A DNA stretch of 64,000 nucleotides from Bauldia litoralis (GTDB lineage: Bacteria; Pseudomonadota; Alphaproteobacteria; Rhizobiales; Kaistiaceae), in assembly GCF_900104485.1 (NCBI RefSeq), contig NZ_FMXQ01000001.1, positions 186,001 through 250,000 on the forward strand, given 5' to 3'. The position numbers were made by a program, and so were the translations under genes. This document shows, piece by piece, positions 1 to 64,000 of this stretch. Within the stretch, counting starts at the first letter, position 1, and every line of letters starts with the position of its first letter. Under the pieces are notes generated by a model, which did no database searches, had not been told where the DNA came from, and saw nothing but the letters and a program-made list of their open reading frames with translations.

Positions 1-272
1 TCCTCGGCCCCGGCACCATTCGCGTCAACTCGCTGCACCGGCAGGGGATCGGCGATCTCGCGCCGGGCCTCGCGGTCGAGGCGCTCGCGCCCGATGGCAC
101 GATCGAGGCGGTGCGGGTCGTCGGCGCGCCGGGCTTTGCCATCGGCGTCCAGTGGCATCCGGAATACTGGGTCAAAAGTGACGCGCCTTCGGCGAAACTC
201 TTCGCGGCCTTTGGCGAAGCGGTCAGGGCGCATATGGCTGCCCGGACGTCGCCTGCGACCGCGGCGGAGTAG
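1..272 (+). CDS. Gamma-glutamyl-GABA hydrolase-like class I amidotransferase (C-terminal part)
   Basis: Only the last ~90 residues are in the window; the 5' end lies before base 1. The frame contains NSLHRQGIGDLAPGL and the GVQWHPEY block, which carries the His and Glu of the class I glutamine amidotransferase catalytic triad. The spacing and the phrase before the GVQWHPEY block fit the PuuD-type gamma-glutamyl-gamma-aminobutyrate hydrolase branch, which frees GABA or related amines from gamma-glutamyl conjugates in the cytosol. The nucleophile Cys is outside the window, so activity cannot be judged. Its stop codon abuts the stop codon of the convergent metal-exporter gene. Confidence 0.8.
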   Translation, partial: LGPGTIRVNSLHRQGIGDLAPGLAVEALAPDGTIEAVRVVGAPGFAIGVQWHPEYWVKSDAPSAKLFAAFGEAVRAHMAARTSPATAAE

Positions 273-1286
273 CTAGCTGGCGAATTGCGTCGACAGGGCG
301 CCGCCGAGCAGCAGGAGCCCAAGCAGCAACACGAGCAGGGCGCCGAGAATCTCGACCCCGCGCAGCATCCAGCGCCCGGCGCCGCTCTCCGCTCCCGCCA
401 GCCGCAGGGCAAGGCCCTTGGCCGATACGGCGAGCGTCGCCAGCGCCGCGACGGTGATCCCGGTGCCGAGCGCCATGACGAAGGTCGCGGCGACGCCGGC
501 CATGAACAGGCCCTGGGACAGCGCGAAGACGAGGATGATGATCGCACCCGAGCAGGGCCGGATGCCGACGCTGAGCACCGCCGACCAGGCGCGCGCCAGC
601 GGGTTGCGGTGCAGCGGCCTCGGCCCTGACTGAACGGCGGGGGCATGGGCATGCGCCTCGCCATGGCCGTGATGGTCGTGTCCATGGTCGTGGCCATGGT
701 GGTGATGTCCGTCCCCGACTGGCCCGTGATGATGGTGGTGGTGATGGTGCCCGCCGCCAATGGTCTTCGACCACAAGAGCCAGGCGCCGACCGCGACGAT
801 CAGCGCATAGCTGCCGATTTCCAGCCAGTCGGTCGCCACCGTCATGGTTTGCGCCGTGACGTTGAGGATCGCCGCCGCGATCCCGACCACGACGACAGCC
901 GTCACCGCCTGTACGAAAGCGGAGGCGAAGGCGATGATAACGCCGCGCCGGGCCGTTTCGCCCGACGCCACGACATAGGAGCTGATCACCACCTTGCCGT
1001 GCCCCGGCCCGGCGGCGTGGAAAATGCCGTAGAGGAAGCTCAGTCCCAGCAACGCCCAGACCGCGGCGCCGCTGTCCTTGAAGGCCGAAAGGGCCGCGGT
1101 CAGGCTCTGGTAGAATTCGCGTTGTCGCTGGGCGATCCAGAGGAAGACGGGACCGAGTGGACCGCCGAAGCTGCCACCGCCGGTATCCGGCGTCCCGACC
1201 CCGAAGGGAGATTGGGCGGCCGAAGCATCCAGCGCGAACAGGCAGACCGCCGCGACGGCGACCAGTGCCAGATGGCGTCGCTTCAC
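273..1286 (-). CDS. NicO-family nickel/cobalt exporter with histidine-rich loop
   Basis: 337 residues. An N-terminal signal-like segment is followed by several hydrophobic spans. The family hallmark HAAGPGHGK is in an early membrane segment, and a very His-rich cytosolic or periplasmic loop (runs of eight and four His plus HDH repeats) lies mid-protein, as in RcnA/NicO proteins that move Ni2+ or Co2+ across the inner membrane. The start is GTG, overlapping the TGA of the upstream DUF1007 gene by 4 bases (GTGA), so the two are translationally coupled. The substrate metal cannot be told from sequence. The terminal residues after the last helix are ordinary, with no sign of truncation. Confidence 0.85.
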   Translation of the reverse strand: MKRRHLALVAVAAVCLFALDASAAQSPFGVGTPDTGGGSFGGPLGPVFLWIAQRQREFYQSLTAALSAFKDSGAAVWALLGLSFLYGIFHAAGPGHGKVVISSYVVASGETARRGVIIAFASAFVQAVTAVVVVGIAAAILNVTAQTMTVATDWLEIGSYALIVAVGAWLLWSKTIGGGHHHHHHHHGPVGDGHHHHGHDHGHDHHGHGEAHAHAPAVQSGPRPLHRNPLARAWSAVLSVGIRPCSGAIIILVFALSQGLFMAGVAATFVMALGTGITVAALATLAVSAKGLALRLAGAESGAGRWMLRGVEILGALLVLLLGLLLLGGALSTQFAS

Positions 1287-1933
1287 TTGCAGGCGACCCT
1301 GATCAGGCTGGCGAGATCGGCTGCCGCGTCCTGCAACTCCGGCGGCAGGTCACGCTGGTCGGCCGGAAGGCTGCCGAGTATCGTCATCGTCTGCGCATCG
1401 ATCTCGCCCGGCTGCTGGTAGGTGGCGTCGCATCCGGCCGGCGCATCGACCAGCCCGACCGGCGCGTCCGGGACGAAGTTGAAGGCGACGTAATATTCCG
1501 GGTCGAAGATCTCCAGCGTCGTGTCCGGGCCGACGGCGAGCGGCGCGCCGAGCGGCAGGGTGTAGAACAGCGTCAGCCGGCCATCGTAGAATTCGAGCCA
1601 GTATTCGTCCGGCGGCGAGAAGGTCGCCTCTTCCTTGCCTGCCGCGAGATAGGTGAAGAAGCCGAATTCCTGCAGGGATTCGACATTGACCTTGGCGAGC
1701 GGCGCGAGTTCCTCGTCGGTCAATGTGCCGTCGCCGTCCCCGTCCAGGCCCTGGATCGCGAAGGCAGTGAACGCCTCGTCGAATTGCCAGATGTTGCGGA
1801 TCGCAGCCATCTTGCCGTCAACGTTGAAAACAATCTCCGCCCGCGCGTCGACGATGATGTGCGGATGCGCGGTCGCGCCCGCTCCGCTGGCGACGAGGAT
1901 CGCTATGGCAATGGCGCTGTTTGCAAATCGCAT
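1283..1933 (-). CDS. DUF1007 family periplasmic protein
   Basis: 216 residues. The start at ATG 1933 is preferred over an in-frame upstream start at 1966 because a GGGGGAG ribosome binding site lies a few bases before it and a signal peptide (hydrophobic stretch ending near ATAHPH) begins there. Mature protein starts with HPHIIVDARAEI, typical of DUF1007, and has an EF-hand-like acidic loop (DGDGDGTLTDEE) around residues 65-76. DUF1007 proteins are commonly encoded directly before NicO-type exporters, as here, and are thought to assist metal handling in the periplasm; the exact role is not known. A Cys pair near the C terminus could form a disulfide. Confidence 0.8.
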   Translation of the reverse strand: MRFANSAIAIAILVASGAGATAHPHIIVDARAEIVFNVDGKMAAIRNIWQFDEAFTAFAIQGLDGDGDGTLTDEELAPLAKVNVESLQEFGFFTYLAAGKEEATFSPPDEYWLEFYDGRLTLFYTLPLGAPLAVGPDTTLEIFDPEYYVAFNFVPDAPVGLVDAPAGCDATYQQPGEIDAQTMTILGSLPADQRDLPPELQDAAADLASLIRVACK

Positions 1934-2011
1934 CCGGATACTCCCCCTTCCTTCAGGCCAAGACACTGCGGCAGCATGGAGGCAGCCTGTCCTTTTTCCG
2001 CCTGACGAATG

Positions 2012-3379
2012 TCATTTCGCCATCATCCGGGCTTCGGCATCGGCAAGCGCCTCCTCGAGTTCGGCAAGCCACGCCACGTCTTCGCCCCTTGTCTCCCGCG
2101 CCTCGCGAATGAGCCGCAGGTTGCGCGCCGTGGTCGCTGGCTCCCACGGTTCCCGCACCAGCGCCAGCGCCGTCGCCGCGGCCTCCTCCGCCGCTTCCTC
2201 GTCCCGGGCGAGCACCGCCAGCTCGAGCAGCGTCGCGTGATCCCAATAGTCGCCGGCACTGCCGCCGTCGCGCGTGGCGCGCTGGTTTGCCGCGTAGCGC
2301 ACCACCGGCAGGAGCGCCTCCAGCCCGGGATCGGGCTTGTCCTGGATCTCCATCAGGGTGACGACGTTGATGCCCGGATAGGGATCGCGCCAGTCGGCCT
2401 CGAAGCCGGCGCGATAGGTCTCGATGGCGCGTTTCAGATAGCCACGTGCCGGGATCCGCTGACCATCCGCCTTCGCCTTTTCCCACAGGTCCTTGTAGAC
2501 CCGCCCGAGCAGCCCGTTGGTCTCGCTGTTCGGGCCGAATTCCCGGATCACCTCGACGAGCACCTTCTCCGCCTCGTCCGATCGCCCGAGGCGATTGAGC
2601 GCAAAGCCGAGTTGCTCGCGCACCATGCGGGCATGCTGCAACTCCTTCGGCATGCGGGCATGGAGCGCGACCATCTCCTGGCAGCCCTCCGCCGTGCCGA
2701 CGGCGCGGAAGGAAAGCAGCATGTCGACGATGATCCCTGCCTCGACGTTGCGAAGCTCGGCCAGCCGCGGGTCGGCGGCGACGGCCCGCACCGCATCCAC
2801 ACCCTGCCTGCGCGCGACCTCCAGCGCATCGCGGTATTCCCTGGCGATGGCGACGCGGTCGCGAAAGATGTCGGTCTTCGCGTGGTCGACCTCGATGCGT
2901 GGCATGCCGTCGATCATCTGGAACAGCGGGCTGTCGTCGTGGGTGTTTTCGTTGGCGGTGCGGAGCCGCTGGGCGATCATCGCGCTGTCGCCCTCGCCGT
3001 CGACGACACCGCCATTCGCATCGAGCCGGTAAGGCGCGCCGCGCTGCTGAGCGATGTCGAAGGGCAGCGTCGTGTTCTCGGCGAAGATGATCACCGTGCT
3101 GTGCGGCCGCAGCGCGTGCCGAATGCCGAGCTCGTAGTAGACGTTGGGGTTGGCGCCGGTGACATCGGCGATCGCGTATTCGCACAGCATCAGCCGCTCG
3201 AACATCGGCTTATGGATGGTCCCGCCGATCTCTTCCTGGTCGGCCCGGATCGGCTCCATTCCCGCCGCTTCGACGCCGGGCCTGATGATCTGGTTATAGA
3301 CCGCGTCGAAGTCGATGATCCGCCCGGTTCCTTCCGGCTTTCGCCCGAATGGCATCAGCACGAAACAGAGCGGCTTCAT
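2012..3379 (-). CDS. TRAFs-binding domain (DUF4071) protein with TIR/nucleoside deoxyribosyltransferase-like N terminus
   Basis: 455 residues. The first ~130 residues start with FVLMPFG, contain PIRADQEEIGG and end in the NPNVYYELGIRHA block, a Rossmann-like pattern shared by nucleoside 2-deoxyribosyltransferase and TIR-like NAD-consuming folds. The rest (from ~150) is helical repeat, with LGRVYKDLWEKA and FEADWRDPYPGIN motifs of the 'MAP3K TRAFs-binding' family, which has a TPR-like architecture. No signal peptide, so cytosolic. It stands alone between DUF1007 and an amidase. Biological role is not established; a signalling or NAD/nucleotide-processing effector is a reasonable guess. GGTGAGG precedes the ATG closely. 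Confidence 0.75.
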   Translation of the reverse strand: MKPLCFVLMPFGRKPEGTGRIIDFDAVYNQIIRPGVEAAGMEPIRADQEEIGGTIHKPMFERLMLCEYAIADVTGANPNVYYELGIRHALRPHSTVIIFAENTTLPFDIAQQRGAPYRLDANGGVVDGEGDSAMIAQRLRTANENTHDDSPLFQMIDGMPRIEVDHAKTDIFRDRVAIAREYRDALEVARRQGVDAVRAVAADPRLAELRNVEAGIIVDMLLSFRAVGTAEGCQEMVALHARMPKELQHARMVREQLGFALNRLGRSDEAEKVLVEVIREFGPNSETNGLLGRVYKDLWEKAKADGQRIPARGYLKRAIETYRAGFEADWRDPYPGINVVTLMEIQDKPDPGLEALLPVVRYAANQRATRDGGSAGDYWDHATLLELAVLARDEEAAEEAAATALALVREPWEPATTARNLRLIREARETRGEDVAWLAELEEALADAEARMMAK

Positions 3380-3402
3380 AGCCTCACCCTCGGATTGGCG
3401 CC

Positions 3403-4590
3403 CTAGACGGCGTCCAGCAGTCGCCTTGCCAGCGCGATCAGCGCCCGGTCACGACCCGGCGGTCCGATCAGCGACAGCCCCAGCGGACACCCGTCGACAA
3501 TCGCCATCGGCAGGGACAATTGTGGCACACCGGCGAGCCCCGCGGTGCACATCATCGACAGGGCCCGGGAGCGAAACGCCTCGAGCGCCGCGTCGTCCGA
3601 CTTCAGCGGGGGAGCGATAGTCGGGAAAGTGGGCAGGACGATGAACCCGTCGTCACCGAGGATGCCGTGAATGCGCTCGCGAATGGATGCGCGGTTCGCG
3701 GCCGCCGCCTCGTAGTCTGATTGCGACACCCGGCTGCCGGCCTCGAACCGGCCGCGCACGGCGTCCATCAGCCTGGGCTTGCTGCCCTCGATCCACGGCC
3801 CGTGATGTCGCCACGCCTCGAACCCCTGGGTGGTGCGGAAGACCGCCTGCCACGCTTCGAGACCTTCGGGCGCCAGCGTCACCGACTCGCGACCGTCGGA
3901 CAAGGCCGCCAGTTGCTCCACCACCGGGCGCAGGGCCGCCGCCGGCTCGTCGCCAAGCAGGCAGGCGAAGGCATCGTCGGCAACGATCATCCGCGACAGC
4001 GCCGGGCCCTCGGCATCGTCGCCAAGGAGAACGGCGCCGACCCGGTCATAGGTATCGATGTCGCGGGTGAACCAGCCGACCGTATCGAGGCTCTCGGCGA
4101 GCGGCATGGTGCCGCCGATCGCGATCCGGCCATAGGTCGGTCGCAGTCCGATGATGCCGCAGAAGGACGCCGGTCCGCGCACGGATCCGCCGGTATCGCT
4201 GCCCAGCGCGAAGTCGACGAGACCGGCGGCCACCGCGGCAGCCGAACCCGACGACGAACCGCCGGGTACCCGATCGGGAGCGGCCGGGTTGATCGGCGTC
4301 CCGTAATGCGTGTTGGTCCCATCGAGCGAGAAGGCCAGTTCCGCCGTATGCGTCTTGCCGACGAAGCGCGCCCCGGCGTCGAGCAGCGTCTGGACCACCG
4401 GCGCGTTCCGCTCTGCCGGCCCGCTCTCGGCCCGCTTGTCCGGATTGCCGCAACCGGTCGGATATCCGGCAACGTCGAAGATGTCCTTGACCGCGAAGGT
4501 CAGCCCGGAAAGCGGTCCGTCATCGGCGTTCGCCACCGGCGTGTCGGGATAGTCGACAAACGCTTTGACGGGATCGGCGGGGACGAGCAT
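3403..4590 (-). CDS. Amidase (amidase signature family)
   Basis: 395 residues, slightly short for the family. Amidase-signature residues are all visible: Lys35 in FAVKDIFDVAG, the cis-Ser in GGSSSGS (~residues 110-116) and the nucleophile Ser136 in GSDTGGSVRGPA. It should hydrolyse a carboxylic amide to acid plus ammonia in the cytosol. The closest style is the small AtzF/GatA-like amidases of rhizobia; it is not the GatA of tRNA amidation, because no gatB or gatC is nearby and the C-terminal domain is reduced. It lies just after the gamma-glutamyltransferase gene on the same strand (23-bp gap), so the two may be co-transcribed. Confidence 0.85.
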   Translation of the reverse strand: MLVPADPVKAFVDYPDTPVANADDGPLSGLTFAVKDIFDVAGYPTGCGNPDKRAESGPAERNAPVVQTLLDAGARFVGKTHTAELAFSLDGTNTHYGTPINPAAPDRVPGGSSSGSAAAVAAGLVDFALGSDTGGSVRGPASFCGIIGLRPTYGRIAIGGTMPLAESLDTVGWFTRDIDTYDRVGAVLLGDDAEGPALSRMIVADDAFACLLGDEPAAALRPVVEQLAALSDGRESVTLAPEGLEAWQAVFRTTQGFEAWRHHGPWIEGSKPRLMDAVRGRFEAGSRVSQSDYEAAAANRASIRERIHGILGDDGFIVLPTFPTIAPPLKSDDAALEAFRSRALSMMCTAGLAGVPQLSLPMAIVDGCPLGLSLIGPPGRDRALIALARRLLDAV

Positions 4591-4613
4591 GGCGGAAGCC
4601 TATCGTTGGAGTA

Positions 4614-6203
4614 TCACGCCGGGACGGCTTCGCCGTCGCAGCGTGGATCGGAAGCGCCGCTGAAACGACCGTCGGCGCGGCGGATGATCATACCGGCGTG
4701 ACCCATCCCGTCGGAATAGGCTTCATCCAGGCGGTTCAACGTGTGGCCGGCGCGTTCCAGGGCGGAGAGGAGATCCGGGTCGAACCGGTTCTCGACCTCA
4801 ATGCCGGACTGGCCCTCGCCCCATGTCCGCCCCCAGCGCCAGCGCGGCGCGGCGATCGCCTCGGCCGGCTCCATGCCGAAACGGGCATAGCGACTGAAGA
4901 TCGCCGACTGGAACTGTGGCTGGCCATCGCCGCCCATTGACCCGTAAACCATGCTGCGGCCGTCCTTGAACCGCGCGAAGGCCGGGTTGAGCGTGTGAAA
5001 CGGCTTGCGCCCCGGCATGAGCGGATTGTCCGAGCGGGGATCAAGCGAGAAGCTGATCCCACGATTCTGCCAGGTGATGCCGGTCTTCGGCAGCACGACG
5101 CCGGAGCCGAACTCCCAGTAGAGCGACTGGATGAAGGAGACGGCAAGCCCGTTGCCGTCGATCGCACCCATCCAGATCGTGTCGCCGTCGCCATTGCCCG
5201 CCGGCTGCGATGCCGCACGCTTCATGTCGATCCGTGCTGCCGTCTCGTCGAGCCAGCCGGCATCGAGATACCGGTCGATGTCGCCGGCATGATCTGGATC
5301 GCGGATTTCCCTGTCGCGCACGTCAAAGGCCTGCTTGGCGGCTTCGATCAGTCCGTGGACATGCTCGAAACTCTCGCCACGCTTGACGCCGAGCCGGTCG
5401 AACAGGGCGAGGATAATCAGCGACGCCAGCCCCTGTGTCGGCGGCGGCGTATTGAACAGCGTCGCGTCCGCCAGCGGAACCGACAGTGGCCGCCGCAACA
5501 CGGCCTCCTGCCTGCGGAGATCGTCCCGCGTTACCGGTGCCTCGGCCGCTTCGAGATCGGCGGCGATCTCGGCGGCGATGTCCCCGCGATAGAAGTCGGC
5601 AAACCCGGCGCGCGACAATTGTTCCAGCGTGTCGGCGAGCCGCTCCTGCACGAAGAGCGAGCCGACTTCCGGCGGCTTGCCATCGATCAGGTAGTGATCG
5701 GCGAAACCCGGAACGGCCGTCATCTCGGAGCGGTCGTCGAGAATGCAGCGCACGAAGGACCGGGTGACCGCGCTGCCCTCCTTGGCTTGCTGGATGGCCG
5801 CCCCCAGAAGGTCGCGGCGCGGCATCCGCCCGCCGAGAGCCGCAGCGATCTCGGAGGCGAGGATCCAGCCGGAGACGGCACCCGCCACCGTCAACGCGGC
5901 GTCGGCGCCCCGCGACGGGATCGTGTCGTGACCCTTGCCGCTGTAGCGCTCGAGCGTCGCGAGCGACCCTGCCCGGCCGCAGGCGTCGATGACGCGCGGC
6001 GGCTTGCCTTGCTCGGCGATCAGGAAGAAGGCATCGCCGCCAATCCCGTTCATGTGCGGATAGACAACGGCGATGCTGGCGGCGGCGGCGATCATTGCCT
6101 CGACCGCGTTGCCCCCCGCCCTGAGCACATCCGCTCCGGCCTCGGCTGCCGCCCGATGCGGGGCGACAACCATCCCATTTTCGCCGACGGCGGTTTCCGA
6201 CAT
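4614..6203 (-). CDS. Gamma-glutamyltransferase (YwrD-like)
   Basis: 529 residues from ATG 6203. An upstream in-frame ATG at 6254 would overlap the epimerase gene, so the inner start is preferred. The N-terminal GENGMVVAPHRAA...GGNAVEAMIA segment and the second-subunit start in the context GDT-IWMGAID are visible. The predicted autoprocessing nucleophile is the Thr at ~342. As in Bacillus YwrD, the usual TTH triplet is replaced by T-I-W. GGTs cleave and transfer gamma-glutamyl groups from glutathione and related amides, normally in the periplasm. No convincing signal peptide is seen here, which favours a cytosolic enzyme or a different substrate. Followed by the amidase on the same strand. Confidence 0.85.
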   Translation of the reverse strand: MSETAVGENGMVVAPHRAAAEAGADVLRAGGNAVEAMIAAAASIAVVYPHMNGIGGDAFFLIAEQGKPPRVIDACGRAGSLATLERYSGKGHDTIPSRGADAALTVAGAVSGWILASEIAAALGGRMPRRDLLGAAIQQAKEGSAVTRSFVRCILDDRSEMTAVPGFADHYLIDGKPPEVGSLFVQERLADTLEQLSRAGFADFYRGDIAAEIAADLEAAEAPVTRDDLRRQEAVLRRPLSVPLADATLFNTPPPTQGLASLIILALFDRLGVKRGESFEHVHGLIEAAKQAFDVRDREIRDPDHAGDIDRYLDAGWLDETAARIDMKRAASQPAGNGDGDTIWMGAIDGNGLAVSFIQSLYWEFGSGVVLPKTGITWQNRGISFSLDPRSDNPLMPGRKPFHTLNPAFARFKDGRSMVYGSMGGDGQPQFQSAIFSRYARFGMEPAEAIAAPRWRWGRTWGEGQSGIEVENRFDPDLLSALERAGHTLNRLDEAYSDGMGHAGMIIRRADGRFSGASDPRCDGEAVPA

Positions 6204-6213
6204 TGGCGGGGGC

Positions 6214-7086
6214 TTACGACTTGACCAGATCGCGCCAGGCGTATTTCGGCTCATAGCCGAGCATGCGCCGCGCCTTCTCGATCGCGATCAGCGACTCGTT
6301 ATCCTCGAGCGGCCGCTTGCGCTCGGTACCGGGGAAGACCTCGTCGAGCAGCGCGTCATTGGACTTGGTCATCACCGACTGGGCGTTGGCAATGCCGAAG
6401 ACTTCCGCGCCCTTGATATCGGATTCCAGCGCCAGACGGATCGCCTGAGACCCGTCACGCGCATCGATATAGGTCCACAGGTTGAAGTGACGCGAACGGG
6501 GATCCTCGTCGAAGCCCGGAAAGTTCACATAGTCGCCCGGCTCCATGACATTGGAGAAGCGCAGGCCGATGATCTTCTGCTCCGGATCCCAGCGGCAGAA
6601 TTGCTCCGCCATCTTCTCGCCCATCAGCTTCGATAGCGAATAGGCGGTCTCGGGATGTTCGATCCCCTCGTCGACCGGCGCATAGGCCGGACCGTTCGGA
6701 TACGGAATGCCGAAGACTGTCTCGCTCGACGCCCAGACGACATTCTTGATGCCGAGCTGCCGCGCCGCCTCGAAGACGTTGTAGGTCGAAACCGTATTGG
6801 TCTGGAATGTGACGTGGTTCGTCGCCTGGCCGGGGGCTGCGATCGCCGCCAGGTGGACAACGCCGGTGACCTTCTCGACCCGCTCGTCGATCATCGACAA
6901 GGCCGCCATCGCCTGCCCGAAATCCGTCACGTCCGCCCTGCTGAAGGTGACATCGCCCGGCAGCGGCGGGTTGTGCTGGCCTGGCGGCGGCGCCAGGTCG
7001 ACGGATGTTACGGTGTAGCCATGCTCCATCAGGTCCTTGACGCAGGCCCGACCAAGCTTGCCGCTTCCTCCAGTAACGACGATCAT
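6214..7086 (-). CDS. NAD-dependent epimerase/dehydratase (extended SDR)
   Basis: 290 residues from ATG 7086, which has a GGAG about 10 bases upstream. The N-terminal MIVVTGGSGKLGRACV is the GxxGxxG NAD-binding fold of extended short-chain dehydrogenases. A Y-x3-K active site appears in the segment AYSLSKLMGEK (Tyr and Lys), with an upstream Ser in WASSETVFG. Substrate is probably a nucleotide sugar or a sugar acid (uronate-dehydrogenase-like proteins look similar), but this cannot be settled by eye. It is 10 bp upstream of the GGT gene, so they are probably in the same transcript. Confidence 0.8.
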   Translation of the reverse strand: MIVVTGGSGKLGRACVKDLMEHGYTVTSVDLAPPPGQHNPPLPGDVTFSRADVTDFGQAMAALSMIDERVEKVTGVVHLAAIAAPGQATNHVTFQTNTVSTYNVFEAARQLGIKNVVWASSETVFGIPYPNGPAYAPVDEGIEHPETAYSLSKLMGEKMAEQFCRWDPEQKIIGLRFSNVMEPGDYVNFPGFDEDPRSRHFNLWTYIDARDGSQAIRLALESDIKGAEVFGIANAQSVMTKSNDALLDEVFPGTERKRPLEDNESLIAIEKARRMLGYEPKYAWRDLVKS

Positions 7087-7183
7087 CGTGATACTCCGGC
7101 AGTTTGGGTGGGAAGACAGGCGGCGAACGCCGCTGCCGGTCAATACCGCATCAGCCGTGGAAATGAAAAGGCTGTTTGGTTTC

Positions 7184-8380
7184 TCAGGCCCTGTCGCGCC
7201 GGTCGCCGGCCACTGCCGGCCGTTCGCCCTCTGCCGAGGGCGCGGCGTCGACGGCCGCCGGAGCGGCGCCCGACAGGAACTCGCCGAAGTTGGCGAGTCT
7301 CGGCAGGTGGTCGCAAAATACCTTGATCACCACCAGCATCGGCACCGCGATCAGCACGCCGACGATGCCCCACAACCAGCCACAGAAGGCCAGCGCGATC
7401 AGGATGACGACGGCATTCAGTTCGAGGCGCCTGCCGAGGATCAGCGGCGTGATCACCGTACCCTCGGCGAGGTTGATGATCAGGTAGGCGACCGGCGGAA
7501 AGGCGGCCATGGTCAGGGTCGGGTAGGTGACGATCGCGGTCGCCGCGACAAGCGCAACCGCGACAAGCGCACCGAGATACGGGACGAAGTTGAGCGCCGC
7601 CGCCGCGATTCCCCACATCACCGGATTCGGCATGCCGAAAGCCGCCATCGCGAGCCCGATGATCACGCCGAAGCAGATGTTGATGACCGAGATCGTCAGC
7701 AGGTAACGCGAGACTTCGAACTCGACGTCGTGGACGATCCGCACCGATCGCTTCTTGTCATGGAGCGTCGGCAGGATGCGGACGACCTTTTGCAGGAAGA
7801 GATCGCCGGAGGCGAGAAGGAAGGCGGCGAGGACGAAGGTGGCGGCAAGCGTCGAGCCGATCCCCGACAGCGTATCCGCCGCCCAGGAGAGGATGCCCGG
7901 CTGGGCGATGACCACCTTGGCCGGCTTGTCCGGCGCGTCCGGACCATCGGCCATTTCCTCGACCTGCTTGCTCGCCTCGATCAGCGCCGAAACGGTGCCG
8001 CCGGAGTAGCTGAACTTCTCCCGCAGCGCGCTGATCGTCCGCGGCGCCTCCTCGATCAGCTGGGTAACAGGCCCTGCAAGCAGGACAGATGCCGCCAGGC
8101 TCATGCCGCCGATCATGACGATGATGAGGATGGCCGAGATCGCCTCGGGGATGCCGCGTCGCGCCAGACCGCGAACGGTCGGCATGAAGGTCAGCGCCAG
8201 CAGCAGTGCCAGGATGATGGGCAGGACCAGGGCACGGCCGAGATAGAGCGCCCCGCAGAGCAGGATCAGGAAGGTGCCGACGATCGAAAAGGTGATCAGC
8301 GGCGGAAAGCGCCTGACCGGAGCCGCAGCCACTGCCTCGGCGTCATTCCCGTCGCCCGGTCGCTCAACAATGCCGCCCAT
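7184..8380 (-). CDS. AI-2E family transporter (PerM/TqsA-like membrane protein)
   Basis: 398 residues with two N-terminal hydrophobic segments, a soluble middle stretch (~residues 110-180) and a C-terminal cluster of membrane helices containing PYLGALVAVALV and PLILGRRLELNAVVI. This is the layout of the AI-2E/PerM family, whose members export autoinducer-2 or exchange ions; the substrate here is unknown. A second, diverged member is encoded at 23356-24399. The C terminus carries an Ala/Pro-rich tail of about 30 residues. The gene is in the same direction as the epimerase but about 100 bp before it, so linkage is uncertain. Confidence 0.85.
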   Translation of the reverse strand: MGGIVERPGDGNDAEAVAAAPVRRFPPLITFSIVGTFLILLCGALYLGRALVLPIILALLLALTFMPTVRGLARRGIPEAISAILIIVMIGGMSLAASVLLAGPVTQLIEEAPRTISALREKFSYSGGTVSALIEASKQVEEMADGPDAPDKPAKVVIAQPGILSWAADTLSGIGSTLAATFVLAAFLLASGDLFLQKVVRILPTLHDKKRSVRIVHDVEFEVSRYLLTISVINICFGVIIGLAMAAFGMPNPVMWGIAAAALNFVPYLGALVAVALVAATAIVTYPTLTMAAFPPVAYLIINLAEGTVITPLILGRRLELNAVVILIALAFCGWLWGIVGVLIAVPMLVVIKVFCDHLPRLANFGEFLSGAAPAAVDAAPSAEGERPAVAGDRRDRA

Positions 8381-8489
8381 GGTCTGAATCTCTTAAAGCC
8401 GCGCGCGCCTGGTTACGCACGTGACAAGAGATAACGCAGGGTCGCGGGCAAAGGTTCCTTCGCCGGCTGCCCCACCGCCGACTTGTCGA

Positions 8490-8921
8490 TCAGCGGCGAA
8501 AGATCTGTCGCGCCATCAAAAACCCGACGAGCGCGACGACGCCCAGCGAACCGATCGCCGATCCCGGCGGCGGCTCTTCGCCCGCTCGGCGCGGCTGTTC
8601 GTTAAACGCGGCGGCCAAGGGAGACTCGGCGCGCGGCGGCGGCTTCTTTTCGCGCGTCGAAACACGCCAGACGATGAAGACGATGATGGTCAACACCAGG
8701 AAGCCGAGCGCGATGTATCCGAGCGCCGGCACGGTCCCGATCTCATGGGCCAGCCACACCGTGAAGGTCGCCAGCCCGAAGGCAAAGGCGAAAATCGCGA
8801 GAATCCCCACGCCGGCCGCGAACGCGGCGTTGGTCACGGCGCGCGCGATGGCCGCCTTGGCCTCGTTACGCGCGACGCTGACCCCGAGGCTTGCCGCCTT
8901 GAGAACGCCCCCCAGGTTCAT
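8490..8921 (-). CDS. Phage-holin-family-like/DUF1469 small membrane protein
   Basis: 143 residues. Two adjacent hydrophobic segments (~residues 32-55 and 65-88, the latter LGYIALGFLVLTIIVFIVW) are followed by a charged Arg/Lys/Pro-rich linker and a last short hydrophobic segment near the C terminus. This resembles the actinobacterial-holin-X / DUF1469 proteins usually annotated as 'phage holin family'. Despite that name they are widespread in chromosomes next to DUF883 (ElaB/YqjD) genes, as here, and no phage genes surround it. The likely role is in membrane or ribosome-membrane association under stress; this is inference. Confidence 0.65.
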   Translation of the reverse strand: MNLGGVLKAASLGVSVARNEAKAAIARAVTNAAFAAGVGILAIFAFAFGLATFTVWLAHEIGTVPALGYIALGFLVLTIIVFIVWRVSTREKKPPPRAESPLAAAFNEQPRRAGEEPPPGSAIGSLGVVALVGFLMARQIFRR

Positions 8922-8926
8922 CGTTT

Positions 8927-9268
8927 CTACCGGCGGTTCAGGAGACCGACCGCAAAGCCGACACCGAGGGCGATAAGGACGGAGGCGAACGGGTTCTTGG
9001 TGATCTTGACCTCGACCTCGTCGATCGTGCTCGACGCCTGCTTGGCGGCGGCGGCAAGGGCGTCGTTACCCATACCGGTCGCGTCCTTGATGATCCTCTC
9101 GCCCATCGAGCTCGCCTGCTGCGTCGTCTCGTCGAATTTCTTCTTGAGCGTCGACTGGATCCCCGACGTATCGGATACGAGGGTCTTCACTGTTGCCGAA
9201 AGTGCCGCGATATCGGCCCGGAGCTTGTCCAGGTTCTCCGACATCTCCTTGTCTGTGGTGGTCGCCAT
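8927..9268 (-). CDS. DUF883 family protein (ElaB/YqjD-like)
   Basis: 113 residues. An N-terminal amphipathic helix rich in Lys, Asp and Thr (residues ~1-85, coiled-coil-like) is followed by a single C-terminal transmembrane segment ASVLIALGVGFAVGLL with a positively charged LNRR end. This tail-anchored layout is typical of the ElaB/YqjD/YgaM group, whose E. coli members tether ribosomes to the inner membrane in stationary phase. It is 5 bp upstream of the holin-like gene, so they form a two-gene operon. The 223-bp gap upstream separates it from the divergent dehydratase gene and should contain both promoters; no consensus boxes stand out there. Confidence 0.75.
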   Translation of the reverse strand: MATTTDKEMSENLDKLRADIAALSATVKTLVSDTSGIQSTLKKKFDETTQQASSMGERIIKDATGMGNDALAAAAKQASSTIDEVEVKITKNPFASVLIALGVGFAVGLLNRR

Positions 9269-9491
9269 GACGCTGTCCCTCTTGTTTCGCCAAGCGGAGT
9301 CCTGCCCCGCCCTTCAAGTGGTAAAACGCAGCATAGCCGCAAATGTTCCGCAAAGCTTTAACGTCCTTGCCGCGCGGCAGGATCATGGTCTGCGCGACAC
9401 CCCGGACCCCCGGCTTGCGGAATCGACAGTCCCGGCGCCATGACCTATGACCGGCGCACCCTGCCCTCCGTCCAGACAACGATGAAACGCC

Positions 9492-11213
9492 ATGACCGAC
9501 AGCCCCTCCGGCATGAAGAAAGGCCTCGCCAACTACGGTGACGCCGACTTTTCGCTTTTCCTGCGCAAGGCCTTCATCAAGGCGATGGGCTACTCGGATT
9601 CGGCCCTCGACCGGCCGATCGTCGGCATCACCAACACTTATTCCGGCTACAACGCCTGCCACCGCAACGTCCCCGACCTGATCGAGGCGATCAAGCGCGG
9701 GGTGATGCTGGCCGGCGGCCTGCCGATCGAATTCCCCATCGTCTCGATGCACGAGTCGTTCTCCCATCCGACATCGATGTTCCTGCGCAACCTGATGGCG
9801 ATGGATGCCGAGGAGATGATCCGCGCTCAGCCGATGGATTCGGTGGTGCTGATCGGCGGCTGCGACAAGACCGTACCGGCGCTGCTGATGGGCGCCGCCA
9901 GCGTCGACCTGCCGGCGATCATCGAGGTCACCGGCCCGATGATGACCGGCAGCTATCGCGGCGAGAAGCTCGGCGCCTGCACCGACTGCCGCCGCTTCTG
10001 GGCGATGCACCGCGCCGGCGAGGTCAGCGAGGCGGAGACCGAGGAGATCAGCGGCAAGCTCGCGCCGGGCGCCGGCACCTGCATGGTGATGGGCACGGCG
10101 AGCACCATGGCGCTGGTCAGCGAGGCGCTGGGCATGATGCTGCCCGGCGGCGCTGCCATCCCCGCTGTCGCCGCGGACCGCCTCCGTCATGCCGAAGCGA
10201 CCGGCGCCCGCGCCGTGGCGATCGCGGCGGAGAAGCTGCGGCCGAGCGACATCATGACCGAAGCCGCCTTCGCCAATGCGCTGCGCGTGCTCCAGGCGAT
10301 CGGCGGTTCGACCAACGGTCTGATCCACCTGACCGCGATCGCCGGCCGCCTCGGCATTTCGCTCGATTTCGCGACCTTCAACCGGATCGGCGCGGAGACG
10401 CCGGTGCTGGTCGACCTCAAGCCCTCCGGCCAGCACTACATGGAGGACCTCGAGAAGGCCGGCGGGCTGGCGCCGGTCCTGCGCGAGATCGAAGCCCTGC
10501 TGGACACCGGTTGCCGGACCGTCAGCGGCAAGACGCTCGGCGAAGACATCGCCGACGCACCCGCCCCCTGGCCGCAGGACGTCGTGCGGACGATGGCCGA
10601 TCCGATCCATCAGGGCGGCGGTATCCGCGTTCTCGGCGGCAACCTTGCGCCGAAGGGAGCGGTGATCAAGCAGGCAGCCGCGACCCCGGCTCTGCTCAAG
10701 CATGCCGGCCGCGCCGTGGTCTTCGATTCCCTTCAGGACCTCGCCGAACGGATCGATTCACCCGACCTCGATGTCGGGCCGGACGATGTCCTCGTCCTGC
10801 GCAACGCCGGCCCGAAAGGCGCGCCCGGCATGCCCGAGGCCGGCTACATCCCGATCCCGAAGAAGCTGGCCGCGACCGGCGTGAAGGACATGGTCCGCAT
10901 CTCCGATGCACGGATGAGCGGCACCGCCTTCGGCACCATCGTCCTCCATATCAGCCCGGAGGCGGCGATCGGCGGCCCCCTCGCCCTTGTCGAGAATGGC
11001 GACCAGATCTCCCTCGACGTCGCCGCCGGCCGGATCGAACTGCTGGTCCGCGAATCCACCCTCGCCGAGCGACGGGCGAAGTGGCGCCCCCCCGAGGTCC
11101 CGGGGTCGAATCGCGGCTACCTCAAGCTCTATCTCGACCAGGTCCTCCAGGCCGAGGACGGCTGCGACTTCGATTTTCTCAGGAAGCACCCCGGCGGCCG
11201 GACAATCGACTGA
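9492..11213 (+). CDS. IlvD/Edd-family sugar-acid dehydratase
   Basis: 573 residues. Three Cys positions expected to hold the Fe-S cluster are present: Cys56 (YNACHRN), Cys124 (GGCDKT) and Cys197 (AGTCMVMG). Their spacing matches the sugar-acid branch (L-arabinonate and D-xylonate dehydratases) rather than the 4Fe-4S 6-phosphogluconate dehydratase. The extra ACTDCRRF motif is also typical of this branch. It would dehydrate an aldonic acid to a 2-keto-3-deoxy acid in the cytosol. Biosynthetic IlvD cannot be excluded, but the motif ISGKLAPGAGTC and the lack of ilv neighbours favour a catabolic role. It stands alone, divergent from the DUF883 gene; no sugar operon surrounds it. Confidence 0.85.
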   Translation: MTDSPSGMKKGLANYGDADFSLFLRKAFIKAMGYSDSALDRPIVGITNTYSGYNACHRNVPDLIEAIKRGVMLAGGLPIEFPIVSMHESFSHPTSMFLRNLMAMDAEEMIRAQPMDSVVLIGGCDKTVPALLMGAASVDLPAIIEVTGPMMTGSYRGEKLGACTDCRRFWAMHRAGEVSEAETEEISGKLAPGAGTCMVMGTASTMALVSEALGMMLPGGAAIPAVAADRLRHAEATGARAVAIAAEKLRPSDIMTEAAFANALRVLQAIGGSTNGLIHLTAIAGRLGISLDFATFNRIGAETPVLVDLKPSGQHYMEDLEKAGGLAPVLREIEALLDTGCRTVSGKTLGEDIADAPAPWPQDVVRTMADPIHQGGGIRVLGGNLAPKGAVIKQAAATPALLKHAGRAVVFDSLQDLAERIDSPDLDVGPDDVLVLRNAGPKGAPGMPEAGYIPIPKKLAATGVKDMVRISDARMSGTAFGTIVLHISPEAAIGGPLALVENGDQISLDVAAGRIELLVRESTLAERRAKWRPPEVPGSNRGYLKLYLDQVLQAEDGCDFDFLRKHPGGRTID

Positions 11214-11339
11214 TCCCGGGCCGTCTGCACGGGTCCCGGTCAAGCGGTATCGGCCTAAAGACCGAGCCCCACATCCTGCGACCCTGGCCGGGTGTCATCT
11301 TGAACTCTTGGTCCCGGCGCCGCCGGCATCCGCTCGCTA

Positions 11340-11570
11340 CTATTCGAGATCAACTTCCCGACGGACCAGATCGGCGGTGGCTTCGACGGCGCGTTGATCG
11401 GAGAACGAAACGCCCGTAAAGGACACGTCCCAGTTTGGATAACTCGGGTCACGCTGCGGCACATGCCAAACGTCGGCATGAATCGACGCGGTGTCGACAA
11501 GAAACAGCGTCTCCAACCGTTCCTTCAGCCGTTGGAGTATCTGCTGTTTGGTCAGCTTGGGCTTCTCCAT
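11340..11570 (-). CDS. Small hypothetical protein (possible surviving 3' portion)
   Basis: Alternative reading of the 3' part of the frameshifted locus. ATG at 11570 has a strong GAGGTGG ribosome binding site five bases upstream and gives 76 residues: a basic/Gln-rich helix (KLTKQQILQRLKERLETLF) followed by a short alpha/beta-looking segment with VWHVPQRDPSYPNWDVSF. It could be translated independently even if the longer gene is broken, or could be the original start with the upstream frame belonging to another gene in the same transcript. No family is recognised and no neighbouring gene explains it. Confidence 0.45.
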   Translation of the reverse strand: MEKPKLTKQQILQRLKERLETLFLVDTASIHADVWHVPQRDPSYPNWDVSFTGVSFSDQRAVEATADLVRREVDLE

Positions 11571-11868
11571 GTCCACCTCACCCGGGCATTGCAGGTCCAG
11601 GAGTGCAGTCTGGTCCAGATTGGCGACAACGCGGGGCCCTTGTTCGCCTTGCCGGCAGCGAGCGCAGCCGCTGTTGTCCAGGCTCATTCTCGCCACGACC
11701 ACCACCTGACGCTGAATGGGGGACGAGAACCAGTTGCCATGCGTGCGGGGCGTCAGATTCCACGCCGGCAAACCAGACCACCTGATCAGTCGCGTCGCTC
11801 AAGTTCCAGGGATAGCCCTCCCTGAAAGAGGGATCATGACTATCATCTTCCTCAGCCACAAACCGCAA
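11340..11868 (-). pseudogene. Decayed hypothetical gene with probable frameshift
   Basis: Two overlapping frames each look protein-like over only part of their length. The upstream frame (from 11868, TTG start) reads a convincing segment up to AWQLVLVP, then turns into Arg/Pro/Gly-rich nonsense. The other frame picks up at RQVVVVARMSLD and continues with CARC and a normal-looking C terminus to the stop at 11340. The switch coincides with a run of five G on the plus strand (11718-11722); removing one base joins both halves into one ~175-residue reading frame. Farther upstream the same frame has ATG at 11904 followed after six codons by TAG, another sign of decay. The family is not recognised. 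A real sequence error is an alternative. Confidence 0.45.
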
Positions 11869-11958
11869 TCGCGTGTTCGAGTGCTATGGTCGCGTTGTGT
11901 CCATGGCCCGGGGCGAGGTCAGCGCGGTGCTTTCACCCTGCCAGACAGGAGGACGAGA

Positions 11959-13173
11959 ATGGGTAAAGGTGTGCTCAGGGTCTACCAGGAGGACTGGCAC
12001 CCGTTCCAGAACTTGCCGGCGGCGCTGAAGCGCTTCAGCGACGAGACCGGCATACCGACTGAACTTGGGTGGGACACCGTCGGCGTCGGCACGATCGAAC
12101 ACATGTTCGAGCAGATGATCGGCTCGTTCACCGCCGACGACCCGGCCTATGACATCATTTGCACCGACGAGATCATCCTGCGCGACATGGCGCAAAGGGG
12201 CCGTGTGCTTGACTTGGCTCCGCTGATGCGGCGGGACGAGTTGACCCTCGATACCGTGACGCCGGCGACCCGGGAGGCGGTCTCCCTCGGTGACGCCGTG
12301 TTGGGCCTTCCCTGCATCAACACCTGTTCGATGCTGCTCTACCGGAGGGACCTGTTCGATCGCTACGGCTTGCCGGTGCCGGCAGACTGGACGGAGCTTC
12401 GCGAGGTCGCTGGCACGTTGCAGGACGCCGTGCGGCGCGATGAGGGACGCGAATTCTACGGCTTCGAGACGCGCGGAGCCGCGGGCGGCGGCCATGCCGT
12501 GTGGTCGGTGAGTTCGTTCCTTGGTTCCTACGGCGCGCGATGGCTCGACGGAAATGCGCCGGCCCCGACGACCGACGCGCACATCACGGCCCTGGCCACC
12601 TACCTCGACATCATCCGCGGCGTGTGCCCGCCCGATCAGGACGTCATCAGCTTCGTCGAGATGCGCCGCGACATGAAGAACGGCAGGGTCGGAATGGTGA
12701 TGGATGTCGGCAACGAATATGCGCACATCCTCGACCGCGATCCGGAACTCGCCGACAAGGTGGGTGTGGCGCTGGTACCGGCGGGTCCGGCCGGTCGCGC
12801 GCCAAACCTGTACACGCCGCCCTGGGCCATTCCTGTCGGCACCGATATGCCGGATGAGGCGTGGGAGCTGGCAAAGTTCCTGACATCCAACGCGCAACTC
12901 ACTGAAGACGGACTGAAGAGCAACGCTGTGGAGACCTCGTCATTGCCTGTGCTCTACAGCGCGGCGTTCGACCGGCACTTTCGCGAGGATCTGCTGTCCA
13001 CCGTGCGCGCCTCCCGCGCGATCGCCTGTGAGGAACGACCATTCTCCGACCACGGCATCGCTGTTTGCGAAGTCGTGGGCAATGCGATCAACGCTGCACT
13101 TCGGAACGGCGACGACGCCGCAGCGACCTACGCGAGGATCCACGAAGGCTTGAATCGCCATCTCGAAATCTAA
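11959..13173 (+). CDS. Extracellular solute-binding protein (family 1-like), no signal peptide
   Basis: 404 residues. ATG 11959 has a perfect AGGAGG about eight bases upstream. The protein has the cluster B/family 1 binding-protein pattern: an N-terminal strand followed by AALKRFSDETGI, an acidic target segment YDIICTDEIILRDMAQRGRVLDLAPL, and a hinge region PCINTCSMLLYRRDLFDRYGL. These proteins deliver sugars or similar solutes to MalFG-type permeases. Unusually there is no signal peptide: the binding fold begins almost at residue 6 and the upstream sequence encodes none. No permease or ATPase gene is adjacent. It lies just outside the left end of the integrative element, so its partner genes may have been lost or lie elsewhere. 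Confidence 0.7.
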   Translation: MGKGVLRVYQEDWHPFQNLPAALKRFSDETGIPTELGWDTVGVGTIEHMFEQMIGSFTADDPAYDIICTDEIILRDMAQRGRVLDLAPLMRRDELTLDTVTPATREAVSLGDAVLGLPCINTCSMLLYRRDLFDRYGLPVPADWTELREVAGTLQDAVRRDEGREFYGFETRGAAGGGHAVWSVSSFLGSYGARWLDGNAPAPTTDAHITALATYLDIIRGVCPPDQDVISFVEMRRDMKNGRVGMVMDVGNEYAHILDRDPELADKVGVALVPAGPAGRAPNLYTPPWAIPVGTDMPDEAWELAKFLTSNAQLTEDGLKSNAVETSSLPVLYSAAFDRHFREDLLSTVRASRAIACEERPFSDHGIAVCEVVGNAINAALRNGDDAAATYARIHEGLNRHLEI

Positions 13174-13317
13174 CGAAGAATGCGTGAGGAAGAATCGACG
13201 ATGCCTTAACCGGCCGGCAGGCGGCGAGCCTGGGGATCGTCCCACGTTGGAATGGAAGTCAGCGCAGGCAAAGCCGACGTCAAAATACCAAAAAAATTTC
13301 AGTATCTTGCGCAGAAG

Positions 13318-13333
13318 CATGGCGGAGAGGGAG
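13318..13333 (+). repeat. Left attachment repeat (attL-like)
   Basis: CATGGCGGAGAGGGAG, identical to 22859-22874 where it forms the 3' end of tRNA-Ser. The left copy is a short duplicated fragment not followed by tRNA sequence. Part of it (GGCGGAGAG, 13321-13329) is repeated in inverted orientation at 13356-13364, giving a hairpin of the kind used as paired core-type integrase sites. Confidence 0.75.
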
Positions 13334-13464
13334 ACCGCCTAATACCTTTTCGCCTCTCTCCGCCTTCCTGCATCTCTGTTCAGGAAATCGTCTATATTTC
13401 AGCTATTTGTTTTCCGTTGTCGTCCGCTGCTGTCCATTGCTCTCCGTCTCAATCCGTGTCATTT

Positions 13465-13485
13465 GGTGGGGCCGACGGTGGGGCC
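13465..13485 (+). repeat. Integrase-leader repeat, left copy
   Basis: A 21-bp G-rich tandem (two GGTGGGGCC units separated by GAC) just before the integrase start. A copy differing at one base (GAT for GAC) lies at 22785-22805, 54 bp inside the right attachment repeat. It could be an arm-type integrase site or a trace of a second integrase start. Confidence 0.6.
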
Positions 13486-13510
13486 GGTAGGGCCGCAATG
13501 GAGCAAGACG

Positions 13511-14755
13511 ATGGCAAGAGCGATCAACAAACTGTCGGCGCGCGGGGTGGCCACGATGTCCAACCCGGGTCGGCACGCGGACGGGGGCGGCCTTTACCTA
13601 AACATCAGCAACGAAGGCCGTCGGCGCTGGGTCTTTCTCTACCGGAAAGACGGGCGACGGATCGAAATGGGCCTCGGCTCGGCCGGCCCTGGCGGGGTGT
13701 CCCTGGCCGATGCCCGTGCCGCTGCCAACGACGCCCGCGCAGTTATGGCGGCCGGTGGCGACCCTCTAGCCTCGCGCCGTGAAGCCGAAGCCGCCAGCGT
13801 TGCCGATGCCGTCCGGGTGCCAACCTTCGGGGCGTTCGCCAACGACTACATCGCCGCGCACAAGTCGGCGTGGCGGAACGCCAAGCATCGCGCCCAATGG
13901 GGCATGACCCTTGAAGTGTACGCGGCACCGATCCGGGACATGCCGGTGGACGCGGTGGACACCGCCGCCGTCTTGGGTGTGCTGACGCCGCTATGGTCGG
14001 CCAAGCCCGAAACCGCTTCGCGGCTGCGGGGCCGGATCGAGGCCGTACTCGATGCGGCCAAGGCCAAGGGCCTGAGGACAGGAGAGAACCCGGCCCGCTG
14101 GCGCGGTCACCTGTCGAGCCTTCTACCGAAACGCCAGAAACTCACGCGAGGGCACCACGCGGCGTTGCCATTCGATCAGGTGCCGGACTTCATCCAGGAC
14201 CTTCGCTGCCAGTCCAGCACCGCCGCCCGCGCCTTGGAGTTCACGATCCTGACGGCGACACGCTCCGGCGAAGCCCTTGGTGCCAGGTGGGACGAATTGG
14301 ACGAGGCCCGCAGGATCTGGACCATCCCGGCGAAGCGGATGAAGTCGGGGCGCGAGCATCGTGTCCCCCTCGGAGACCGCGCCCGCGCGATCCTCGCCGA
14401 AGTCGAACGCGTCCGCCAGGACGACAACCCGCACATCTTCGCGGGTCAGCGCCCCGGCAAGAGCCTGTCCAACATGGCGCTGACGATGGTGCTGCGGCGG
14501 ATGGCCCGGCAGGACATCACCGTCCACGGCTTCCGGTCCTCGTTCCGGGACTGGGCCGGCGAGACGACAACGTTCCCCCGTGAGGTCGCCGAGGCGGCGC
14601 TTGCCCATGTCGTCGGCGACAGTACCGAGCGGGCCTACCGGCGCGGCGATGCCCTCGACAAGCGCCGCGCGCTGATGGAGGCGTGGGCGGATTTCGTCGC
14701 CCCCGAGGCCGGCACGACCAACGTCATCCCGATGAGGGGAGCCCAAGCCGTCTAG
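13511..14755 (+). CDS. P4-type tyrosine integrase
   Basis: 414 residues from ATG 13511. N-terminal DUF4102-type arm-binding domain: LSARGVATMSNPGRHADGGGLYL, then RRRWVFLYR and IEMGLGS. Catalytic residues of tyrosine recombinases are visible: Arg251 (ATRSGEALGARW), His339 and Arg342 (HGFRSSFRDW), His366 and the nucleophile Tyr376 (TERAYRR). It would catalyse integration and excision at the tRNA-Ser 3' end. It is next to the left repeat and reads into the island, i.e. at the end away from the intact tRNA, which is less usual for this family. Open reading extends upstream to 13463 through the G-rich repeat, but that extension has no ribosome binding site. Confidence 0.95.
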   Translation: MARAINKLSARGVATMSNPGRHADGGGLYLNISNEGRRRWVFLYRKDGRRIEMGLGSAGPGGVSLADARAAANDARAVMAAGGDPLASRREAEAASVADAVRVPTFGAFANDYIAAHKSAWRNAKHRAQWGMTLEVYAAPIRDMPVDAVDTAAVLGVLTPLWSAKPETASRLRGRIEAVLDAAKAKGLRTGENPARWRGHLSSLLPKRQKLTRGHHAALPFDQVPDFIQDLRCQSSTAARALEFTILTATRSGEALGARWDELDEARRIWTIPAKRMKSGREHRVPLGDRARAILAEVERVRQDDNPHIFAGQRPGKSLSNMALTMVLRRMARQDITVHGFRSSFRDWAGETTTFPREVAEAALAHVVGDSTERAYRRGDALDKRRALMEAWADFVAPEAGTTNVIPMRGAQAV

Positions 14756-15164
14756 GGCCTCCCTCTGCCATGGGAGCGCAGGTTTGACGCCGGTCCCAGT
14801 TGGATCGCGGCCGGCGGGCAGCACATGCGGTCTTTCGAAATGGTCGCCGGGAACAAAGCCGCCTTGAAACGCATGATCTGCCGTTTGTCGGAAGCGGTGG
14901 ACCTTGGTGAAAGACGGGGAATTGACTGTCGTCAGGGATGAAGCTCGTGGTGAAGCTGCCGCCGTGATCGAGTTCAAGCACGCCCTTGGTTGGCCGCCTA
15001 ATTCGGGGGAAGGCAGCTGCCGGTTCATCCAGTGTTTTTGGACCGACGGTTTCCAAGGTTCTTGCCGCGAGCGCCGTGAATGTCCCGCACATACTGACCA
15101 AAAAATAAATTTCTCCTGCACTAAACGCTCTATCTGATTGTGAAACAATAAATAGCCGACTAAC
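14756..15164. other. Gene-poor stretch after the integrase
   Basis: About 410 bp between the integrase stop and the operator palindrome. Open frames exist on both strands (for example 14904-15137 on the plus strand) but none has a good ribosome binding site or a recognisable domain, and the minus-strand frames run on into the integrase and look like shadows. The last ~60 bases are clearly AT-richer, consistent with a promoter region for the regulator genes. No gene is called here. Confidence 0.4.
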
Positions 15165-15190
15165 TAAACCTAACACCCGTGTTAGGTTTA
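15165..15190. promoter_or_regulatory. Perfect operator-like palindrome
   Basis: Arms TAAACCTAACAC and GTGTTAGGTTTA are perfect complements separated by CC, in an AT-rich region about 90 bp before the first regulator gene. An extra half-site-like GTTAGGGTT follows at 15208-15216. The symmetry and position suggest the binding site of an island repressor, possibly one of the two small HTH proteins just downstream or a host or helper-phage factor. Confidence 0.6.
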
Positions 15191-15281
15191 GGGGGGTATT
15201 CATTCTTGTTAGGGTTGACCCTTCCCCGCGACGCATGGTGTCACGTGCACAGACCGCCCCAAGGCTGAGCGAGAGAAAAAC

Positions 15282-15530
15282 ATGTCCCCCAAAACGCCCG
15301 AGGAAATCGCGCTGAATAGCTGGCGCGCGCTGCCCCACCATCCCGTCCGTCGCGCCGCCATCATCGTTGGGGTCTGTCAGAACAGCATCTGGACTTTGCT
15401 TCGCCGAGGGGAACTCGTGCCGCGCCGCCTCGGCTCTCGGACGATGGTTGATACGGCCTCGCTGGTCCGGCTTGTGGACGGTGCCCCCGTCAGGTCGCGG
15501 TCGCAGCGCGAGGAGCCGGTCCATGTCTGA
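15282..15530 (+). CDS. Small helix-turn-helix protein (excisionase/regulator-like)
   Basis: 82 residues. The middle (RRAAIIVGVCQNSIWTLLRRGELVPRRLGSRTMVDTASLVRLV) has the MerR/excisionase-type pattern: a recognition helix followed by a wing with the phrase PRRLGSRTMV, as in proteins that bind DNA for excision or transcriptional control. The ATG follows a purine-rich AGCGAGAGAAA. The stop overlaps the next gene by 8 bases, so both are co-translated. Probably the island's excisionase or co-regulator; its family is not certain. Confidence 0.65.
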   Translation: MSPKTPEEIALNSWRALPHHPVRRAAIIVGVCQNSIWTLLRRGELVPRRLGSRTMVDTASLVRLVDGAPVRSRSQREEPVHV

Positions 15531-15717
15531 CAACCCCGACAGGCTTCTCCGCATCGCCGAGGTGAAAGGGATCGTCGGCCTCGGCCACACCTCGATCTAC
15601 GCCCGCATTGCTGCCGGCGAGTTCCCCCGGCCGATCAAGGTCGGTTCGAGGACGCTGTGGTCCTACCGCGAGGTTCAGGACTGGATAGTCCGCCAGCTAC
15701 GGTCACGCGCCGCCTGA
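15523..15717 (+). CDS. AlpA-family DNA-binding regulator
   Basis: 64 residues with the AlpA signature: LLRIAEVKGIVGLGHTSIYARIAAGEFPRPIKVGSRTLWSYREVQDWI. The HTH recognition helix is the segment HTSIYARIAAGEFP and the terminal helix is EVQDWIVRQL. AlpA proteins activate excision or transcription in P4-like elements and phage-inducible islands. Start ATG 15523 has AGGAG ten bases upstream inside the end of the previous gene. Lies directly before the primase gene in the same direction. Confidence 0.9.
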   Translation: MSDNPDRLLRIAEVKGIVGLGHTSIYARIAAGEFPRPIKVGSRTLWSYREVQDWIVRQLRSRAA

Positions 15718-15796
15718 ACATGAAACGGCCCGCGCGGGGGCGAACCCGGCGGGCCGATACTTCAAAGGCCCAACCCCTGTCCAGCGAGATTTGACC

Positions 15797-17053
15797 GTGG
15801 GCATAGATAGCAAGTCCGACACTGTTCTTCAAGAAAACTGCGGTGCAATCGGCCCTTTCGAGGTGAGCATCATTCGCTCCCACGAGCGGGCGACGAAGGC
15901 GTTCACGCTCGAAGCGAACGGCAAGATCAAGAAGGAGGGGGAGCCGCCGCTGTCCAGAGGGCAGGCGTTTCGTGGCCAACTCAGGGACGGGGAACACCTC
16001 GCGGACACTCTCGAAAAGACAAAAACCAACGAAGTCTACGTCCCCCGCCAGATGCAGAAGCCCGGCGACGGGCATCTTCTCACCACCAGGGCAAAACTCG
16101 ATGCAAACCCGTCGTGCATCACCCGGACGAAAGACCAGTTTCTGTATAACGCCGGGCAGCCGGCCGCGATGGTCCTCGACATCGACTATGCAAGTTGGCC
16201 CGATCACATCAAGGCCAAGGTCACGACGGCCGGTGGCATATTTGCCGTTCTCACCCTGCTCGTGCCGGAGCTTGCAGGCGCGGAACTGGTCTGGCGACAC
16301 TCGGTTTCGTCCGGCATCCGCTGCAAGAGGACCGGCGAGAGGACCGGCATCCGGGGGCTTCATTTCTGGATATTCGTGAAAGACGGAGGCGATGCCCGAC
16401 GCTTTTCCGTTGTCCTCTTTAATCGCCTCCTGCTCGCCGGCTACGGCTTCATTTTTCCGGGCACGGACGGCAAAGCCCACCTCCGTACTCTCGTGGACAA
16501 GGCGGCGTCCGGTGACGGCTCGCGCCTCGTCTACGAGGCGCACGCGGAACTGCTCAACCCGGCCCTCGAACATGAGGCGGGTGTGCGCCGCCCTCGTGTC
16601 CGGAAAGGGCATGTGCTGGACACGACCTGTCTAGCGGACCTGACGGGCGAAGAAGCCGACGAACTTCTTGCCATCGAGAACGCCCTGAGGGGCACCGTGA
16701 AGCTGTCGCCGGGCACCGGTGGTGTTCGTTCCTCTCGCGCTGCCGATCAGGGCCTGACGGCCAAGGGAAGGGCGATTGTGCGGTTGCGGGGCGATTGCAT
16801 CATCCACCTCGACACCGGAAAGAAGGTTCGGGCCAGCGACATCTTTCTCGCGCCCGCTGCCTACCATCGGGCGACCTGCGCCGATCCGGACGAACCCGCC
16901 TACGGCGGAGGCCGGAACAAGGCAGTGATCTATTCGGACAATCCCCGCGCCATCAGGATCGAGAGCGAGGCCCACGGCGGCATCAGCTACCGGATCACGC
17001 TCACCGCCGCCGATGTCCTGCGCATTATCGAAAGGCAGAACCATGAAGCTTGA
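15797..17053 (+). CDS. Archaeo-eukaryotic primase-like replication protein
   Basis: 418 residues from GTG 15797 (GCGAG eight bases upstream; a TTG at 15791 is possible). Three motifs fit the AEP primase/PrimPol fold: hydrophobic-D-x-D in VLDIDYASW (Asp128, Asp130), the G-x-H motif in IRGLHFWIFV (His189), and the third acidic residue in LRTLVDKAAS (Asp234) followed by RLVYEA. Such proteins prime replication of plasmids, satellites and islands. The gene overlaps the following RepA-like ATPase by 11 bases, so the two are made together, as primase-helicase pairs usually are. No Zn finger is visible. Family assignment is by motif only and should be confirmed by profile search. Confidence 0.6.
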   Translation: MGIDSKSDTVLQENCGAIGPFEVSIIRSHERATKAFTLEANGKIKKEGEPPLSRGQAFRGQLRDGEHLADTLEKTKTNEVYVPRQMQKPGDGHLLTTRAKLDANPSCITRTKDQFLYNAGQPAAMVLDIDYASWPDHIKAKVTTAGGIFAVLTLLVPELAGAELVWRHSVSSGIRCKRTGERTGIRGLHFWIFVKDGGDARRFSVVLFNRLLLAGYGFIFPGTDGKAHLRTLVDKAASGDGSRLVYEAHAELLNPALEHEAGVRRPRVRKGHVLDTTCLADLTGEEADELLAIENALRGTVKLSPGTGGVRSSRAADQGLTAKGRAIVRLRGDCIIHLDTGKKVRASDIFLAPAAYHRATCADPDEPAYGGGRNKAVIYSDNPRAIRIESEAHGGISYRITLTAADVLRIIERQNHEA

Positions 17054-18608
17054 ACATTTGCTCTCGCATGTCCACGAGGACGCCGAACGCGAGAAACTCG
17101 CGGCGGCGGGCCTGACGGTGGACCGGCTCACCGCCGCCGTCGTCTTTGCGGCCGACGACGACAGCAGGCTTCGGTCCGTTATCGGCGAAGTCATGGCGGC
17201 GGGGGAAATTGCCGACAATCAGATGGCCGAGATTGCCGAGCTTCACGCCCTTGGGGGGCATGCCGATATCACGACCGCCTTAGAAGACCTCGACGCCCTC
17301 GGCATCGACACCACCGGGGCCCGATCGGCTTTGTCCGGCTTGTCTTCGGTTGCCGGCGCGGAGATCGCGCCCTCGGGCCTCCCTTTGCTGCAAGTCGGGA
17401 TGGCGGCTGGCCTGCCGCCGGTCCGCCCCTCCATTATCCCTGGCCTGGTTCGTAAAGAGGTGACGGTTCTTGCTGCTCCCGGCGGCGGGGCCAAGTCGGC
17501 TTACGCTTTGACCTTAGCCTTGGCCGTGGTTCACGAAGACGCCGCCCTTATTGGCCAACAGGAAATTAAGCGAGCCGGCAAAGTCCTGCTGATTTCGAAC
17601 GAAGACAGTTTCGCCGACATTACCAAGCGCAGTCTGGCAAACGCCAAGGCCCACGGCTACACGGCCTTCACGGGGCAGAAGCACCGACTTGACGTTCTGG
17701 GTAACGACCACGCCGTTCTGTTTGAGCGGCGGCAGGCCGGCGGCCCGTTCGTGACGACCGCCCTGTACCTGGCGCTGCTGGCCATCGAGGATTACGCCTT
17801 GATCGTCGTGGACACGCTCGCGTCCGTCTGCTCGGGCATCGAGGAAAACGACGCCGGGGACATGACCCGTGTCGTGGCTCTCCTTCTAGAACTGGCCCGG
17901 GCGACCGACGCGGCTGTCCTTGTCCTCCACCACGTCGCCAAGGCCGGCGCTGATCGATCCGCCAACGCCGTTCGTGGGTCGGGCGCGATCACCAATTCGG
18001 TGCGGAATGTCTTCGGTATTTCGCAGCTGACCCGGGACGAGGCGGCCAAGTTCGGCATCCCGCCAGACGAGGCCGCTCGCTATGCCCGGCTGGAAATCAT
18101 CAAGGGAAACCATGCCCCGGCCCACCAGCCGCTTTTTTTCGAGAAGCGCGGGGTGAGCATCCTCGTCGATGACCCCGACGACCCGACCGGCCTCCCGTCC
18201 GAGAACATCGTCGCGCTCGTGCCGGTGGACCTTTCGAAAATGGTGGTGCCCGTCACCGCCGGGATCGACTTCGCCGCGATCATAAAGACCTTGCGCGAGG
18301 GCTACGGCGGCAATCCCGATCATCCGTTCTCGGGGAACACCCGGTCGGGCGCGCGGTCGATACAGTCGCTGCTGACGGGCACCTTCGGCATTTCCCCCGA
18401 GGCGACGACGGCGGTCGTCGCCAAGCTGCTCGACGCGGGAGCCATCGCCATCAAACAGGGGCGAGACCCGCTGGCACGGAAGGCCCGTCAAATTGTTGTT
18501 GTGGCCGCCGACGCGGAGGCCCGGATTTTGAAGATAACCGCCACCGTCTCTGCTGGTGTCGAGCACCAACTCAGGGTTGGCGAGGGCGATGAGGGCATGT
18601 TCGGGTGA
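17043..18608 (+). CDS. RepA-like AAA/RecA-fold ATPase (replicative helicase)
   Basis: 521 residues. The central domain has a Walker A in the form APGGGAKSA (Lys151), a segment KVLLISNEDS, Walker B ALIVVDTLA (Asp257), and LVLHHVAK with a sensor His. This is the RecA-like fold of plasmid RepA (RSF1010 type) and phage/island helicases. The Walker A has Ala before Lys instead of the usual Gly, as in some RepA members. N-terminal ~110 residues are helical and C-terminal ~120 residues include a winged-helix-like stretch. Together with the primase and the repeats just downstream it makes an autonomous replication module. Confidence 0.8.
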   Translation: MKLEHLLSHVHEDAEREKLAAAGLTVDRLTAAVVFAADDDSRLRSVIGEVMAAGEIADNQMAEIAELHALGGHADITTALEDLDALGIDTTGARSALSGLSSVAGAEIAPSGLPLLQVGMAAGLPPVRPSIIPGLVRKEVTVLAAPGGGAKSAYALTLALAVVHEDAALIGQQEIKRAGKVLLISNEDSFADITKRSLANAKAHGYTAFTGQKHRLDVLGNDHAVLFERRQAGGPFVTTALYLALLAIEDYALIVVDTLASVCSGIEENDAGDMTRVVALLLELARATDAAVLVLHHVAKAGADRSANAVRGSGAITNSVRNVFGISQLTRDEAAKFGIPPDEAARYARLEIIKGNHAPAHQPLFFEKRGVSILVDDPDDPTGLPSENIVALVPVDLSKMVVPVTAGIDFAAIIKTLREGYGGNPDHPFSGNTRSGARSIQSLLTGTFGISPEATTAVVAKLLDAGAIAIKQGRDPLARKARQIVVVAADAEARILKITATVSAGVEHQLRVGEGDEGMFG

Positions 18609-18638
18609 CCGCTCCCTTTCGCAGCACTAACCGCCCTG

Positions 18639-18755
18639 CTGACTGGCGCACGACCGGCGCACCACTGGCGCAAAAAAGTGCGCCAGTCAGTTCCCGCCCT
18701 ACTAGCTGACCGGCGCACTGGCGCAGTGGTGCCTACCGGCGCACCACTGGCGCAA
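18639..18755. repeat. Iteron-like repeat cluster (possible replication origin)
   Basis: Within 117 bp there are seven direct copies of (T/C)GGCGCA (18644, 18655, 18666, 18711, 18719, 18737, 18748) and one inverted copy (18679). A 21-bp unit is exactly repeated at 18653-18673 and 18735-18755, and CTGACTGGCGCAC (18639-18651) faces its complement GTGCGCCAGTCAG (18678-18690). Placed right after the primase-helicase genes, this looks like a binding array for a replication initiator. The region 18609-18956 otherwise contains no gene. Confidence 0.65.
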
Positions 18756-18956
18756 GGAGCGCGCCGGGCTAGCAGGGCGGAGGGCGGCGGCGGAACACAA
18801 CCAAAAGGATGCGGTGTGTTCTCTGGAAGGCAAGAAGTCGGAGGAACAAGAACAGGGGACACGACAATCAAGGCGCGGATCAAACCCGCTTTGTCCCATC
18901 GCCGCGCGACGCCGTCGCCGGTCGTTACGACCCGAAAAAGGAAAGGAAATGAAGCC

Positions 18957-19397
18957 ATGCATTTTGAAGAGAAAGAACCGAGCAGGGCCTTGCTCGAACG
19001 CAGGAAGGTCGCTCACGTGTATCACGGCTTGTCCGAGCCCGACTTCAAGGACGGGCCGGTGGACGACCGGTTCGTGTCCATCGACCTCAACCCCGAAGAC
19101 TTCATTTTCTGGGCCGATGCCGAAAGGGGCGAACTGCCCGACAACTTCGCTGTCGAGCAGCACCCTTGGTACGAATACGCCGAGACGAAGATCGTGCGGC
19201 TTCCGGGCGTTGGTCGCCTGCGCATCCAGCCCCGGAACCGCGCGGCTGCCCTTGCTCTGGCCGCCGCGCTCCTTGAGGCGGCGGAGGACGTGGATCGCCT
19301 CCAAGACTATGTGGGGCACGGGCCGGACTGGCTTATCAATGGTCCGGGTCCCAACCTCCGTCTTGACGTTGGCTCGCCTGACCACCCGGCGTCGTAA
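18957..19397 (+). CDS. Hypothetical island protein
   Basis: 146 residues, acidic overall (many Asp and Glu), no signal peptide or membrane segment. Start ATG 18957 has AAGGAAA upstream. The C-terminal half has an Ala/Leu-rich helix (AAALALAAALLEAAEDVDRL), the N-terminal half a Trp/Tyr-containing segment (HPWYEYAETKIVRL). No family recognised. It is transcribed in the same direction as the primase-helicase pair and lies after the repeat cluster, so it may be a late island gene or an accessory factor. Confidence 0.55.
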   Translation: MHFEEKEPSRALLERRKVAHVYHGLSEPDFKDGPVDDRFVSIDLNPEDFIFWADAERGELPDNFAVEQHPWYEYAETKIVRLPGVGRLRIQPRNRAAALALAAALLEAAEDVDRLQDYVGHGPDWLINGPGPNLRLDVGSPDHPAS

Positions 19398-19485
19398 CAC
19401 CTAAAGCACCGCCGGCAGGAGAACGGCCGCTGGCGGTGCCTCTCTGTGGCCGCGAACGACAAAAAACAAGCGGGGTCGGCCCCAG

Positions 19486-20382
19486 CTACCTGTCGGACAA
19501 GGTCCGTAGGACGCCGTGCCAGCACCGCAACGCGTCCGCGGACCCGGGATCCCGCATGAGCGCGAGAAATGCCGTCAGCACGGCCCGCTCGTCCTTTGGT
19601 CCTTCGCACATGGCGAGGGGCGCGCGCAGTTCGGCGGCGTACCTGGGAAAAAGTTCCGACACCATGTCGTCGTCCGTCGCGACGTTCGCGACCGGCTTCA
19701 TTGGCGTCACTTTCCGAAGCGGCGTCGGAGAAGGACGGCGGCGCTTGCTGTACGGTCCGGGGGCCTTCACGACAAGCGGGACCGGCATCATCGGCGGTCG
19801 GCGGCTGTCGGTGTCCGCAGGCCGCTCGCCGGCCTTGACCACCCGCTTCGGCAGATCGAAGGACAAGAACGTTCGCCATGCGTCGTCGGGCTGTCCATCG
19901 AGCTGGACCCGCCGCCACTTCCATCGCGACTTGTCCGCCAGCGCTGGCGGCAAGTCGTCCACGGCGAAGCCGGCGTAGGCCATCGCCTGCCGGAACTCCG
20001 GCTCAAAGTCCACGAGGTCGATCGTTGCGCCCGGTATCCAAGGGTCCCGCTGCCATGCGGCGGCGAGTGTCGTCCGGCTCCGCCTCTCAAGAAGCAGCCG
20101 GCGCTTGGCCGGCGACAACTTCCCCCGCCTGAACAGGTCCTCACGCCGCGCGTTGAGCTTCTTGCGGTCGGCGAGGCGCAGGTGCGTGTAACACCGCTCG
20201 AAACCCCGGACCCGCAGGCATCGGCAAGAAGTTCCCGCCCTCGTGGTGACGCCGCACTTCGGCAGGTCCGGGCGACCAAACCCGAGGCGACCACCGAGTT
20301 CGGACCGTCGGCGGGCATTTCCCTCGTAATACCGTCGGGCAAGCTCAGGATCGGCGTGACCGGGCCAAACAACAAATGTCAT
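19486..20382 (-). CDS. Hypothetical island protein with Cys-rich zinc-binding-like motif
   Basis: 298 residues, very basic. Residues 43-67 have Cys43-x9-Cys53-x10-Cys64-x2-His67 in the context CGVTTRAGTSC...GFERCYTHL. This recalls the short CGAxTRxGxxC...RCxxHG motif common in small phage and mobile-element proteins, thought to bind metal. Downstream are a Lys/Arg-rich helix (ADRKKLNARREDLFRRG), a Pro-rich linker and a helical C-terminal segment. It is the only island gene on the minus strand apart from the tRNA. Function unknown; nucleic-acid binding is plausible from the charge. The ribosome binding site is weak (GATGGTGAC before ATG). Confidence 0.6.
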   Translation of the reverse strand: MTFVVWPGHADPELARRYYEGNARRRSELGGRLGFGRPDLPKCGVTTRAGTSCRCLRVRGFERCYTHLRLADRKKLNARREDLFRRGKLSPAKRRLLLERRSRTTLAAAWQRDPWIPGATIDLVDFEPEFRQAMAYAGFAVDDLPPALADKSRWKWRRVQLDGQPDDAWRTFLSFDLPKRVVKAGERPADTDSRRPPMMPVPLVVKAPGPYSKRRRPSPTPLRKVTPMKPVANVATDDDMVSELFPRYAAELRAPLAMCEGPKDERAVLTAFLALMRDPGSADALRCWHGVLRTLSDR

Positions 20383-20598
20383 GTGTCACCATCAATCTTG
20401 CGGGGATGCGACGCAACGGCGTTAGGTCGATCCTCAATTTGCAGAGCGTGCGCCAAATATCTCGCTAAGGCGACCATAGGGGAGTAGTATGTTTGCACAG
20501 TGCAGGACGACGGTAGACGAATACCGACGCTGCTTGTGCGGTATCTCCTTTTCCTGCATGGCCGGGTGGCTTGGCCATCCACATTGGAGGAAATCATC

Positions 20599-22239
20599 AT
20601 GGTTGACACCCCCACTGTCTGGAAACCCCAGCATCAGGTCAACACCGCCGACACTGGCGATCAGGAAGATCCGATAGCCATCGACATTGGCATGGGCAGA
20701 TATGTCGTGGTCTGGGAGGACGATACCTTTGGATCTTCGCCGGGCGATGATCTCGTCGGGCAGATTTTCGACGCGAGGGGCAACCTGATCGGCAGCCAGT
20801 TTCAGGTGAACCAGGATTTCGCTGTCGATACCGAGACCGATGCCTCGCTGGCCTCCCGTCCCGGCGGCGGTTTCGTCATGGTTTACGAGGACACCGACGG
20901 CAGCGGGACGTCAATCCGCGCCGAGACCTACGATATCGACGGCGTGCGGATTACCACCGGCGTGCCGACCTCCATCGCCGGCGATCCGGGCGGGGCGACG
21001 ATAATATCCAATCCGGAAATTGCCATGCGACCGGACGGCAGCTATCTGGTCACCTACCAGACCTTTGACGGAGCTTTGGACACTGACATTGTCGGCCGGA
21101 TCGTCAGCACCTCCGGAGTTGTCGGCGGCCAGTTTACGATTTTCAGCCAGACGGATAATTCGACGAACCCAGACGCTGCTGCGCTCACCAACGGCAACTA
21201 CGTCGTCGTATATGAGGACGAGTTCGGTGGCAGCAATACGGATATCGACGTGAAATTCACGATCGTCAATCCTGTGGGCGCGGTTGTGACATCCGGCACG
21301 ATTGCGTCGAGAACCACTCTGGAAGACGATGTCCATGTTACCGCACTCTCGGGCGGTGGCTTTGTCGCCGTTTGGGCGGATGACGAGGGCGACGGTGCAG
21401 GCGACCCCGGCATCAGGGCCCGCATCTACGACAACAGCGGCGTCGCGCTCGGTGCCGCCTTTACCGTCAACACATCAACCACCGGTAACCAGAACGAGCC
21501 TGATATCACTGCCCTTGCAGATGGAGGCTTCGTGATCGTCTGGGACGATGACAACACGGATCAGGTTCGGGGCCAGCGTTACGACGCGGCGGGCAACAAG
21601 GTCGGCACGGAATTCCTTGCCGGTACCGGCAACCCGACCGATCCGACGGTAGCGCAGCTCGGTGACGGTCGGTTCATCGTGCCCTTCGAGGAGCAGGTTG
21701 GCGATGACAATTCGATGGCGACGATCTTCGATCCGCGCACCGGTCCGATCGATGGCACCAGCGGCGCCGATGTCCTGACCAGTCGCAAGGAAGGCGCCGC
21801 GATGAACGGCATGGCCGGCAAGGACATCCTGCTCGGCGATGACGGCGTCGATATCATCAAGGCCGGCGGCGGCAAGGACATGATCTCCGGCGGCCTCGCC
21901 AAGAACAAGATGTGGGGCAACGGCGGCAAGGACTGGTTCGTTTTTGATACGGAACTCGGCCCCGGCAACAAGGGCATCGTCAAGGACTTCAAGCCCAACA
22001 AGGACAAGATTTTCCTCGACGAGGACATCTTCGCCTCGATCGGCACCAAACTGGGCAAGAAAGAGTATGTCGAAGGGAAAAAGGCCCAGGACGGCAACGA
22101 TCACATAATAAATAAAAACGGCAAGCTCTACTACGACGAGGATGGCAAGGGTGGCAGCGGCCAGGTTCTGTTTGCCAAGCTGAAAGGCAATCCCGCCATC
22201 GACCACAAGGACTTCATGGTCGACGATTTCGTCATCTAA
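20599..22239 (+). CDS. RTX calcium-binding secreted protein with seven propeller-like repeats
   Basis: 546 residues. ATG 20599 has GGAGGA eight bases upstream. Residues ~30-370 contain seven copies of a strand-turn unit centred on G-[RGSN]-[YF]-hhh-h-[WYF]-[EDQ]-D at about 36, 91, 150, 200, 255, 310 and 358, spaced 48-59 residues, the pattern expected for a seven-bladed beta-propeller. Residues ~412-455 carry RTX-type GGxGxD-like nonapeptides (GKDILLGDDGVD, GGGKDMISGG), followed by a C-terminal secretion-type tail rich in Asp and Lys ending in DDFVI. No N-terminal signal: consistent with type I secretion. No type I exporter genes are in the window. Lower GC than its neighbours. Confidence 0.8.
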   Translation: MVDTPTVWKPQHQVNTADTGDQEDPIAIDIGMGRYVVVWEDDTFGSSPGDDLVGQIFDARGNLIGSQFQVNQDFAVDTETDASLASRPGGGFVMVYEDTDGSGTSIRAETYDIDGVRITTGVPTSIAGDPGGATIISNPEIAMRPDGSYLVTYQTFDGALDTDIVGRIVSTSGVVGGQFTIFSQTDNSTNPDAAALTNGNYVVVYEDEFGGSNTDIDVKFTIVNPVGAVVTSGTIASRTTLEDDVHVTALSGGGFVAVWADDEGDGAGDPGIRARIYDNSGVALGAAFTVNTSTTGNQNEPDITALADGGFVIVWDDDNTDQVRGQRYDAAGNKVGTEFLAGTGNPTDPTVAQLGDGRFIVPFEEQVGDDNSMATIFDPRTGPIDGTSGADVLTSRKEGAAMNGMAGKDILLGDDGVDIIKAGGGKDMISGGLAKNKMWGNGGKDWFVFDTELGPGNKGIVKDFKPNKDKIFLDEDIFASIGTKLGKKEYVEGKKAQDGNDHIINKNGKLYYDEDGKGGSGQVLFAKLKGNPAIDHKDFMVDDFVI

Positions 22240-22284
22240 TCGCGTATTATGGCGTGTCGCGGATAAGGTCCCGACCGTGAAATC

Positions 22285-22323
22285 CACCACGAGGCTCCGG
22301 CGAGGTTGGCCCACCTCGTGGTG
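22285..22323 (+). terminator. Stem-loop after the RTX gene
   Basis: CACCACGAGG (22285) and CCTCGTGGTG (22314) pair perfectly over 10 bp with a 19-base loop, 45 bp after the RTX stop. There is no T run after it, so factor-independent termination is not certain. Confidence 0.45.
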
Positions 22324-22784
22324 TTCGGCAATGTGCGGCCGCCGTTGGTCCTCGAGGGATTGAGACCATTCGCTCTGCAGCCTTGTCCTCGTGTGTCCTG
22401 GTTGCGCCGCCGGGCGCGTTTGAAACCGCACCCCGGACGACAAGGCCTCGGGCTTGGCTTGTTTCGGACCGCTCCCTCGTCATCGTTGCCGGTTGGCGCG
22501 GGGCTGGACGGCTACAGCCTGCTCGGATCGGTAGGCCCAACCTGTCTGTTCGATGCTAGATGCCCCGGCAAGCAGGGCTGAAACGCGCGGCGGGAAAAGT
22601 CTGAAAAATCCATAATTTGTGTGCGAGGGGGGTACGAGATAAATGCGCCTCGCCGGGGCAGGCCGGGGGGTGGGGGGTGCCATGCTCCAAGACAGACGGG
22701 CGTCGCGGGGGCTCGGCATTAGCCGCCGCCATCCTGCAATGCGGATGGGTCTCAAGCCGACGGCAGCGCAACACAAAGGTCAGC
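22324..22784. other. Non-coding right arm of the island
   Basis: About 460 bp without a supported gene. Reading frames on both strands are Arg/Pro/Ser-rich, lack ribosome binding sites and resemble no family. It probably represents the right end of the integrated element. Confidence 0.4.
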
Positions 22785-22805
22785 GGTGGGGCCGATGGTG
22801 GGGCC
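22785..22805 (+). repeat. Integrase-leader repeat, right copy
   Basis: Matches 13465-13485 at 20 of 21 positions, in the same orientation, and sits 54 bp before the right attachment repeat. It is followed by an ATG frame that runs straight into the tRNA sequence, so it is not itself an integrase gene. Confidence 0.6.
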
Positions 22806-22858
22806 ATGCGGACCTCGGCTAACAAACCATAAATTAAATCAGATAGTTAAGCGCATAT

Positions 22859-22950
<92 letters not shown>

Positions 22951-23355
22951 ATCTGGCACTCTGGTCAGCGCGGCGGACCATACACGAGGGTCGCCGCCCG
23001 GAACAAGGCATCAAATAGGCGTAAATGTCGCTGTCTGCAAATCGCCCTGATGCGCGCAGCAAGTGGCCGCGAGGGCGAATGCCATCGTCGCGGCGCCCGA
23101 AGCTGCCAGGCAACCTTCGCATTGCAACATCGCGCCAGACAATCATGACGAGCAGAAAGCCCCGGCCCCTTGGCTGTCCATTCGAGACCCACGAGCCGAC
23201 AACGTTCTGCGGCGGAATCCCTCAGGATTCTTCGGTCTACGGCAGCAACTCCTTGCGCCGCCGGCCTCGATCGGACCCGACGTCCAGCGCGGCTTGCGCG
23301 CGCCGCATGCAACCGACCGGCTCTTCATGTGTTGAAACCAACAGAGGGGCAGCCC
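22951..23355. other. Intergenic region between tRNA-Ser and AI-2E gene
   Basis: 405 bp. Frames here run antisense or lack starts and ribosome binding sites, and none resembles a known protein. It should contain the tRNA promoter (minus strand, just right of 22950) and the promoter of the plus-strand transporter; no clear consensus boxes were seen. Confidence 0.35.
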
Positions 23356-24399
23356 ATGGCAGAGACAAATGACGCAGACCGCTGGTCGAACAGCGGCCGC
23401 ATTCTGAAGGCCAGCCTGGTCGTCGCGGCCGTCGCCATCCTGTTGATCGTCCTGTGGACGCTCTCCAATGTACTCCTTCTGGTCTTCGCCTCGATCCTCG
23501 TCGCGATCCTGCTGAGCAGCATCGCCGACCCGATCCAGCGGCTGACGCCCCTCTCCCGTGCGGCCGCCCTCGCCGTCTCGGTGGGGCTCGTTGCGATCTT
23601 CATCGCTGGATTCTTGACGCTCCTAGGAGCGGAGATCAGCTCCGAAATCCAGGGCCTGTTCTCGGAGCTTCCGGCCCTTCTGAAATCGCTCGGCGATCAA
23701 CTGGGAGTCGAGAACCTGACGCAGATGGTGACCGACCGGCTGGAGGGCTTCCTGTCACGCGGCGACACGATGCTCAACTTCGCCGGGCTCACCTTCACCA
23801 TCTTCGACATGGTCCTGTCATTTGCCCTGGTGATCGTCGCCGGCATCTATTTCGCCGCCAACCCGAACACCTATCGCAACGGCTTCCTCGCCCTGTTTCC
23901 CGACGGTCCCCGCGACAATGTCGGCCGGACGCTGGACCTCAGCGGCAAGGCGCTGCGCTACTGGCTGATCGGCCAGCTGGTCGCGATGACGATCATCGGC
24001 TTTCTGAGCTGGCTTGGCCTGACGTTGCTCGGCGTCCCCTCGGCGCTCGCCCTCGGCTTCATCGCCGGCGTCACCGATTTCGTCCCCGTCATCGGCCCGA
24101 TCTTCGGCGCGATCCCCGCCGTGCTGATCGCCTTCTCGGTCAGCCCGACGACCGCGCTGTGGGTGATCGGGCTCTACGTCCTGCTGCAGCAGATCGAGGG
24201 CAACATCGTTCAGCCGTTGATCCAGAAAAAGGCGGTGAACCTGCCCCCGGCCCTGACCCTTTTCTCGCTCATCGGATTCGGTGCCCTGCTTGGCCCCATG
24301 GGCATCCTGTTCGCCACCCCGCTCGCGGTCGTGGCCATTGTGGCGACCAAGCAGCTCTATGTACGGAAGATCTCCGCCACATCCGACCCGGAGACCTGA
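23356..24399 (+). CDS. AI-2E family transporter
   Basis: 347 residues from ATG 23356, which has AGAGGGG upstream; a frame extension to 23170 is Arg-rich and unlikely. Two N-terminal membrane segments (~residues 18-60), a third at ~70-90, a soluble stretch (~95-145) and a C-terminal helix bundle with DFVPVIGPIFGAIPAVLIA and QQIEGNIVQPLIQ, the family's best-conserved region. Same family as the gene at 7184-8380 but clearly diverged. Substrate unknown. It is the first chromosomal gene right of the island and probably a single-gene unit. Confidence 0.9.
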   Translation: MAETNDADRWSNSGRILKASLVVAAVAILLIVLWTLSNVLLLVFASILVAILLSSIADPIQRLTPLSRAAALAVSVGLVAIFIAGFLTLLGAEISSEIQGLFSELPALLKSLGDQLGVENLTQMVTDRLEGFLSRGDTMLNFAGLTFTIFDMVLSFALVIVAGIYFAANPNTYRNGFLALFPDGPRDNVGRTLDLSGKALRYWLIGQLVAMTIIGFLSWLGLTLLGVPSALALGFIAGVTDFVPVIGPIFGAIPAVLIAFSVSPTTALWVIGLYVLLQQIEGNIVQPLIQKKAVNLPPALTLFSLIGFGALLGPMGILFATPLAVVAIVATKQLYVRKISATSDPET

Positions 24400-24415
24400 G
24401 AGCGGCTTGCTGCGC

Positions 24416-25423
24416 CTACGTCGTGCCCCGGATGATCAGGTCCGGCTCGATCAGCGTCGTCTCCGGATCGGCGGCATCCTCGCGCTGCGCGATCCGCCGC
24501 AGGATCCTGTCGACGCCCAGCCGGCTGATCTCGTCTGCGGCATAGTTCACCGTCGACAGCGGGCTCGCGCCATAGGCCGCCATCTCGGTGTTGTCATAGC
24601 CGATCACCGCCAGGTCCCGCGGCACCGAGACTCCGTTCTCCCGGCACCAGTGGAGGGCGCCGATGGCCAGCGAATCCGTCGACGCGAACAGCGCCGTTGG
24701 GCGCGGATCAGTGGCCATCACCTCGGCCATGATGGCCGAGCCGTCCGCAAGCGAGTGGCCGCCCGGCTCGAACAGGCTGAGCGCGCCCTTGGGCAGCCGC
24801 GCCGCCCTGATCGCCTTCTGAGCCCCCTTCATCTTGTCGAGATTGCCGTGCGCCTTGCCGCCATCGAGCATCGCGATGTGCCGATGGCCGGCCTTGCAGA
24901 GATGGCTGACCGCCTTGAAGGCGCCGGCGCGGTCGTCGATGGCCACGGTGTCGAACCCCGACCCCGGCAGTTCCACCAGCATCAGCACCGGGATGCCGGC
25001 ATCCGCCACCGCGCTGATATGCGCATAAGTGTTGTGGCTGGCGGGATAGATCAGCATTCCGTCGACCCGATAGGACAGGAACAGCCCGATCGCCCGCTTC
25101 TCGCTTTCGACACTGGCATCCGAGGCGGCGAACATCATCCCGTAGCCGGCGCGCGAGAGTTCGCGCTCGATCGTCCGCGCCGCAAGCGTCAAGGTCGGGT
25201 TCATGATGTCGGTCATCAGGAGCCCGATCGTCCGGGTCGCGCCGCTGACCAGCGACCGGGCGACATGGTTGGGAAAATAGTTCAGCCGCTCGGCGACCTC
25301 GAGCACCCGCTCGCGCGTCTCGACGGGCAGCCGGGGGCTTCCCCGCAAGGCGAGCGAGACGGTGTTCGCCGAGAAGCCTGTGGCCTCCGCGATATCCTTC
25401 AGCCTGACGGGCGGTTTTGCCAT
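24416..25423 (-). CDS. LacI-family transcriptional regulator
   Basis: 335 residues. N-terminal LacI HTH (VRLKDIAEATGFSANTVSLALRG) and hinge helix (LNYFPNHVARSLVSG), then a periplasmic-binding-like sensor domain with IGLLMTDIMNP and DLAVIGYDNTEMA. The last gene of a minus-strand group after an aldo/keto reductase and a VOC protein. Its likely targets are the divergent sugar ABC operon and this group; a LacI-type palindrome overlaps the ABC promoter at 26860. The inducer is probably a sugar or sugar acid. Confidence 0.95.
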   Translation of the reverse strand: MAKPPVRLKDIAEATGFSANTVSLALRGSPRLPVETRERVLEVAERLNYFPNHVARSLVSGATRTIGLLMTDIMNPTLTLAARTIERELSRAGYGMMFAASDASVESEKRAIGLFLSYRVDGMLIYPASHNTYAHISAVADAGIPVLMLVELPGSGFDTVAIDDRAGAFKAVSHLCKAGHRHIAMLDGGKAHGNLDKMKGAQKAIRAARLPKGALSLFEPGGHSLADGSAIMAEVMATDPRPTALFASTDSLAIGALHWCRENGVSVPRDLAVIGYDNTEMAAYGASPLSTVNYAADEISRLGVDRILRRIAQREDAADPETTLIEPDLIIRGTT

Positions 25424-25481
25424 GACCGGCGCTTGCCTTCTCCCAGTTTCGTCAGCGACCGGCCCGACGGTCGGTCACCGC

Positions 25482-25901
25482 CTACCAGTCGGCAACCCGA
25501 TCCCCTCCCGTGAACTGCGCACTCTTGTCAGTGTATTCGAAGAGCTCGATCTTCACGTCATTCGGGTCGCGGACCCAGGCCTGGTAGGTGTCGTCGCAGG
25601 CGAATTTCTTCTTGGTCACCTCGACGCCCTTCGACTGGATGTGCTCGATCGCCGCGTCGATATTCTCCACCTCGAGGCAGAAGTGGGTGATCTGGTTCAG
25701 GTCGCCATAGGAGGTGCCGTCCTTCTGGAAGACCTCGACATGGCTGCGCCCGCCGCAGTTGAGATAGAAGCCGAAGATCTTGCCGTCGCGCAGGAAGTTG
25801 AACTGGATGTCCAGACCGAGCACGTCTTCGTAGAATCGCCGCGTCGCCTCCAGGTCCCGCGCAAAAATGCACACATGCGCGACTTGCTTCACCTTGATCA
25901 T
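25482..25901 (-). CDS. VOC (glyoxalase/dioxygenase superfamily) protein
   Basis: 139 residues from ATG 25901. A preceding in-frame ATG at 25907 touches the AAGGGAG site, so the second ATG with proper spacing is preferred. Two VOC beta-alpha-beta-beta-beta modules are visible: VAHVCIFARDLEATRRFYEDVLGL and ITHFCLEVENIDAAIEHIQSKGV, with metal-ligand-type His in the first strand of each and Glu in VKIELFEY. Possible roles are glyoxalase I-like isomerase, ring-cleaving dioxygenase or epimerase; with sugar-import and reductase neighbours an isomerase/epimerase is likely. Confidence 0.8.
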   Translation of the reverse strand: MIKVKQVAHVCIFARDLEATRRFYEDVLGLDIQFNFLRDGKIFGFYLNCGGRSHVEVFQKDGTSYGDLNQITHFCLEVENIDAAIEHIQSKGVEVTKKKFACDDTYQAWVRDPNDVKIELFEYTDKSAQFTGGDRVADW

Positions 25902-25959
25902 TTCCATCTCCCTTGTGTGTTTGTGTCGTTGTCAAAGCCGCGCCCGGCGGCGGTGTCGA

Positions 25960-26769
25960 TCAGTCCCAGTCAGGCCCCCATTCGGGATCGATGAATCGCT
26001 GGCCGCGATCGAGCGCCGCCAGCGCCGCCACCTCCGCGTCATCCAGCGTGATGGTCGCTGCCTCGAGATTGCTTTTCTGCCGCTCCGGCGTCGCTGATTT
26101 CGGGATGACGACGGAGCCGATTGCCAGAAGGAAGGCGAGCGCGATCTGGTTGACCCCGGCGTCGTGCCGGGCCGCGATCTCCGCAAGCAACGGGGTCTGG
26201 TCGAGACGGCCGCCCGCCAGCGGCATATAGGCGGTGACACCGATCCCGGCGTCGCGGCAATGGTCGGCCAGCACCCGGTTCTGCAGGAAGACATTCTGCT
26301 CGAACTGGTTCGTCTCCAGCCGTCCCAGGCCGATCTCGGCGATCGCCTGGTCGACATGGGCCCGCGTGAAGTTCGAGACGCCGATCAGCGACGCCTTGCC
26401 GCTGTCCTGAACCCGCGCCAGCCTTCCGATATAGTCGCTGACCGGCGGATCGTCGTAGCGCCCGGGCCAGTGGATGAGGACGAGATCGGCGTAGCCCAGC
26501 CCCATCAGGTTCAGGCTGTCGTCGACGCTCTCCTCCAGCCGTACAAGGTTGGCGGTGGTGACTTTCGTCGTCACGAAAAAGTCGTTGCGCAGGATCCCGG
26601 ATCGCGCGATCGCCCGACCGACATTCTCTTCGGTGCCGTAGCTCTGCGCCGTATCGATATGCCTGTAACCGATTGAAATCGCCGACAACAACGCGCCGAG
26701 TCCGCCGGCGCCCGTCAGGCCGAAAGTGCCCAGTCCGATCCGCGGCAGCGCGCCCTCACCCGTCGACAA
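25960..26769 (-). CDS. Aldo/keto reductase
   Basis: 269 residues. The catalytic tetrad of the AKR family is present: Asp39 and Tyr44 (HIDTAQSYGTEE), Lys69 (VTTKV) and His100 (VLIHWPG). The C-terminal IPKSATPERQKSN motif binds NADPH. It most resembles DkgB-type 2,5-diketo-D-gluconate/methylglyoxal reductases. First gene of the minus-strand group AKR-VOC-LacI, divergent from the sugar ABC operon, so it probably acts on the imported carbohydrate or on a toxic aldehyde made from it. Confidence 0.9.
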   Translation of the reverse strand: MSTGEGALPRIGLGTFGLTGAGGLGALLSAISIGYRHIDTAQSYGTEENVGRAIARSGILRNDFFVTTKVTTANLVRLEESVDDSLNLMGLGYADLVLIHWPGRYDDPPVSDYIGRLARVQDSGKASLIGVSNFTRAHVDQAIAEIGLGRLETNQFEQNVFLQNRVLADHCRDAGIGVTAYMPLAGGRLDQTPLLAEIAARHDAGVNQIALAFLLAIGSVVIPKSATPERQKSNLEAATITLDDAEVAALAALDRGQRFIDPEWGPDWD

Positions 26770-26830
26770 TTCATCCCTCCCCGTGGCCGCTTCCTGGAGG
26801 CGGCGCGCGCGCTTCGCCGTCAGAAAGGCG

Positions 26831-26867
26831 TTGACGCGACAAAAAAGCTAAACCTATACTAACGTTA
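26831..26867 (+). promoter_or_regulatory. Promoter with overlapping LacI-type operator
   Basis: TTGACG at 26831-26836 and TATACT at 26855-26860 are 18 bases apart, a strong sigma-70-type promoter for the sugar ABC operon 80 bp downstream. The last T of the -10 box starts the palindrome TAACGTTA (26860-26867), with outer matching TA pairs. A central CG palindrome right at the transcription start is typical of LacI-family repression. Confidence 0.7.
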
Positions 26868-26940
26868 ATACAAGACGCATGAAAACATGCGCGACAGGAG
26901 GAAGCAGGCGGTTCGCGCCGCTGTAATCCGGGAGGGAGAC

Positions 26941-27837
26941 ATGGCCATTCGGTGGAGCTGGGCATCGCCGAGACTGGCGCTGGTGCCGGCTGTATCCGTC
27001 ACGCTGGTGGCCTTCTTCGGCGCGATTCTGTGGACCATCTGGGTTTCCTTCACCCGCTCCCGGCGCTTCCCCGAATACGCGATCGACTTCGAAGACCTGA
27101 CCCGGCAATACGACCGACTGTTCGGCGACAACGCCTGGGCGACGTCGCTGGAAAACGTCGTCATCCTCGCCCTCGGCAGCGGCCTCGCCATCGTCTTCGG
27201 CTTCATTCTCGCCGCGATGATCGAGCGCGAGAAACGCGGCGAAGGCTTCTTCCGCACGCTGTTTCTCTATCCCCTGGCTGTATCTTTCATCGTCACCGGA
27301 CTGGTCTGGCGCTGGCTGTTCAATCCGGACCTCGGCATCGAGAATTTTCTCCACCAGCTCGGCTGGGAGAGCGCCGACTTCAACTGGCTCGGCGACCGTC
27401 GCACCGCGATGTACGGCGTCATCCTCGCCTCGATCTGGCACGGGCTCGGCTTCTACATGGCGCTGATGCTGGCCGGGCTGAAATCGATCAACACCGAGAT
27501 CTGGAGCGCCGCCCGGCTCGACGGCGTCAGCTTCTGGCGGCTCTATGCCGAGATCATCATCCCGATGCTGAAATTCACCTTCCTGACCTGCGCCATCCTC
27601 CTGTCGCTCGGCGTGGTCAAGACCTACGATATCGTGCTGGCGATGACCGGCGGCGGGCCCGGCACCTCGACCTGGACGCCTGCCTATTTCGTCGTCAATT
27701 CCTTCCAGTCGCGCGGCAATATCGGCTTCGCCTCGGCGGCCGCGGTGATGATGCTGGTCATGACCCTGGTGATCTTCCTGCCGCTGGTGCTGATCACCGC
27801 ATGGCAGGCCCGGCGCCGGGAGGCACGGGTCCAATGA
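26941..27837 (+). CDS. Sugar ABC transporter permease (MalF-like)
   Basis: 298 residues from ATG 26941 (GGGAGGGAG upstream). Six membrane segments; EAA loop in SAARLDGVSFWRLYAEIIIPML (residues ~190-212), the contact site with the ATPase. No long MalF-type insertion, so it belongs to the short UgpA/ThuF-like group. First gene of the operon; its stop overlaps the next start by 4 bases (ATGA). Confidence 0.95.
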   Translation: MAIRWSWASPRLALVPAVSVTLVAFFGAILWTIWVSFTRSRRFPEYAIDFEDLTRQYDRLFGDNAWATSLENVVILALGSGLAIVFGFILAAMIEREKRGEGFFRTLFLYPLAVSFIVTGLVWRWLFNPDLGIENFLHQLGWESADFNWLGDRRTAMYGVILASIWHGLGFYMALMLAGLKSINTEIWSAARLDGVSFWRLYAEIIIPMLKFTFLTCAILLSLGVVKTYDIVLAMTGGGPGTSTWTPAYFVVNSFQSRGNIGFASAAAVMMLVMTLVIFLPLVLITAWQARRREARVQ

Positions 27838-28751
27838 GCACACAGGCAACGACAGCGGCAACGGCGGCGGCGGGCGTTCGCTCAAAGGCGCGAAAGAAGA
27901 AGCGCATCAGCGGGTCGTCCATCACGATCATGGTCTTTCTCACCATGTGCGCCGCCTTCGTCTCCGTGCCGCTCTACGTGGTGATCGTCACCTCCTTCAA
28001 GACGATGGACCAGATCGCGCTGGGCGATGTCTTCGCCCTGCCGACGACATGGACGATCGAGCCATGGATCACCGCCTGGTCTGAGGTCTGCGCGGGGATG
28101 ACCTGCGAAGGCGTCAGCCACGGCTTCTGGACCTCGATGAAGATCCTGTTCCCGAGCCTCATCCTGTCGATCGGCGTCTCCTCGGTCACCGGCTACGCAC
28201 TGGCGCTGTGGAAGATCCGCTGGGCCGGCACCTTCCTGTTCGTCCTGTTCCTCTGCGCCTTCGTGCCCTTCCAGATCATCATGATCCCGCTCGTCGTGCT
28301 GAATTCCAGCATCGGGCTGTTCGGCTCCATATGGGCGGTCGCCATCGTCCACTCGATCCTGGCGATGCCGCTGCTGACGCTGATCTTCCGCAACTTCTAC
28401 AAGGATGTGCCGGAGGAGATCGTCAACGCCGCGATCATGGATTGTGGCTCCTTCTGGCGCATCTTCATCGAGATCATCCTGCCGATGTCGGCCAACATCA
28501 TGATCGTCGTGCTGATCCTGATGATCACGACGGTCTGGAACGACTACCTGATCGGCCTGACCTTCGGCGGCGTCGGAACCCAGCCGATGACCGTGATCCT
28601 CGCCAATACGGTCATCACCTCCTTCGGCGCGGTCAAATACAACGTCGACATGGCCGCCGCGCTGCTCACCGCCATTCCGCCGCTGGTCGTCTATTTCGCC
28701 CTCGGCAAGTTTTTCGTCCAGGGCATCACGGCCGGGGCAATCAAGGGGTAG
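27834..28751 (+). CDS. Sugar ABC transporter permease (MalG-like)
   Basis: 305 residues. A Lys/Arg-rich cytosolic N terminus (residues 1-27) precedes six membrane segments. EAA loop: VNAAIMDCGSFWRIFIEIILPM (~200-221). Forms the heterodimeric channel with the preceding permease. ATGA start-stop overlap with the first gene and a 3-bp gap to the ATPase gene show a tightly packed operon. Confidence 0.95.
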   Translation: MSTQATTAATAAAGVRSKARKKKRISGSSITIMVFLTMCAAFVSVPLYVVIVTSFKTMDQIALGDVFALPTTWTIEPWITAWSEVCAGMTCEGVSHGFWTSMKILFPSLILSIGVSSVTGYALALWKIRWAGTFLFVLFLCAFVPFQIIMIPLVVLNSSIGLFGSIWAVAIVHSILAMPLLTLIFRNFYKDVPEEIVNAAIMDCGSFWRIFIEIILPMSANIMIVVLILMITTVWNDYLIGLTFGGVGTQPMTVILANTVITSFGAVKYNVDMAAALLTAIPPLVVYFALGKFFVQGITAGAIKG

Positions 28752-28754
28752 CAC

Positions 28755-29858
28755 GTGCCGCAGGTCGAATTCAGCAATATCGTCAAGCGCTTCGGTCGGG
28801 TGACCGTCCTCGAGGATCTCAGCCTCACCGTCCAGGATGGCGAGTTTCTGGTGCTGCTCGGCCCCTCCGGCTGCGGCAAGACCACGCTGCTCAACATGCT
28901 GGCCGGGCTACAGGACGTCACCGAGGGGACGATCACCATCGGCGGCCGCGACGTCACCGACCTCGATCCCAAGGACCGGGGCCTCGCCATGGTCTTCCAG
29001 TCCTACGCCCTCTACCCGACCAAGACGGTGCGCGGAAACCTCAAGTTCGGCCTCTCGGCGCAGAAGCTCGACCGCGCCGAGATCGAGCGCCGCGTCACCT
29101 GGGCCGCCGGCCTGCTGCAGATCGACCAGTTGCTCGACCGCAAGCCGGCGCAGCTCTCCGGCGGCCAGCGCCAGCGCGTCGCCATCGGCCGGGCGCTGGT
29201 CAAGAATGTCGACGTCTTCCTCTTCGACGAACCGCTCTCCAACCTCGACGCCAAGCTGCGCACCGAGATGCGGCTCGAGATCAAGCGGCTGCACCAGGAA
29301 CTCGAAAAGACCATCGTCTTCGTCACCCACGACCAGGTCGAGGCGATGACCATGGCGCATCGCATCGCGGTGATGAACGGCGGCGTCATCCAGCAGATCG
29401 ATACGCCGGACGAGATCTACGAGCGGCCCGCCAACCTCTTCGTCGCCCGCTTCATCGGATCGCCGGCGATGAACACGCTGGCGGCGCGGATCGAAACCAG
29501 CGGGCAGGCGATCGCGGCCATCCACGGTCCATCGGGCGTCCGAATGGACCTGTCCGACTACGCCTTCAGGACGCCTCCGAAGCACGGCGACACGGTGGTC
29601 GTCGGCCTGCGGCCCGAACACTTCATCGTCGGCGAGACCGCCGAACCGACCGGCGCCGTCTTCACCTTGCCCGTTCGCTACACGGAAAAGACCGGCAGCG
29701 ACGTCACCATGTTTCTCGACAACGGAGAGAAAGACCTGATCTCGGTGCGCTTCGATCACAAACACCACCACGTGCCAATAACAGGCGAGGCGCCCCCCGT
29801 GTGGTTCCCGAAGGATCGGTTCGACGTGTTCGACGCCGCTTCGGAACGACGCATCTAG
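28755..29858 (+). CDS. Sugar ABC transporter ATP-binding protein (MalK/UgpC type)
   Basis: 367 residues, GTG start with AGGGG upstream. Walker A GPSGCGKTT (~residues 36-44), Q-loop MVFQSYALYP, signature LSGGQRQR, Walker B VFLFDEP, H-loop VTHDQ. The C-terminal OB-fold regulatory domain (from ~240: VGLRPEHF and similar) is typical of the MalK/UgpC/ThuK group. Couples ATP hydrolysis to import through the two upstream permeases. Confidence 0.95.
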   Translation: MPQVEFSNIVKRFGRVTVLEDLSLTVQDGEFLVLLGPSGCGKTTLLNMLAGLQDVTEGTITIGGRDVTDLDPKDRGLAMVFQSYALYPTKTVRGNLKFGLSAQKLDRAEIERRVTWAAGLLQIDQLLDRKPAQLSGGQRQRVAIGRALVKNVDVFLFDEPLSNLDAKLRTEMRLEIKRLHQELEKTIVFVTHDQVEAMTMAHRIAVMNGGVIQQIDTPDEIYERPANLFVARFIGSPAMNTLAARIETSGQAIAAIHGPSGVRMDLSDYAFRTPPKHGDTVVVGLRPEHFIVGETAEPTGAVFTLPVRYTEKTGSDVTMFLDNGEKDLISVRFDHKHHHVPITGEAPPVWFPKDRFDVFDAASERRI

Positions 29859-29892
29859 GCCAGGAGTGGCCAGCAACCCAGGGAGGAAATCA

Positions 29893-31158
29893 ATGAAGAG
29901 ATCCATACTCGCAGGGCTTGGCTTTGCATTCGCCTTGAGCGCCGCGCCGGTGGCGCACACCGCCGAACTGACGATCTTCCACTCGTGGTCGAATGAGAGC
30001 GAGATCGCCGCCCTCAACGTTTTCGTCAACGCGCTGAAGGACAAGGGCCACACGATCAAGGAACTCGCCGTCCCGCACGAGCAATCGGGCGCCGGCGGAC
30101 CGATCGTCAGCCTGGTGATCGCCGGGACCCCGCCCAACATCTTCCTGACCGGCAACGCCGACATCTACCGCGACATCCGGGATCGCGACCTTGGCCAGAC
30201 GGTCGGCGAACTGTTCGACGAGATCGGCGCGACGCCGAACTTCGCGGCACCCGTCCGCGAAGCCATCAAGGTCGACGGCGAGGTCCGCAAGATCCCGACC
30301 GGAATCCATATCGACGGCATCATCTACTACAACATGAAGGTCGCCGAGGCCGCCGGTGTCGATCCGACAAGCTGGACATCGGTCGAGGACATGTTCGCCG
30401 ACATGGGGAAGGTGAAGGACGCCGGCTACAACTTCATGGCCATGGGCGGCAACACCTTCCAGGCCGGCTACCTGTTCCATGCGCTGATGGCCGGCATCGC
30501 CGGGCCGGAGGTCTACAAGAAGTTCTATGAGGTCGGCCCCGATGGCCAGCCCGATCCCTCGGTCTTCGAGGAGCAGGGCCTGCGCGATGCGATCGAGGTC
30601 TTCCGCCAGATCACCGGCCAGGCCGACGAAGGCTGGGTGAACCGCCAGTGGAACGAGTCGACCAACACCGTCATCTCCGGCAAGACGCTCATGCACCTGC
30701 ATGGCGACTGGATGAAGGGCCAGTGGCGGGCCAACGACAAGGTTCTCGGCGAGGACTATGGCTGCATCAACCTGCCGGGCACCAAGGCGCTGTCGGTCAC
30801 CGTCGACGCCATGGGCATCCTTGGCGGCGAGCCGGTCTCACCGGAGCAGCTCGAGGCCGAATTCCAGATGGCGGAGATCGTCGTCGACCCGGTCCGCAAC
30901 GCCGAATTCGCATCCTTCAAGGGCTCGACGCCGGTCCGCACCGATGCACCGGCCGACAAGCTCGATGCCTGCAACACGCTGGTGCTGGAGTCGCTGGCCA
31001 AGGACAACTACTGGGTCCTGAATCCCTTCTACATCAGCGATTCCGACTGGATCAATTCGGTCTGGAACACGATGTTCACCTTCCAGGGCGATCCCGACAT
31101 GACGACCGACGACGCGGTCGAGATGCTGAAGAGTGAATACGAGGCGATCTTCAACTAG
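29893..31158 (+). CDS. Extracellular sugar-binding protein
   Basis: 421 residues, ATG 29893 after GGGAGGAAA. Signal peptide with basic start and cleavage near AHTA-ELT. The mature protein follows the family 1 solute-binding pattern (ELTIFHSWSNESEIAALNVFVNAL; GIHIDGIIYYNMKVAEAAGV). It captures the substrate in the periplasm for the permeases encoded before it. Binding protein last in the operon is less usual than first. A terminator follows at 31184. Confidence 0.95.
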   Translation: MKRSILAGLGFAFALSAAPVAHTAELTIFHSWSNESEIAALNVFVNALKDKGHTIKELAVPHEQSGAGGPIVSLVIAGTPPNIFLTGNADIYRDIRDRDLGQTVGELFDEIGATPNFAAPVREAIKVDGEVRKIPTGIHIDGIIYYNMKVAEAAGVDPTSWTSVEDMFADMGKVKDAGYNFMAMGGNTFQAGYLFHALMAGIAGPEVYKKFYEVGPDGQPDPSVFEEQGLRDAIEVFRQITGQADEGWVNRQWNESTNTVISGKTLMHLHGDWMKGQWRANDKVLGEDYGCINLPGTKALSVTVDAMGILGGEPVSPEQLEAEFQMAEIVVDPVRNAEFASFKGSTPVRTDAPADKLDACNTLVLESLAKDNYWVLNPFYISDSDWINSVWNTMFTFQGDPDMTTDDAVEMLKSEYEAIFN

Positions 31159-31183
31159 CCTCGCCGTCTTCACAAAGACGTCT

Positions 31184-31219
31184 GGAACCGGGTCTTTCGA
31201 GGCCCGGTTCCTTGCTTTT
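31184..31219 (+). terminator. Intrinsic terminator of sugar ABC operon
   Basis: GGAACCGGG (31184) pairs perfectly with CCCGGTTCC (31203) across a 10-base loop, followed by TTGCTTTT, 26 bp after the binding-protein stop. Confidence 0.8.
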
Positions 31220-31334
31220 CGACACCGTCCGGCCAACACGTCCGGGCGCGGCCCCGAGCCGCCCGACAGCCGGTCCCCATTGCGTTTGACGCCCCCTGCG
31301 GCCAGCGGCTCCCACCCGATTCCACAACCGGGGA

Positions 31335-31350
31335 TGGCCCGCATATTGCA
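31335..31350 (+). promoter_or_regulatory. Sigma-54 (RpoN) promoter of nasT
   Basis: TGGCCCGCATATTGCA matches the consensus TGGCACGN4TTGCW at all positions except one (C for A), with the obligatory GG and GC ten bases apart. Expected start is near 31361, 26 bases before the nasT ATG. Fits nitrogen control by NtrC. Confidence 0.75.
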
Positions 31351-31386
31351 TTGCACAAACACGCCCTCCGGCCTGATTGAAGCGCA

Positions 31387-31995
31387 ATGTCCACCCGCCT
31401 GCCCTCTGTACTGGTCGTTGACGAGAACGCGGTCCGCGCCGCGATCATCGAGGCCGGACTCCGTGAGGCCGGGCACGAAAATGTCACCATCGTCGCCGAC
31501 GTCCGGGGCATTGCCGGCGAGATCGCCATCCTTGAGCCCGACGTCATCGTCATTGGCCTCGAAAACCCCAACCGCGACATGCTGGAAAACGTCTTCCAGC
31601 TTTCGCGCGCCGTGAAGCGGCCGATCGCCATGTTCGTCGACCGCTCGGACCGCGACTCGATGGAGGCCGCGATCAACGCCGGTGTCTCGGCCTATGTCGT
31701 CGACGGCCTGAAGCGCGAGCGCGTCAAGCCGATCCTCGACATGGCTATCAGCCGCTTCAACGCCTATTCGCGCCTCGAACGCGAACTGGAGGACGCGCGC
31801 GGCGCGCTGCAGTCCCGCAAGATCATTGATCGGGCAAAAGGCTTCCTGATGCGCAGTCGCGGGCTGTCCGAGGACGCGGCCTATGCGCTCCTGCGCAAGA
31901 CCGCGATGAACCAGAACCGCAAGATTGGCGAGGTCGCAGAAAGCCTCGTTCTGGCGGCCGAGATGCTGGGGGACAGGGATGGCAGCAACGACTGA
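31387..31995 (+). CDS. nasT: ANTAR-domain response regulator NasT
   Basis: 202 residues. Receiver-like domain (1-~125, VLVVDENAVRAAIIEAGLREAGH) and C-terminal ANTAR RNA-binding domain (~130-195, RKIIDRAKGFLMRSRGLSEDAAYALLRKTAM). NasT binds leader RNA and prevents termination upstream of nitrate/nitrite assimilation genes when nitrate or nitrite is present. The position of the phosphorylated Asp in the third strand is Gly57 (DVIVIGLEN), so regulation is probably by NasS binding rather than phosphorylation. The gene overlaps nasS by 17 bases and follows a sigma-54 promoter. Confidence 0.9.
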   Translation: MSTRLPSVLVVDENAVRAAIIEAGLREAGHENVTIVADVRGIAGEIAILEPDVIVIGLENPNRDMLENVFQLSRAVKRPIAMFVDRSDRDSMEAAINAGVSAYVVDGLKRERVKPILDMAISRFNAYSRLERELEDARGALQSRKIIDRAKGFLMRSRGLSEDAAYALLRKTAMNQNRKIGEVAESLVLAAEMLGDRDGSND

Positions 31996-33217
31996 CATCT
32001 TCGCCGGATTCATTCCGCTGACCGATTCCGCGATCCTCGTCGCCGCCCGCGAATGCGGCTTCGCCGAGGAAGAGCGGATCGCCCTGTCTCTGATCCGCGA
32101 GACGTCATGGGCGAATATCCGCGACCGCATTGCCATCGGCCACTTTCAGGCCGCCCATATGCTGGCGCCGATGCCGATCGCCGCCGCCCTTGGCCTGACG
32201 CCGCTGAGCCAGGCGGTGCTGGCGCCGATGGCCCTCGGCCTTGGCGGCAACGCGGTCACCGTCAGCCTCGCCCTGTTCGACGAGATGCAGGCGGTGAACC
32301 CCGTCGACATGCTCGACCCCGCCTCCTCCGGCGCCGCGCTGCGGGAACTGGTTAGGCAGCGGCGCGACACCGGCAGGCCGCGCCTTCGCTTCGGCGTCGT
32401 CCATCCCCATTCGGGGCATAATTTCGAGCTGCGCTACTGGCTGGCCAGTTCCGGCATCCGCCCGGACGAGGATGTCGAAATCGTCATCGCCCCGCCGCCC
32501 TTCATGCCCGACGTGCTGGCCGCCGGACGCGTCGACGGCTACTGCGTCGGCGAACCGTGGAATTCCGTCGCGGTCGCCTCCGGCGCCGGGCGCATCGCCA
32601 CCGTGAAATCGGCGATCTGGAACTCCAGCCCGGAGAAGGTGCTCGGCGTCCATGCCGACTGGGCTGGCCGCAACCCGGAAGCCCTCGCCCGTCTCATCCG
32701 CGCCCTCTACCGCGCAGCGCAGTGGTGCTCGACCAGGGAGAACCACGCCGCCCTCGCCCATATCCTCGCCCGCCCCGACTACCTCGACCAGCCGGCCTCG
32801 CTGGTCATCAAGGCGATCGATGGATCGATCCTCGGCGGGCGCGGTGCCCGGTCCGGCATCGCCTTCTTCGAGCCCTTCGCCGGGGCCGCGACCTTCCCCT
32901 GGCAAAGCCACGCCCTGTGGTTCTACAGCCAGATGGTCCGCTGGGGTCAGGTCGCGCATACGCCGGCCAACGCCGAAGCCGCGCGGCTGTGTTTCCGGCC
33001 CGACATCTACCGCGCCGCGCTCACCCCGCTGGGGGGCGCGCTCCCCGGCGCCAATGCCAAGGTCGAAGGCGCCCTGAAGCAGCCGTCGCCCGTCGGCGCC
33101 ACCGCCGGATCGCTGGTGCTGGCCGCCGACGGATTCTTCGACGGCGCCGTCTTCGATCCGGACCGGCTCGACGACTACATCGCCACCCAGATGCCGCTCC
33201 GAACCCCTTCCGCATAA
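31979..33217 (+). CDS. nasS: Cytosolic nitrate/nitrite sensor NasS (NrtA/CmpA-like)
   Basis: 412 residues, no signal peptide. The sequence follows the NrtA/CmpA binding-protein family (FIPLTDSAILVAARECGFAEEE; VVHPHSGHNFELRYWLASSGI; GRVDGYCVGEPWNSVAV), whose transporter members bind nitrate outside the cell. Without a signal and directly coupled to nasT, it is best read as NasS, which holds NasT in an inactive complex until nitrate or nitrite binds. Gene order nasT-nasS with a 17-base overlap is reversed relative to the better-known nasS-nasT order. Confidence 0.85.
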   Translation: MAATTDIFAGFIPLTDSAILVAARECGFAEEERIALSLIRETSWANIRDRIAIGHFQAAHMLAPMPIAAALGLTPLSQAVLAPMALGLGGNAVTVSLALFDEMQAVNPVDMLDPASSGAALRELVRQRRDTGRPRLRFGVVHPHSGHNFELRYWLASSGIRPDEDVEIVIAPPPFMPDVLAAGRVDGYCVGEPWNSVAVASGAGRIATVKSAIWNSSPEKVLGVHADWAGRNPEALARLIRALYRAAQWCSTRENHAALAHILARPDYLDQPASLVIKAIDGSILGGRGARSGIAFFEPFAGAATFPWQSHALWFYSQMVRWGQVAHTPANAEAARLCFRPDIYRAALTPLGGALPGANAKVEGALKQPSPVGATAGSLVLAADGFFDGAVFDPDRLDDYIATQMPLRTPSA

Positions 33218-33363
33218 ACGCTAGCCAGAATCGATTTCGCCCAAACAACAGGCAAACGCCTGCGCAAGCGGGCAGCATCGCGCCTATTCTTTGTGCGTAA
33301 CAGTCTGAAATCTCTCGCTTATTCCAGTTGACTCGAATCCGCTTCTGGTCAATTGAATAGGGA

Positions 33364-33469
33364 CAGCCGATCGACGGCTGCCATATCCGCGTCCACTGAC
33401 GGGCGCTCCAGGCGATGCCGCCAAACCTGCCTCTTCCCGCTCGGAAGGGGTCGGTTTGGCGGCATTTTT
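33364..33469 (+). promoter_or_regulatory. Leader with attenuator hairpin before the nitrite operon
   Basis: In the 286-bp gap after nasS, a hairpin CAGCCG/CGGCTG (33364-33380, loop ATCGA) precedes a very strong intrinsic terminator. Terminator stem is ATGCCGCCAAACC (33415) with GGTTTGGCGGCAT (33453), then TTTTT. A terminator between nasTS and the nitrite genes is the expected substrate of NasT antitermination. The first loop has A1 and G4 but five, not six, bases, so it is not a perfect ANTAR site. Confidence 0.65.
33415..33469 (+). terminator. Intrinsic terminator in the nitrite-operon leader
   Basis: 13-bp perfect stem with a 25-base loop followed by five T, 35 bp before the transporter ATG. 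Position argues for regulated attenuation, not for operon end. Confidence 0.85.
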
Positions 33470-33503
33470 CGTTTCAGGCCCAGTCAAACCGAAGGATCCT
33501 CCC

Positions 33504-34343
33504 ATGTCCTACGTCCCTCCAGCCGAATTCGTCGTCAAGATGATCGATGCCGGCGAGGCCAAGGTGTTCATGTCGACCCGAGACACGATCATCCGCGCCT
33601 ATATGGCCGGCGCGATCCTCGCCCTCGCGGCGGCCTTCGCCATCACCATCTCCGTCCAGACCGGCCAGCCGCTCGCCGGCGCCATCCTCTTCCCGGTCGG
33701 CTTCTGCCTGCTCTACCTGATGGGCTTCGACCTGCTCACCGGCGTCTTCACGCTGGTGCCGCTGGCCCTGCTCGACAAGCGCCCCGGCGTCACCCTCAGC
33801 GGCGTCATGCGCAATTGGACCCTCGTCTTCGTCGGCAACTTCGCCGGCGCCTTCACCGTCGCGGTGATGATGGCGATCATCTTCACCTTCGCCTTCACCG
33901 TCGAGCCCAACATCGTCGGCCAGAAGATCGGCACCATCGGCGAAGGCCGGACCGTCGGCTACGCGGATCACGGCGCGGCCGGCATGCTGACGCTCTTCAT
34001 CCGCGGCGTGCTGTGCAACTGGATGGTCTCGACCGGTGTCGTCGCGGCGATGATGTCGAAGTCCGTCCCCGGCAAGGTCATCGGCATGTGGATGCCGATC
34101 ATGCTGTTCTTCTACATGGGCTTCGAGCACTCGATCGTGAACATGTTCCTCTTCCCCTCGGGCCTGATGCTCGGCGGCAACTTCTCGGTCAGCGACTACC
34201 TCATCTGGAACGAGATCCCGACCGTCATCGGCAATCTCGTCGGCGGCCTCGCCTTCGTCGGGCTGACGCTCTACGCGACGCACGCCCGCACCGCGCCGCG
34301 TCGCTCGCCCGAATATGACGGCGTCGCGGCCCCCGCCGAATAA
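33504..34343 (+). CDS. Formate/nitrite transporter family protein (NirC-like)
   Basis: 279 residues from ATG 33504 (AAGGA nine bases upstream). Six membrane helices with the FNT features FDLLTGVFTLVPLALLDKR, VFVGNFAGAFTVAV and FEHSIVNMFLFPSGL. FNT proteins are pentameric channels for formate, nitrite or hydrosulfide. Being directly before nirB, nitrite import is the likely task. First gene of the operon downstream of the attenuator; 95 bp to nirB. Confidence 0.9.
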   Translation: MSYVPPAEFVVKMIDAGEAKVFMSTRDTIIRAYMAGAILALAAAFAITISVQTGQPLAGAILFPVGFCLLYLMGFDLLTGVFTLVPLALLDKRPGVTLSGVMRNWTLVFVGNFAGAFTVAVMMAIIFTFAFTVEPNIVGQKIGTIGEGRTVGYADHGAAGMLTLFIRGVLCNWMVSTGVVAAMMSKSVPGKVIGMWMPIMLFFYMGFEHSIVNMFLFPSGLMLGGNFSVSDYLIWNEIPTVIGNLVGGLAFVGLTLYATHARTAPRRSPEYDGVAAPAE

Positions 34344-34438
34344 GCGCGCAGCACCTGCCCGGGCGGGGACGATGGTTCGCCAGTCGTACCCGCCCGCCGG
34401 CGAGACGCCCGCCACACCGGACAAGATGGAGTGACAGA

Positions 34439-36892
34439 ATGAGCGGCAAGCAGAAGCTGGTGGTGATCGGCAACGGCATGGCGCCCGGCCGCATGCTCGA
34501 AAGCCTCTTCGAGCTGGCGCCGGATCGCTACCAGGTGACGATCTTCAACGCCGAACCGCGCGTCAATTACGACCGGATCATGCTGTCGCCGGTCCTCTCC
34601 GGCGCCAAGACCTACGACGAGATCATCATCCACGGCGATGGCTGGTACATCGACCGCGGCATCACCCTCTACAAAGGCCACAAGGTCGTCGCCATCGACC
34701 GCGATGCCCGCACCGTCACCTCCGATGCCGGCGAGGTGGCGCCCTATGACAAGCTGGTCGTCGCCACCGGCTCCAACCCCTTCATCATTCCGGTCCCCGG
34801 CCACGACCTGCCCGGCGTGTTGAGCTATCGCGACCTCGACGACGTCAACGCCATGCTGCTCGCCGCCCAGTCCCGCGCCAAGGCGGTGGTGATCGGCGGC
34901 GGGCTGCTCGGCCTCGAAGCCGCGGCGGGCCTGCGCGAACGCGGCATGCAGGTCACGGTCCTCCATGTCATGCCGACGCTGATGGAGCGGCAGCTCGATC
35001 CCGCCGCCGGCTACCTGCTCGAGCGCGCACTCGTCGACCGCGGCATCGAAGTCGTCACCCGCGCCAACACCCGGGCGATCGTCGGTGACGGCAAGGTGGA
35101 GGGCGTCGAACTCGACGACGGCACCGTCATCCCCGCCTCGCTCGTCGTCATGGCCGTCGGCATCCGGCCGAATGTCGCCCTGGCGAAAGACGCCGGCCTC
35201 GAAACCGGTCGCGGCATCGTCGTCGACGCCGGCATGCGCTCAAGCGACCCGGATATCATCGCCCTTGGCGAATGCGCCGAGGTCGGCGGACAGGTCTACG
35301 GCCTCGTCGCGCCGCTCTACCGCATGGCCGAGGTCGCCGCCGCCCGCCTGGTCGAGGACCCGTCGGCGGAATTCGCCCACATGGATACGCCGACCAAGCT
35401 CAAGGTCACCGGCATCGACCTCTATTCGCTCGGCGATTTCGCCGAGGGCGACGACCGTCAGGAGATCGTCCTCCGCGACGCGACAGCCGGCGTCTACAAG
35501 CGCGTCGTGCTGAAGGACGACCGCATCATCGGCACGGTTCTCTACGGCGACACCGCCGACGGCGCCTGGTTCAACGACCTGATGAAGAAGCGCACCGACA
35601 TCTCCGCGATGCGCGACACGCTGATCTTCGGCCAGGCCTACCAGGGCGGCGCGGCGCTCGATCCCACCGCCGCCGTCGCCGCGCTGCCGGACGATGCCGA
35701 GATCTGCGGCTGCAATGGCGTCTGCAAGTCGACCATCACCGGCGCCATCGCGGCCAAGGGGCTGACCTCGCTCGACGCGGTCCGCGCCCATACCAAGGCG
35801 TCGAATTCCTGCGGCACCTGCACCGGGCTGGTCGAGCAACTCATGGCCCTCACTCTCGGCGACCGCTACAATCCCGCCGCCGTCACGCCGATGTGCGCCT
35901 GCACCGATCTCGGCCATGACGACGTCCGCCGCCTGATCAAGGCAAAGCGCCTGAAGAGCATCCCGGCCGTCATGCAGGAGCTCGAATGGAAGACCTCCTG
36001 CGGCTGCGCCAAATGCCGGCCCGCCCTCAACTACTACCTCGTCTGCGACTGGCCCAACGAATATGCCGACGACTACCAGTCGCGCTTCATCAACGAGCGC
36101 GTCCACGCCAACATCCAGAAGGACGGCACCTATTCGATCGTCCCGCGCATGTGGGGCGGCCAGACCACTTCGGCGGAGTTGCGCGCCATCGCCGATGTCG
36201 TCGACAAGTTCGACATCCCCTCCGTCAAGGTCACCGGCGGCCAGCGCATCGACATGCTGGGCATCCGCAAGGAAGACCTGCCCGCCGTCTGGAGCGATCT
36301 CGGCAAGGCGGGCTTCGTCTCCGGCCACGCCTACGCCAAGGGCGTCCGCACGGTGAAGACCTGCGTCGGCACTGACTGGTGTCGCTTCGGCACCCAGGAT
36401 TCGACCGGCCTTGGCGTGCGCATCGAGAAGTTCATGTGGGGCTCCTGGACCCCGGCCAAGGTCAAGATGGCGGTCTCCGGCTGCCCGCGCAATTGCGCCG
36501 AGGCGACCTGCAAGGATGTCGGCGTCATCTGCGTCGACTCCGGCTTCGAGATCCACTTCGCCGGCGCCGCCGGCCTCGACATCAAGGGCACCGAGGTGCT
36601 GGGCATGGTCAAGACAGAGACCGAGGCGCTCGAACACATCGTCGCGGTGGTCCAGATGTATCGCGAGCAGGGCCGCTACCTCGAGCGCATCTACAAATGG
36701 GCGAAGCGCATCGGCTATGACGAGGTTCGCCGCCAGATCATGGACGACGCGGAACGACGCGCCGCCTATTTCGAGCGCTTCGTCTTCTCCCAGAAATTCG
36801 CCCAGGTCGACCCGTGGTCGGAGCGCGTCTCCGGCAAGGACAAGCACGAGTTCAAGCCGATGGCCAACCTCGTGCTGGAGGCCGCCCAATGA
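34439..36892 (+). CDS. nirB: Assimilatory nitrite reductase (NAD(P)H) large subunit
   Basis: 817 residues. Order: FAD/NAD(P)H-binding oxidoreductase (1-~400, KLVVIGNGMAPG), two BFD-like [2Fe-2S] regions (CGCNGVC ~423-429 with later SCGTC; CACTDLG ~490 with SCGCAKC ~521), ferredoxin-like half-domain (~555-640) and the siroheme/[4Fe-4S] site CVGTDWC (~641) with CPRNCAEATC (~681). Reduces nitrite to ammonium in the cytosol with six electrons from NAD(P)H. Start has GGAG upstream. Stop overlaps nirD by 4 bases. Confidence 0.97.
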   Translation: MSGKQKLVVIGNGMAPGRMLESLFELAPDRYQVTIFNAEPRVNYDRIMLSPVLSGAKTYDEIIIHGDGWYIDRGITLYKGHKVVAIDRDARTVTSDAGEVAPYDKLVVATGSNPFIIPVPGHDLPGVLSYRDLDDVNAMLLAAQSRAKAVVIGGGLLGLEAAAGLRERGMQVTVLHVMPTLMERQLDPAAGYLLERALVDRGIEVVTRANTRAIVGDGKVEGVELDDGTVIPASLVVMAVGIRPNVALAKDAGLETGRGIVVDAGMRSSDPDIIALGECAEVGGQVYGLVAPLYRMAEVAAARLVEDPSAEFAHMDTPTKLKVTGIDLYSLGDFAEGDDRQEIVLRDATAGVYKRVVLKDDRIIGTVLYGDTADGAWFNDLMKKRTDISAMRDTLIFGQAYQGGAALDPTAAVAALPDDAEICGCNGVCKSTITGAIAAKGLTSLDAVRAHTKASNSCGTCTGLVEQLMALTLGDRYNPAAVTPMCACTDLGHDDVRRLIKAKRLKSIPAVMQELEWKTSCGCAKCRPALNYYLVCDWPNEYADDYQSRFINERVHANIQKDGTYSIVPRMWGGQTTSAELRAIADVVDKFDIPSVKVTGGQRIDMLGIRKEDLPAVWSDLGKAGFVSGHAYAKGVRTVKTCVGTDWCRFGTQDSTGLGVRIEKFMWGSWTPAKVKMAVSGCPRNCAEATCKDVGVICVDSGFEIHFAGAAGLDIKGTEVLGMVKTETEALEHIVAVVQMYREQGRYLERIYKWAKRIGYDEVRRQIMDDAERRAAYFERFVFSQKFAQVDPWSERVSGKDKHEFKPMANLVLEAAQ

Positions 36893-37218
36893 ACGCCCTG
36901 ACCCGCAACTGGATCGACGTCGGCGCGCTGGAAGACATCCCCCGCCGCGGCGCCCGCTGCATCAGGAACGGCGCCATGACTATCGCCGTCTTCCGCACGA
37001 CCGACGACCACGTCTTCGCCCTTGAGGATCGCTGCCCGCACCGCCAGGGGCCGCTCAGTCAGGGCATCGTCCATGACGGCTGCGTCACCTGCCCGCTGCA
37101 CAACTGGGTGATCTCGCTGGAGACCGGCAAGGCGCAGGGTGCCGACGAGGGCTCGGTCGAGGCGTTTCCGGTCCGGGTCGACGACGGCCGCGTCCTGCTC
37201 GCCGTCGACCTCGGATGA
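36889..37218 (+). CDS. nirD: Nitrite reductase small subunit (Rieske type)
   Basis: 109 residues with the Rieske [2Fe-2S] ligands Cys-x-His in DRCPHRQGPL (~49-51) and Cys-x2-His in TCPLHNWVI (~67-70). NirD partners NirB and is needed for its activity. Start codon overlaps the nirB stop (ATGA). Length is normal for the family. Confidence 0.95.
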   Translation: MNALTRNWIDVGALEDIPRRGARCIRNGAMTIAVFRTTDDHVFALEDRCPHRQGPLSQGIVHDGCVTCPLHNWVISLETGKAQGADEGSVEAFPVRVDDGRVLLAVDLG

Positions 37219-37244
37219 CGATGGGAATCGAAGGAGTACCGACG

Positions 37245-37688
37245 ATGATGACCAAGTCCGACGTGACCGCGATGATCTACGAGAAGAAGCGCGCTGGCGG
37301 CCTGACCTGGGCGGCGATCGCCGCCGATATCGGCATGAGCGAGGTCTTCGTCACCTCCGCCTGCCTCGGCATGAATTCGCTGCCGAAGGACAAGGCCGAG
37401 GCGCTCGCCGCCAACCTCGGTTTGCCGCCCGAAGCCGCGACCGTCCTTGCCGAATACCCGACCAAGTCCTTCGACAGGACGGTCCCGACCGATCCTTGCA
37501 TCTATCGCTTCTACGAGATCGTCGGCGTCTACGGCCAGACCCTGAAGGAACTGATCCAGGAAAAGGGCGGCGACGGCATCATGAGCGCCATCGATTTCGA
37601 CATGAGCGTCGACCGGCTGCCGAACCCGAAGGGCGACCGGATCGAGGTCCGGATGAGCGGCAAGCTCCTCGCCTACAGCGCCTGGTGA
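37245..37688 (+). CDS. cynS: Cyanate hydratase (cyanase)
   Basis: 147 residues from ATG 37245 (AAGGAG eight bases upstream); an ATG at 37215 overlapping nirD has no such site. The N-terminal helical DNA-binding-like domain (KSDVTAMIYEKKRAGGLTWAAIAADIGMSE) and the C-terminal catalytic region are present. The active-site Arg and Glu are in YRFYEIVGVYGQTLKELI, and the Ser lies further on in the SAIDFDMSV segment. Converts cyanate and bicarbonate to carbamate/ammonia and CO2. Located between nirD and cysG, so it is expected to be induced with nitrite assimilation. Confidence 0.95.
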   Translation: MMTKSDVTAMIYEKKRAGGLTWAAIAADIGMSEVFVTSACLGMNSLPKDKAEALAANLGLPPEAATVLAEYPTKSFDRTVPTDPCIYRFYEIVGVYGQTLKELIQEKGGDGIMSAIDFDMSVDRLPNPKGDRIEVRMSGKLLAYSAW

Positions 37689-37702
37689 CAGGGAGCCGCC
37701 CG

Positions 37703-39184
37703 ATGGCCATCGCCGCGACACTGTCCAAAACACCACCTGCGCCGCGCCGCATGGAGGCTCTGGCAACCCTGCCGGTCTTCTTCAGGCTGGCGGGAAGGAA
37801 GGCGATCGTCGCCGGCGGATCGGAAGCGGCCGCCTGGAAGGCCGAGCTTCTCGCTGCGACCGGTGCCGAGGTTCATATCTATGCGGAAGACATTGATCCG
37901 GCTTTCGAGGCGCTGATCGCCGCCGGTTCCCTTGTCCATCACGCCCGGCGGTGGGACCAGGCCATCCTGCCTGGCGCAGCCGTCGCCATCTGCGATGCAG
38001 CCACCGAGGCCGAGGCGAAGGCCTTCGCCGACGCGGCGCGGGCCGCAGGCGTGCCGGTCAATGTCATCGACAAGCCGGCCTGGTGCGACTTCCAGTTCGG
38101 CTCCATCGTCAACCGGTCGCCGGTTGTCGTCGCCATCTCGACGGATGGCGCCGCGCCGATCCTCGGTCAGGCGATCCGGCGACGCATCGAAACGCTGCTG
38201 CCCCCGGCGCTCGCCGGCTGGGCCGACCTTGCCCGCGCCATGCGGGACAGGATCGCCGCCACCCTCGCCGCCGGCCCCCAGCGCCGCGCCTTCTGGGAGC
38301 GCTTCGTCGACCGCGCCTTCGGATCCACCCCGGGAGAAGGCGCCGTCGACGCCCTGATGGCAGACGCCAGCGCAATCGCGTCCAACACCCATGCGTCACA
38401 GGGTCGGGTGACGCTGGTCGGCGCCGGGCCGGGCGATGCCGAATTGCTCACCCTGAAGGCCGTGCGCGCGCTGCAGTCGGCCGATATCATCCTGTTCGAC
38501 GACCTGGTCTCGGATGACGTGCTGGAACTGGCGCGCCGCGAAGCGAAGCGGATGCTGGTCGGCAAGCGTGGCGGGCGCGAAAGCTGCCGCCAGGAGGACA
38601 TCAACACAACCATGATCGCGCTGGGGAAGGCCGGCAAGCATGTGGTGCGGCTGAAGGGGGGCGACCCGATGATCTTCGGTCGCGCCGGAGAGGAAATCGG
38701 CCGCCTGCGGGCCAACGGCATCCCGGTCTCGGTGGTGCCGGGGATCACCTCGGCGCTGGCCATGGCGTCGTCCCTCAGCGTCTCGCTGACCCACCGCGAC
38801 TGCGCCCAGTCGGTCCGCTTCGTCACCGGCCACAGCCGCAAGGGCGAACTGCCGAAGGATGTCGACTGGCGGGCGATTGCCGATCCGACGGCGACAACGA
38901 TCTTCTACATGGGCGGCCGCACCGCCGGCGCGATCGCCAGTTGCCTCATGACCAACGGCGCGTCGTCAGCGACGCCCGTCGTCGTCGCAAGAGCCATTTC
39001 TCGCCCCGCCGAAAAGCGCTGGGCCGGTCGCCTCGCCGATCTCGCCGACGGCATGCGCACGATCGGCTACGACGAACCGGTTCTGATCGGCATCGGCAAG
39101 GTCTTCGATTCTGTCGTTATGGAGAGCGCCGGAAACCGGCCTGTCCCGCCGGTCGCGGCGGAGCGCCTGTCGATCCCGGCATGA
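37703..39184 (+). CDS. cysG: Siroheme synthase (bifunctional CysG)
   Basis: 493 residues from ATG 37703 with AGGGAG upstream. N-terminal domain (~20-225: FFRLAGRKAIVAGGSEAAAWKAELL) is the precorrin-2 dehydrogenase/ferrochelatase with NAD-binding GG-S motif. C-terminal domain (from ~233: GRVTLVGAGPGDAELLTLKA, with LKGGDPMIFGRAGEE) is the SAM-dependent uroporphyrinogen III methyltransferase. It supplies siroheme for NirB, explaining its place in the operon. A hairpin covers its stop codon. Confidence 0.95.
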   Translation: MAIAATLSKTPPAPRRMEALATLPVFFRLAGRKAIVAGGSEAAAWKAELLAATGAEVHIYAEDIDPAFEALIAAGSLVHHARRWDQAILPGAAVAICDAATEAEAKAFADAARAAGVPVNVIDKPAWCDFQFGSIVNRSPVVVAISTDGAAPILGQAIRRRIETLLPPALAGWADLARAMRDRIAATLAAGPQRRAFWERFVDRAFGSTPGEGAVDALMADASAIASNTHASQGRVTLVGAGPGDAELLTLKAVRALQSADIILFDDLVSDDVLELARREAKRMLVGKRGGRESCRQEDINTTMIALGKAGKHVVRLKGGDPMIFGRAGEEIGRLRANGIPVSVVPGITSALAMASSLSVSLTHRDCAQSVRFVTGHSRKGELPKDVDWRAIADPTATTIFYMGGRTAGAIASCLMTNGASSATPVVVARAISRPAEKRWAGRLADLADGMRTIGYDEPVLIGIGKVFDSVVMESAGNRPVPPVAAERLSIPA

Positions 39185-39219
39185 AGGATGGCCGATCCGT
39201 TTCGGCCAGCCATCCTTCA
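39182..39219. terminator. Stem-loop between convergent cysG and ridA-like genes
   Basis: TGAAGGATGGC (39182-39192, including the cysG stop) pairs with GCCATCCTTCA (39209-39219). It lies between convergent genes and may terminate both; T tracts are weak. Confidence 0.6.
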
Positions 39220-39233
39220 ATTCATTCCAGCGT

Positions 39234-39587
39234 TCAGGAACGCGCCGCCGTCACCATGATCTCGACCGTGAAGGCCGGGTCGGCGAGCTTCGCCTCGACG
39301 CAGGCGCGCACCGGCGGCTGGCCTTCCGCCACCCACTTGTCCCACTCGCCGTTCATCTCGTCGAAGGTGCTCATGTCGGCCAGCCACAGGTTGGCGGCCA
39401 GCAGCTTCGACTTGTCGGTTCCGGCTTCCGCCAGCAACTCGTCGATGCGGGCAAGGATGTCGCGCGTCTGGTCGGCGACGCTGGCGCCCGGCGCCCGCGA
39501 GGCGACCTGCCCGGCGAGATACACCACGTCACCATGCGTAACGACCTGGCTCATGCGCTGGTTGACGTGCTTCCGTTCGATAGTCAT
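39234..39587 (-). CDS. RidA/YjgF-family protein
   Basis: 117 residues. Family features: VVTHGDVVYLAGQVA, DQTRDILARIDELLAEAG and the active-site Arg in PVRACVEAKL. RidA proteins hydrolyse reactive enamine/imine intermediates; diverged members are catabolic deaminases. It is last in the minus-strand order binding protein, ATPase, permease, RidA, so its role may be tied to the imported compound. Confidence 0.9.
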   Translation of the reverse strand: MTIERKHVNQRMSQVVTHGDVVYLAGQVASRAPGASVADQTRDILARIDELLAEAGTDKSKLLAANLWLADMSTFDEMNGEWDKWVAEGQPPVRACVEAKLADPAFTVEIMVTAARS

Positions 39588-39716
39588 GTGCAGTCCCTTT
39601 GTTGAACGCGGCCATGCGCCGCGCGAAGCGTATGTGATCGACGGGGCCGGGCCGGCGCTTGCCGGCGACCGGTCCGGTCGATCGTTGCGATACTCTGCGT
39701 GAGAAGGCTCGTCCTT

Positions 39717-40739
39717 CTACCGACCGGTCAGCGACTGCCGGCGAATGCGGCGTTCGATGATGATCTGCAGCACCACCGATATGACGATGACGAAGCCGAA
39801 GGCAAGCTGCGTGTAGAAGGCGTTGATGCCGGCGGAGACGATGCCGGCGTTGATCGCGCCGATGATGTAGGAGGCGACGAAGGTGCCGATCACCGAGCCG
39901 GTGCCGCCAAACACCGACGTGCCGCCGAGAAACACGGAGGCGATCGTGTTGAGCAGGAAGCCGTCGCCGGTCGTCGGCCAGAAATAGTAGCCGTAGATCG
40001 AGGTCAGGATGCCGGCGAATACCGCCAGCACGCCGACCAGCACGAAGGCGCCGGTCTTCACGCCGACGACGTTGATGCCCATCAGCCGGGCGCTGGTCGG
40101 ATTGTCGCCGACAAGGAAGACATGCGCCCCGAAGCGGGTCCGGTTGAGCAGCACCCAGAGCACGCCGGCAATGACGATCATCCACAGTGTCTGGACCGGA
40201 AAGCCGAAGACCGGCTCGCGGAAGATGGCATGCATCGCCGGGTATTCCTTCGCCGTCAGCGGCACGCCGGTGCCGTTCATCAGGACGAGTTCAAGCCCGC
40301 GAAAGAGAAACGACGTGCCGATGGTGATGACCAGCGACGGAATGTTGAGCTTGGCGACGAGAAAGCCGTTGAGCAGCCCGCAGGCGGCACCCGTGGCGAA
40401 GGCAACGACGAGGCCGAGATACCACGGCGCCCCGCCATAGGCGGTGACCAGGCAGAAGGCCGCGGTGCCGAGCGCCATGACCGAGGGGAAGCTGAGGTCG
40501 ATCTCGCCGGTAATGACGACGAAGGTCAGCGCCAGCGCGATGATGCCGAATTGCGGCGTCGTCTGCGCAAAGGCGGCATAGATGTTGACGTTGGTGAAGA
40601 CGGCGGGCGCGGCGATGACGAAGCTCAGCCACATCACCAGCCCGACGCTGATGATGCCAAGCTGGCTGCCGTGCCGACGCAGGGCCGAGGGAGGCGCAAC
40701 CCGGTTGTTGGCGGGCTTCCCCGCCGCGGTATCGGTCAT
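39717..40739 (-). CDS. Sugar ABC transporter permease (RbsC/FrcC-like)
   Basis: 340 residues, about eight to ten membrane segments. Typical RbsC-group phrases: TGEIDLSFPSVMALGTAAFC, LNGFLVAKLNIPSLVITIGTSFLFRG, and NPTSARLMGINV. Works as a homodimer with the ATPase encoded just upstream (9-bp gap). Substrate is likely a monosaccharide or polyol. Confidence 0.95.
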   Translation of the reverse strand: MTDTAAGKPANNRVAPPSALRRHGSQLGIISVGLVMWLSFVIAAPAVFTNVNIYAAFAQTTPQFGIIALALTFVVITGEIDLSFPSVMALGTAAFCLVTAYGGAPWYLGLVVAFATGAACGLLNGFLVAKLNIPSLVITIGTSFLFRGLELVLMNGTGVPLTAKEYPAMHAIFREPVFGFPVQTLWMIVIAGVLWVLLNRTRFGAHVFLVGDNPTSARLMGINVVGVKTGAFVLVGVLAVFAGILTSIYGYYFWPTTGDGFLLNTIASVFLGGTSVFGGTGSVIGTFVASYIIGAINAGIVSAGINAFYTQLAFGFVIVISVVLQIIIERRIRRQSLTGR

Positions 40740-40748
40740 GCCTGCCCC

Positions 40749-41555
40749 CTATTCCAGCTCGCCGGTCCGCGCCACGCGGTAGAGCCGGTCGATCAGGTCG
40801 TCCATCGAGATCTGCGACTTGTTGTAGACGCCCGCGACCCGGCCGCGGTCGAGCACGTAGAGCCGGTCGACGACCGGATAGACGTGAAAGATGTTGTGAT
40901 CGATGAAGACCGCCGACTTGCCGGCCTTCTTGATGCTGGAGACGAAGTCCAGCGTCTTCTTAGTCTCGGTCAGCGACAGGCCCATCGTCGGTTCGTCGAG
41001 TATCACCAGTTCGGCGTCGAAATGCAGCGCCCGGGTGATCGCGACGCCCTGCTTCTCGCCGCCCGACATCGTCGTCACCACGTTGTCGGGGTGAACGGCG
41101 GCCGAGGTGAAGCCCATGTGGTCACTCATCAGCCGCGAGCATTCCTCGCGCATCCGCTTGACGTCGAGCAGCCCCCACTTGGTCCGCGGTTCGCGGCCCA
41201 TGAACATGTTGCGCCAGATCGGCTGCTTCTCGCAGAGCGCCCGTTCCTGGTAGACGGTCTCGATGCCCAGCGACCGGGCGCGCGCCACCGACCATTCGTG
41301 GATGCGCTCACCGTGGAAATAGATCTCGCCGCCGGGATCCGGGCTGTGGAAGCCCATGATCGTCTTGACCAGCGTCGACTTGCCGGCGCCGTTGTCGCCG
41401 AGCAGCCCGACGATCTCGCCGGGATAGACGGCGAAATTGACATCCGACAGCGACCGGACCTCGCCGAAGGTCTTGGTGACGTTCTTGAGTTCGATGACGG
41501 GCGTCTTCGCTTCCGCCTTCGTGGCTGTTGCGGTCGCGGTTGCGGTATCGGCCAT
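40749..41555 (-). CDS. Sugar ABC transporter ATP-binding protein (single domain)
   Basis: 268 residues from ATG 41555; a frame extension to 41660 is Arg-rich and lacks a ribosome binding site. Walker A GDNGAGKST, signature MSGGEKQGVAI, Walker B LVILDEPT, and SVARARSLGIETVYQERALCEKQPIWRN as in FrcA-type subunits. An Ala/Thr-rich N-terminal tail (ATATATATKAEA) precedes the domain. Only one ABC domain, unlike RbsA with two, as normal for the fructose/FrcA group. Confidence 0.92.
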   Translation of the reverse strand: MADTATATATATKAEAKTPVIELKNVTKTFGEVRSLSDVNFAVYPGEIVGLLGDNGAGKSTLVKTIMGFHSPDPGGEIYFHGERIHEWSVARARSLGIETVYQERALCEKQPIWRNMFMGREPRTKWGLLDVKRMREECSRLMSDHMGFTSAAVHPDNVVTTMSGGEKQGVAITRALHFDAELVILDEPTMGLSLTETKKTLDFVSSIKKAGKSAVFIDHNIFHVYPVVDRLYVLDRGRVAGVYNKSQISMDDLIDRLYRVARTGELE

Positions 41556-41616
41556 CGCTGGGTGCCCCGGAAAGGAAAGCGGCGCGGGACGCTGGGCCCC
41601 GCGCCGGTTGTTCGAC

Positions 41617-42627
41617 TTAGCGGATTTCGACGGCCGCCAGCGGCGCGACGGCCGCGACATTCGACTTGTCGACGAAGGCGCCGGCCGTGTTGATGTCGAG
41701 GCCGGAGAAGCCGTATTTCTTGGTCAGACAGATGTTGACCATCGACAGGTAGCCCTGAAGGAAGGGCTGCTGGTCGATGACGAGGCTCTGGTAGCCCTGC
41801 TCGATTGCCTGGGCGCTGTTCGGCGACATGTCGAAGCCGGCGAAGAACACCTGGCCCGGCTCAAGGCCGGCTGCCTGCGCATAGACGCCGACATTCGAGG
41901 TCAGTCCGCCGTGATCGGTGACGACGATCTTGACGTCCGGGTTGGCGCCCATCAGGCCGACGAAGGTCGCGGTGCCTGCGTTCGGGTCGGCGTTGGTCGC
42001 CTGGTCGATCTCCTGGTAGATCACCTCGGCGCCGACCTTCTCGAAAGCGTCGATAACGCCGACGGTGCGCTGCCCGCGGTCGCCGCCCTGGCCCTTGAGC
42101 CCCCAAACGAAGACCTGCTCGCCTTCCTTGAGACCGGCGCGGTTGGCCGCCTCGGTCGCCAGCGCGAAGCCGGCGTCGTAGTTCGGCGCACCGACGAAGC
42201 CGAAGCCCTGCGGCGCGAATTTCGCCTGGCTCTCGGGAAGCGACGTGTTCAGGGTCGTGAAGACGATGCCCTGCTCATAGGCCTGCTCGACGACCGGCCC
42301 GGTCGCCGCCTCGCCAGCGAAGCCGTAGGTGGCGATGCCGTCGACACCGGTCGCCACGGCCTGCTGGATCTGGGTCAGCATCTTGTTCGGATCCCAGTCC
42401 GAGAAGTAGTAGGTGACCTCCGGTCCGAGATCGAGCTCGGCCTGGCGGAAACCGTTATAGACGTTGTTGGCGAAGACGCCGCCCTGCGGTCCGCCCGGGA
42501 ACGCGGCGATCTTGACGCCTTCGCACCACTGCGGAGTCGGGTCGAGCGCCAGCGCGCCCGTGGTGCCCAGCCCAAGCAGGGCAGCGGCACCGATCAGCGG
42601 CCGGAGCCGCGCAAAACCTTCGGTCAT
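41617..42627 (-). CDS. Sugar-binding periplasmic protein (ribose/fructose type)
   Basis: 336 residues. Signal peptide with cleavage near GALA-LDP. Type 1 periplasmic binding fold: VKIAAFPGGPQGGVFANNVYNGFRQAELDL, ATGVDGIATYGFAGEAA, FFAGFDMSPNSAQAIEQGYQSLVIDQQP. First gene of the importer, divergent from the GntR regulator at 42887; the 259-bp gap contains two small dyads. Confidence 0.92.
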   Translation of the reverse strand: MTEGFARLRPLIGAAALLGLGTTGALALDPTPQWCEGVKIAAFPGGPQGGVFANNVYNGFRQAELDLGPEVTYYFSDWDPNKMLTQIQQAVATGVDGIATYGFAGEAATGPVVEQAYEQGIVFTTLNTSLPESQAKFAPQGFGFVGAPNYDAGFALATEAANRAGLKEGEQVFVWGLKGQGGDRGQRTVGVIDAFEKVGAEVIYQEIDQATNADPNAGTATFVGLMGANPDVKIVVTDHGGLTSNVGVYAQAAGLEPGQVFFAGFDMSPNSAQAIEQGYQSLVIDQQPFLQGYLSMVNICLTKKYGFSGLDINTAGAFVDKSNVAAVAPLAAVEIR

Positions 42628-42671
42628 TGGTATCCTCCCATAGCGCCACCGCTCCCCGCGGCCAGCTCACA

Positions 42672-42688
42672 ACACCTCATCAAGGTGT
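42672..42688. promoter_or_regulatory. Dyad in the binding-protein/GntR intergenic region
   Basis: ACACC and GGTGT flank TCATCAA, close to the binding-protein gene start (45 bp). Possible operator for the import operon; support is weak. Confidence 0.3.
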
Positions 42689-42862
42689 CCGATTATGGTT
42701 ATGGGAATAGTATAGGTCTGTAAAGTCCCGCCGGCTCCGGCCCCGCCTACCCGCACATCGGCAGTCTCGGCGTTTGCCAAGAATGCACTCTTTCTCTAGG
42801 CTCGCGCGCGATTGTCCGGGGATTTGGACGCGGGCCGGCCTTGGTCATCACGAGGCCGAGTT

Positions 42863-42871
42863 ATGTTACAT
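42863..42871. promoter_or_regulatory. GntR-type operator-like dyad before the GntR gene
   Basis: ATGTTACAT (ATGT-T-ACAT) sits 15 bp before the regulator ATG, directly before its ribosome binding site. The GT-N1-AC core agrees with GntR/FCD operators and would allow autorepression. Confidence 0.4.
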
Positions 42872-42886
42872 GTCTGAAGGATCGGC

Positions 42887-43639
42887 ATGACCGACCCCGT
42901 TTCAAGAAAGCGCGAAGAACCCGGCACGGCGACCTCGACCGTCGCCGACGAACTGGTGCGGATGATCCTCGGCCACATGGTGCCGGGGGCGAGCTTGCCG
43001 AGCGAGGCCGAGCTCGCCATCCAGCATGGTGTCAGCCGGGTCACCGTCCGCGAGGCGGTCAAGATGGTCGCCGGCAAGGGCCTGCTCGACCTCGCCCGCG
43101 GCCGCCGCGCGGTGGTCAAGGCGCCGGACGCCGCGGCCCTCGGCGAGTTCATGATCTACATCGTCCACAGCGACCCGAAAGGCGTCTTCGATCTCGTCGA
43201 GATCCGCATGTCGCTCGAGGTCCAGTCGGCCGGGCTCGCCGCCCAGCGCGCCACCGGCCCGGCGCTGGCGGCGATCGAACATACGCTGAAGGACATGCGC
43301 GCCGCCCAGGGCCCGTCGGCCGGCGACGAGGACGAACAGCTCTTTCACGAAGCCGACGTCGCCTTTCACCAGGCGATCGCCATGGCTTCCGGCAATCGCA
43401 TCCTGACCAGTCTCTTCGAGGCGATGGCGCCGGCGCTGAAGCGCTCCTTCTTTCTCAGCCGGCGCGGGCGCCAGATCCGCGGCCAGAATGCGGAGCACAC
43501 GATCCTCGCCCACCAGCGCGTGCTCGACTGCATCATCGCCGGCGACACCCCCGGCGCCGAGGCGGCGATGCGGGTGCACCTCACCGATGCTGCACGCGAC
43601 ATGCGCGCCGCCATCAACGGCGAAAAATGGAGCGGCTGA
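42887..43639 (+). CDS. GntR-family regulator (FadR/FCD type)
   Basis: 250 residues. N-terminal winged HTH (residues ~20-80: LPSEAELAIQHGVSRVTVREAVKMVAGKGLL) and C-terminal FCD helical domain with Asp and His residues of the metal/ligand site (VEIRMSLEVQ; DVAFHQAIAMASGN; AHQRVLDCIIAGD). Divergent from the sugar ABC importer, which it probably controls. AAGGA about six bases before ATG. Confidence 0.93.
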   Translation: MTDPVSRKREEPGTATSTVADELVRMILGHMVPGASLPSEAELAIQHGVSRVTVREAVKMVAGKGLLDLARGRRAVVKAPDAAALGEFMIYIVHSDPKGVFDLVEIRMSLEVQSAGLAAQRATGPALAAIEHTLKDMRAAQGPSAGDEDEQLFHEADVAFHQAIAMASGNRILTSLFEAMAPALKRSFFLSRRGRQIRGQNAEHTILAHQRVLDCIIAGDTPGAEAAMRVHLTDAARDMRAAINGEKWSG

Positions 43640-43656
43640 GCCCGCGCGGCTGAACC

Positions 43657-44424
43657 CTATCCGGCAAACCGGCTGGTCAGCCCTCCGTCGACGCGCCAGT
43701 TGGCGCCGGTGACGAAACTCGCTTCATCGGAGAGGAGGAAGGCCACCACGTTGGCGATCTCGGCCGGCACCCCCATCCGCCCCATCGGGTGGACGCCAAG
43801 CACCGTCTCGCGCAGGTCCGGCGGGTTGCGATCGAAGAATTCCTTGACCAGATGGGTCTCGGTATAGCCCGGCGATACCGCGTTGACGCGGATCTGCTGC
43901 GGACCGACTTCCAGCGCCATTGACCGGGTCAGCCCGACCAGCCCGGACTTCGCGGCCGCGTAGGGAAACATCCCCTTGTAGGTCATGTCGGCATGGACTG
44001 AGGCGATGTTGACGATCGATCCCCGCTTCGCCTCGATCATCGCCGGCAGCACGGCCCGGGCCATCAGCCAGGCCGACTTGAGGTCGACGCCGAACACGTC
44101 GTCCCATTGCGCCTCCGTCATCTTCACCGGATCGGCATAGGAGTTCCGGCCGGCATTGTTGACGAGGCCGGTCACCGGCCCGAGCTTGGCGACGGCGGCC
44201 TTGTGAAAGCGCCCGATGTCGGCCGCCGACCGCACATCGCCACTGGCGAAGAAGGTTCGCTCCGGCGCGTCGAGTGAGTCGACCTGCGCCAGTCCGGCGG
44301 GCTCGTCGATGTCGATCCAGGATGCGCTGGCGCCTTCCGCGATACACTTGCCGACGATCGCCGCGCCGATGCCGCGACTCCCCCCGGTGACCACGATGTG
44401 CTCACCGTTCAGTCTGCCCGTCAT
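43657..44424 (-). CDS. Short-chain dehydrogenase/reductase
   Basis: 255 residues. NAD(P) site TGGSRGIG (13-20), NNAG (89-92), catalytic Ser142, Tyr155 and Lys159 (NIASVHADM; PYAAAKSG), and the C-terminal AIVSPGYTETHL-like region. Most similar in layout to sugar or polyol dehydrogenases. Convergent with the GntR gene and beside the sugar importer, so it may oxidise the imported sugar. Divergent from the decarboxylase. Confidence 0.9.
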   Translation of the reverse strand: MTGRLNGEHIVVTGGSRGIGAAIVGKCIAEGASASWIDIDEPAGLAQVDSLDAPERTFFASGDVRSAADIGRFHKAAVAKLGPVTGLVNNAGRNSYADPVKMTEAQWDDVFGVDLKSAWLMARAVLPAMIEAKRGSIVNIASVHADMTYKGMFPYAAAKSGLVGLTRSMALEVGPQQIRVNAVSPGYTETHLVKEFFDRNPPDLRETVLGVHPMGRMGVPAEIANVVAFLLSDEASFVTGANWRVDGGLTSRFAG

Positions 44425-44573
44425 TCCGATGTCCTTTTGTCATTCGCCGATCGACAGCCGCATCCGCAATCGCCGGAAGCCGATCCGGCTTGCTTGAAGA
44501 CTGTCCACGCACCTTGCCGCATGACATGATCATGACCGTGAAAACCGACCCGGCGCAAGCGGAAGGAATACGA

Positions 44574-45974
44574 ATGAATCGGATCCCGTGCACGAGGCCT
44601 GCCGCCTCCTTCGAGAAACTCCACCAGGCGATCGGCGAAACCCTCGACACGACCGCGGCGGACCTCTCTCCCGAAACGCTGCTGGATGTCTTCAAGGCGC
44701 TCGCCGACAAGCACGATACCGACGTCAACAGCCCCTTCAACATGGGCTATTACTGCATCGACGCCGACGTTGCCTCGCTTGCGGCGCTCGACGAGACCGA
44801 GCGTCGCGCTGCCAATATCGCCGTCGAGGGCCAGCATCCCGCCGCCCTCGCCTTCGAGCTTCACAGCGTCGAGCGCGTCCTCAGCGCCTTCGGCATCGAC
44901 CCCGCCACCGGCCACGGCCACTACACCTCCGGCGGCACGGAGGCCAATCTCACCGCGATGATCGTCGCCCTCGGCGACCGCATCAGCCATCGCAATCGCA
45001 AGCTGCCGAAGTCGGCCTACGATCCCGGCCTCTGCCTCGACGCCGACGGCAAGCCGCAGCCCTTCGAATACGTCCATCACGGCGTCGTGCCGCTGAAGGT
45101 GCGGCCGACCGTTTATGTCACCGCCCAGACCCATGCCTCGATCGACAAGAATGCCCGCACCCTTGTCGGTATCGCGTCGATCCGCGACGTGCCGATGGAC
45201 AAGGACCTGCGGATGAATCCCCGGGCGCTGGAGCGGATGATCGTTGCCGACCGCAAGAGCGGCCGCTTCGCACCCTTTCTCGTCGTCGGCACGGTCGGCG
45301 CCACCGGCTCCGGCATCGTCGACCCGCTGCGACGCATCGCCGATGTCTGCGCGCGCCAGGGTGTCTGGCTGCATGTCGATGCGCCATGGGGCGGCATCGC
45401 CGCCTTCTCTCCGGCCCTGAAGAAGACCTGCCTCGATGGCATCGAGCTGGCCGATTCCATCACCTTCGATCCCCACAAGACCCTGGTGCCGCTGGGCGCC
45501 GGCGGCAGCGGCATGTTCCTGACGCGCCATCGCGACGCCGTGGCGCGGTCCTTCAACGTCTCGGGTCAGCCGGTGGCGACCCATGACTATGCGTATATGT
45601 CGCTCCAGGGATCGCGGGCGAATAACGGCCTGCGCGTGCTGAGCCAGCTTGTCGAGCCCCGCCGGCTGGCGGCGCGCGTCGAGCGCGAGGCGCGGCTCGG
45701 CGACCTCCTGCGCCGCAAGCTGCGGGCGAGCGGCTGGACGATTGCGTCGAAGACCCCGCTTCCCGTCGTCACCGCCGTCCATCCGAAGATGGCGGCCGGC
45801 GACATCTCGGCGGCGACGATTGTTCGGCGCCTTGCGAAGGCCGGCATCCTCGCCAAGGCCGAGACTCTGCGCCCCGGCGAGACGCCCGCCCTGCGGCTCG
45901 GCATCATCAGCCGCCGCACTTCGGAAGCGGACATCGCGGCGGTCGTCGACGACCTCGATTCGATCGTCGGCTGA
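44574..45974 (+). CDS. PLP-dependent decarboxylase (group II)
   Basis: 466 residues from ATG 44574 (GGAAGGA seven bases upstream); upstream ATGs at 44490 and 44526 have no site. PLP Lys is in ITFDPHKTLVPLG (near residue 302); YTSGGTEANLTAM and LHVDAPWGG are the cofactor-binding blocks. The family includes glutamate/aspartate/aromatic amino-acid decarboxylases and sphingosine-phosphate lyase-like enzymes; the substrate cannot be told. Cytosolic. Appears as a single-gene unit ended by a strong palindrome. Confidence 0.88.
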   Translation: MNRIPCTRPAASFEKLHQAIGETLDTTAADLSPETLLDVFKALADKHDTDVNSPFNMGYYCIDADVASLAALDETERRAANIAVEGQHPAALAFELHSVERVLSAFGIDPATGHGHYTSGGTEANLTAMIVALGDRISHRNRKLPKSAYDPGLCLDADGKPQPFEYVHHGVVPLKVRPTVYVTAQTHASIDKNARTLVGIASIRDVPMDKDLRMNPRALERMIVADRKSGRFAPFLVVGTVGATGSGIVDPLRRIADVCARQGVWLHVDAPWGGIAAFSPALKKTCLDGIELADSITFDPHKTLVPLGAGGSGMFLTRHRDAVARSFNVSGQPVATHDYAYMSLQGSRANNGLRVLSQLVEPRRLAARVEREARLGDLLRRKLRASGWTIASKTPLPVVTAVHPKMAAGDISAATIVRRLAKAGILAKAETLRPGETPALRLGIISRRTSEADIAAVVDDLDSIVG

Positions 45975-45975
45975 C

Positions 45976-46005
45976 CTGTTGCGTGACCCGTGGGTCACGC
46001 AACAG
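45976..46005. terminator. Perfect 30-bp palindrome between convergent genes
   Basis: CTGTTGCGTGACCC and GGGTCACGCAACAG, arms 14 bp, only GT between. Directly after the decarboxylase stop and 7 bp before the stop of the convergent enolase-superfamily gene; likely a bidirectional terminator although no T run follows. Confidence 0.7.
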
Positions 46006-46011
46006 CGGGGC

Positions 46012-47184
46012 TCAGGCCGGCGACTTGAACAGGCTCTTGCCGTTCACCTTGATCTCCACGTCGACGCGGTATTTCGCCAAAGCCTCCGGGCTCACATCGA
46101 TGCCGAGCCCGGGCTCTTCGGGCAGTGACAGCTCGCCATTGGAGTCGAGCTTGAGGTGATTGGTCGTCAGGTCGATCGCCAGTTGGCGCGGCGTCACCGG
46201 AAACTCGCAGATCGTGTCGCTGGCGAGATCGGCATAGGGCTGCAGCGAGGCGGACAGCGCGAGGTGGGTGGTGAAGGTGTGATTGACGTAGGTCACCCCG
46301 CGCTCGGCCGCATATTCCGCCACCTGCCTGGCCGGGCCGATGCCGCCGATCCGGCCGCAGTCGATCTGGATGAAGCCGACCTTGCCGAAATCGATCAGGT
46401 GCCGGGCCATGAACACGTCATGGGCGGCCTCGCCACCGGCGATCTTCAGCTTGTCGGTCCGCGCGCCGAGCGCCGCGTAGGCGTCCAGCGCGCCTGCATG
46501 GAACGGCTCCTCGAGCCAGACCGTCCGGTTACGTTCGAGCGCCGGCAGGCGAAGCGCTGCCGCCTCGACATCGTCGATCCAGATCTGCCCGGCGTCGACC
46601 AGCAGGATGCCGTCCTCGCCGAGGCCTTCGCGCGCCGCGTCGAGATGATCGACGTCGTCCTGCACCGGGCCGGTCCCGAAGGGCCCCCAGCCAAACTTGA
46701 CCGCGCGGAATCCCGCGGCCCGGCTCTCGCGGGCGCCGGCCAGCGTCTCGTCGGGGCTGTTGCCGAACAGCCGCGATGCATAGGGCGTCTTCCTGGCCGG
46801 GCGTTCGATGCCGAGAAGCTTGTAGACCGGCTCGCCGCGCGCCTTGCCCAAAAGGTCCCACAGCGCCATCTCGATGCCCGACCAGGTGTGGGGGGCCTGC
46901 AGCAGGTCCATACTGTTATAGGCAACCTTGGCGGCGATGCGCCGGATGTCGTCGGGCTTGTCGATCGTCTCGCCGAGCACCGAGTCGCGCACCGGCCGAC
47001 AGACACCGTGCGACATCGGCGTGACATAGGCGGCGATCGAGACCAGCGGCGACGCCTCGCACTCGCCCCAGCCGACACGCCCGCCGGCCACCACCCGCAC
47101 GACGAGCGCGTCCTGGCTGCCGTCTGCGTCGGTCGTCACCTCCGGCATCGACAGGTAAAAGAAATCGACGTCATCAATCTTCAT
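46012..47184 (-). CDS. Enolase-superfamily enzyme (mandelate racemase/muconate lactonizing group)
   Basis: 390 residues from ATG 47184 (AAGGA seven bases upstream). Capping domain N-terminal, then the barrel with metal ligands in LLVDAGQIW (Asp), VWLEEPF (Glu) and KIAGGEAAHD (Glu), and Lys in FRAVKFGWG. The HTFTTH segment is near the C-terminal barrel end. Members racemise or dehydrate sugar acids, or epimerise dipeptides. Next to a dipeptide-type ABC importer, dipeptide epimerase or an acyl-amino-acid racemase-like role is possible. Confidence 0.87.
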   Translation of the reverse strand: MKIDDVDFFYLSMPEVTTDADGSQDALVVRVVAGGRVGWGECEASPLVSIAAYVTPMSHGVCRPVRDSVLGETIDKPDDIRRIAAKVAYNSMDLLQAPHTWSGIEMALWDLLGKARGEPVYKLLGIERPARKTPYASRLFGNSPDETLAGARESRAAGFRAVKFGWGPFGTGPVQDDVDHLDAAREGLGEDGILLVDAGQIWIDDVEAAALRLPALERNRTVWLEEPFHAGALDAYAALGARTDKLKIAGGEAAHDVFMARHLIDFGKVGFIQIDCGRIGGIGPARQVAEYAAERGVTYVNHTFTTHLALSASLQPYADLASDTICEFPVTPRQLAIDLTTNHLKLDSNGELSLPEEPGLGIDVSPEALAKYRVDVEIKVNGKSLFKSPA

Positions 47185-47263
47185 GGTCAGGTCCTTGAAT
47201 GGTGCCGGAAAAGCCAACGGCCGGCGGAATGGAATGGGGATGATGGTTTTGCGGCGGTGGGGG

Positions 47264-48148
47264 TCAGCGGCCATCCCCGTCGAAATAGTCGCTGATCGCA
47301 TCGCCGAAGAGATTCAGTCCGAGGATCACGGCGGTCACCGCGACGCCGGTGACGATCGCCAGTTGCGGCTGGATGCTGAGATATTGTTGCGCTTCCCGCA
47401 GCATCGAACCGAAGGATGGCGCCGGCGGCTGGATGCCGAGGCCGAGGAAGGAAAGCGCCGCTTCCCACATCACCGCCTGGGCGCCGTCGAAGCTCGCGAC
47501 GACGACCAGCGGCCCGATCATTCCCGGCAGGATCTCGGTGCGAAGGATCCGGAGTTCGCTGGCGCCGAGGCCACGCGCCGCCTGGACGAATTCGCGGTCG
47601 CGGAGCTGGATCGCAACGCCCCGCGACACCCGGGCGAAGTCCGGTATCGCGGCGATCCCGACGGCGACCATCGCGTTGACCAGCGAGGGTCCGAGCAGCG
47701 CGACGATGACGATGGCGACCAGCACCGTCGGAAAGCCCTGCACCACTTCGGTGACCCGCGACACGACCAGGTCGAGGATGCCGCCAAGCCCGCCGGCGAG
47801 CAGGCCGAGCAGCGTGCCGAAGATCCCGCCGATCAGCACGACGATGAGGAAGGCTTCCGCGGCGACCACCGTCGAGCCGAGCAGGCGGCTGAGAACGTCG
47901 CGGCCAAGCGGATCGGTGCCGAGCAGGTGTTCGGCGCTCGATCCCTGCAGGGCGGCGCCAAGATCCGTATCGGTCATCGAATGCGGCGCGATCCACGGCC
48001 CGAAGATCGCCGCGATAAGAAACAGCGTCACCAACCCGAGCGCCAGCGGATGCCGCCGCATGAGAAAGCGCAGTAGGCTCGCCCGTCGCGGCTGGCGCGC
48101 GACGGAGCCGGGCATCGCGGCGTCGGCCGCTGGCGCGTTCTCGCTCAT
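47264..48148 (-). CDS. Peptide-type ABC transporter permease (DppC-like)
   Basis: 294 residues. Characteristic DppC/OppC pattern: FGPWIAPHSMTDTDLG, EHLLGTDPLGRDVLSRLLGST, and the EAA loop QAARGLGASELRILRTEILPGM. Six membrane segments. Translation-coupled to the DppB-like gene by a 4-base overlap. Confidence 0.95.
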   Translation of the reverse strand: MSENAPAADAAMPGSVARQPRRASLLRFLMRRHPLALGLVTLFLIAAIFGPWIAPHSMTDTDLGAALQGSSAEHLLGTDPLGRDVLSRLLGSTVVAAEAFLIVVLIGGIFGTLLGLLAGGLGGILDLVVSRVTEVVQGFPTVLVAIVIVALLGPSLVNAMVAVGIAAIPDFARVSRGVAIQLRDREFVQAARGLGASELRILRTEILPGMIGPLVVVASFDGAQAVMWEAALSFLGLGIQPPAPSFGSMLREAQQYLSIQPQLAIVTGVAVTAVILGLNLFGDAISDYFDGDGR

Positions 48149-49089
48149 CGGGTCCGCACCCTCGGGTCGACCAGTCCATAGGCGAGATCGATGGCGAGAT
48201 TGACGAAGACGTAGCCGACCGCCGCCACCAGCACCACGCCCTGGACCACCGGATAGTCGCGGTTGAGCACGGCATTGAGACCAAGTCGGCCGATCCCCGG
48301 CAGGCTGAAGATCACCTCGATGACGATCGCGCCGCTGATCAGCACGCCAAGCTGCAGCCCGACGAACGTCATCGTGTTGATCCAGGTATTGGGCGCGACG
48401 TGGCGAAAGAGGATGCGGAAATTCCCGAGCCCCTTGGCCCGCGCCGTGTCGACGAACGGCTCCTTGAGAACGCTCTGCGCCGTCACCCGGACGAAGCGGA
48501 TCAGCGCCGGCGCGAGATAGATGGCGAGCGACAGCGTTGGCAGGATCATGCTGCGCAGGTTGAGGCCGAGCCCGCGCGAAACCGGCACATAGCCGCCTGA
48601 CGGCAGGATGCGCCATGTCACCGCGAAGAGAACGATCAGCATCAGCCCGACCCAGAAGCCCGGCACCGAGATGCCGAGTGTGATCACCGCCATGGCCGGC
48701 TTGCTCCACCACCGGTCGCGCTTCTGCGCCAGGATCAGCCCGGTCGGCACCGCCACCAGCACCGCCAGCAGCAGCGACAGCCCGGCGAGTTCCAGCGTCA
48801 CCGGCAGGGCGTCCATCAGGAGCCCGGTCACCGGCTTGTGGCTGAGATTGGAGACGCCGAGATTGCCCTGCACCGTTTCCCCGAGCCAGATCACGAAGCG
48901 CGTCGGCAGCGGCCGGTCGAGGCCAAGCTGGCGCGTGACCGCCTCGACGCGCTCCGGCGTCGCCATGGTGCCGAGCAGCACGGCGGCGGGGTTCCCCGGC
49001 GCCAGCGCCGTGGCAAAGAAGGCGAGCGCGCTGACGCAAAGCAGCGTCAGGGCCGCGCCCGCCATTCGTCCGGCTACATAGACAAGCAT
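48145..49089 (-). CDS. Peptide-type ABC transporter permease (DppB-like)
   Basis: 314 residues. N-terminal membrane segment LVYVAGRMAGAALTLLCVSALAFF, then APGNPAA, LGLDRPLPTRFVIWLGETVQGNLG and EAA loop DTARAKGLGNFRILFRHVAPN. Forms the channel with the DppC-like protein. Follows the binding-protein gene by 45 bp on the minus strand. Confidence 0.95.
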   Translation of the reverse strand: MLVYVAGRMAGAALTLLCVSALAFFATALAPGNPAAVLLGTMATPERVEAVTRQLGLDRPLPTRFVIWLGETVQGNLGVSNLSHKPVTGLLMDALPVTLELAGLSLLLAVLVAVPTGLILAQKRDRWWSKPAMAVITLGISVPGFWVGLMLIVLFAVTWRILPSGGYVPVSRGLGLNLRSMILPTLSLAIYLAPALIRFVRVTAQSVLKEPFVDTARAKGLGNFRILFRHVAPNTWINTMTFVGLQLGVLISGAIVIEVIFSLPGIGRLGLNAVLNRDYPVVQGVVLVAAVGYVFVNLAIDLAYGLVDPRVRTR

Positions 49090-49134
49090 TCCCCATGACC
49101 TCGCCGGTGCGCCAAGTCGGCGCCCGGCGCCATC

Positions 49135-50736
49135 CTAGCTGCCTTCGACGGTCACCTGCCCGTAATCGTCGATGCCGCTCGGCCCGATGACCAGGCCCTC
49201 GACGCCGCCGGTGGCGAGGAAGAACAGCGGCAGGTGGTCGACCGTGATCTGCGGCATCTCGTCGAGCACCAGTTCCTGCAATTCGCGATAGAGCGCGATC
49301 CGCTTTTCCTTGTCATTCTCCGACACCGCCTTGGCCAGCAGCTCCGCATAGCCCGGCGGGTTCCACTGGTTGACGTTCGAGGTCGGCGCGAAGTTCGGCG
49401 AGTTGAACATGCTCGCCGCGTCTTCCGGCCCGGTGTTGAAGTTGTCGGTGGTGATGTCGAAGTCAGGATTGGTGACGATCCGGTCGATCCACACCGTCAC
49501 GTCGAGATCGCGGACCGTCACGTCATGGCCGAGACGGTTGAGGTTGTCCTGGAGCAGCAGCGCCATCGACTTCAGCGAGTCGAAGCCGGCGATGGTCAGG
49601 ATTTCCATCTTCAGCGGCTTGTCCTTCGAGAAGCCGGCCTCGGCGAGCAGCGCCTCGGTCTTGGCGAGATCGAAGGGATAGCGCGACGACGAATCCGGCA
49701 GATACGTCTCCATCTCCTCCGGCACCGGATTGATCGTCGGCCGGGCGAGGCCGAACCAGACGGCCTTGGTATAGGCCTCCCGGTCGAAGGCATGGGCGAG
49801 AGCCTGACGGACGCGCTTGTCGTCGAACGGTGCGCGCTTGGTGTTGATGTTGAAATTCTCGTAGAGGATATACGGCTTGGTGGTCAGCACCTGGACGTCG
49901 GCGAAGGTCTCTGCCTGCTTGACGTCCTTGGCCTCGACCAGCGCCAGGAGCTGCAACGAGCCGTCCTGCAGACCGGCCAGCCGCGCCTGCGAGTCCGGCA
50001 CGATCCGCCACTCGATCGCGGCGAGTTCCGGCTGTTCAGCCCGGTAGTAGCTGTCGTAGCGCTCGACCCGGATGTGATCGCCCGGCGTCCAGTTGACGAA
50101 GGTGAACGGGCCGGTGCCGATAGGCGCGGTGCCGATGTCGGCGATGTTGCTTTCCTTGACGATCGCCACCACGGCGAGGTTGGACAGGATGCCCGGCGTC
50201 GTCGCGGCGAGCGTCACCTTGACCGTGCGATCGTCGACCGCCACCACGTCGGTGACCGGCTCGAGCTGCGCCGAGAAGGGGCTGCCGACCTCCGGATCCT
50301 TGGCCCGCTTGATGCTGAACACGACGTCGCCGGCGGTGAAGGGCGAGCCGTCATGCCAGGTGACCCCCTCACGCAGAGTGAAGGTGAGTTCCAGCCCGTC
50401 GTCGCTCAGCGTCCAGGCCTCCGCCAGCATCGGATCGGCCTGCAGCGTGTCGGGATCGATGAAGACCAGGCTCTCGAAAACCGTCGAGCGGATGGTGTGG
50501 CGGAAGACGTCGAGCGTCGACATCTGCGGGTCGAGCGTCTTGATGTCGCTGCTGATGCCGACCGTCAGCGTGCCGGCGCCCGCCGCCAGCGCCGCCGCGA
50601 ACCGGCCGCCCGCCACCGTCGTCGTCGCGGCAAACAGCGTCAGCCCGCCAAACAGGCGAAGGAACTCGGCCCGGTTGATGCCGGTCGCCGCCCCTGCCGC
50701 GCGCGTCGTCTTCGAAGGATTGCCAGTGTCCTGCAT
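49135..50736 (-). CDS. Peptide-type substrate-binding protein (family 5)
   Basis: 533 residues from ATG 50736. A frame extension to 50997 is not protein-like. A long signal region with NRAEFLRLFGGLTLFAA looks like a Tat-type signal with one Arg of the pair missing. Mature part: TLTVGISSDIKTLDPQMSTLDVFR, LEAWTLSDDG-type and WHDGSPFTAGDVVFSIKR motifs of DppA/OppA proteins. First gene of the minus-strand binding protein-DppB-DppC-enolase group. Its promoter region carries a TTGTATACGAT operator. Confidence 0.93.
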   Translation of the reverse strand: MQDTGNPSKTTRAAGAATGINRAEFLRLFGGLTLFAATTTVAGGRFAAALAAGAGTLTVGISSDIKTLDPQMSTLDVFRHTIRSTVFESLVFIDPDTLQADPMLAEAWTLSDDGLELTFTLREGVTWHDGSPFTAGDVVFSIKRAKDPEVGSPFSAQLEPVTDVVAVDDRTVKVTLAATTPGILSNLAVVAIVKESNIADIGTAPIGTGPFTFVNWTPGDHIRVERYDSYYRAEQPELAAIEWRIVPDSQARLAGLQDGSLQLLALVEAKDVKQAETFADVQVLTTKPYILYENFNINTKRAPFDDKRVRQALAHAFDREAYTKAVWFGLARPTINPVPEEMETYLPDSSSRYPFDLAKTEALLAEAGFSKDKPLKMEILTIAGFDSLKSMALLLQDNLNRLGHDVTVRDLDVTVWIDRIVTNPDFDITTDNFNTGPEDAASMFNSPNFAPTSNVNQWNPPGYAELLAKAVSENDKEKRIALYRELQELVLDEMPQITVDHLPLFFLATGGVEGLVIGPSGIDDYGQVTVEGS

Positions 50737-50842
50737 GTCGTCGTCCCCCAGCCCGTTGCGTGGCGACACGCCACATTCGCCCACCCGATTCCGCCGCCAG
50801 CGGCGTTTTGTATGGTGAGCCGTTGCAAGTAGAAGCGTAGTT

Positions 50843-50853
50843 TTGTATACGAT
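50843..50853 (+). promoter_or_regulatory. GntR operator-like site (first copy)
   Basis: TTGTATACGAT between the divergent binding-protein and DppD-like genes. The same 11 bases in inverse orientation lie at 55619-55629, in front of the deacylase-gntR operon. The central GTATAC palindrome is typical for GntR/FCD regulators. Confidence 0.6.
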
Positions 50854-51029
50854 TTTGATGGAACCGTCAAGCGACGCCCTGATCCGTGAAGGCAGCAGAT
50901 GAAGCCGGCCGATGCCCTGCCGCAAGCGATCCTGCGGAGCGCGCCACACGGCTGGAACCGGCGATCCGCGCTGCCCGATCGCCGCGCGATGCGTCATGAT
51001 GGCGGCTGCATCATGCGAAGGAGTTCCGA

Positions 51030-52088
51030 TTGACCGAGCCTGAGCCTTCGACCGGGGAGCAAGCGCCGCTGCTCGACATGCGCGGCCTCGGCGTGACCAT
51101 CGAGATCGGCGGCCGCCCCGCCGAAGTCGTCCGCGACCTGTCGCTGACGCTTGACGATGGCGAGGTTCTCGGCATCGTAGGCGAGTCCGGGTGCGGCAAG
51201 ACCGTTACCGCCCGCTCGATCATCGGCCTCGACCGCACCGACAGCCGCTTCCGCCTCGGCGGCCAGATGCTCTACCGCGGCCGCGACCTCCTCGCCCTCG
51301 ACGAACATGCCATGCGCGCCATTCGCGGCAAGGAGATCGCCATGATCTTCCAGGACCCGATGACCTCGCTCAACCCGCTGCACCGGATCGGCGCCCAGAT
51401 CGGCGAGACGCTCGGCGAGCATACCGCCCTGTCGAAGGCTGCCATCCGCGCCCGGACGATCGACCTGCTGCGCCAGGTCGGCATCCCCCATCCCGAGCGC
51501 CGGGTCGACGACTATCCGCACCAGTTTTCCGGCGGCATGCGTCAGCGCGCGATGATCGCCATGGCGCTAGCCTGCGAGCCCGCCCTGCTGATCGCCGACG
51601 AGCCGACCACCGCCCTCGACGTGACGACCCAGCTCCAGATCCTCGACCTGCTCGCCCGGCTCAAGGACGACTACCGCATGGCCGTCATCCTCATCACCCA
51701 CGACCTCGGCGTCGTCGCCGAAATCGCCGACCGCGTCATGGTCATGTATGCCGGCCAGTGCGTCGAATACGGCACCACCCGCGACGTCTTCCACGCGCCG
51801 AAGCACCCCTACACCGCCGGCCTGCTGGCGGCGATGCCGTCGGCCGATCGCCCGAAGGTCGCGCGGCTCAGCGCCATCAAGGGATCGCCGCCACGACTGA
51901 CCGCCGGACTCCCGTCCGGCTGCGCCTTCGCCCCACGCTGCGACCACGTCTTCGCCCGGTGCAGCGAGATGCCGCCGCTCGCCGCGCACGACGCCGCGCC
52001 CGATCACCGCGATCGCTGCTGGCTTCCGGCCGGCGACCGCCCATGGGGTCTGGACCCCGCCCGCGGCACCGCGGGGTCGCCGGCGTGA
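51030..52088 (+). CDS. Peptide-type ABC transporter ATP-binding protein (DppD-like)
   Basis: 352 residues, TTG start at 51030 supported by AAGGAG seven bases upstream. Walker [11 protein letters not shown]-loop [17 protein letters not shown], signature FSGGMRQR, Walker [10 protein letters not shown]-loop ITHDLGV. The C-terminal oligopeptide extension has Cys residues in [15 protein letters not shown], which may bind an Fe-S cluster as in related DppD proteins. Its stop overlaps the GTG start of the DppF-like gene. Confidence 0.95.
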
Positions 52089-53065
52089 GCGCGCCCGCCC
52101 CCCTCGTCGCGCTCGACCGCCTGGTCAAGCATTTCCCCGTCCGCATGGGCCTCGGCTTTTCCAGGGCGCAGGTCCACGCCGTCGACGATGTCAGCTTCAC
52201 CATTGCCCGCGGCGAGACCCTCGGCCTCGTCGGCGAATCGGGTTGCGGCAAGTCGACCCTCGCCCGCTGCATCGTCCGCTTGATGGAGCCCACCGGCGGC
52301 GCGCTGCGCTTCGATGGCGCCGACATCGCCCATCTCGGCACGCGCGCCCTGCGGCCGCTTCGCCGCCGGATGCAGATGATCTTTCAGGATCCGATGGCGA
52401 GCCTCAATCCGCGCAAGACCGTCGGCGAGATCGTCGGCGACGGCCTCGCCATCCACGGCATCGGCACGCCCGCCGAGCGCCGCCGCAAGGTCGACGACCT
52501 GATCGCCCGCGTCGGCCTCTCGCCGGACATGGCCGGCCGGCTGGCGGGCGCGCTGTCGGGCGGCCAGCGCCAGCGCATCGGCATCGCCCGGGCGCTCGCC
52601 CTCGGACCGGAATTCATCGTCGCCGACGAGCCCGTCTCCGCCCTCGATGTTTCCGTCCAGGCCGATATCCTCAACCTGCTGAAGGACCTCCAGGTCGAGT
52701 TCGGCATCACCTACCTGTTCATCTCCCACGACCTCGGCGTCATCCGCCAGGTGTCGGATCGCGTCGGCGTCATGTATCTCGGCCGGCTGGTCGAACTGGC
52801 GCCGGCCGAGGCCTTCTATGCCCGCCCGCTCCATCGCTATTCGCAGGCGCTGCTGGAAGCCATCGCGGTGCCGGATCCCGACCGCGCCACCCGCCGCCGC
52901 GCCCCGCTCACCGGCGACGTCCCAAGCCCGATCGCCCCGCCCCCCGGCTGCCGCTTTCACCCCCGCTGCCGCTATGCCACCGACATCTGCCGCAGCGAGG
53001 AACCGCCCCTCCGCGAAGCCGGCCAAGGCCGCCTCGTCGCCTGCCACCACCCGAATGAGGCATGA
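52085..53065 (+). CDS. Peptide-type ABC transporter ATP-binding protein (DppF-like)
   Basis: 326 residues, GTG start overlapping the previous stop (GTGA). Walker [10 protein letters not shown], signature LSGGQRQR, Walker B FIVADEP, H-loop ISHDLGV, and C-terminal [15 protein letters not shown]. Pairs with DppD-like protein. The importer is thus split between two divergent transcripts sharing a 293-bp control region. Confidence 0.95.
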
Positions 53066-53148
53066 CGTCAGGTGATACGCCTCGTCCCGCGCACCGGGAA
53101 ACCAAAACGCGGCTACCCGATATCGACAGAATCGGATAGCTCTGGTGG

Positions 53149-53706
53149 ATGAAGCCGCTGCCCTTGAATAGGCGTTTGGATCGCATCGCCCAGCATATTT
53201 CGCGCGCGAGAATTTTTCTGGATTTGTGGTTCTATTTTGAGGAGCAGGACTCTCGACGTGAACTCATCGCTACGATGCGGCACTACAATGAGTTCTTTCG
53301 TTTCACGCCTCATGCCTACTTCGCCACCTACGTGATTTATATCGCAGGTGTCTTCGACAAGAACAGAGGCACGATCAGTCTTTATTCTCTGTTTCGGGAG
53401 GTAAAAGCAGCGGGGTGCTTGAATGCGGGTGATACTGCCGCCGTCAAAGCGCTTCTAGCGCAGGCGAAACCGATCGCGGATAAAGTCACTATTTTGCGTC
53501 ACAACGCTTTCGCCCATCGAAGCGCCCACACCTCATATGATGACGTGTTCAAAATGGCCGCCGTAAAACCCGATGAACTGCGGGACCTGACAAACCTAGC
53601 CCTGAATGTCGCCAATCGTCTCCTAATGGCCCGCGGGCTACCGGAGCACGTTGTCACCTCGCTTCCGCGCGAAGCCGCGGAGGCCATGATGCAAAAGCTA
53701 GCGTGA
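53149..53706 (+). CDS. HEPN/AbiU2-like protein
   Basis: 185 residues, all-helical. The motif Arg117-HNAFA-His123 (LRHNAFAHRS) matches the HEPN RNase-type R-x4-6-H pattern and the AbiU2 family layout (helix with FFRFTPHAYFATYVIYIAGVFDKN earlier). Many HEPN proteins are endoribonucleases of toxin-antitoxin or abortive-infection systems; AbiU2-like ones are also widespread singletons. GC is visibly lower than in the neighbouring importer genes, suggesting transfer. Start ATG is adopted although the GGTGG upstream is very close. No partner nucleotidyltransferase gene is adjacent. Confidence 0.6.
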   Translation: MKPLPLNRRLDRIAQHISRARIFLDLWFYFEEQDSRRELIATMRHYNEFFRFTPHAYFATYVIYIAGVFDKNRGTISLYSLFREVKAAGCLNAGDTAAVKALLAQAKPIADKVTILRHNAFAHRSAHTSYDDVFKMAAVKPDELRDLTNLALNVANRLLMARGLPEHVVTSLPREAAEAMMQKLA

Positions 53707-53761
53707 AAAGCGGAAAAGCCGGACGGATATTACCGATCGACTAAGTTGCGTGCCGCAGCAC

Positions 53762-54508
53762 TTACCGCTTCTTCCGCCCCGCCGACGCCTTGCGGCGTTC
53801 GATCAGCGCATCAAAATCGATCGACTGCGGCGAGTCGAGGATATGCAGGCGCAGGTTCGCTTCCAGCGCGCTGCGGCGGCCGGAGCGGATCAGGTCGGCG
53901 AGGTCGGAATGTTCCCGGGCGATCGACTCCATGTCGATCTGCAGCGTCGCAAGGCCGAAGATGATCGTCAGCTGGCTCGACAGCGGTTCCCAGGTCGCGA
54001 CCAGCACCTCGTTGCCGGTCAACGTGCAGAGCGTCCGGTGAAATTTGGTGTCGAGCGTCGCGATGCCATAGGTGTCGCCGCGTTTGGCCGCCGCGACGAG
54101 GTCGGCGCAGATCCGGTCGAGCGGCGCGATCGTCGCCGGATCGGTCTTGCACATTTCCTGCAGCTTGAACGCGGCGAAGGTTTCCAGCGCCAGCCGCACC
54201 TCGAGGATCTTGCGCAACCGGCCGGCATCGACCTCCATCAGCCGCATGCCGCGATAGGGCACGTTGACGAGAATGCCCTGGCTTTCGAGCAGGCGCAGCG
54301 CCTCGCGGATCGGCACCCGGCTGACATTGAGCCGGCGTGCGACCTCCGCCTCGATCACCCGGTCGCCGGGCAGGAAGACGCCGGTGGCCGCCGCCTGGAT
54401 GATCGCCTCGACCGCCTGGTCGACCAGCGTCTTCGGCGTCAGGGGTTCGAGTTCGCGCTGGGCGTCGGTCATCTGCGAAGCCGCAATCCGCAATGAGGGT
54501 CTCTGCAT
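53762..54508 (-). CDS. GntR-family regulator (FCD type)
   Basis: 248 residues. HTH region ~25-85 (PGDRVIEAEVARRLNVSRVPIREALRLLESQGIL) and FCD domain with Asp and His residues (DTKFHRTLCTLTGNEVL; REHSDLADLIRSGRRSALEANLRLHI). Start 54508 has GGTGG upstream; ATG 54472 is possible. It follows the deacylase gene on the minus strand and probably binds the two TTGTATACGAT sites, one in its own operon promoter and one in the importer promoter. Confidence 0.93.
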   Translation of the reverse strand: MQRPSLRIAASQMTDAQRELEPLTPKTLVDQAVEAIIQAAATGVFLPGDRVIEAEVARRLNVSRVPIREALRLLESQGILVNVPYRGMRLMEVDAGRLRKILEVRLALETFAAFKLQEMCKTDPATIAPLDRICADLVAAAKRGDTYGIATLDTKFHRTLCTLTGNEVLVATWEPLSSQLTIIFGLATLQIDMESIAREHSDLADLIRSGRRSALEANLRLHILDSPQSIDFDALIERRKASAGRKKR

Positions 54509-54539
54509 CGATCCACCGCGGCGCCCTGGCCGGCCTCAG

Positions 54540-55580
54540 CTAGTCGGAGTCGGTCGGCTCCGCGTAATCCGTCATCACCACCGCGACGCAATCGCCGCGG
54601 GCGGCCCGGCCGGGACCGGCGCTCATCCATATCAGACCCGAGCGCTTGTAGCGCAATTCGATCGGCGGGCGATCGACATCCTCGACGAAGTGGATGAAGC
54701 CGGCGGTCTCGCCGGCCTCGACCGCGTCGCCGACCATGTGGCGCGGCTCGAAGACGCCGGCCGTCGGGGCGAAGCTGAAGCTGTCCTGGTGGCGCACCAT
54801 CATGTGCCGGGTCGCGGCGCTGCCATCGCGCTGCGCCGTCTCCGGTTCGCCGGCCAGCACCCCGGCATGCCGGAGCACGTTGCGCAGCCCGCGCTCGGCG
54901 ATCCGCACCCCCTCGACATTGACCCGGCCCCAGCCGCCGAGTTCGGTGCCAAGCGACAGAATGCCCCGCCGCTCGACGCAGGAGGTGAAGGTCGCGCCTT
55001 CGTCGACGCCCCAGAAGACGACGTTATACGGCGCACCGAAGGCGCCGGCGGCGGCCATCGTCCGGCCGCGCATCGCTTCGTCGGGCAGGTAATGCATGTT
55101 GGTCGACAGCGCCGAATCGAAGGAATGCCCGGCGGTGTGGACGTCGACCGAAATGTCGGCATGCGGCAGCACCACGCCGTCCATGAAGTGGGCGAGCATC
55201 TCGCTGAAGGTGCCGCGCGGATTGCCGGGGAAGCAGCGGTTGAGATCGCGGTCGTCGATCGGGCTGAGCCGCTTGTCGGCCATCACCGCCGGAATGTTCA
55301 CCGCCGGCATCATGATCACCCGGCCGGATACGTCGGCCGGATCGAGCGAGGCGGCAAGCCGCGAGATCGAGATCTGGCCTTCATACTCGTCGCCGTGGAT
55401 GCCGCCGGTCAGAAGCACCGTCGGGCCGCTGCCATTCTTGACGACGACGATCGGGATTTCGATCGTCCCCCAGCCGGATGTGTTGCGCGACAGCGGCGCC
55501 CGCAGATAGGACGCCTGGCGCCCTTCCCGGTCGAAATCGATGTCCGTTGTGATCCGGCTTTTGACGCTGGCTTCCGACAC
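54540..55580 (-). CDS. Succinylglutamate desuccinylase/aspartoacylase-family deacylase
   Basis: 346 residues from GTG 55580 (AGGA nine bases upstream); TTG 55601 is an alternative. Zn-carboxypeptidase-type fold with ligands His and Glu in GGIHGDEYEG and His in ISVDVHTAG; MPAVNIPAVMADKRLSPIDDRDLNRCFPG is the family core. It resembles the N-acetyl-diaminobutyrate deacetylase branch, which removes acetyl or succinyl groups from amino acids. Next to a peptide importer it probably deacylates the imported N-acyl amino acid. First gene of the operon with the GntR regulator. Confidence 0.85.
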   Translation of the reverse strand: MSEASVKSRITTDIDFDREGRQASYLRAPLSRNTSGWGTIEIPIVVVKNGSGPTVLLTGGIHGDEYEGQISISRLAASLDPADVSGRVIMMPAVNIPAVMADKRLSPIDDRDLNRCFPGNPRGTFSEMLAHFMDGVVLPHADISVDVHTAGHSFDSALSTNMHYLPDEAMRGRTMAAAGAFGAPYNVVFWGVDEGATFTSCVERRGILSLGTELGGWGRVNVEGVRIAERGLRNVLRHAGVLAGEPETAQRDGSAATRHMMVRHQDSFSFAPTAGVFEPRHMVGDAVEAGETAGFIHFVEDVDRPPIELRYKRSGLIWMSAGPGRAARGDCVAVVMTDYAEPTDSD

Positions 55581-55618
55581 GGGGCGTGGTCCTGATTGCA
55601 AGAGGGTGTGCCGCGCTT

Positions 55619-55629
55619 ATCGTATACAA
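55619..55629 (-). promoter_or_regulatory. GntR operator-like site (second copy)
   Basis: ATCGTATACAA on the plus strand, i.e. TTGTATACGAT on the minus strand, 39 bp before the deacylase GTG. Identical to 50843-50853. Supports autoregulation of the deacylase-gntR operon. Confidence 0.6.
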
Positions 55630-55726
55630 TACTCTATCTGTCAAACCGGCGCAGGCCAGCCCTGGCTGCCCGTCGGAGGTTTGCTTCCCCTCCTCGCCGG
55701 TTCCTTTCCGGTGTCGTCCCGGTTGC

Positions 55727-57013
55727 TCAGCCGTTGGCGACGTCGATCATCGTGTGGAGCAGCAGGTTGGCGCCGGCCTCGATGTCGGGCCAGGCGGTTT
55801 CTTCCTCGGGAGCATGGCTGATGCCGCCGATGCTCGGCACGAAGATCAGTCCGGCGCGGGTCAGCTCCGCCATGAACTGGGTGTCGTGCCCGGCCCCGCT
55901 CGGCATCAGCCGGTAGCCGAGCCCGAGTTTCTCCGCCTGCCGCCGGAAGGCCGCGACGATCGTCGCGTCGCAGGGTTTCGGATCGAGCCAGCTCTGCTCG
56001 TCGATGGCCAGCCCCAGTCCCATCGCCGAGGCGACATCCTCGAGCTGCTGACGGCCCGCCGCCGCGATCGCCTTCATCACCGCAAGATCGGTGTCGCGGC
56101 CGATCAGCGTGAAGACCGCCTCGCCGGGAATCGTGTGCGGGTGGTTGGGCGTCAGGTCGACGGCGCCGATCGTCACCCGGCTCTGGTCGGTGCCGACCGC
56201 GGCGATGATCTCCGGAATCCGTCGCGCGAATTCGACCAGCCCGACGAAGGCATCCTTGCGCAGGTCCATCGGCGTCGTGCCGGCATGGTTGGCGACGCCG
56301 GAGAGCCGCACCGACCATTTGAACACCCCGGAGATCCCCTCGACGATGCCGATCGGCACGCCCTCGGATTCCAGCACCGGTCCTTGCTCGATATGGAGTT
56401 CGAGAAACGCCTTGACGCTGTCCCGCTCGCGACGGGCCGTCTCATAGGCGTCCGGCGCCAGTCCCTGGGCCGTCATCGCATCGACCATGCGCGTCCCACC
56501 CTCGTCCACGGCCGTCTCAAGCCATCCCGGATCGACCGCGCCGGCCAGCGCCTGGCTGCCGAGCATGCCGCCGAACCGCCCTTCCTCCTCCGCCGTGACG
56601 ATGACCTCGATGGGACAGGGCGGCGTCACGTCGGCGTCCATCAGCGTCCGAACGCATTCCATCGCCGCCGCAACCCCCAACGCGCCGTCATAGAAGCCGC
56701 CCATCGGCACCGTATCGAGATGCGAGCCTGCCATCACGGCCGGCCCCTCGCCGACCTGCCAGAGCCCTGAAAGATTGCCGACCGCATCCATGGAAACCAG
56801 CATTCCCAAGGCTTTCATGCGATCCGCCATGAATGCGCGCACTTCCATATCGGCGTCGGAAAATCCCGGCCGGTTGATCCCCGGCACCCCCGCGATCCGG
56901 CCGATCGCGCCGAGGTCGTCCATCTCCGCGCGCAGCCGATCGAGGTCGATGGCGAGGTTTTGGGATTGGCCGCCAATCTCTTGTTTCGACAACGTTTTCT
57001 CCCGATTGCTCAT
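55727..57013 (-). CDS. M20-family amidohydrolase (N-carbamoyl amino acid/allantoate type)
   Basis: 428 residues (ATG 57013; GTG 57046 possible). Metal ligands: His and Asp in AGSHLDTVPMGGFYDGALG, Glu pair in EEEGRFGGMLGS, His in LHIEQGPVLE and His in SGAGHDTQ. Two-domain binuclear Zn/Mn hydrolase of the N-carbamoyl-L-amino-acid hydrolase and allantoate amidohydrolase group. Divergent from the second peptide binding-protein gene, so the substrate may be brought in by that importer. Confidence 0.93.
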   Translation of the reverse strand: MSNREKTLSKQEIGGQSQNLAIDLDRLRAEMDDLGAIGRIAGVPGINRPGFSDADMEVRAFMADRMKALGMLVSMDAVGNLSGLWQVGEGPAVMAGSHLDTVPMGGFYDGALGVAAAMECVRTLMDADVTPPCPIEVIVTAEEEGRFGGMLGSQALAGAVDPGWLETAVDEGGTRMVDAMTAQGLAPDAYETARRERDSVKAFLELHIEQGPVLESEGVPIGIVEGISGVFKWSVRLSGVANHAGTTPMDLRKDAFVGLVEFARRIPEIIAAVGTDQSRVTIGAVDLTPNHPHTIPGEAVFTLIGRDTDLAVMKAIAAAGRQQLEDVASAMGLGLAIDEQSWLDPKPCDATIVAAFRRQAEKLGLGYRLMPSGAGHDTQFMAELTRAGLIFVPSIGGISHAPEEETAWPDIEAGANLLLHTMIDVANG

Positions 57014-57126
57014 TTCAAATGAGCCGGATTTATACCCATCGCCCACAAATTAATCATTATCAATTATTGCGCACAGTCAATCCACCATGATTATATGGCC
57101 TCCCGCCTTCCAACGGAGAGACAGCG

Positions 57127-58701
<1,575 letters not shown>

Positions 58702-58786
58702 TACCGACGACATGGCATCGGGCCGCCGGCCACCCGGCGGCCCGGGCTGCTGACCTGAGCGATACCCCATCAACGGAGGGAAGGTG

Positions 58787-59734
58787 ATGCTGGCCTATGT
58801 GTTCAAGCGCCTTCTCGCGCTGATACCGATCATCATCGGCCTGACCATCATCGTCTTCCTGATGATCGCGCTGATCCCCGGCGGCACGGCCGTCGCCATT
58901 CTCGGCCCCCTCGCCTCGCCGGATGCCGTCGCCAAGCTCAACGCCGAGCTCGGTCTCGACCGCCCTCTGGTCGAGCAGTACCTGTCATGGATGGGCAACC
59001 TGCTGCAGGGTGACATGGGCCGCAGCTACAGCCTCAAGCGGCCCGTCATCGACGAGGTCTTCGAACGCTTCTACGCCACGTCGATCCTCGCTGGCACATC
59101 GCTGATCCTCTGTTCCATCTTCGGCCTGCTGGCCGGCATCGTCTCCGCCGTTCGCCAGTTCGGCTGGGGCGACCGCCTCGTCACCTTCTTCGTCCTGATC
59201 GGCATCTCGACCCCGTCCTTCTGGCTCGGGCTGCTCCTGATCATGCTCTTCGCCGTCGAGTGGCAGATCTTCCCGCCAAGCGGCATGTACCTCGCCTATG
59301 GCGGCGGCGGCATCCTCGACCTGCTCGACCATCTGGTCCTGCCGGCGGTGACGCTGGCAGTGGTCGCCACCGGCGTCATTGCCCGGCTGACGCGGACCGC
59401 GATGCTCGAGGTGCTGCGCCAGGACTACATCCGCACGGCTCGCGCCAAGGGCCTGACCGAGCGCCGCGTCATCTATCGCCACGCCTTCAAGTCGGCGCTG
59501 GTCACCGTCATTCCTCTGATCGGCGTCCAGGCCGGCTTGGTCATCGGTGGCGCCGTCTATATCGAGACCGTCTTCCAGTGGCCGGGCATCGGCCGGATGC
59601 TGGTCGGCGCCATCTCGACGCGTGACATCCTGCTGGTCCAGGGAGGCGTGCTGCTTCTGGCCGTGACCTACGTCCTGATCAACCTCGCCGCCGACATCGT
59701 CCAAACCATCCTCGACCCGAGGCTCAAGTCATGA
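58787..59734 (+). CDS. Peptide-type ABC transporter permease (DppB-like)
   Basis: 315 residues from ATG 58787 (GGAGGG seven or eight bases upstream; GTG 58784 precedes it). N-terminal FKRLLALIPIIIGLTIIVFLMIALIPG, LGLDRPLVEQYLSWMGNLLQGDMG and EAA loop RTARAKGLTERRVIYRHAFK. Stop overlaps the fusion gene's start by 4 bases. Confidence 0.95.
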   Translation: MLAYVFKRLLALIPIIIGLTIIVFLMIALIPGGTAVAILGPLASPDAVAKLNAELGLDRPLVEQYLSWMGNLLQGDMGRSYSLKRPVIDEVFERFYATSILAGTSLILCSIFGLLAGIVSAVRQFGWGDRLVTFFVLIGISTPSFWLGLLLIMLFAVEWQIFPPSGMYLAYGGGGILDLLDHLVLPAVTLAVVATGVIARLTRTAMLEVLRQDYIRTARAKGLTERRVIYRHAFKSALVTVIPLIGVQAGLVIGGAVYIETVFQWPGIGRMLVGAISTRDILLVQGGVLLLAVTYVLINLAADIVQTILDPRLKS

Positions 59735-61659
59735 CCGCCGCCAGCGACACCGTCGTGGCGAAACCGGCCAAGAGCGCGCGGCCAAGCTCCTTCCGCCTGC
59801 TCACCAACAACCGGCTGGCGGCGCTCGGCCTGATCGTCCTTGGCATCGTCGTCGCCCTTGCGCTGCTCACGCCGATCCTGCCGCTGGACAATCCTGACGT
59901 GACGGACCCGGCCGACCGCCTGCTGCCCCCCGGCACCGCCGGCCACCTGCTCGGCACCGACCACCTCGGCCGGGATATCCTCTCCCGGCTCCTGTGGGGC
60001 ACGCGGGTGTCGCTGGCCGTCGGCCTGTCGGCAACGCTGATCGCCGCTTTCTTCGGCTCGCTGATTGGCCTGGTCGCCGGCTATTTCGGCGGCCGGACCG
60101 ACGCGCTGCTGATGCGCTCGATCGATATGCTGATGGCCTTCCCCTACATCCTGCTGGCGCTCGGCATCGTCGCCGTCCTCGGCCCCGGCCTCCTCAACGC
60201 GCTTTACGCCATCGCCGTCGTCAACATCCCCTTCTTCGCCCGCAACATCCGCGGCGTCACCCGAGGCCTCGCCCACCGCGAGTTCGTCGACGCTGCAAGA
60301 CTGTCGGGCAAGGGCCACGCCGGCGTCCTCTTTACCGAGGTCCTGCCCAACGTCCTGCCGGTCATCGTCATCACCATGTCGTCGACGGTCGGCTGGATGA
60401 TTCTGGAGACTGCCGGTCTGTCCTTCCTCGGACTCGGCGTCCAGCCGCCGCAGGCCGACCTCGGTTCGATGCTCGGCGAGGGCCGGAAGCTGCTGTTCAA
60501 CGCGCCCTTCGTCTCGGTCATCCCGGGCCTGATGATCTTTGCCCTGGTGATGAGTATCAACCTGATCGGCGACGGCGTGCGCGATGTCCTCGATCCCCGA
60601 CTCAGGTCCGGTGCCCTGGCGCGCCCCTCGGCGCGGACCCGCGTCGACCGCCGCGAAGTCCCGGCGATGCCGGATCGCGAGACCGACGACGCGCTCGACG
60701 TCATCGACCTCAAGACCGAATTCACCGTCGGTTCGTCCGTCTACCGCGCGGTCGGTGGCGTCAGCCTCGACCTCAAGGACAAGGAATGCCTCGGGCTGGT
60801 CGGCGAATCCGGCTCTGGCAAGTCGGTGACCGCCATGTCGGTGCTCGGCCTCGTCGCCACCCCGCCGGGCGCCATTGTCGGCGGCCGGGTGGTCGTCGAT
60901 GGGGCGGACCTGCTGGAAGTTTCCGACGAGACGCTCCGTGGCCTGCGCGGTGGCAAGATCTCGATGATCTTCCAGGACCCGCTGTCGACGCTGCATCCCC
61001 TCTTCACGGTCGGCGACCAGATCGCCGAGGCGATCCGCTCGCATCACCCGGTCGGCCATGCCGAGGCGTGGAAGCGGTCGGTCGCGCTGCTTGAACTGGT
61101 CCGCATCCCCAATGCGCGCGAGCGGGCGAGCAGCTATCCGCACGAGCTTTCCGGCGGCATGCGCCAGCGGGTCTGCATCGCCATGGCGCTGGCCAATGAC
61201 TCCGACGTCCTGATCGCCGATGAGCCGACGACGGCGCTCGACGTGACGGTGCAGGCGCAGGTGCTTCGCCTGCTCGACGACCTGCGCCGCGAAAAGGGCG
61301 CGGCGGTGCTGTTCATCACCCACGATTTCGGCGTCGTCTCGGAGATCTGCGACCGCGTCGCGGTGATGTATGCCGGGCGTATCGTCGAACTCGGCACCAC
61401 CGACGACGTGCTGTCCCGGCCAGCCCATCCCTATACCCGCAAGCTGATCGACTGCGTTCCGATCCTCGGCGATCCCGACCGCCGCCTCGACGCGATCGAA
61501 GGCCTGCCGCCGACGGTCAACCGATTGCCGCCGGGCTGCGCCTTCGCCGACCGTTGCCCGCGGGTTCGCGACGATTGCCGGGCCGGCGAGATCGCGCTCG
61601 CCGACATCGGCGACCGCCAGGTACGTTGCCTCTATCCGCTGGTGGAGACGGAAGAATGA
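59731..61659 (+). CDS. Fused peptide ABC permease and ATP-binding protein (DppC-DppD)
   Basis: 642 residues. Residues ~1-295 are a DppC permease ([24 protein letters not shown] loop [20 protein letters not shown]). After a charged linker (~296-325) an ABC domain follows with Walker [11 protein letters not shown]-loop [17 protein letters not shown], signature LSGGMRQR, Walker B VLIADEPT and a Cys-rich C-terminal extension. A permanent covalent link between channel and motor is known in some alpha- and gammaproteobacteria and actinobacteria. Reading frame is continuous without a stop, so the fusion is real and not an assembly joint. Confidence 0.93.
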
Positions 61660-62630
61660 CCGCGCTGCTCACCGTCGAGAATGTCGAGAAACGCTTCGGC
61701 GGCGGCCGCAGCCTGTTTGGTGGCGCGAAGCGCGCCGTCCACGCGGTCCAGGGTGTCGATATTGCCGTCAACAAGGGCGAGACGCTCGGCATCGTCGGCG
61801 AATCCGGTTGCGGCAAGTCGACCCTCGCCCGGATGCTGGTCGGCCTCGACCGCCCGTCGGCGCGATCGATCCGCATCGAAGGCATCGACCCGTCCGACTT
61901 CGAACGCGGCAACACCCGCGTGCTGGCGAAGAAGATCCAGTACGTGTTCCAGGATCCGGTGTCCTCGCTCAATCCGCGCAAGACGATCCGCACCATCCTC
62001 GAAACACCGATGATCCACCTGCTCGGCCTCGACAAGCCGGCCCGCGAGGCGCGTCTCGAGGAACTGATGCAGGCGGTGAAGCTGTCGCCGGAATTCCTCG
62101 ACCGCTACCCGCACGAATTTTCCGGCGGCCAGGCGCAACGGATCGGCATCGCGCGGGCGCTCGCGGCCGGGCCGGAGCTGATCATCCTCGACGAGCCGGT
62201 TTCCGCGCTCGATGTCTCGGTGCAGGCGCAGGTACTCAACCTGCTTGCCGACCTCCAGCAGCGCTTCGACCTCACCTACGTCTTCATCAGCCACGACCTG
62301 TCGGTGGTCGAAAGCGTTTCCGACCGCGTCGCCGTGATGTATTTCGGCCGTATCGTCGAGCATGCCGAGGCGCGCGAGCTTTTTCGCCAGCCGCGGCATC
62401 CCTATACGAAGCTGCTCTTCGATGCTGCACCGGTACCGGGCAAGCGCAGCGTGCGCGGCGAGGCCGAGCCGGCCGAACTGCCCGATCCCTACGCGCCGCC
62501 GCCTGGCTGCGCCTTCGCCCCGCGCTGCCCGAATGTCCGCGATCGCTGCCGGAGCGAGCGGCCGACGCTCGCCGCCGACCAGCCGTCGCCGACTCACGCC
62601 GCCGCCTGCTTCTTCCCGGTCGAGGCATGA
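61656..62630 (+). CDS. Peptide-type ABC transporter ATP-binding protein (DppF-like)
   Basis: 324 residues, ATG 61656 overlapping the fusion gene's stop. Walker [11 protein letters not shown]-loop YVFQDPVSSLNPRKTIR, signature FSGGQAQR, Walker B LIILDEP, H-loop ISHDLSV, C-terminal APRCPNVRDRC. The signature has Ala for Arg (GGQAQR), a mild deviation. Coupled by 4-base overlap to the GntR gene as well. Confidence 0.95.
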   Translation: MTALLTVENVEKRFGGGRSLFGGAKRAVHAVQGVDIAVNKGETLGIVGESGCGKSTLARMLVGLDRPSARSIRIEGIDPSDFERGNTRVLAKKIQYVFQDPVSSLNPRKTIRTILETPMIHLLGLDKPAREARLEELMQAVKLSPEFLDRYPHEFSGGQAQRIGIARALAAGPELIILDEPVSALDVSVQAQVLNLLADLQQRFDLTYVFISHDLSVVESVSDRVAVMYFGRIVEHAEARELFRQPRHPYTKLLFDAAPVPGKRSVRGEAEPAELPDPYAPPPGCAFAPRCPNVRDRCRSERPTLAADQPSPTHAAACFFPVEA

Positions 62631-63475
62631 AGACCCCGGGCGACAAACACGGCAGGGAAGCGGCGACCGACATCGCGCCTGGCGTCGACAAGCAGGAGTC
62701 GATCATCGTTCCACCGCGGCTGCAGCCGGAGCGGCGGCTCAAGCGGACCGACGACATTGCCGAGGGCATCAAGGACCTGATCGTCGAGAAGTCGCTGTCG
62801 CCGGGTGACCGCCTGCCCAACGAGCGCGAACTGATCGACCTTTTCCACGCCTCCAAGAGCACGGTGCGCGAGGCGCTGAAGTCACTGGAAACGCAGGGGC
62901 TGATCCGCTCCCGCACCGGCCCCGGCGGCGGCACCTTCGTCGGCGAATTGTCCGGCAGCCGGGCGATGGAACTGCTCGGCAACTATTTCTTCTTCCGCCA
63001 GCCCTCGATCGGCGACATCTACGCCGTGCGGATCAAGCTTGAGCCCGACCTCGCCGCAAGCGTCATCGGCCATCTCACCGACGCGGACTACGAGACGCTG
63101 CAGCGGACGATGAACCTTTACGAGCGGCCGCCGCGCGACCGTGGCGAGGAATACCAGCAGCGACTGGCCGAGCTCGATTTCCACTCGGTGCTGGCCGAGC
63201 TCTGCCCCAACCCGATCCTCGGCTTCATCTGCGGCTTCATGCACAACCTGCTGCGCAACCTGACCATCTGCCGGCACATCTACGGTTCGCCGAACCCGGT
63301 GTTGCGCGAGCAGGCGCTGCATTATCAGATCAGCCTGATCCGCGCCCTCAAGGCGGAGGACGCCGACGCCGCCCGGCGGATCATGCAGGAGCACATGGAA
63401 ACCGCGCGCCGCTACATGGAAGAGTCGGAAGCGACCTTCACCCGCGGCTTCCTCCGTCTTGACGGCAAGCGATGA
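62627..63475 (+). CDS. GntR-family regulator (FadR type)
   Basis: 282 residues. A 35-residue N-terminal extension precedes the HTH (~45-105: LSPGDRLPNERELIDLFHASKSTVREALKSLETQGLI); FCD-type helical domain follows (IYAVRIKLEPDLAASVI; LDFHSVLAELCPNPIL). Last gene of the second importer operon (ATGA overlap), so it likely regulates the operon by feedback. Convergent with the SDR gene. Confidence 0.92.
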   Translation: MKTPGDKHGREAATDIAPGVDKQESIIVPPRLQPERRLKRTDDIAEGIKDLIVEKSLSPGDRLPNERELIDLFHASKSTVREALKSLETQGLIRSRTGPGGGTFVGELSGSRAMELLGNYFFFRQPSIGDIYAVRIKLEPDLAASVIGHLTDADYETLQRTMNLYERPPRDRGEEYQQRLAELDFHSVLAELCPNPILGFICGFMHNLLRNLTICRHIYGSPNPVLREQALHYQISLIRALKAEDADAARRIMQEHMETARRYMEESEATFTRGFLRLDGKR

Positions 63476-63502
63476 CGCCCTTCGCGAGTCGCCGGCAGAC
63501 CG

Positions 63503-64000
63503 TCAGACCGACGAGTAGCCGCCCTCGATCATCATCAGCGCGCCATTAACGAAGCCGGAAGCCGGCGAGGCGAGATAGAGCGCCATATCGGCGATCTCGA
63601 CCGGCTGGCCGAAGCGACCGGCCGGAATGTGGGCCAGCATCGGCGCCGCCTTCTCCTCCTCGCTCCACACCCGGATCCCCATCGGCGTCATGACGACGGT
63701 CGGGCAGATGGCGTTGACCTGGATATTGTGCTTCGCCCACTCGCAGGTCAGCGACTTGGTCAGCGCGTTCAGCGCGCCCTTCGAGGCGGCGTAGGCGGCG
63801 TGGTCGTCGATCGCCAGCGGCCCGGTCTGCGACGAGACGTTGATGATCTTGCCCCACTTCTGGGCGATCATCTGCGGCGCCAGCGCCTGGGCAAGCAGGA
63901 AGGGCGCCCGGGTGTTGACGGCGAAGGTGTGGTCCCAGTGCTCCACCGTCGTCTCCAGCGCCGGCTCGACATGCGACATCCCGGCATTGTTGACGAGGAT
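63503..64000 (-). CDS. Short-chain dehydrogenase/reductase (partial)
   Basis: The last ~165 residues; the N terminus with the NAD-binding glycines lies beyond the right window edge. NNAG, catalytic Ser in INVSSQTGP, and Tyr/Lys in AAYAASKGALNALTKSL are present, as is the C-terminal GFVNGALMMIEGGYSSV typical of classical SDR tetramers. Reaction unknown; convergent with the GntR gene of the second peptide importer. Confidence 0.92.
   Translation of the reverse strand: MLVNNAGMSHVEPALETTVEHWDHTFAVNTRAPFLLAQALAPQMIAQKWGKIINVSSQTGPLAIDDHAAYAASKGALNALTKSLTCEWAKHNIQVNAICPTVVMTPMGIRVWSEEEKAAPMLAHIPAGRFGQPVEIADMALYLASPASGFVNGALMMIEGGYSSV

Follow-up and report, generated by a model that had tools for sequence, protein, structure and literature searches.

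The window, the whole 64-kb stretch of DNA that was analysed, carries at 31387..31995 of its forward strand a nasT gene whose product joins an ANTAR domain (PF03861, 77.4 bits) to a receiver-like domain that matches PF00072 with 27.2 bits, under the cut-off of 30.2. It adjoins and overlaps nasS (31979..33217, +; start codon inferred), which encodes an NMT1_2-type nitrate/nitrite sensor (PF13379, E 6e-68), and the PF03861 and PF13379 matches both lie above their cut-offs; in the relatives fetched for comparison, a NasS match is likewise found downstream of NasT, with a few exceptions. Four genes follow on the same strand, encoding a nirC-like transporter of the FNT (formate/nitrite) type (33504..34343; PF01226, E 2.3e-63), the NADH nitrite reductase large subunit NirB (34439..36892; TIGR02374 above cut-off), a NirD-like Rieske protein (36886..37218; PF13806) and the cyanase CynS (37215..37688; TIGR00673 above cut-off). 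The transporter stays below the cut-off of every NCBIfam FNT model, so nitrite is proposed as its substrate from the neighbouring genes. The cynS gene overlaps the end of nirD, so that cyanate use is tied to the nitrite operon. Further downstream, the frame at 37139..39184 (+) resembles siroheme synthase (CysG) in its later part, with PF00590, PF13241 and PF10414 above their cut-offs over residues 213-636, and its true start is internal. On the other side of nasT, a 12-bp terminator-like stem at 31184-31211, after an upstream gene for a solute-binding protein, closes that operon.

Structure of the leader

The 286 nt between the end of nasS (33217) and the nirC-like ATG (33504) form a leader for which the original prediction had proposed an antitermination switch operated by NasT, on the basis of a perfect 13-bp terminator stem with T5 before the nitrite transporter gene and of an upstream hairpin whose five-base loop carries A1 and G4. 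By sequence and folding, both of these elements are present. The intrinsic terminator (33415..33469, +) pairs ATGCCGCCAAACC (33415-33427) with GGTTTGGCGGCAT (33453-33465) as a perfect 13-bp basal stem enclosing an inner hairpin, and its T5 (33465-33469), the first T of which lies inside the stem, stands 34 nt upstream of the nirC ATG. Folded alone, the terminator has an energy of -40.3 kcal/mol, and all of 200 shuffles fold less well than the entire leader (33218-33503; z -4.8); the same holds for its part from 33310 to 33485 (z -5.8, again against 200 shuffles). A simple terminator scan, which permits only loops of 3-8 nt, did not list it. The upstream hairpin, here called P0 (33364..33380, +; CAGCCG-AUCGA-CGGCUG), has the five-base loop with A1 and G4 that had been described.

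The accompanying statement that a second canonical hexaloop was not found reflects an oversight, as two further hairpins lie downstream of P0. P1 (33389..33406, +; GCGUCC-ACUGAC-GGGCGC) starts 8 nt after P0, contains one U-G pair in its stem and follows the ANTAR rule in full: its loop has six bases, among them A1 and G4, and is closed by a C:G pair. P2 (33411..33422, +; GGC-GAUGCC-GCC), separated from P1 by the 4-nt linker UCCA, is also a C:G-closed hexaloop hairpin and has the G at loop position 4 that the rule prescribes, with G instead of A at position 1; G1 and C6 can pair, leaving a four-base loop, and the folding energy is -4.3 kcal/mol as a hexaloop and -6.5 kcal/mol with this extra G-C pair. 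The leader of the window is therefore canonical in P1 and of a minority form in P2. The RNA target, which had been suggested to deviate from the ANTAR rule, does show a deviation, but this is the G for A at position 1 of the P2 loop and not the five-base loop of P0, a neighbouring hairpin that had been taken for the target, whereas the conserved target is formed by P1 and P2 downstream. P2 shares 33415-33422 with the 5' arm of the terminator, so that the two are mutually exclusive, and the terminator so far outweighs P2 that P2 could win only before the 3' arm is made and if it is held by a protein, which is the same condition that the ANTAR model demands. A search of the whole window with Rfam at gathering thresholds returned only a tRNA, so there is no catalogued RNA family under which the leader could be filed.

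Conservation of the leader

The dual-hairpin leader was sought in 201 sequences fetched around nasT, duplicates included, with a script that required P1, P2 and an overlapping terminator with a T-run; 141 matches were obtained in 120 of the sequences, and one in Markov sequence of equal total length. An unselected test relied on 75 leaders of relatives, mostly from Mesorhizobium and related organisms, that were picked solely by the P1 core GTCCA..G..GG after nasS. Every one of them has a terminator arm (9 nt, at most one mismatch) overlapping P2, compared with a mean of 3.63 and a maximum of 9 after shuffling of the downstream part, and P2 takes the form GGC-R..G..-GCC in 74 of the 75. The terminator also overlaps P2 in all 15 representatives, not counting the window, that share less than 85% identity. 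In an alignment of 38 leaders, P1/P2 has 18 cells with changes on both sides (2.4 in shuffles), and the terminator has 79 double-change cells (26.6 in shuffles), a number that is partly built in because the finder required nine arm bases to be paired with at most one mismatch. The finder also required the four inner pairs of P1 together with P2, and left the two outer P1 pairs free of selection; these are paired in 35/37 and 36/37 rows, with 4 and 7 double changes.

Of the 90 entries that have a NasS match, among them the window and its copy L001, 79 carry P1 within 450 nt of nasS, by a pattern that itself required A1 and G4 in P1. Some of the 11 other entries come from contigs or stretches that end early, and L049, L055 and L072 have the leader according to R1, a covariance model of P1 plus terminator, in L049 and L072 at a position further downstream. 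The window's leader receives 69.4 bits from R1, which detects a leader in 50 of 80 nasT sources at E <= 0.01, 27 of them from its training set and 23 outside it; the other 30 have none at this threshold. By these sequence comparisons, the leader is orthologous to the NasT leader that related operons carry, and stands here before nirC-nirB-nirD-cynS. In some Mesorhizobium loci (L034:11509-11603, L013:11608-11699) a second leader of the same type lies about 3.5 kb further downstream, and one gene cluster may thus carry two attenuators.

The loop rule was examined on 78 model-aligned leaders. P1 loops have six bases in 59, four in 16 and seven in 3, the four-base readings arising for the most part from possible pairing between loop positions 1 and 6, and the six-base loops have A1 in 56 cases and G4 in 58. 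Position 4 of the P2 loop is G in 78/78, a count biased by the P2-locating script, which favoured G4, and position 1 is occupied by A in 70 leaders and by G in the other 8, the window among these 8. Each listed G1 loop of P2 ends with C or U, so that a G1-pyrimidine pair is possible.

Promoters

A sigma-54 (-24/-12) promoter-like site, TGGCCCGCATATTGCA (31335..31350, +), which agrees with the consensus at 11/12 positions, lies upstream of nasT, 52 nt before the gene, and is the only site with at least 11/12 on either strand of the 64-kb window; on this match it is a candidate sigma-54 promoter. Sites of the 11/12 level stand upstream of nasT in 3 of 160 other nasT regions, duplicates included. 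Among 80 relatives, 77 have a sigma-54 site (at least 9/12) within 450 nt after nasS, and the window's leader contains no sigma-54 match: at the place corresponding to the relatives' promoter (33328..33358, +), alignment with L004, L005, L007 and L008 reveals a degenerate site, TGACTCG for TGGCACG, with a 9-nt insertion. The same interval holds a possible sigma-70-like TTGACT / TTGAAT with a poor 19-nt spacer; a sigma-70 scan of 30900-34600 gave nothing at 9/12. A single promoter before nasT may accordingly drive nasTS and, by way of the attenuator, the nitrite genes as well. Patterns for NtrC sites, applied to the leader of the window and to the region before nasT, yielded only matches with three mismatches, which were not used. 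Around the degenerate promoter lies an imperfect inverted repeat (33319-33360; TTATTC-C-AGTTGAC ... GTCAATT-GAATAG), which is a stem in the RNA fold or could be a DNA operator.

Distribution in the genome and its relatives

In the genome that contains the window, the single significant R1 match is the nirC leader itself (E 4.5e-11), followed by one of E 0.46 on the opposite strand at the same place; the search scored 150 of 9697 first-look candidates, so divergent NasT targets in the genome may be missed. None of five other weak places (E 0.8 to 7.6) was accepted; on re-scoring in fetched stretches, P1 was missing from the alignment at the weak place C9:257440, and C14:53900 was not accepted either. 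The stretch with a narK-type gene and narGH gave one R1 match (E 0.016) from which the terminator is missing altogether, and no leader. Upstream of narGH (L220:9346-12129, -), a 927-aa protein has a NarK-family match in its C-terminal half, and its N-terminal part looks, by eye, like the NarK-like proteins behind the NasT leaders of relatives. The genome encodes four PF00384 proteins at E <= 1e-10, which by NCBIfam cut-offs are NarG, formate dehydrogenase alpha and NuoG, with a 716-aa protein that reaches no cut-off; none of the four reaches the cut-offs for NasA, NasC or NapA. A second ANTAR protein (L222, C14:158500-162500) has an AmiR_N domain (PF21332) and is encoded after a Peripla_BP_5 protein; the two are probably an AmiC-AmiR pair.

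Among 28 genomes of the family, NasT is present in 10 and a leader at E <= 0.01 in 3, so that NasT also occurs without this leader; in one further genome (G010) a leader reaches E 0.004, but only when the search is confined to the smaller set of loci. The genes downstream of the leader in the relatives that were read begin mostly with an apparent NrtA-type (NMT1_2) or NarK-type (MFS) protein; the first protein is PF13379 in L004, and in L122 an MFS protein whose best NCBIfam match, below cut-off, is the NarK family. Close nirC homologues occur in 27 of 297 genomes of the order, giving 28 loci when that of the window is counted, and R1 detects a leader (E <= 0.01) at four of these, namely the window and three loci of the genus g77, in all three g77 genomes searched; the nirC leader of the g77 genome G197 runs divergently from nasT. 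The ANTAR-type leader before nirC in this genus was seen at L194:3096-3186 (-) and also in L248, L249 and L244. In L194 the nirC leader is divergent from nasT and another leader precedes an nrtA-like gene. In the g77 nirC leader, P0 resembles that of the window in having A1 and G4 in a loop of five bases.

Discussion

Taken together, the hairpins with their conservation and covariation, the mutual exclusivity of P2 and terminator, the nasTS genes next to the leader and the one significant match in the genome, all computed here, make it highly likely that the leader works as a transcription attenuator dependent on NasT and belongs to the known ANTAR dual-hairpin type; ligand-triggered release of NasT, RNA binding and read-through are inferred from the studied NasT, NasR and EutV systems. 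The NasT switch proposed in the original prediction thus gains strong support from the comparison with relatives and with the studied Paracoccus system, and the leader very probably works as an RNA on/off switch of standard design, its conserved hairpin pair largely following the ANTAR rule. According to the published descriptions of Paracoccus denitrificans, the NasS-NasT complex dissociates on nitrate or nitrite (PMC3795266), and NasT binds the nasA leader, activity being lost on mutation of the HI hairpin (PMC3795266, PMC5424462). By analogy, NasS would hold NasT when nitrate and nitrite are lacking, so that the terminator at 33415-33469 would form and transcription would be cut before nirC. 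With nitrate or nitrite present, the freed NasT would bind the growing RNA first at the P1 hexaloop (33389-33406) and afterwards at P2 (33411-33422), and the stabilised P2 would take the bases of the terminator's 5' arm and block the terminator, allowing read-through into nirC-nirB-nirD-cynS and probably into the cysG-like gene as well.

The closest parallel is the nasABGHC operon of P. denitrificans, in which nasT-nasS are likewise described as lying directly upstream of the attenuator, followed by nitrogen-oxyanion genes (PMC3795266, PMC5424462); there the genes are for nitrate transport and nitrate reductase, here they are nirC, nirBD and cyanase, and the leaders are likened by description, not by sequence. 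The EutV target of the Enterococcus faecalis eut genes is likewise reported to consist of two hexaloop hairpins, the second within a terminator arm (PMC3369931, PMC8934654), and the leader of the window differs from it in the G1 of its P2 loop, in the extra upstream P0 and in having NasS as sensor instead of a histidine kinase. As mutation of A1 or G4 in either loop of the EutV target is reported to lower induction (PMC3369931), the switch of the window could, with its G1, be weaker. For NasR of Klebsiella oxytoca, the account in PMC7496416 gives nitrate/nitrite-dependent antitermination through a P1P2 pair in the nasF leader, with SELEX yielding C:G closing, A1 and G4; NasR differs from NasT with NasS in that the sensor is one protein, which has a NIT domain. 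NasT of Bradyrhizobium diazoefficiens likewise acts by antitermination on mRNA leaders (nosR, nirA and others), but its targets are other genes, with no nirC-nirBD-cynS operon among those described in PMC6759348.

That the terminator is instead a plain constitutive one between nasTS and an independently promoted nirC operon, with P1 and P2 as relics, would fit the G1 in P2, the degenerate sigma-54 promoter of the window and the presence of nirC after the leader, where the relatives read have NMT1_2-type (nrtA-like) or MFS (NarK-like) genes. We consider this improbable, as all three elements, P1, P2 and the terminator, remain intact and mutually exclusive in the window, the similarity to relatives extends, by eye, beyond the T-run, and a leader of this kind is also carried by the nirC operons of the genus g77 in each of the 3 genomes searched. 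Still less credible, indeed very improbable, is the version of the original prediction, in which P0 is itself the sole NasT target as a non-canonical ANTAR site: its loop does have A1 and G4, but P1 and P2 are present with loops far more conserved than that of P0, and P0 does not overlap the terminator. The attenuator built on P1 and P2 is thus the reading we prefer, and within it P0 can be given different parts. In 53 non-redundant leaders (L129 left out), the 42 nt upstream of P1 were searched for GC-closed hairpins with a five- or six-base loop; 34 have such a hairpin (mean 12.4, maximum 21 in 1000 shuffles) and 10 have one with an A1/G4 loop (shuffle mean 0.98, maximum 5), both above the shuffles, and a control segment further upstream gave 10 hairpins and one A1/G4 loop. 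These counts identify P0 as a real conserved 5' hairpin whose loop is ANTAR-like in some lineages only.

The simplest role for P0, and one that we hold to be fairly probable, is that of a mere 5'-end hairpin that stabilises the transcript and is untouched by NasT, with P1 and P2 working as described above. In relatives, P0 begins approximately at the sigma-54 transcript start, as placed by promoter geometry, and in Mesorhizobium-type leaders its stem is kept while the loop drifts: 13 of 14 non-redundant leaders retain the hairpin, only one of them with A1/G4, and the loops are often UUCG-like. This pattern also speaks against P0 as a third NasT site, which is possible from its sequence but doubtful, and which would make it an extra docking hairpin that loads NasT before P1 and P2 emerge. 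Such a role would account for the overall A1/G4 enrichment in P0 loops, which speaks against a merely stabilising hairpin (9 of 34 hairpins against 7.6% in shuffles, binomial P 0.0008, a count made before the register of L028 was fixed), and for the occurrence of A1/G4 loops on different stems in Oricola (AUCGAA) and Nitratireductor (AGAGG), and also in two family members (AAAGAU, AGUGUA) and in the nirC leader of another family (AUUGA). It would also agree with the description of released P. denitrificans NasT as an oligomer of about six (PMC3795266), and, against a 5'-end hairpin, the window has no sigma-54 site before P0. On the other hand, the leaders are related, so that the 10 A1/G4 cases are not independent, in two of these cases (L171 and L020) the gap between P0 and P1 is 15-16 nt and in one (L194) 3 nt instead of 8-9, and the P0 loop of the window has five bases.

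The switch type itself is already known; what is new is a NasTS leader that, by the combined analysis, appears before nirC-nirBD-cynS, with P0, the G1 loop and the moved promoter as its individual traits. More speculative, and in our estimate rather unlikely, is the broader proposal that P0, P1 and P2 constitute three ANTAR-type hairpins in the NasT leaders of part of this order, the window and the g77 nirC leader showing a working P0 with a five-base loop; no three-hairpin ANTAR target was found in the open-access main texts consulted on ANTAR and NasT leaders. If it were true, the NasT oligomer formed on release would read three hairpins instead of two, and for ANTAR recognition A1 and G4 would be required but a strict six-base loop would not. 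The hairpins worth probing are now settled, and a binding assay with P0 only would miss the most conserved part of the target. For the organism, the leader joins a NasTS switch to nirC-nirBD-cynS in a genome where NarG is among the molybdopterin-oxidoreductase matches and no match exceeds the cut-offs for NasA/NasC or NapA. The leader also provides a natural test of whether P2 needs A at position 1 and whether a third hairpin contributes.
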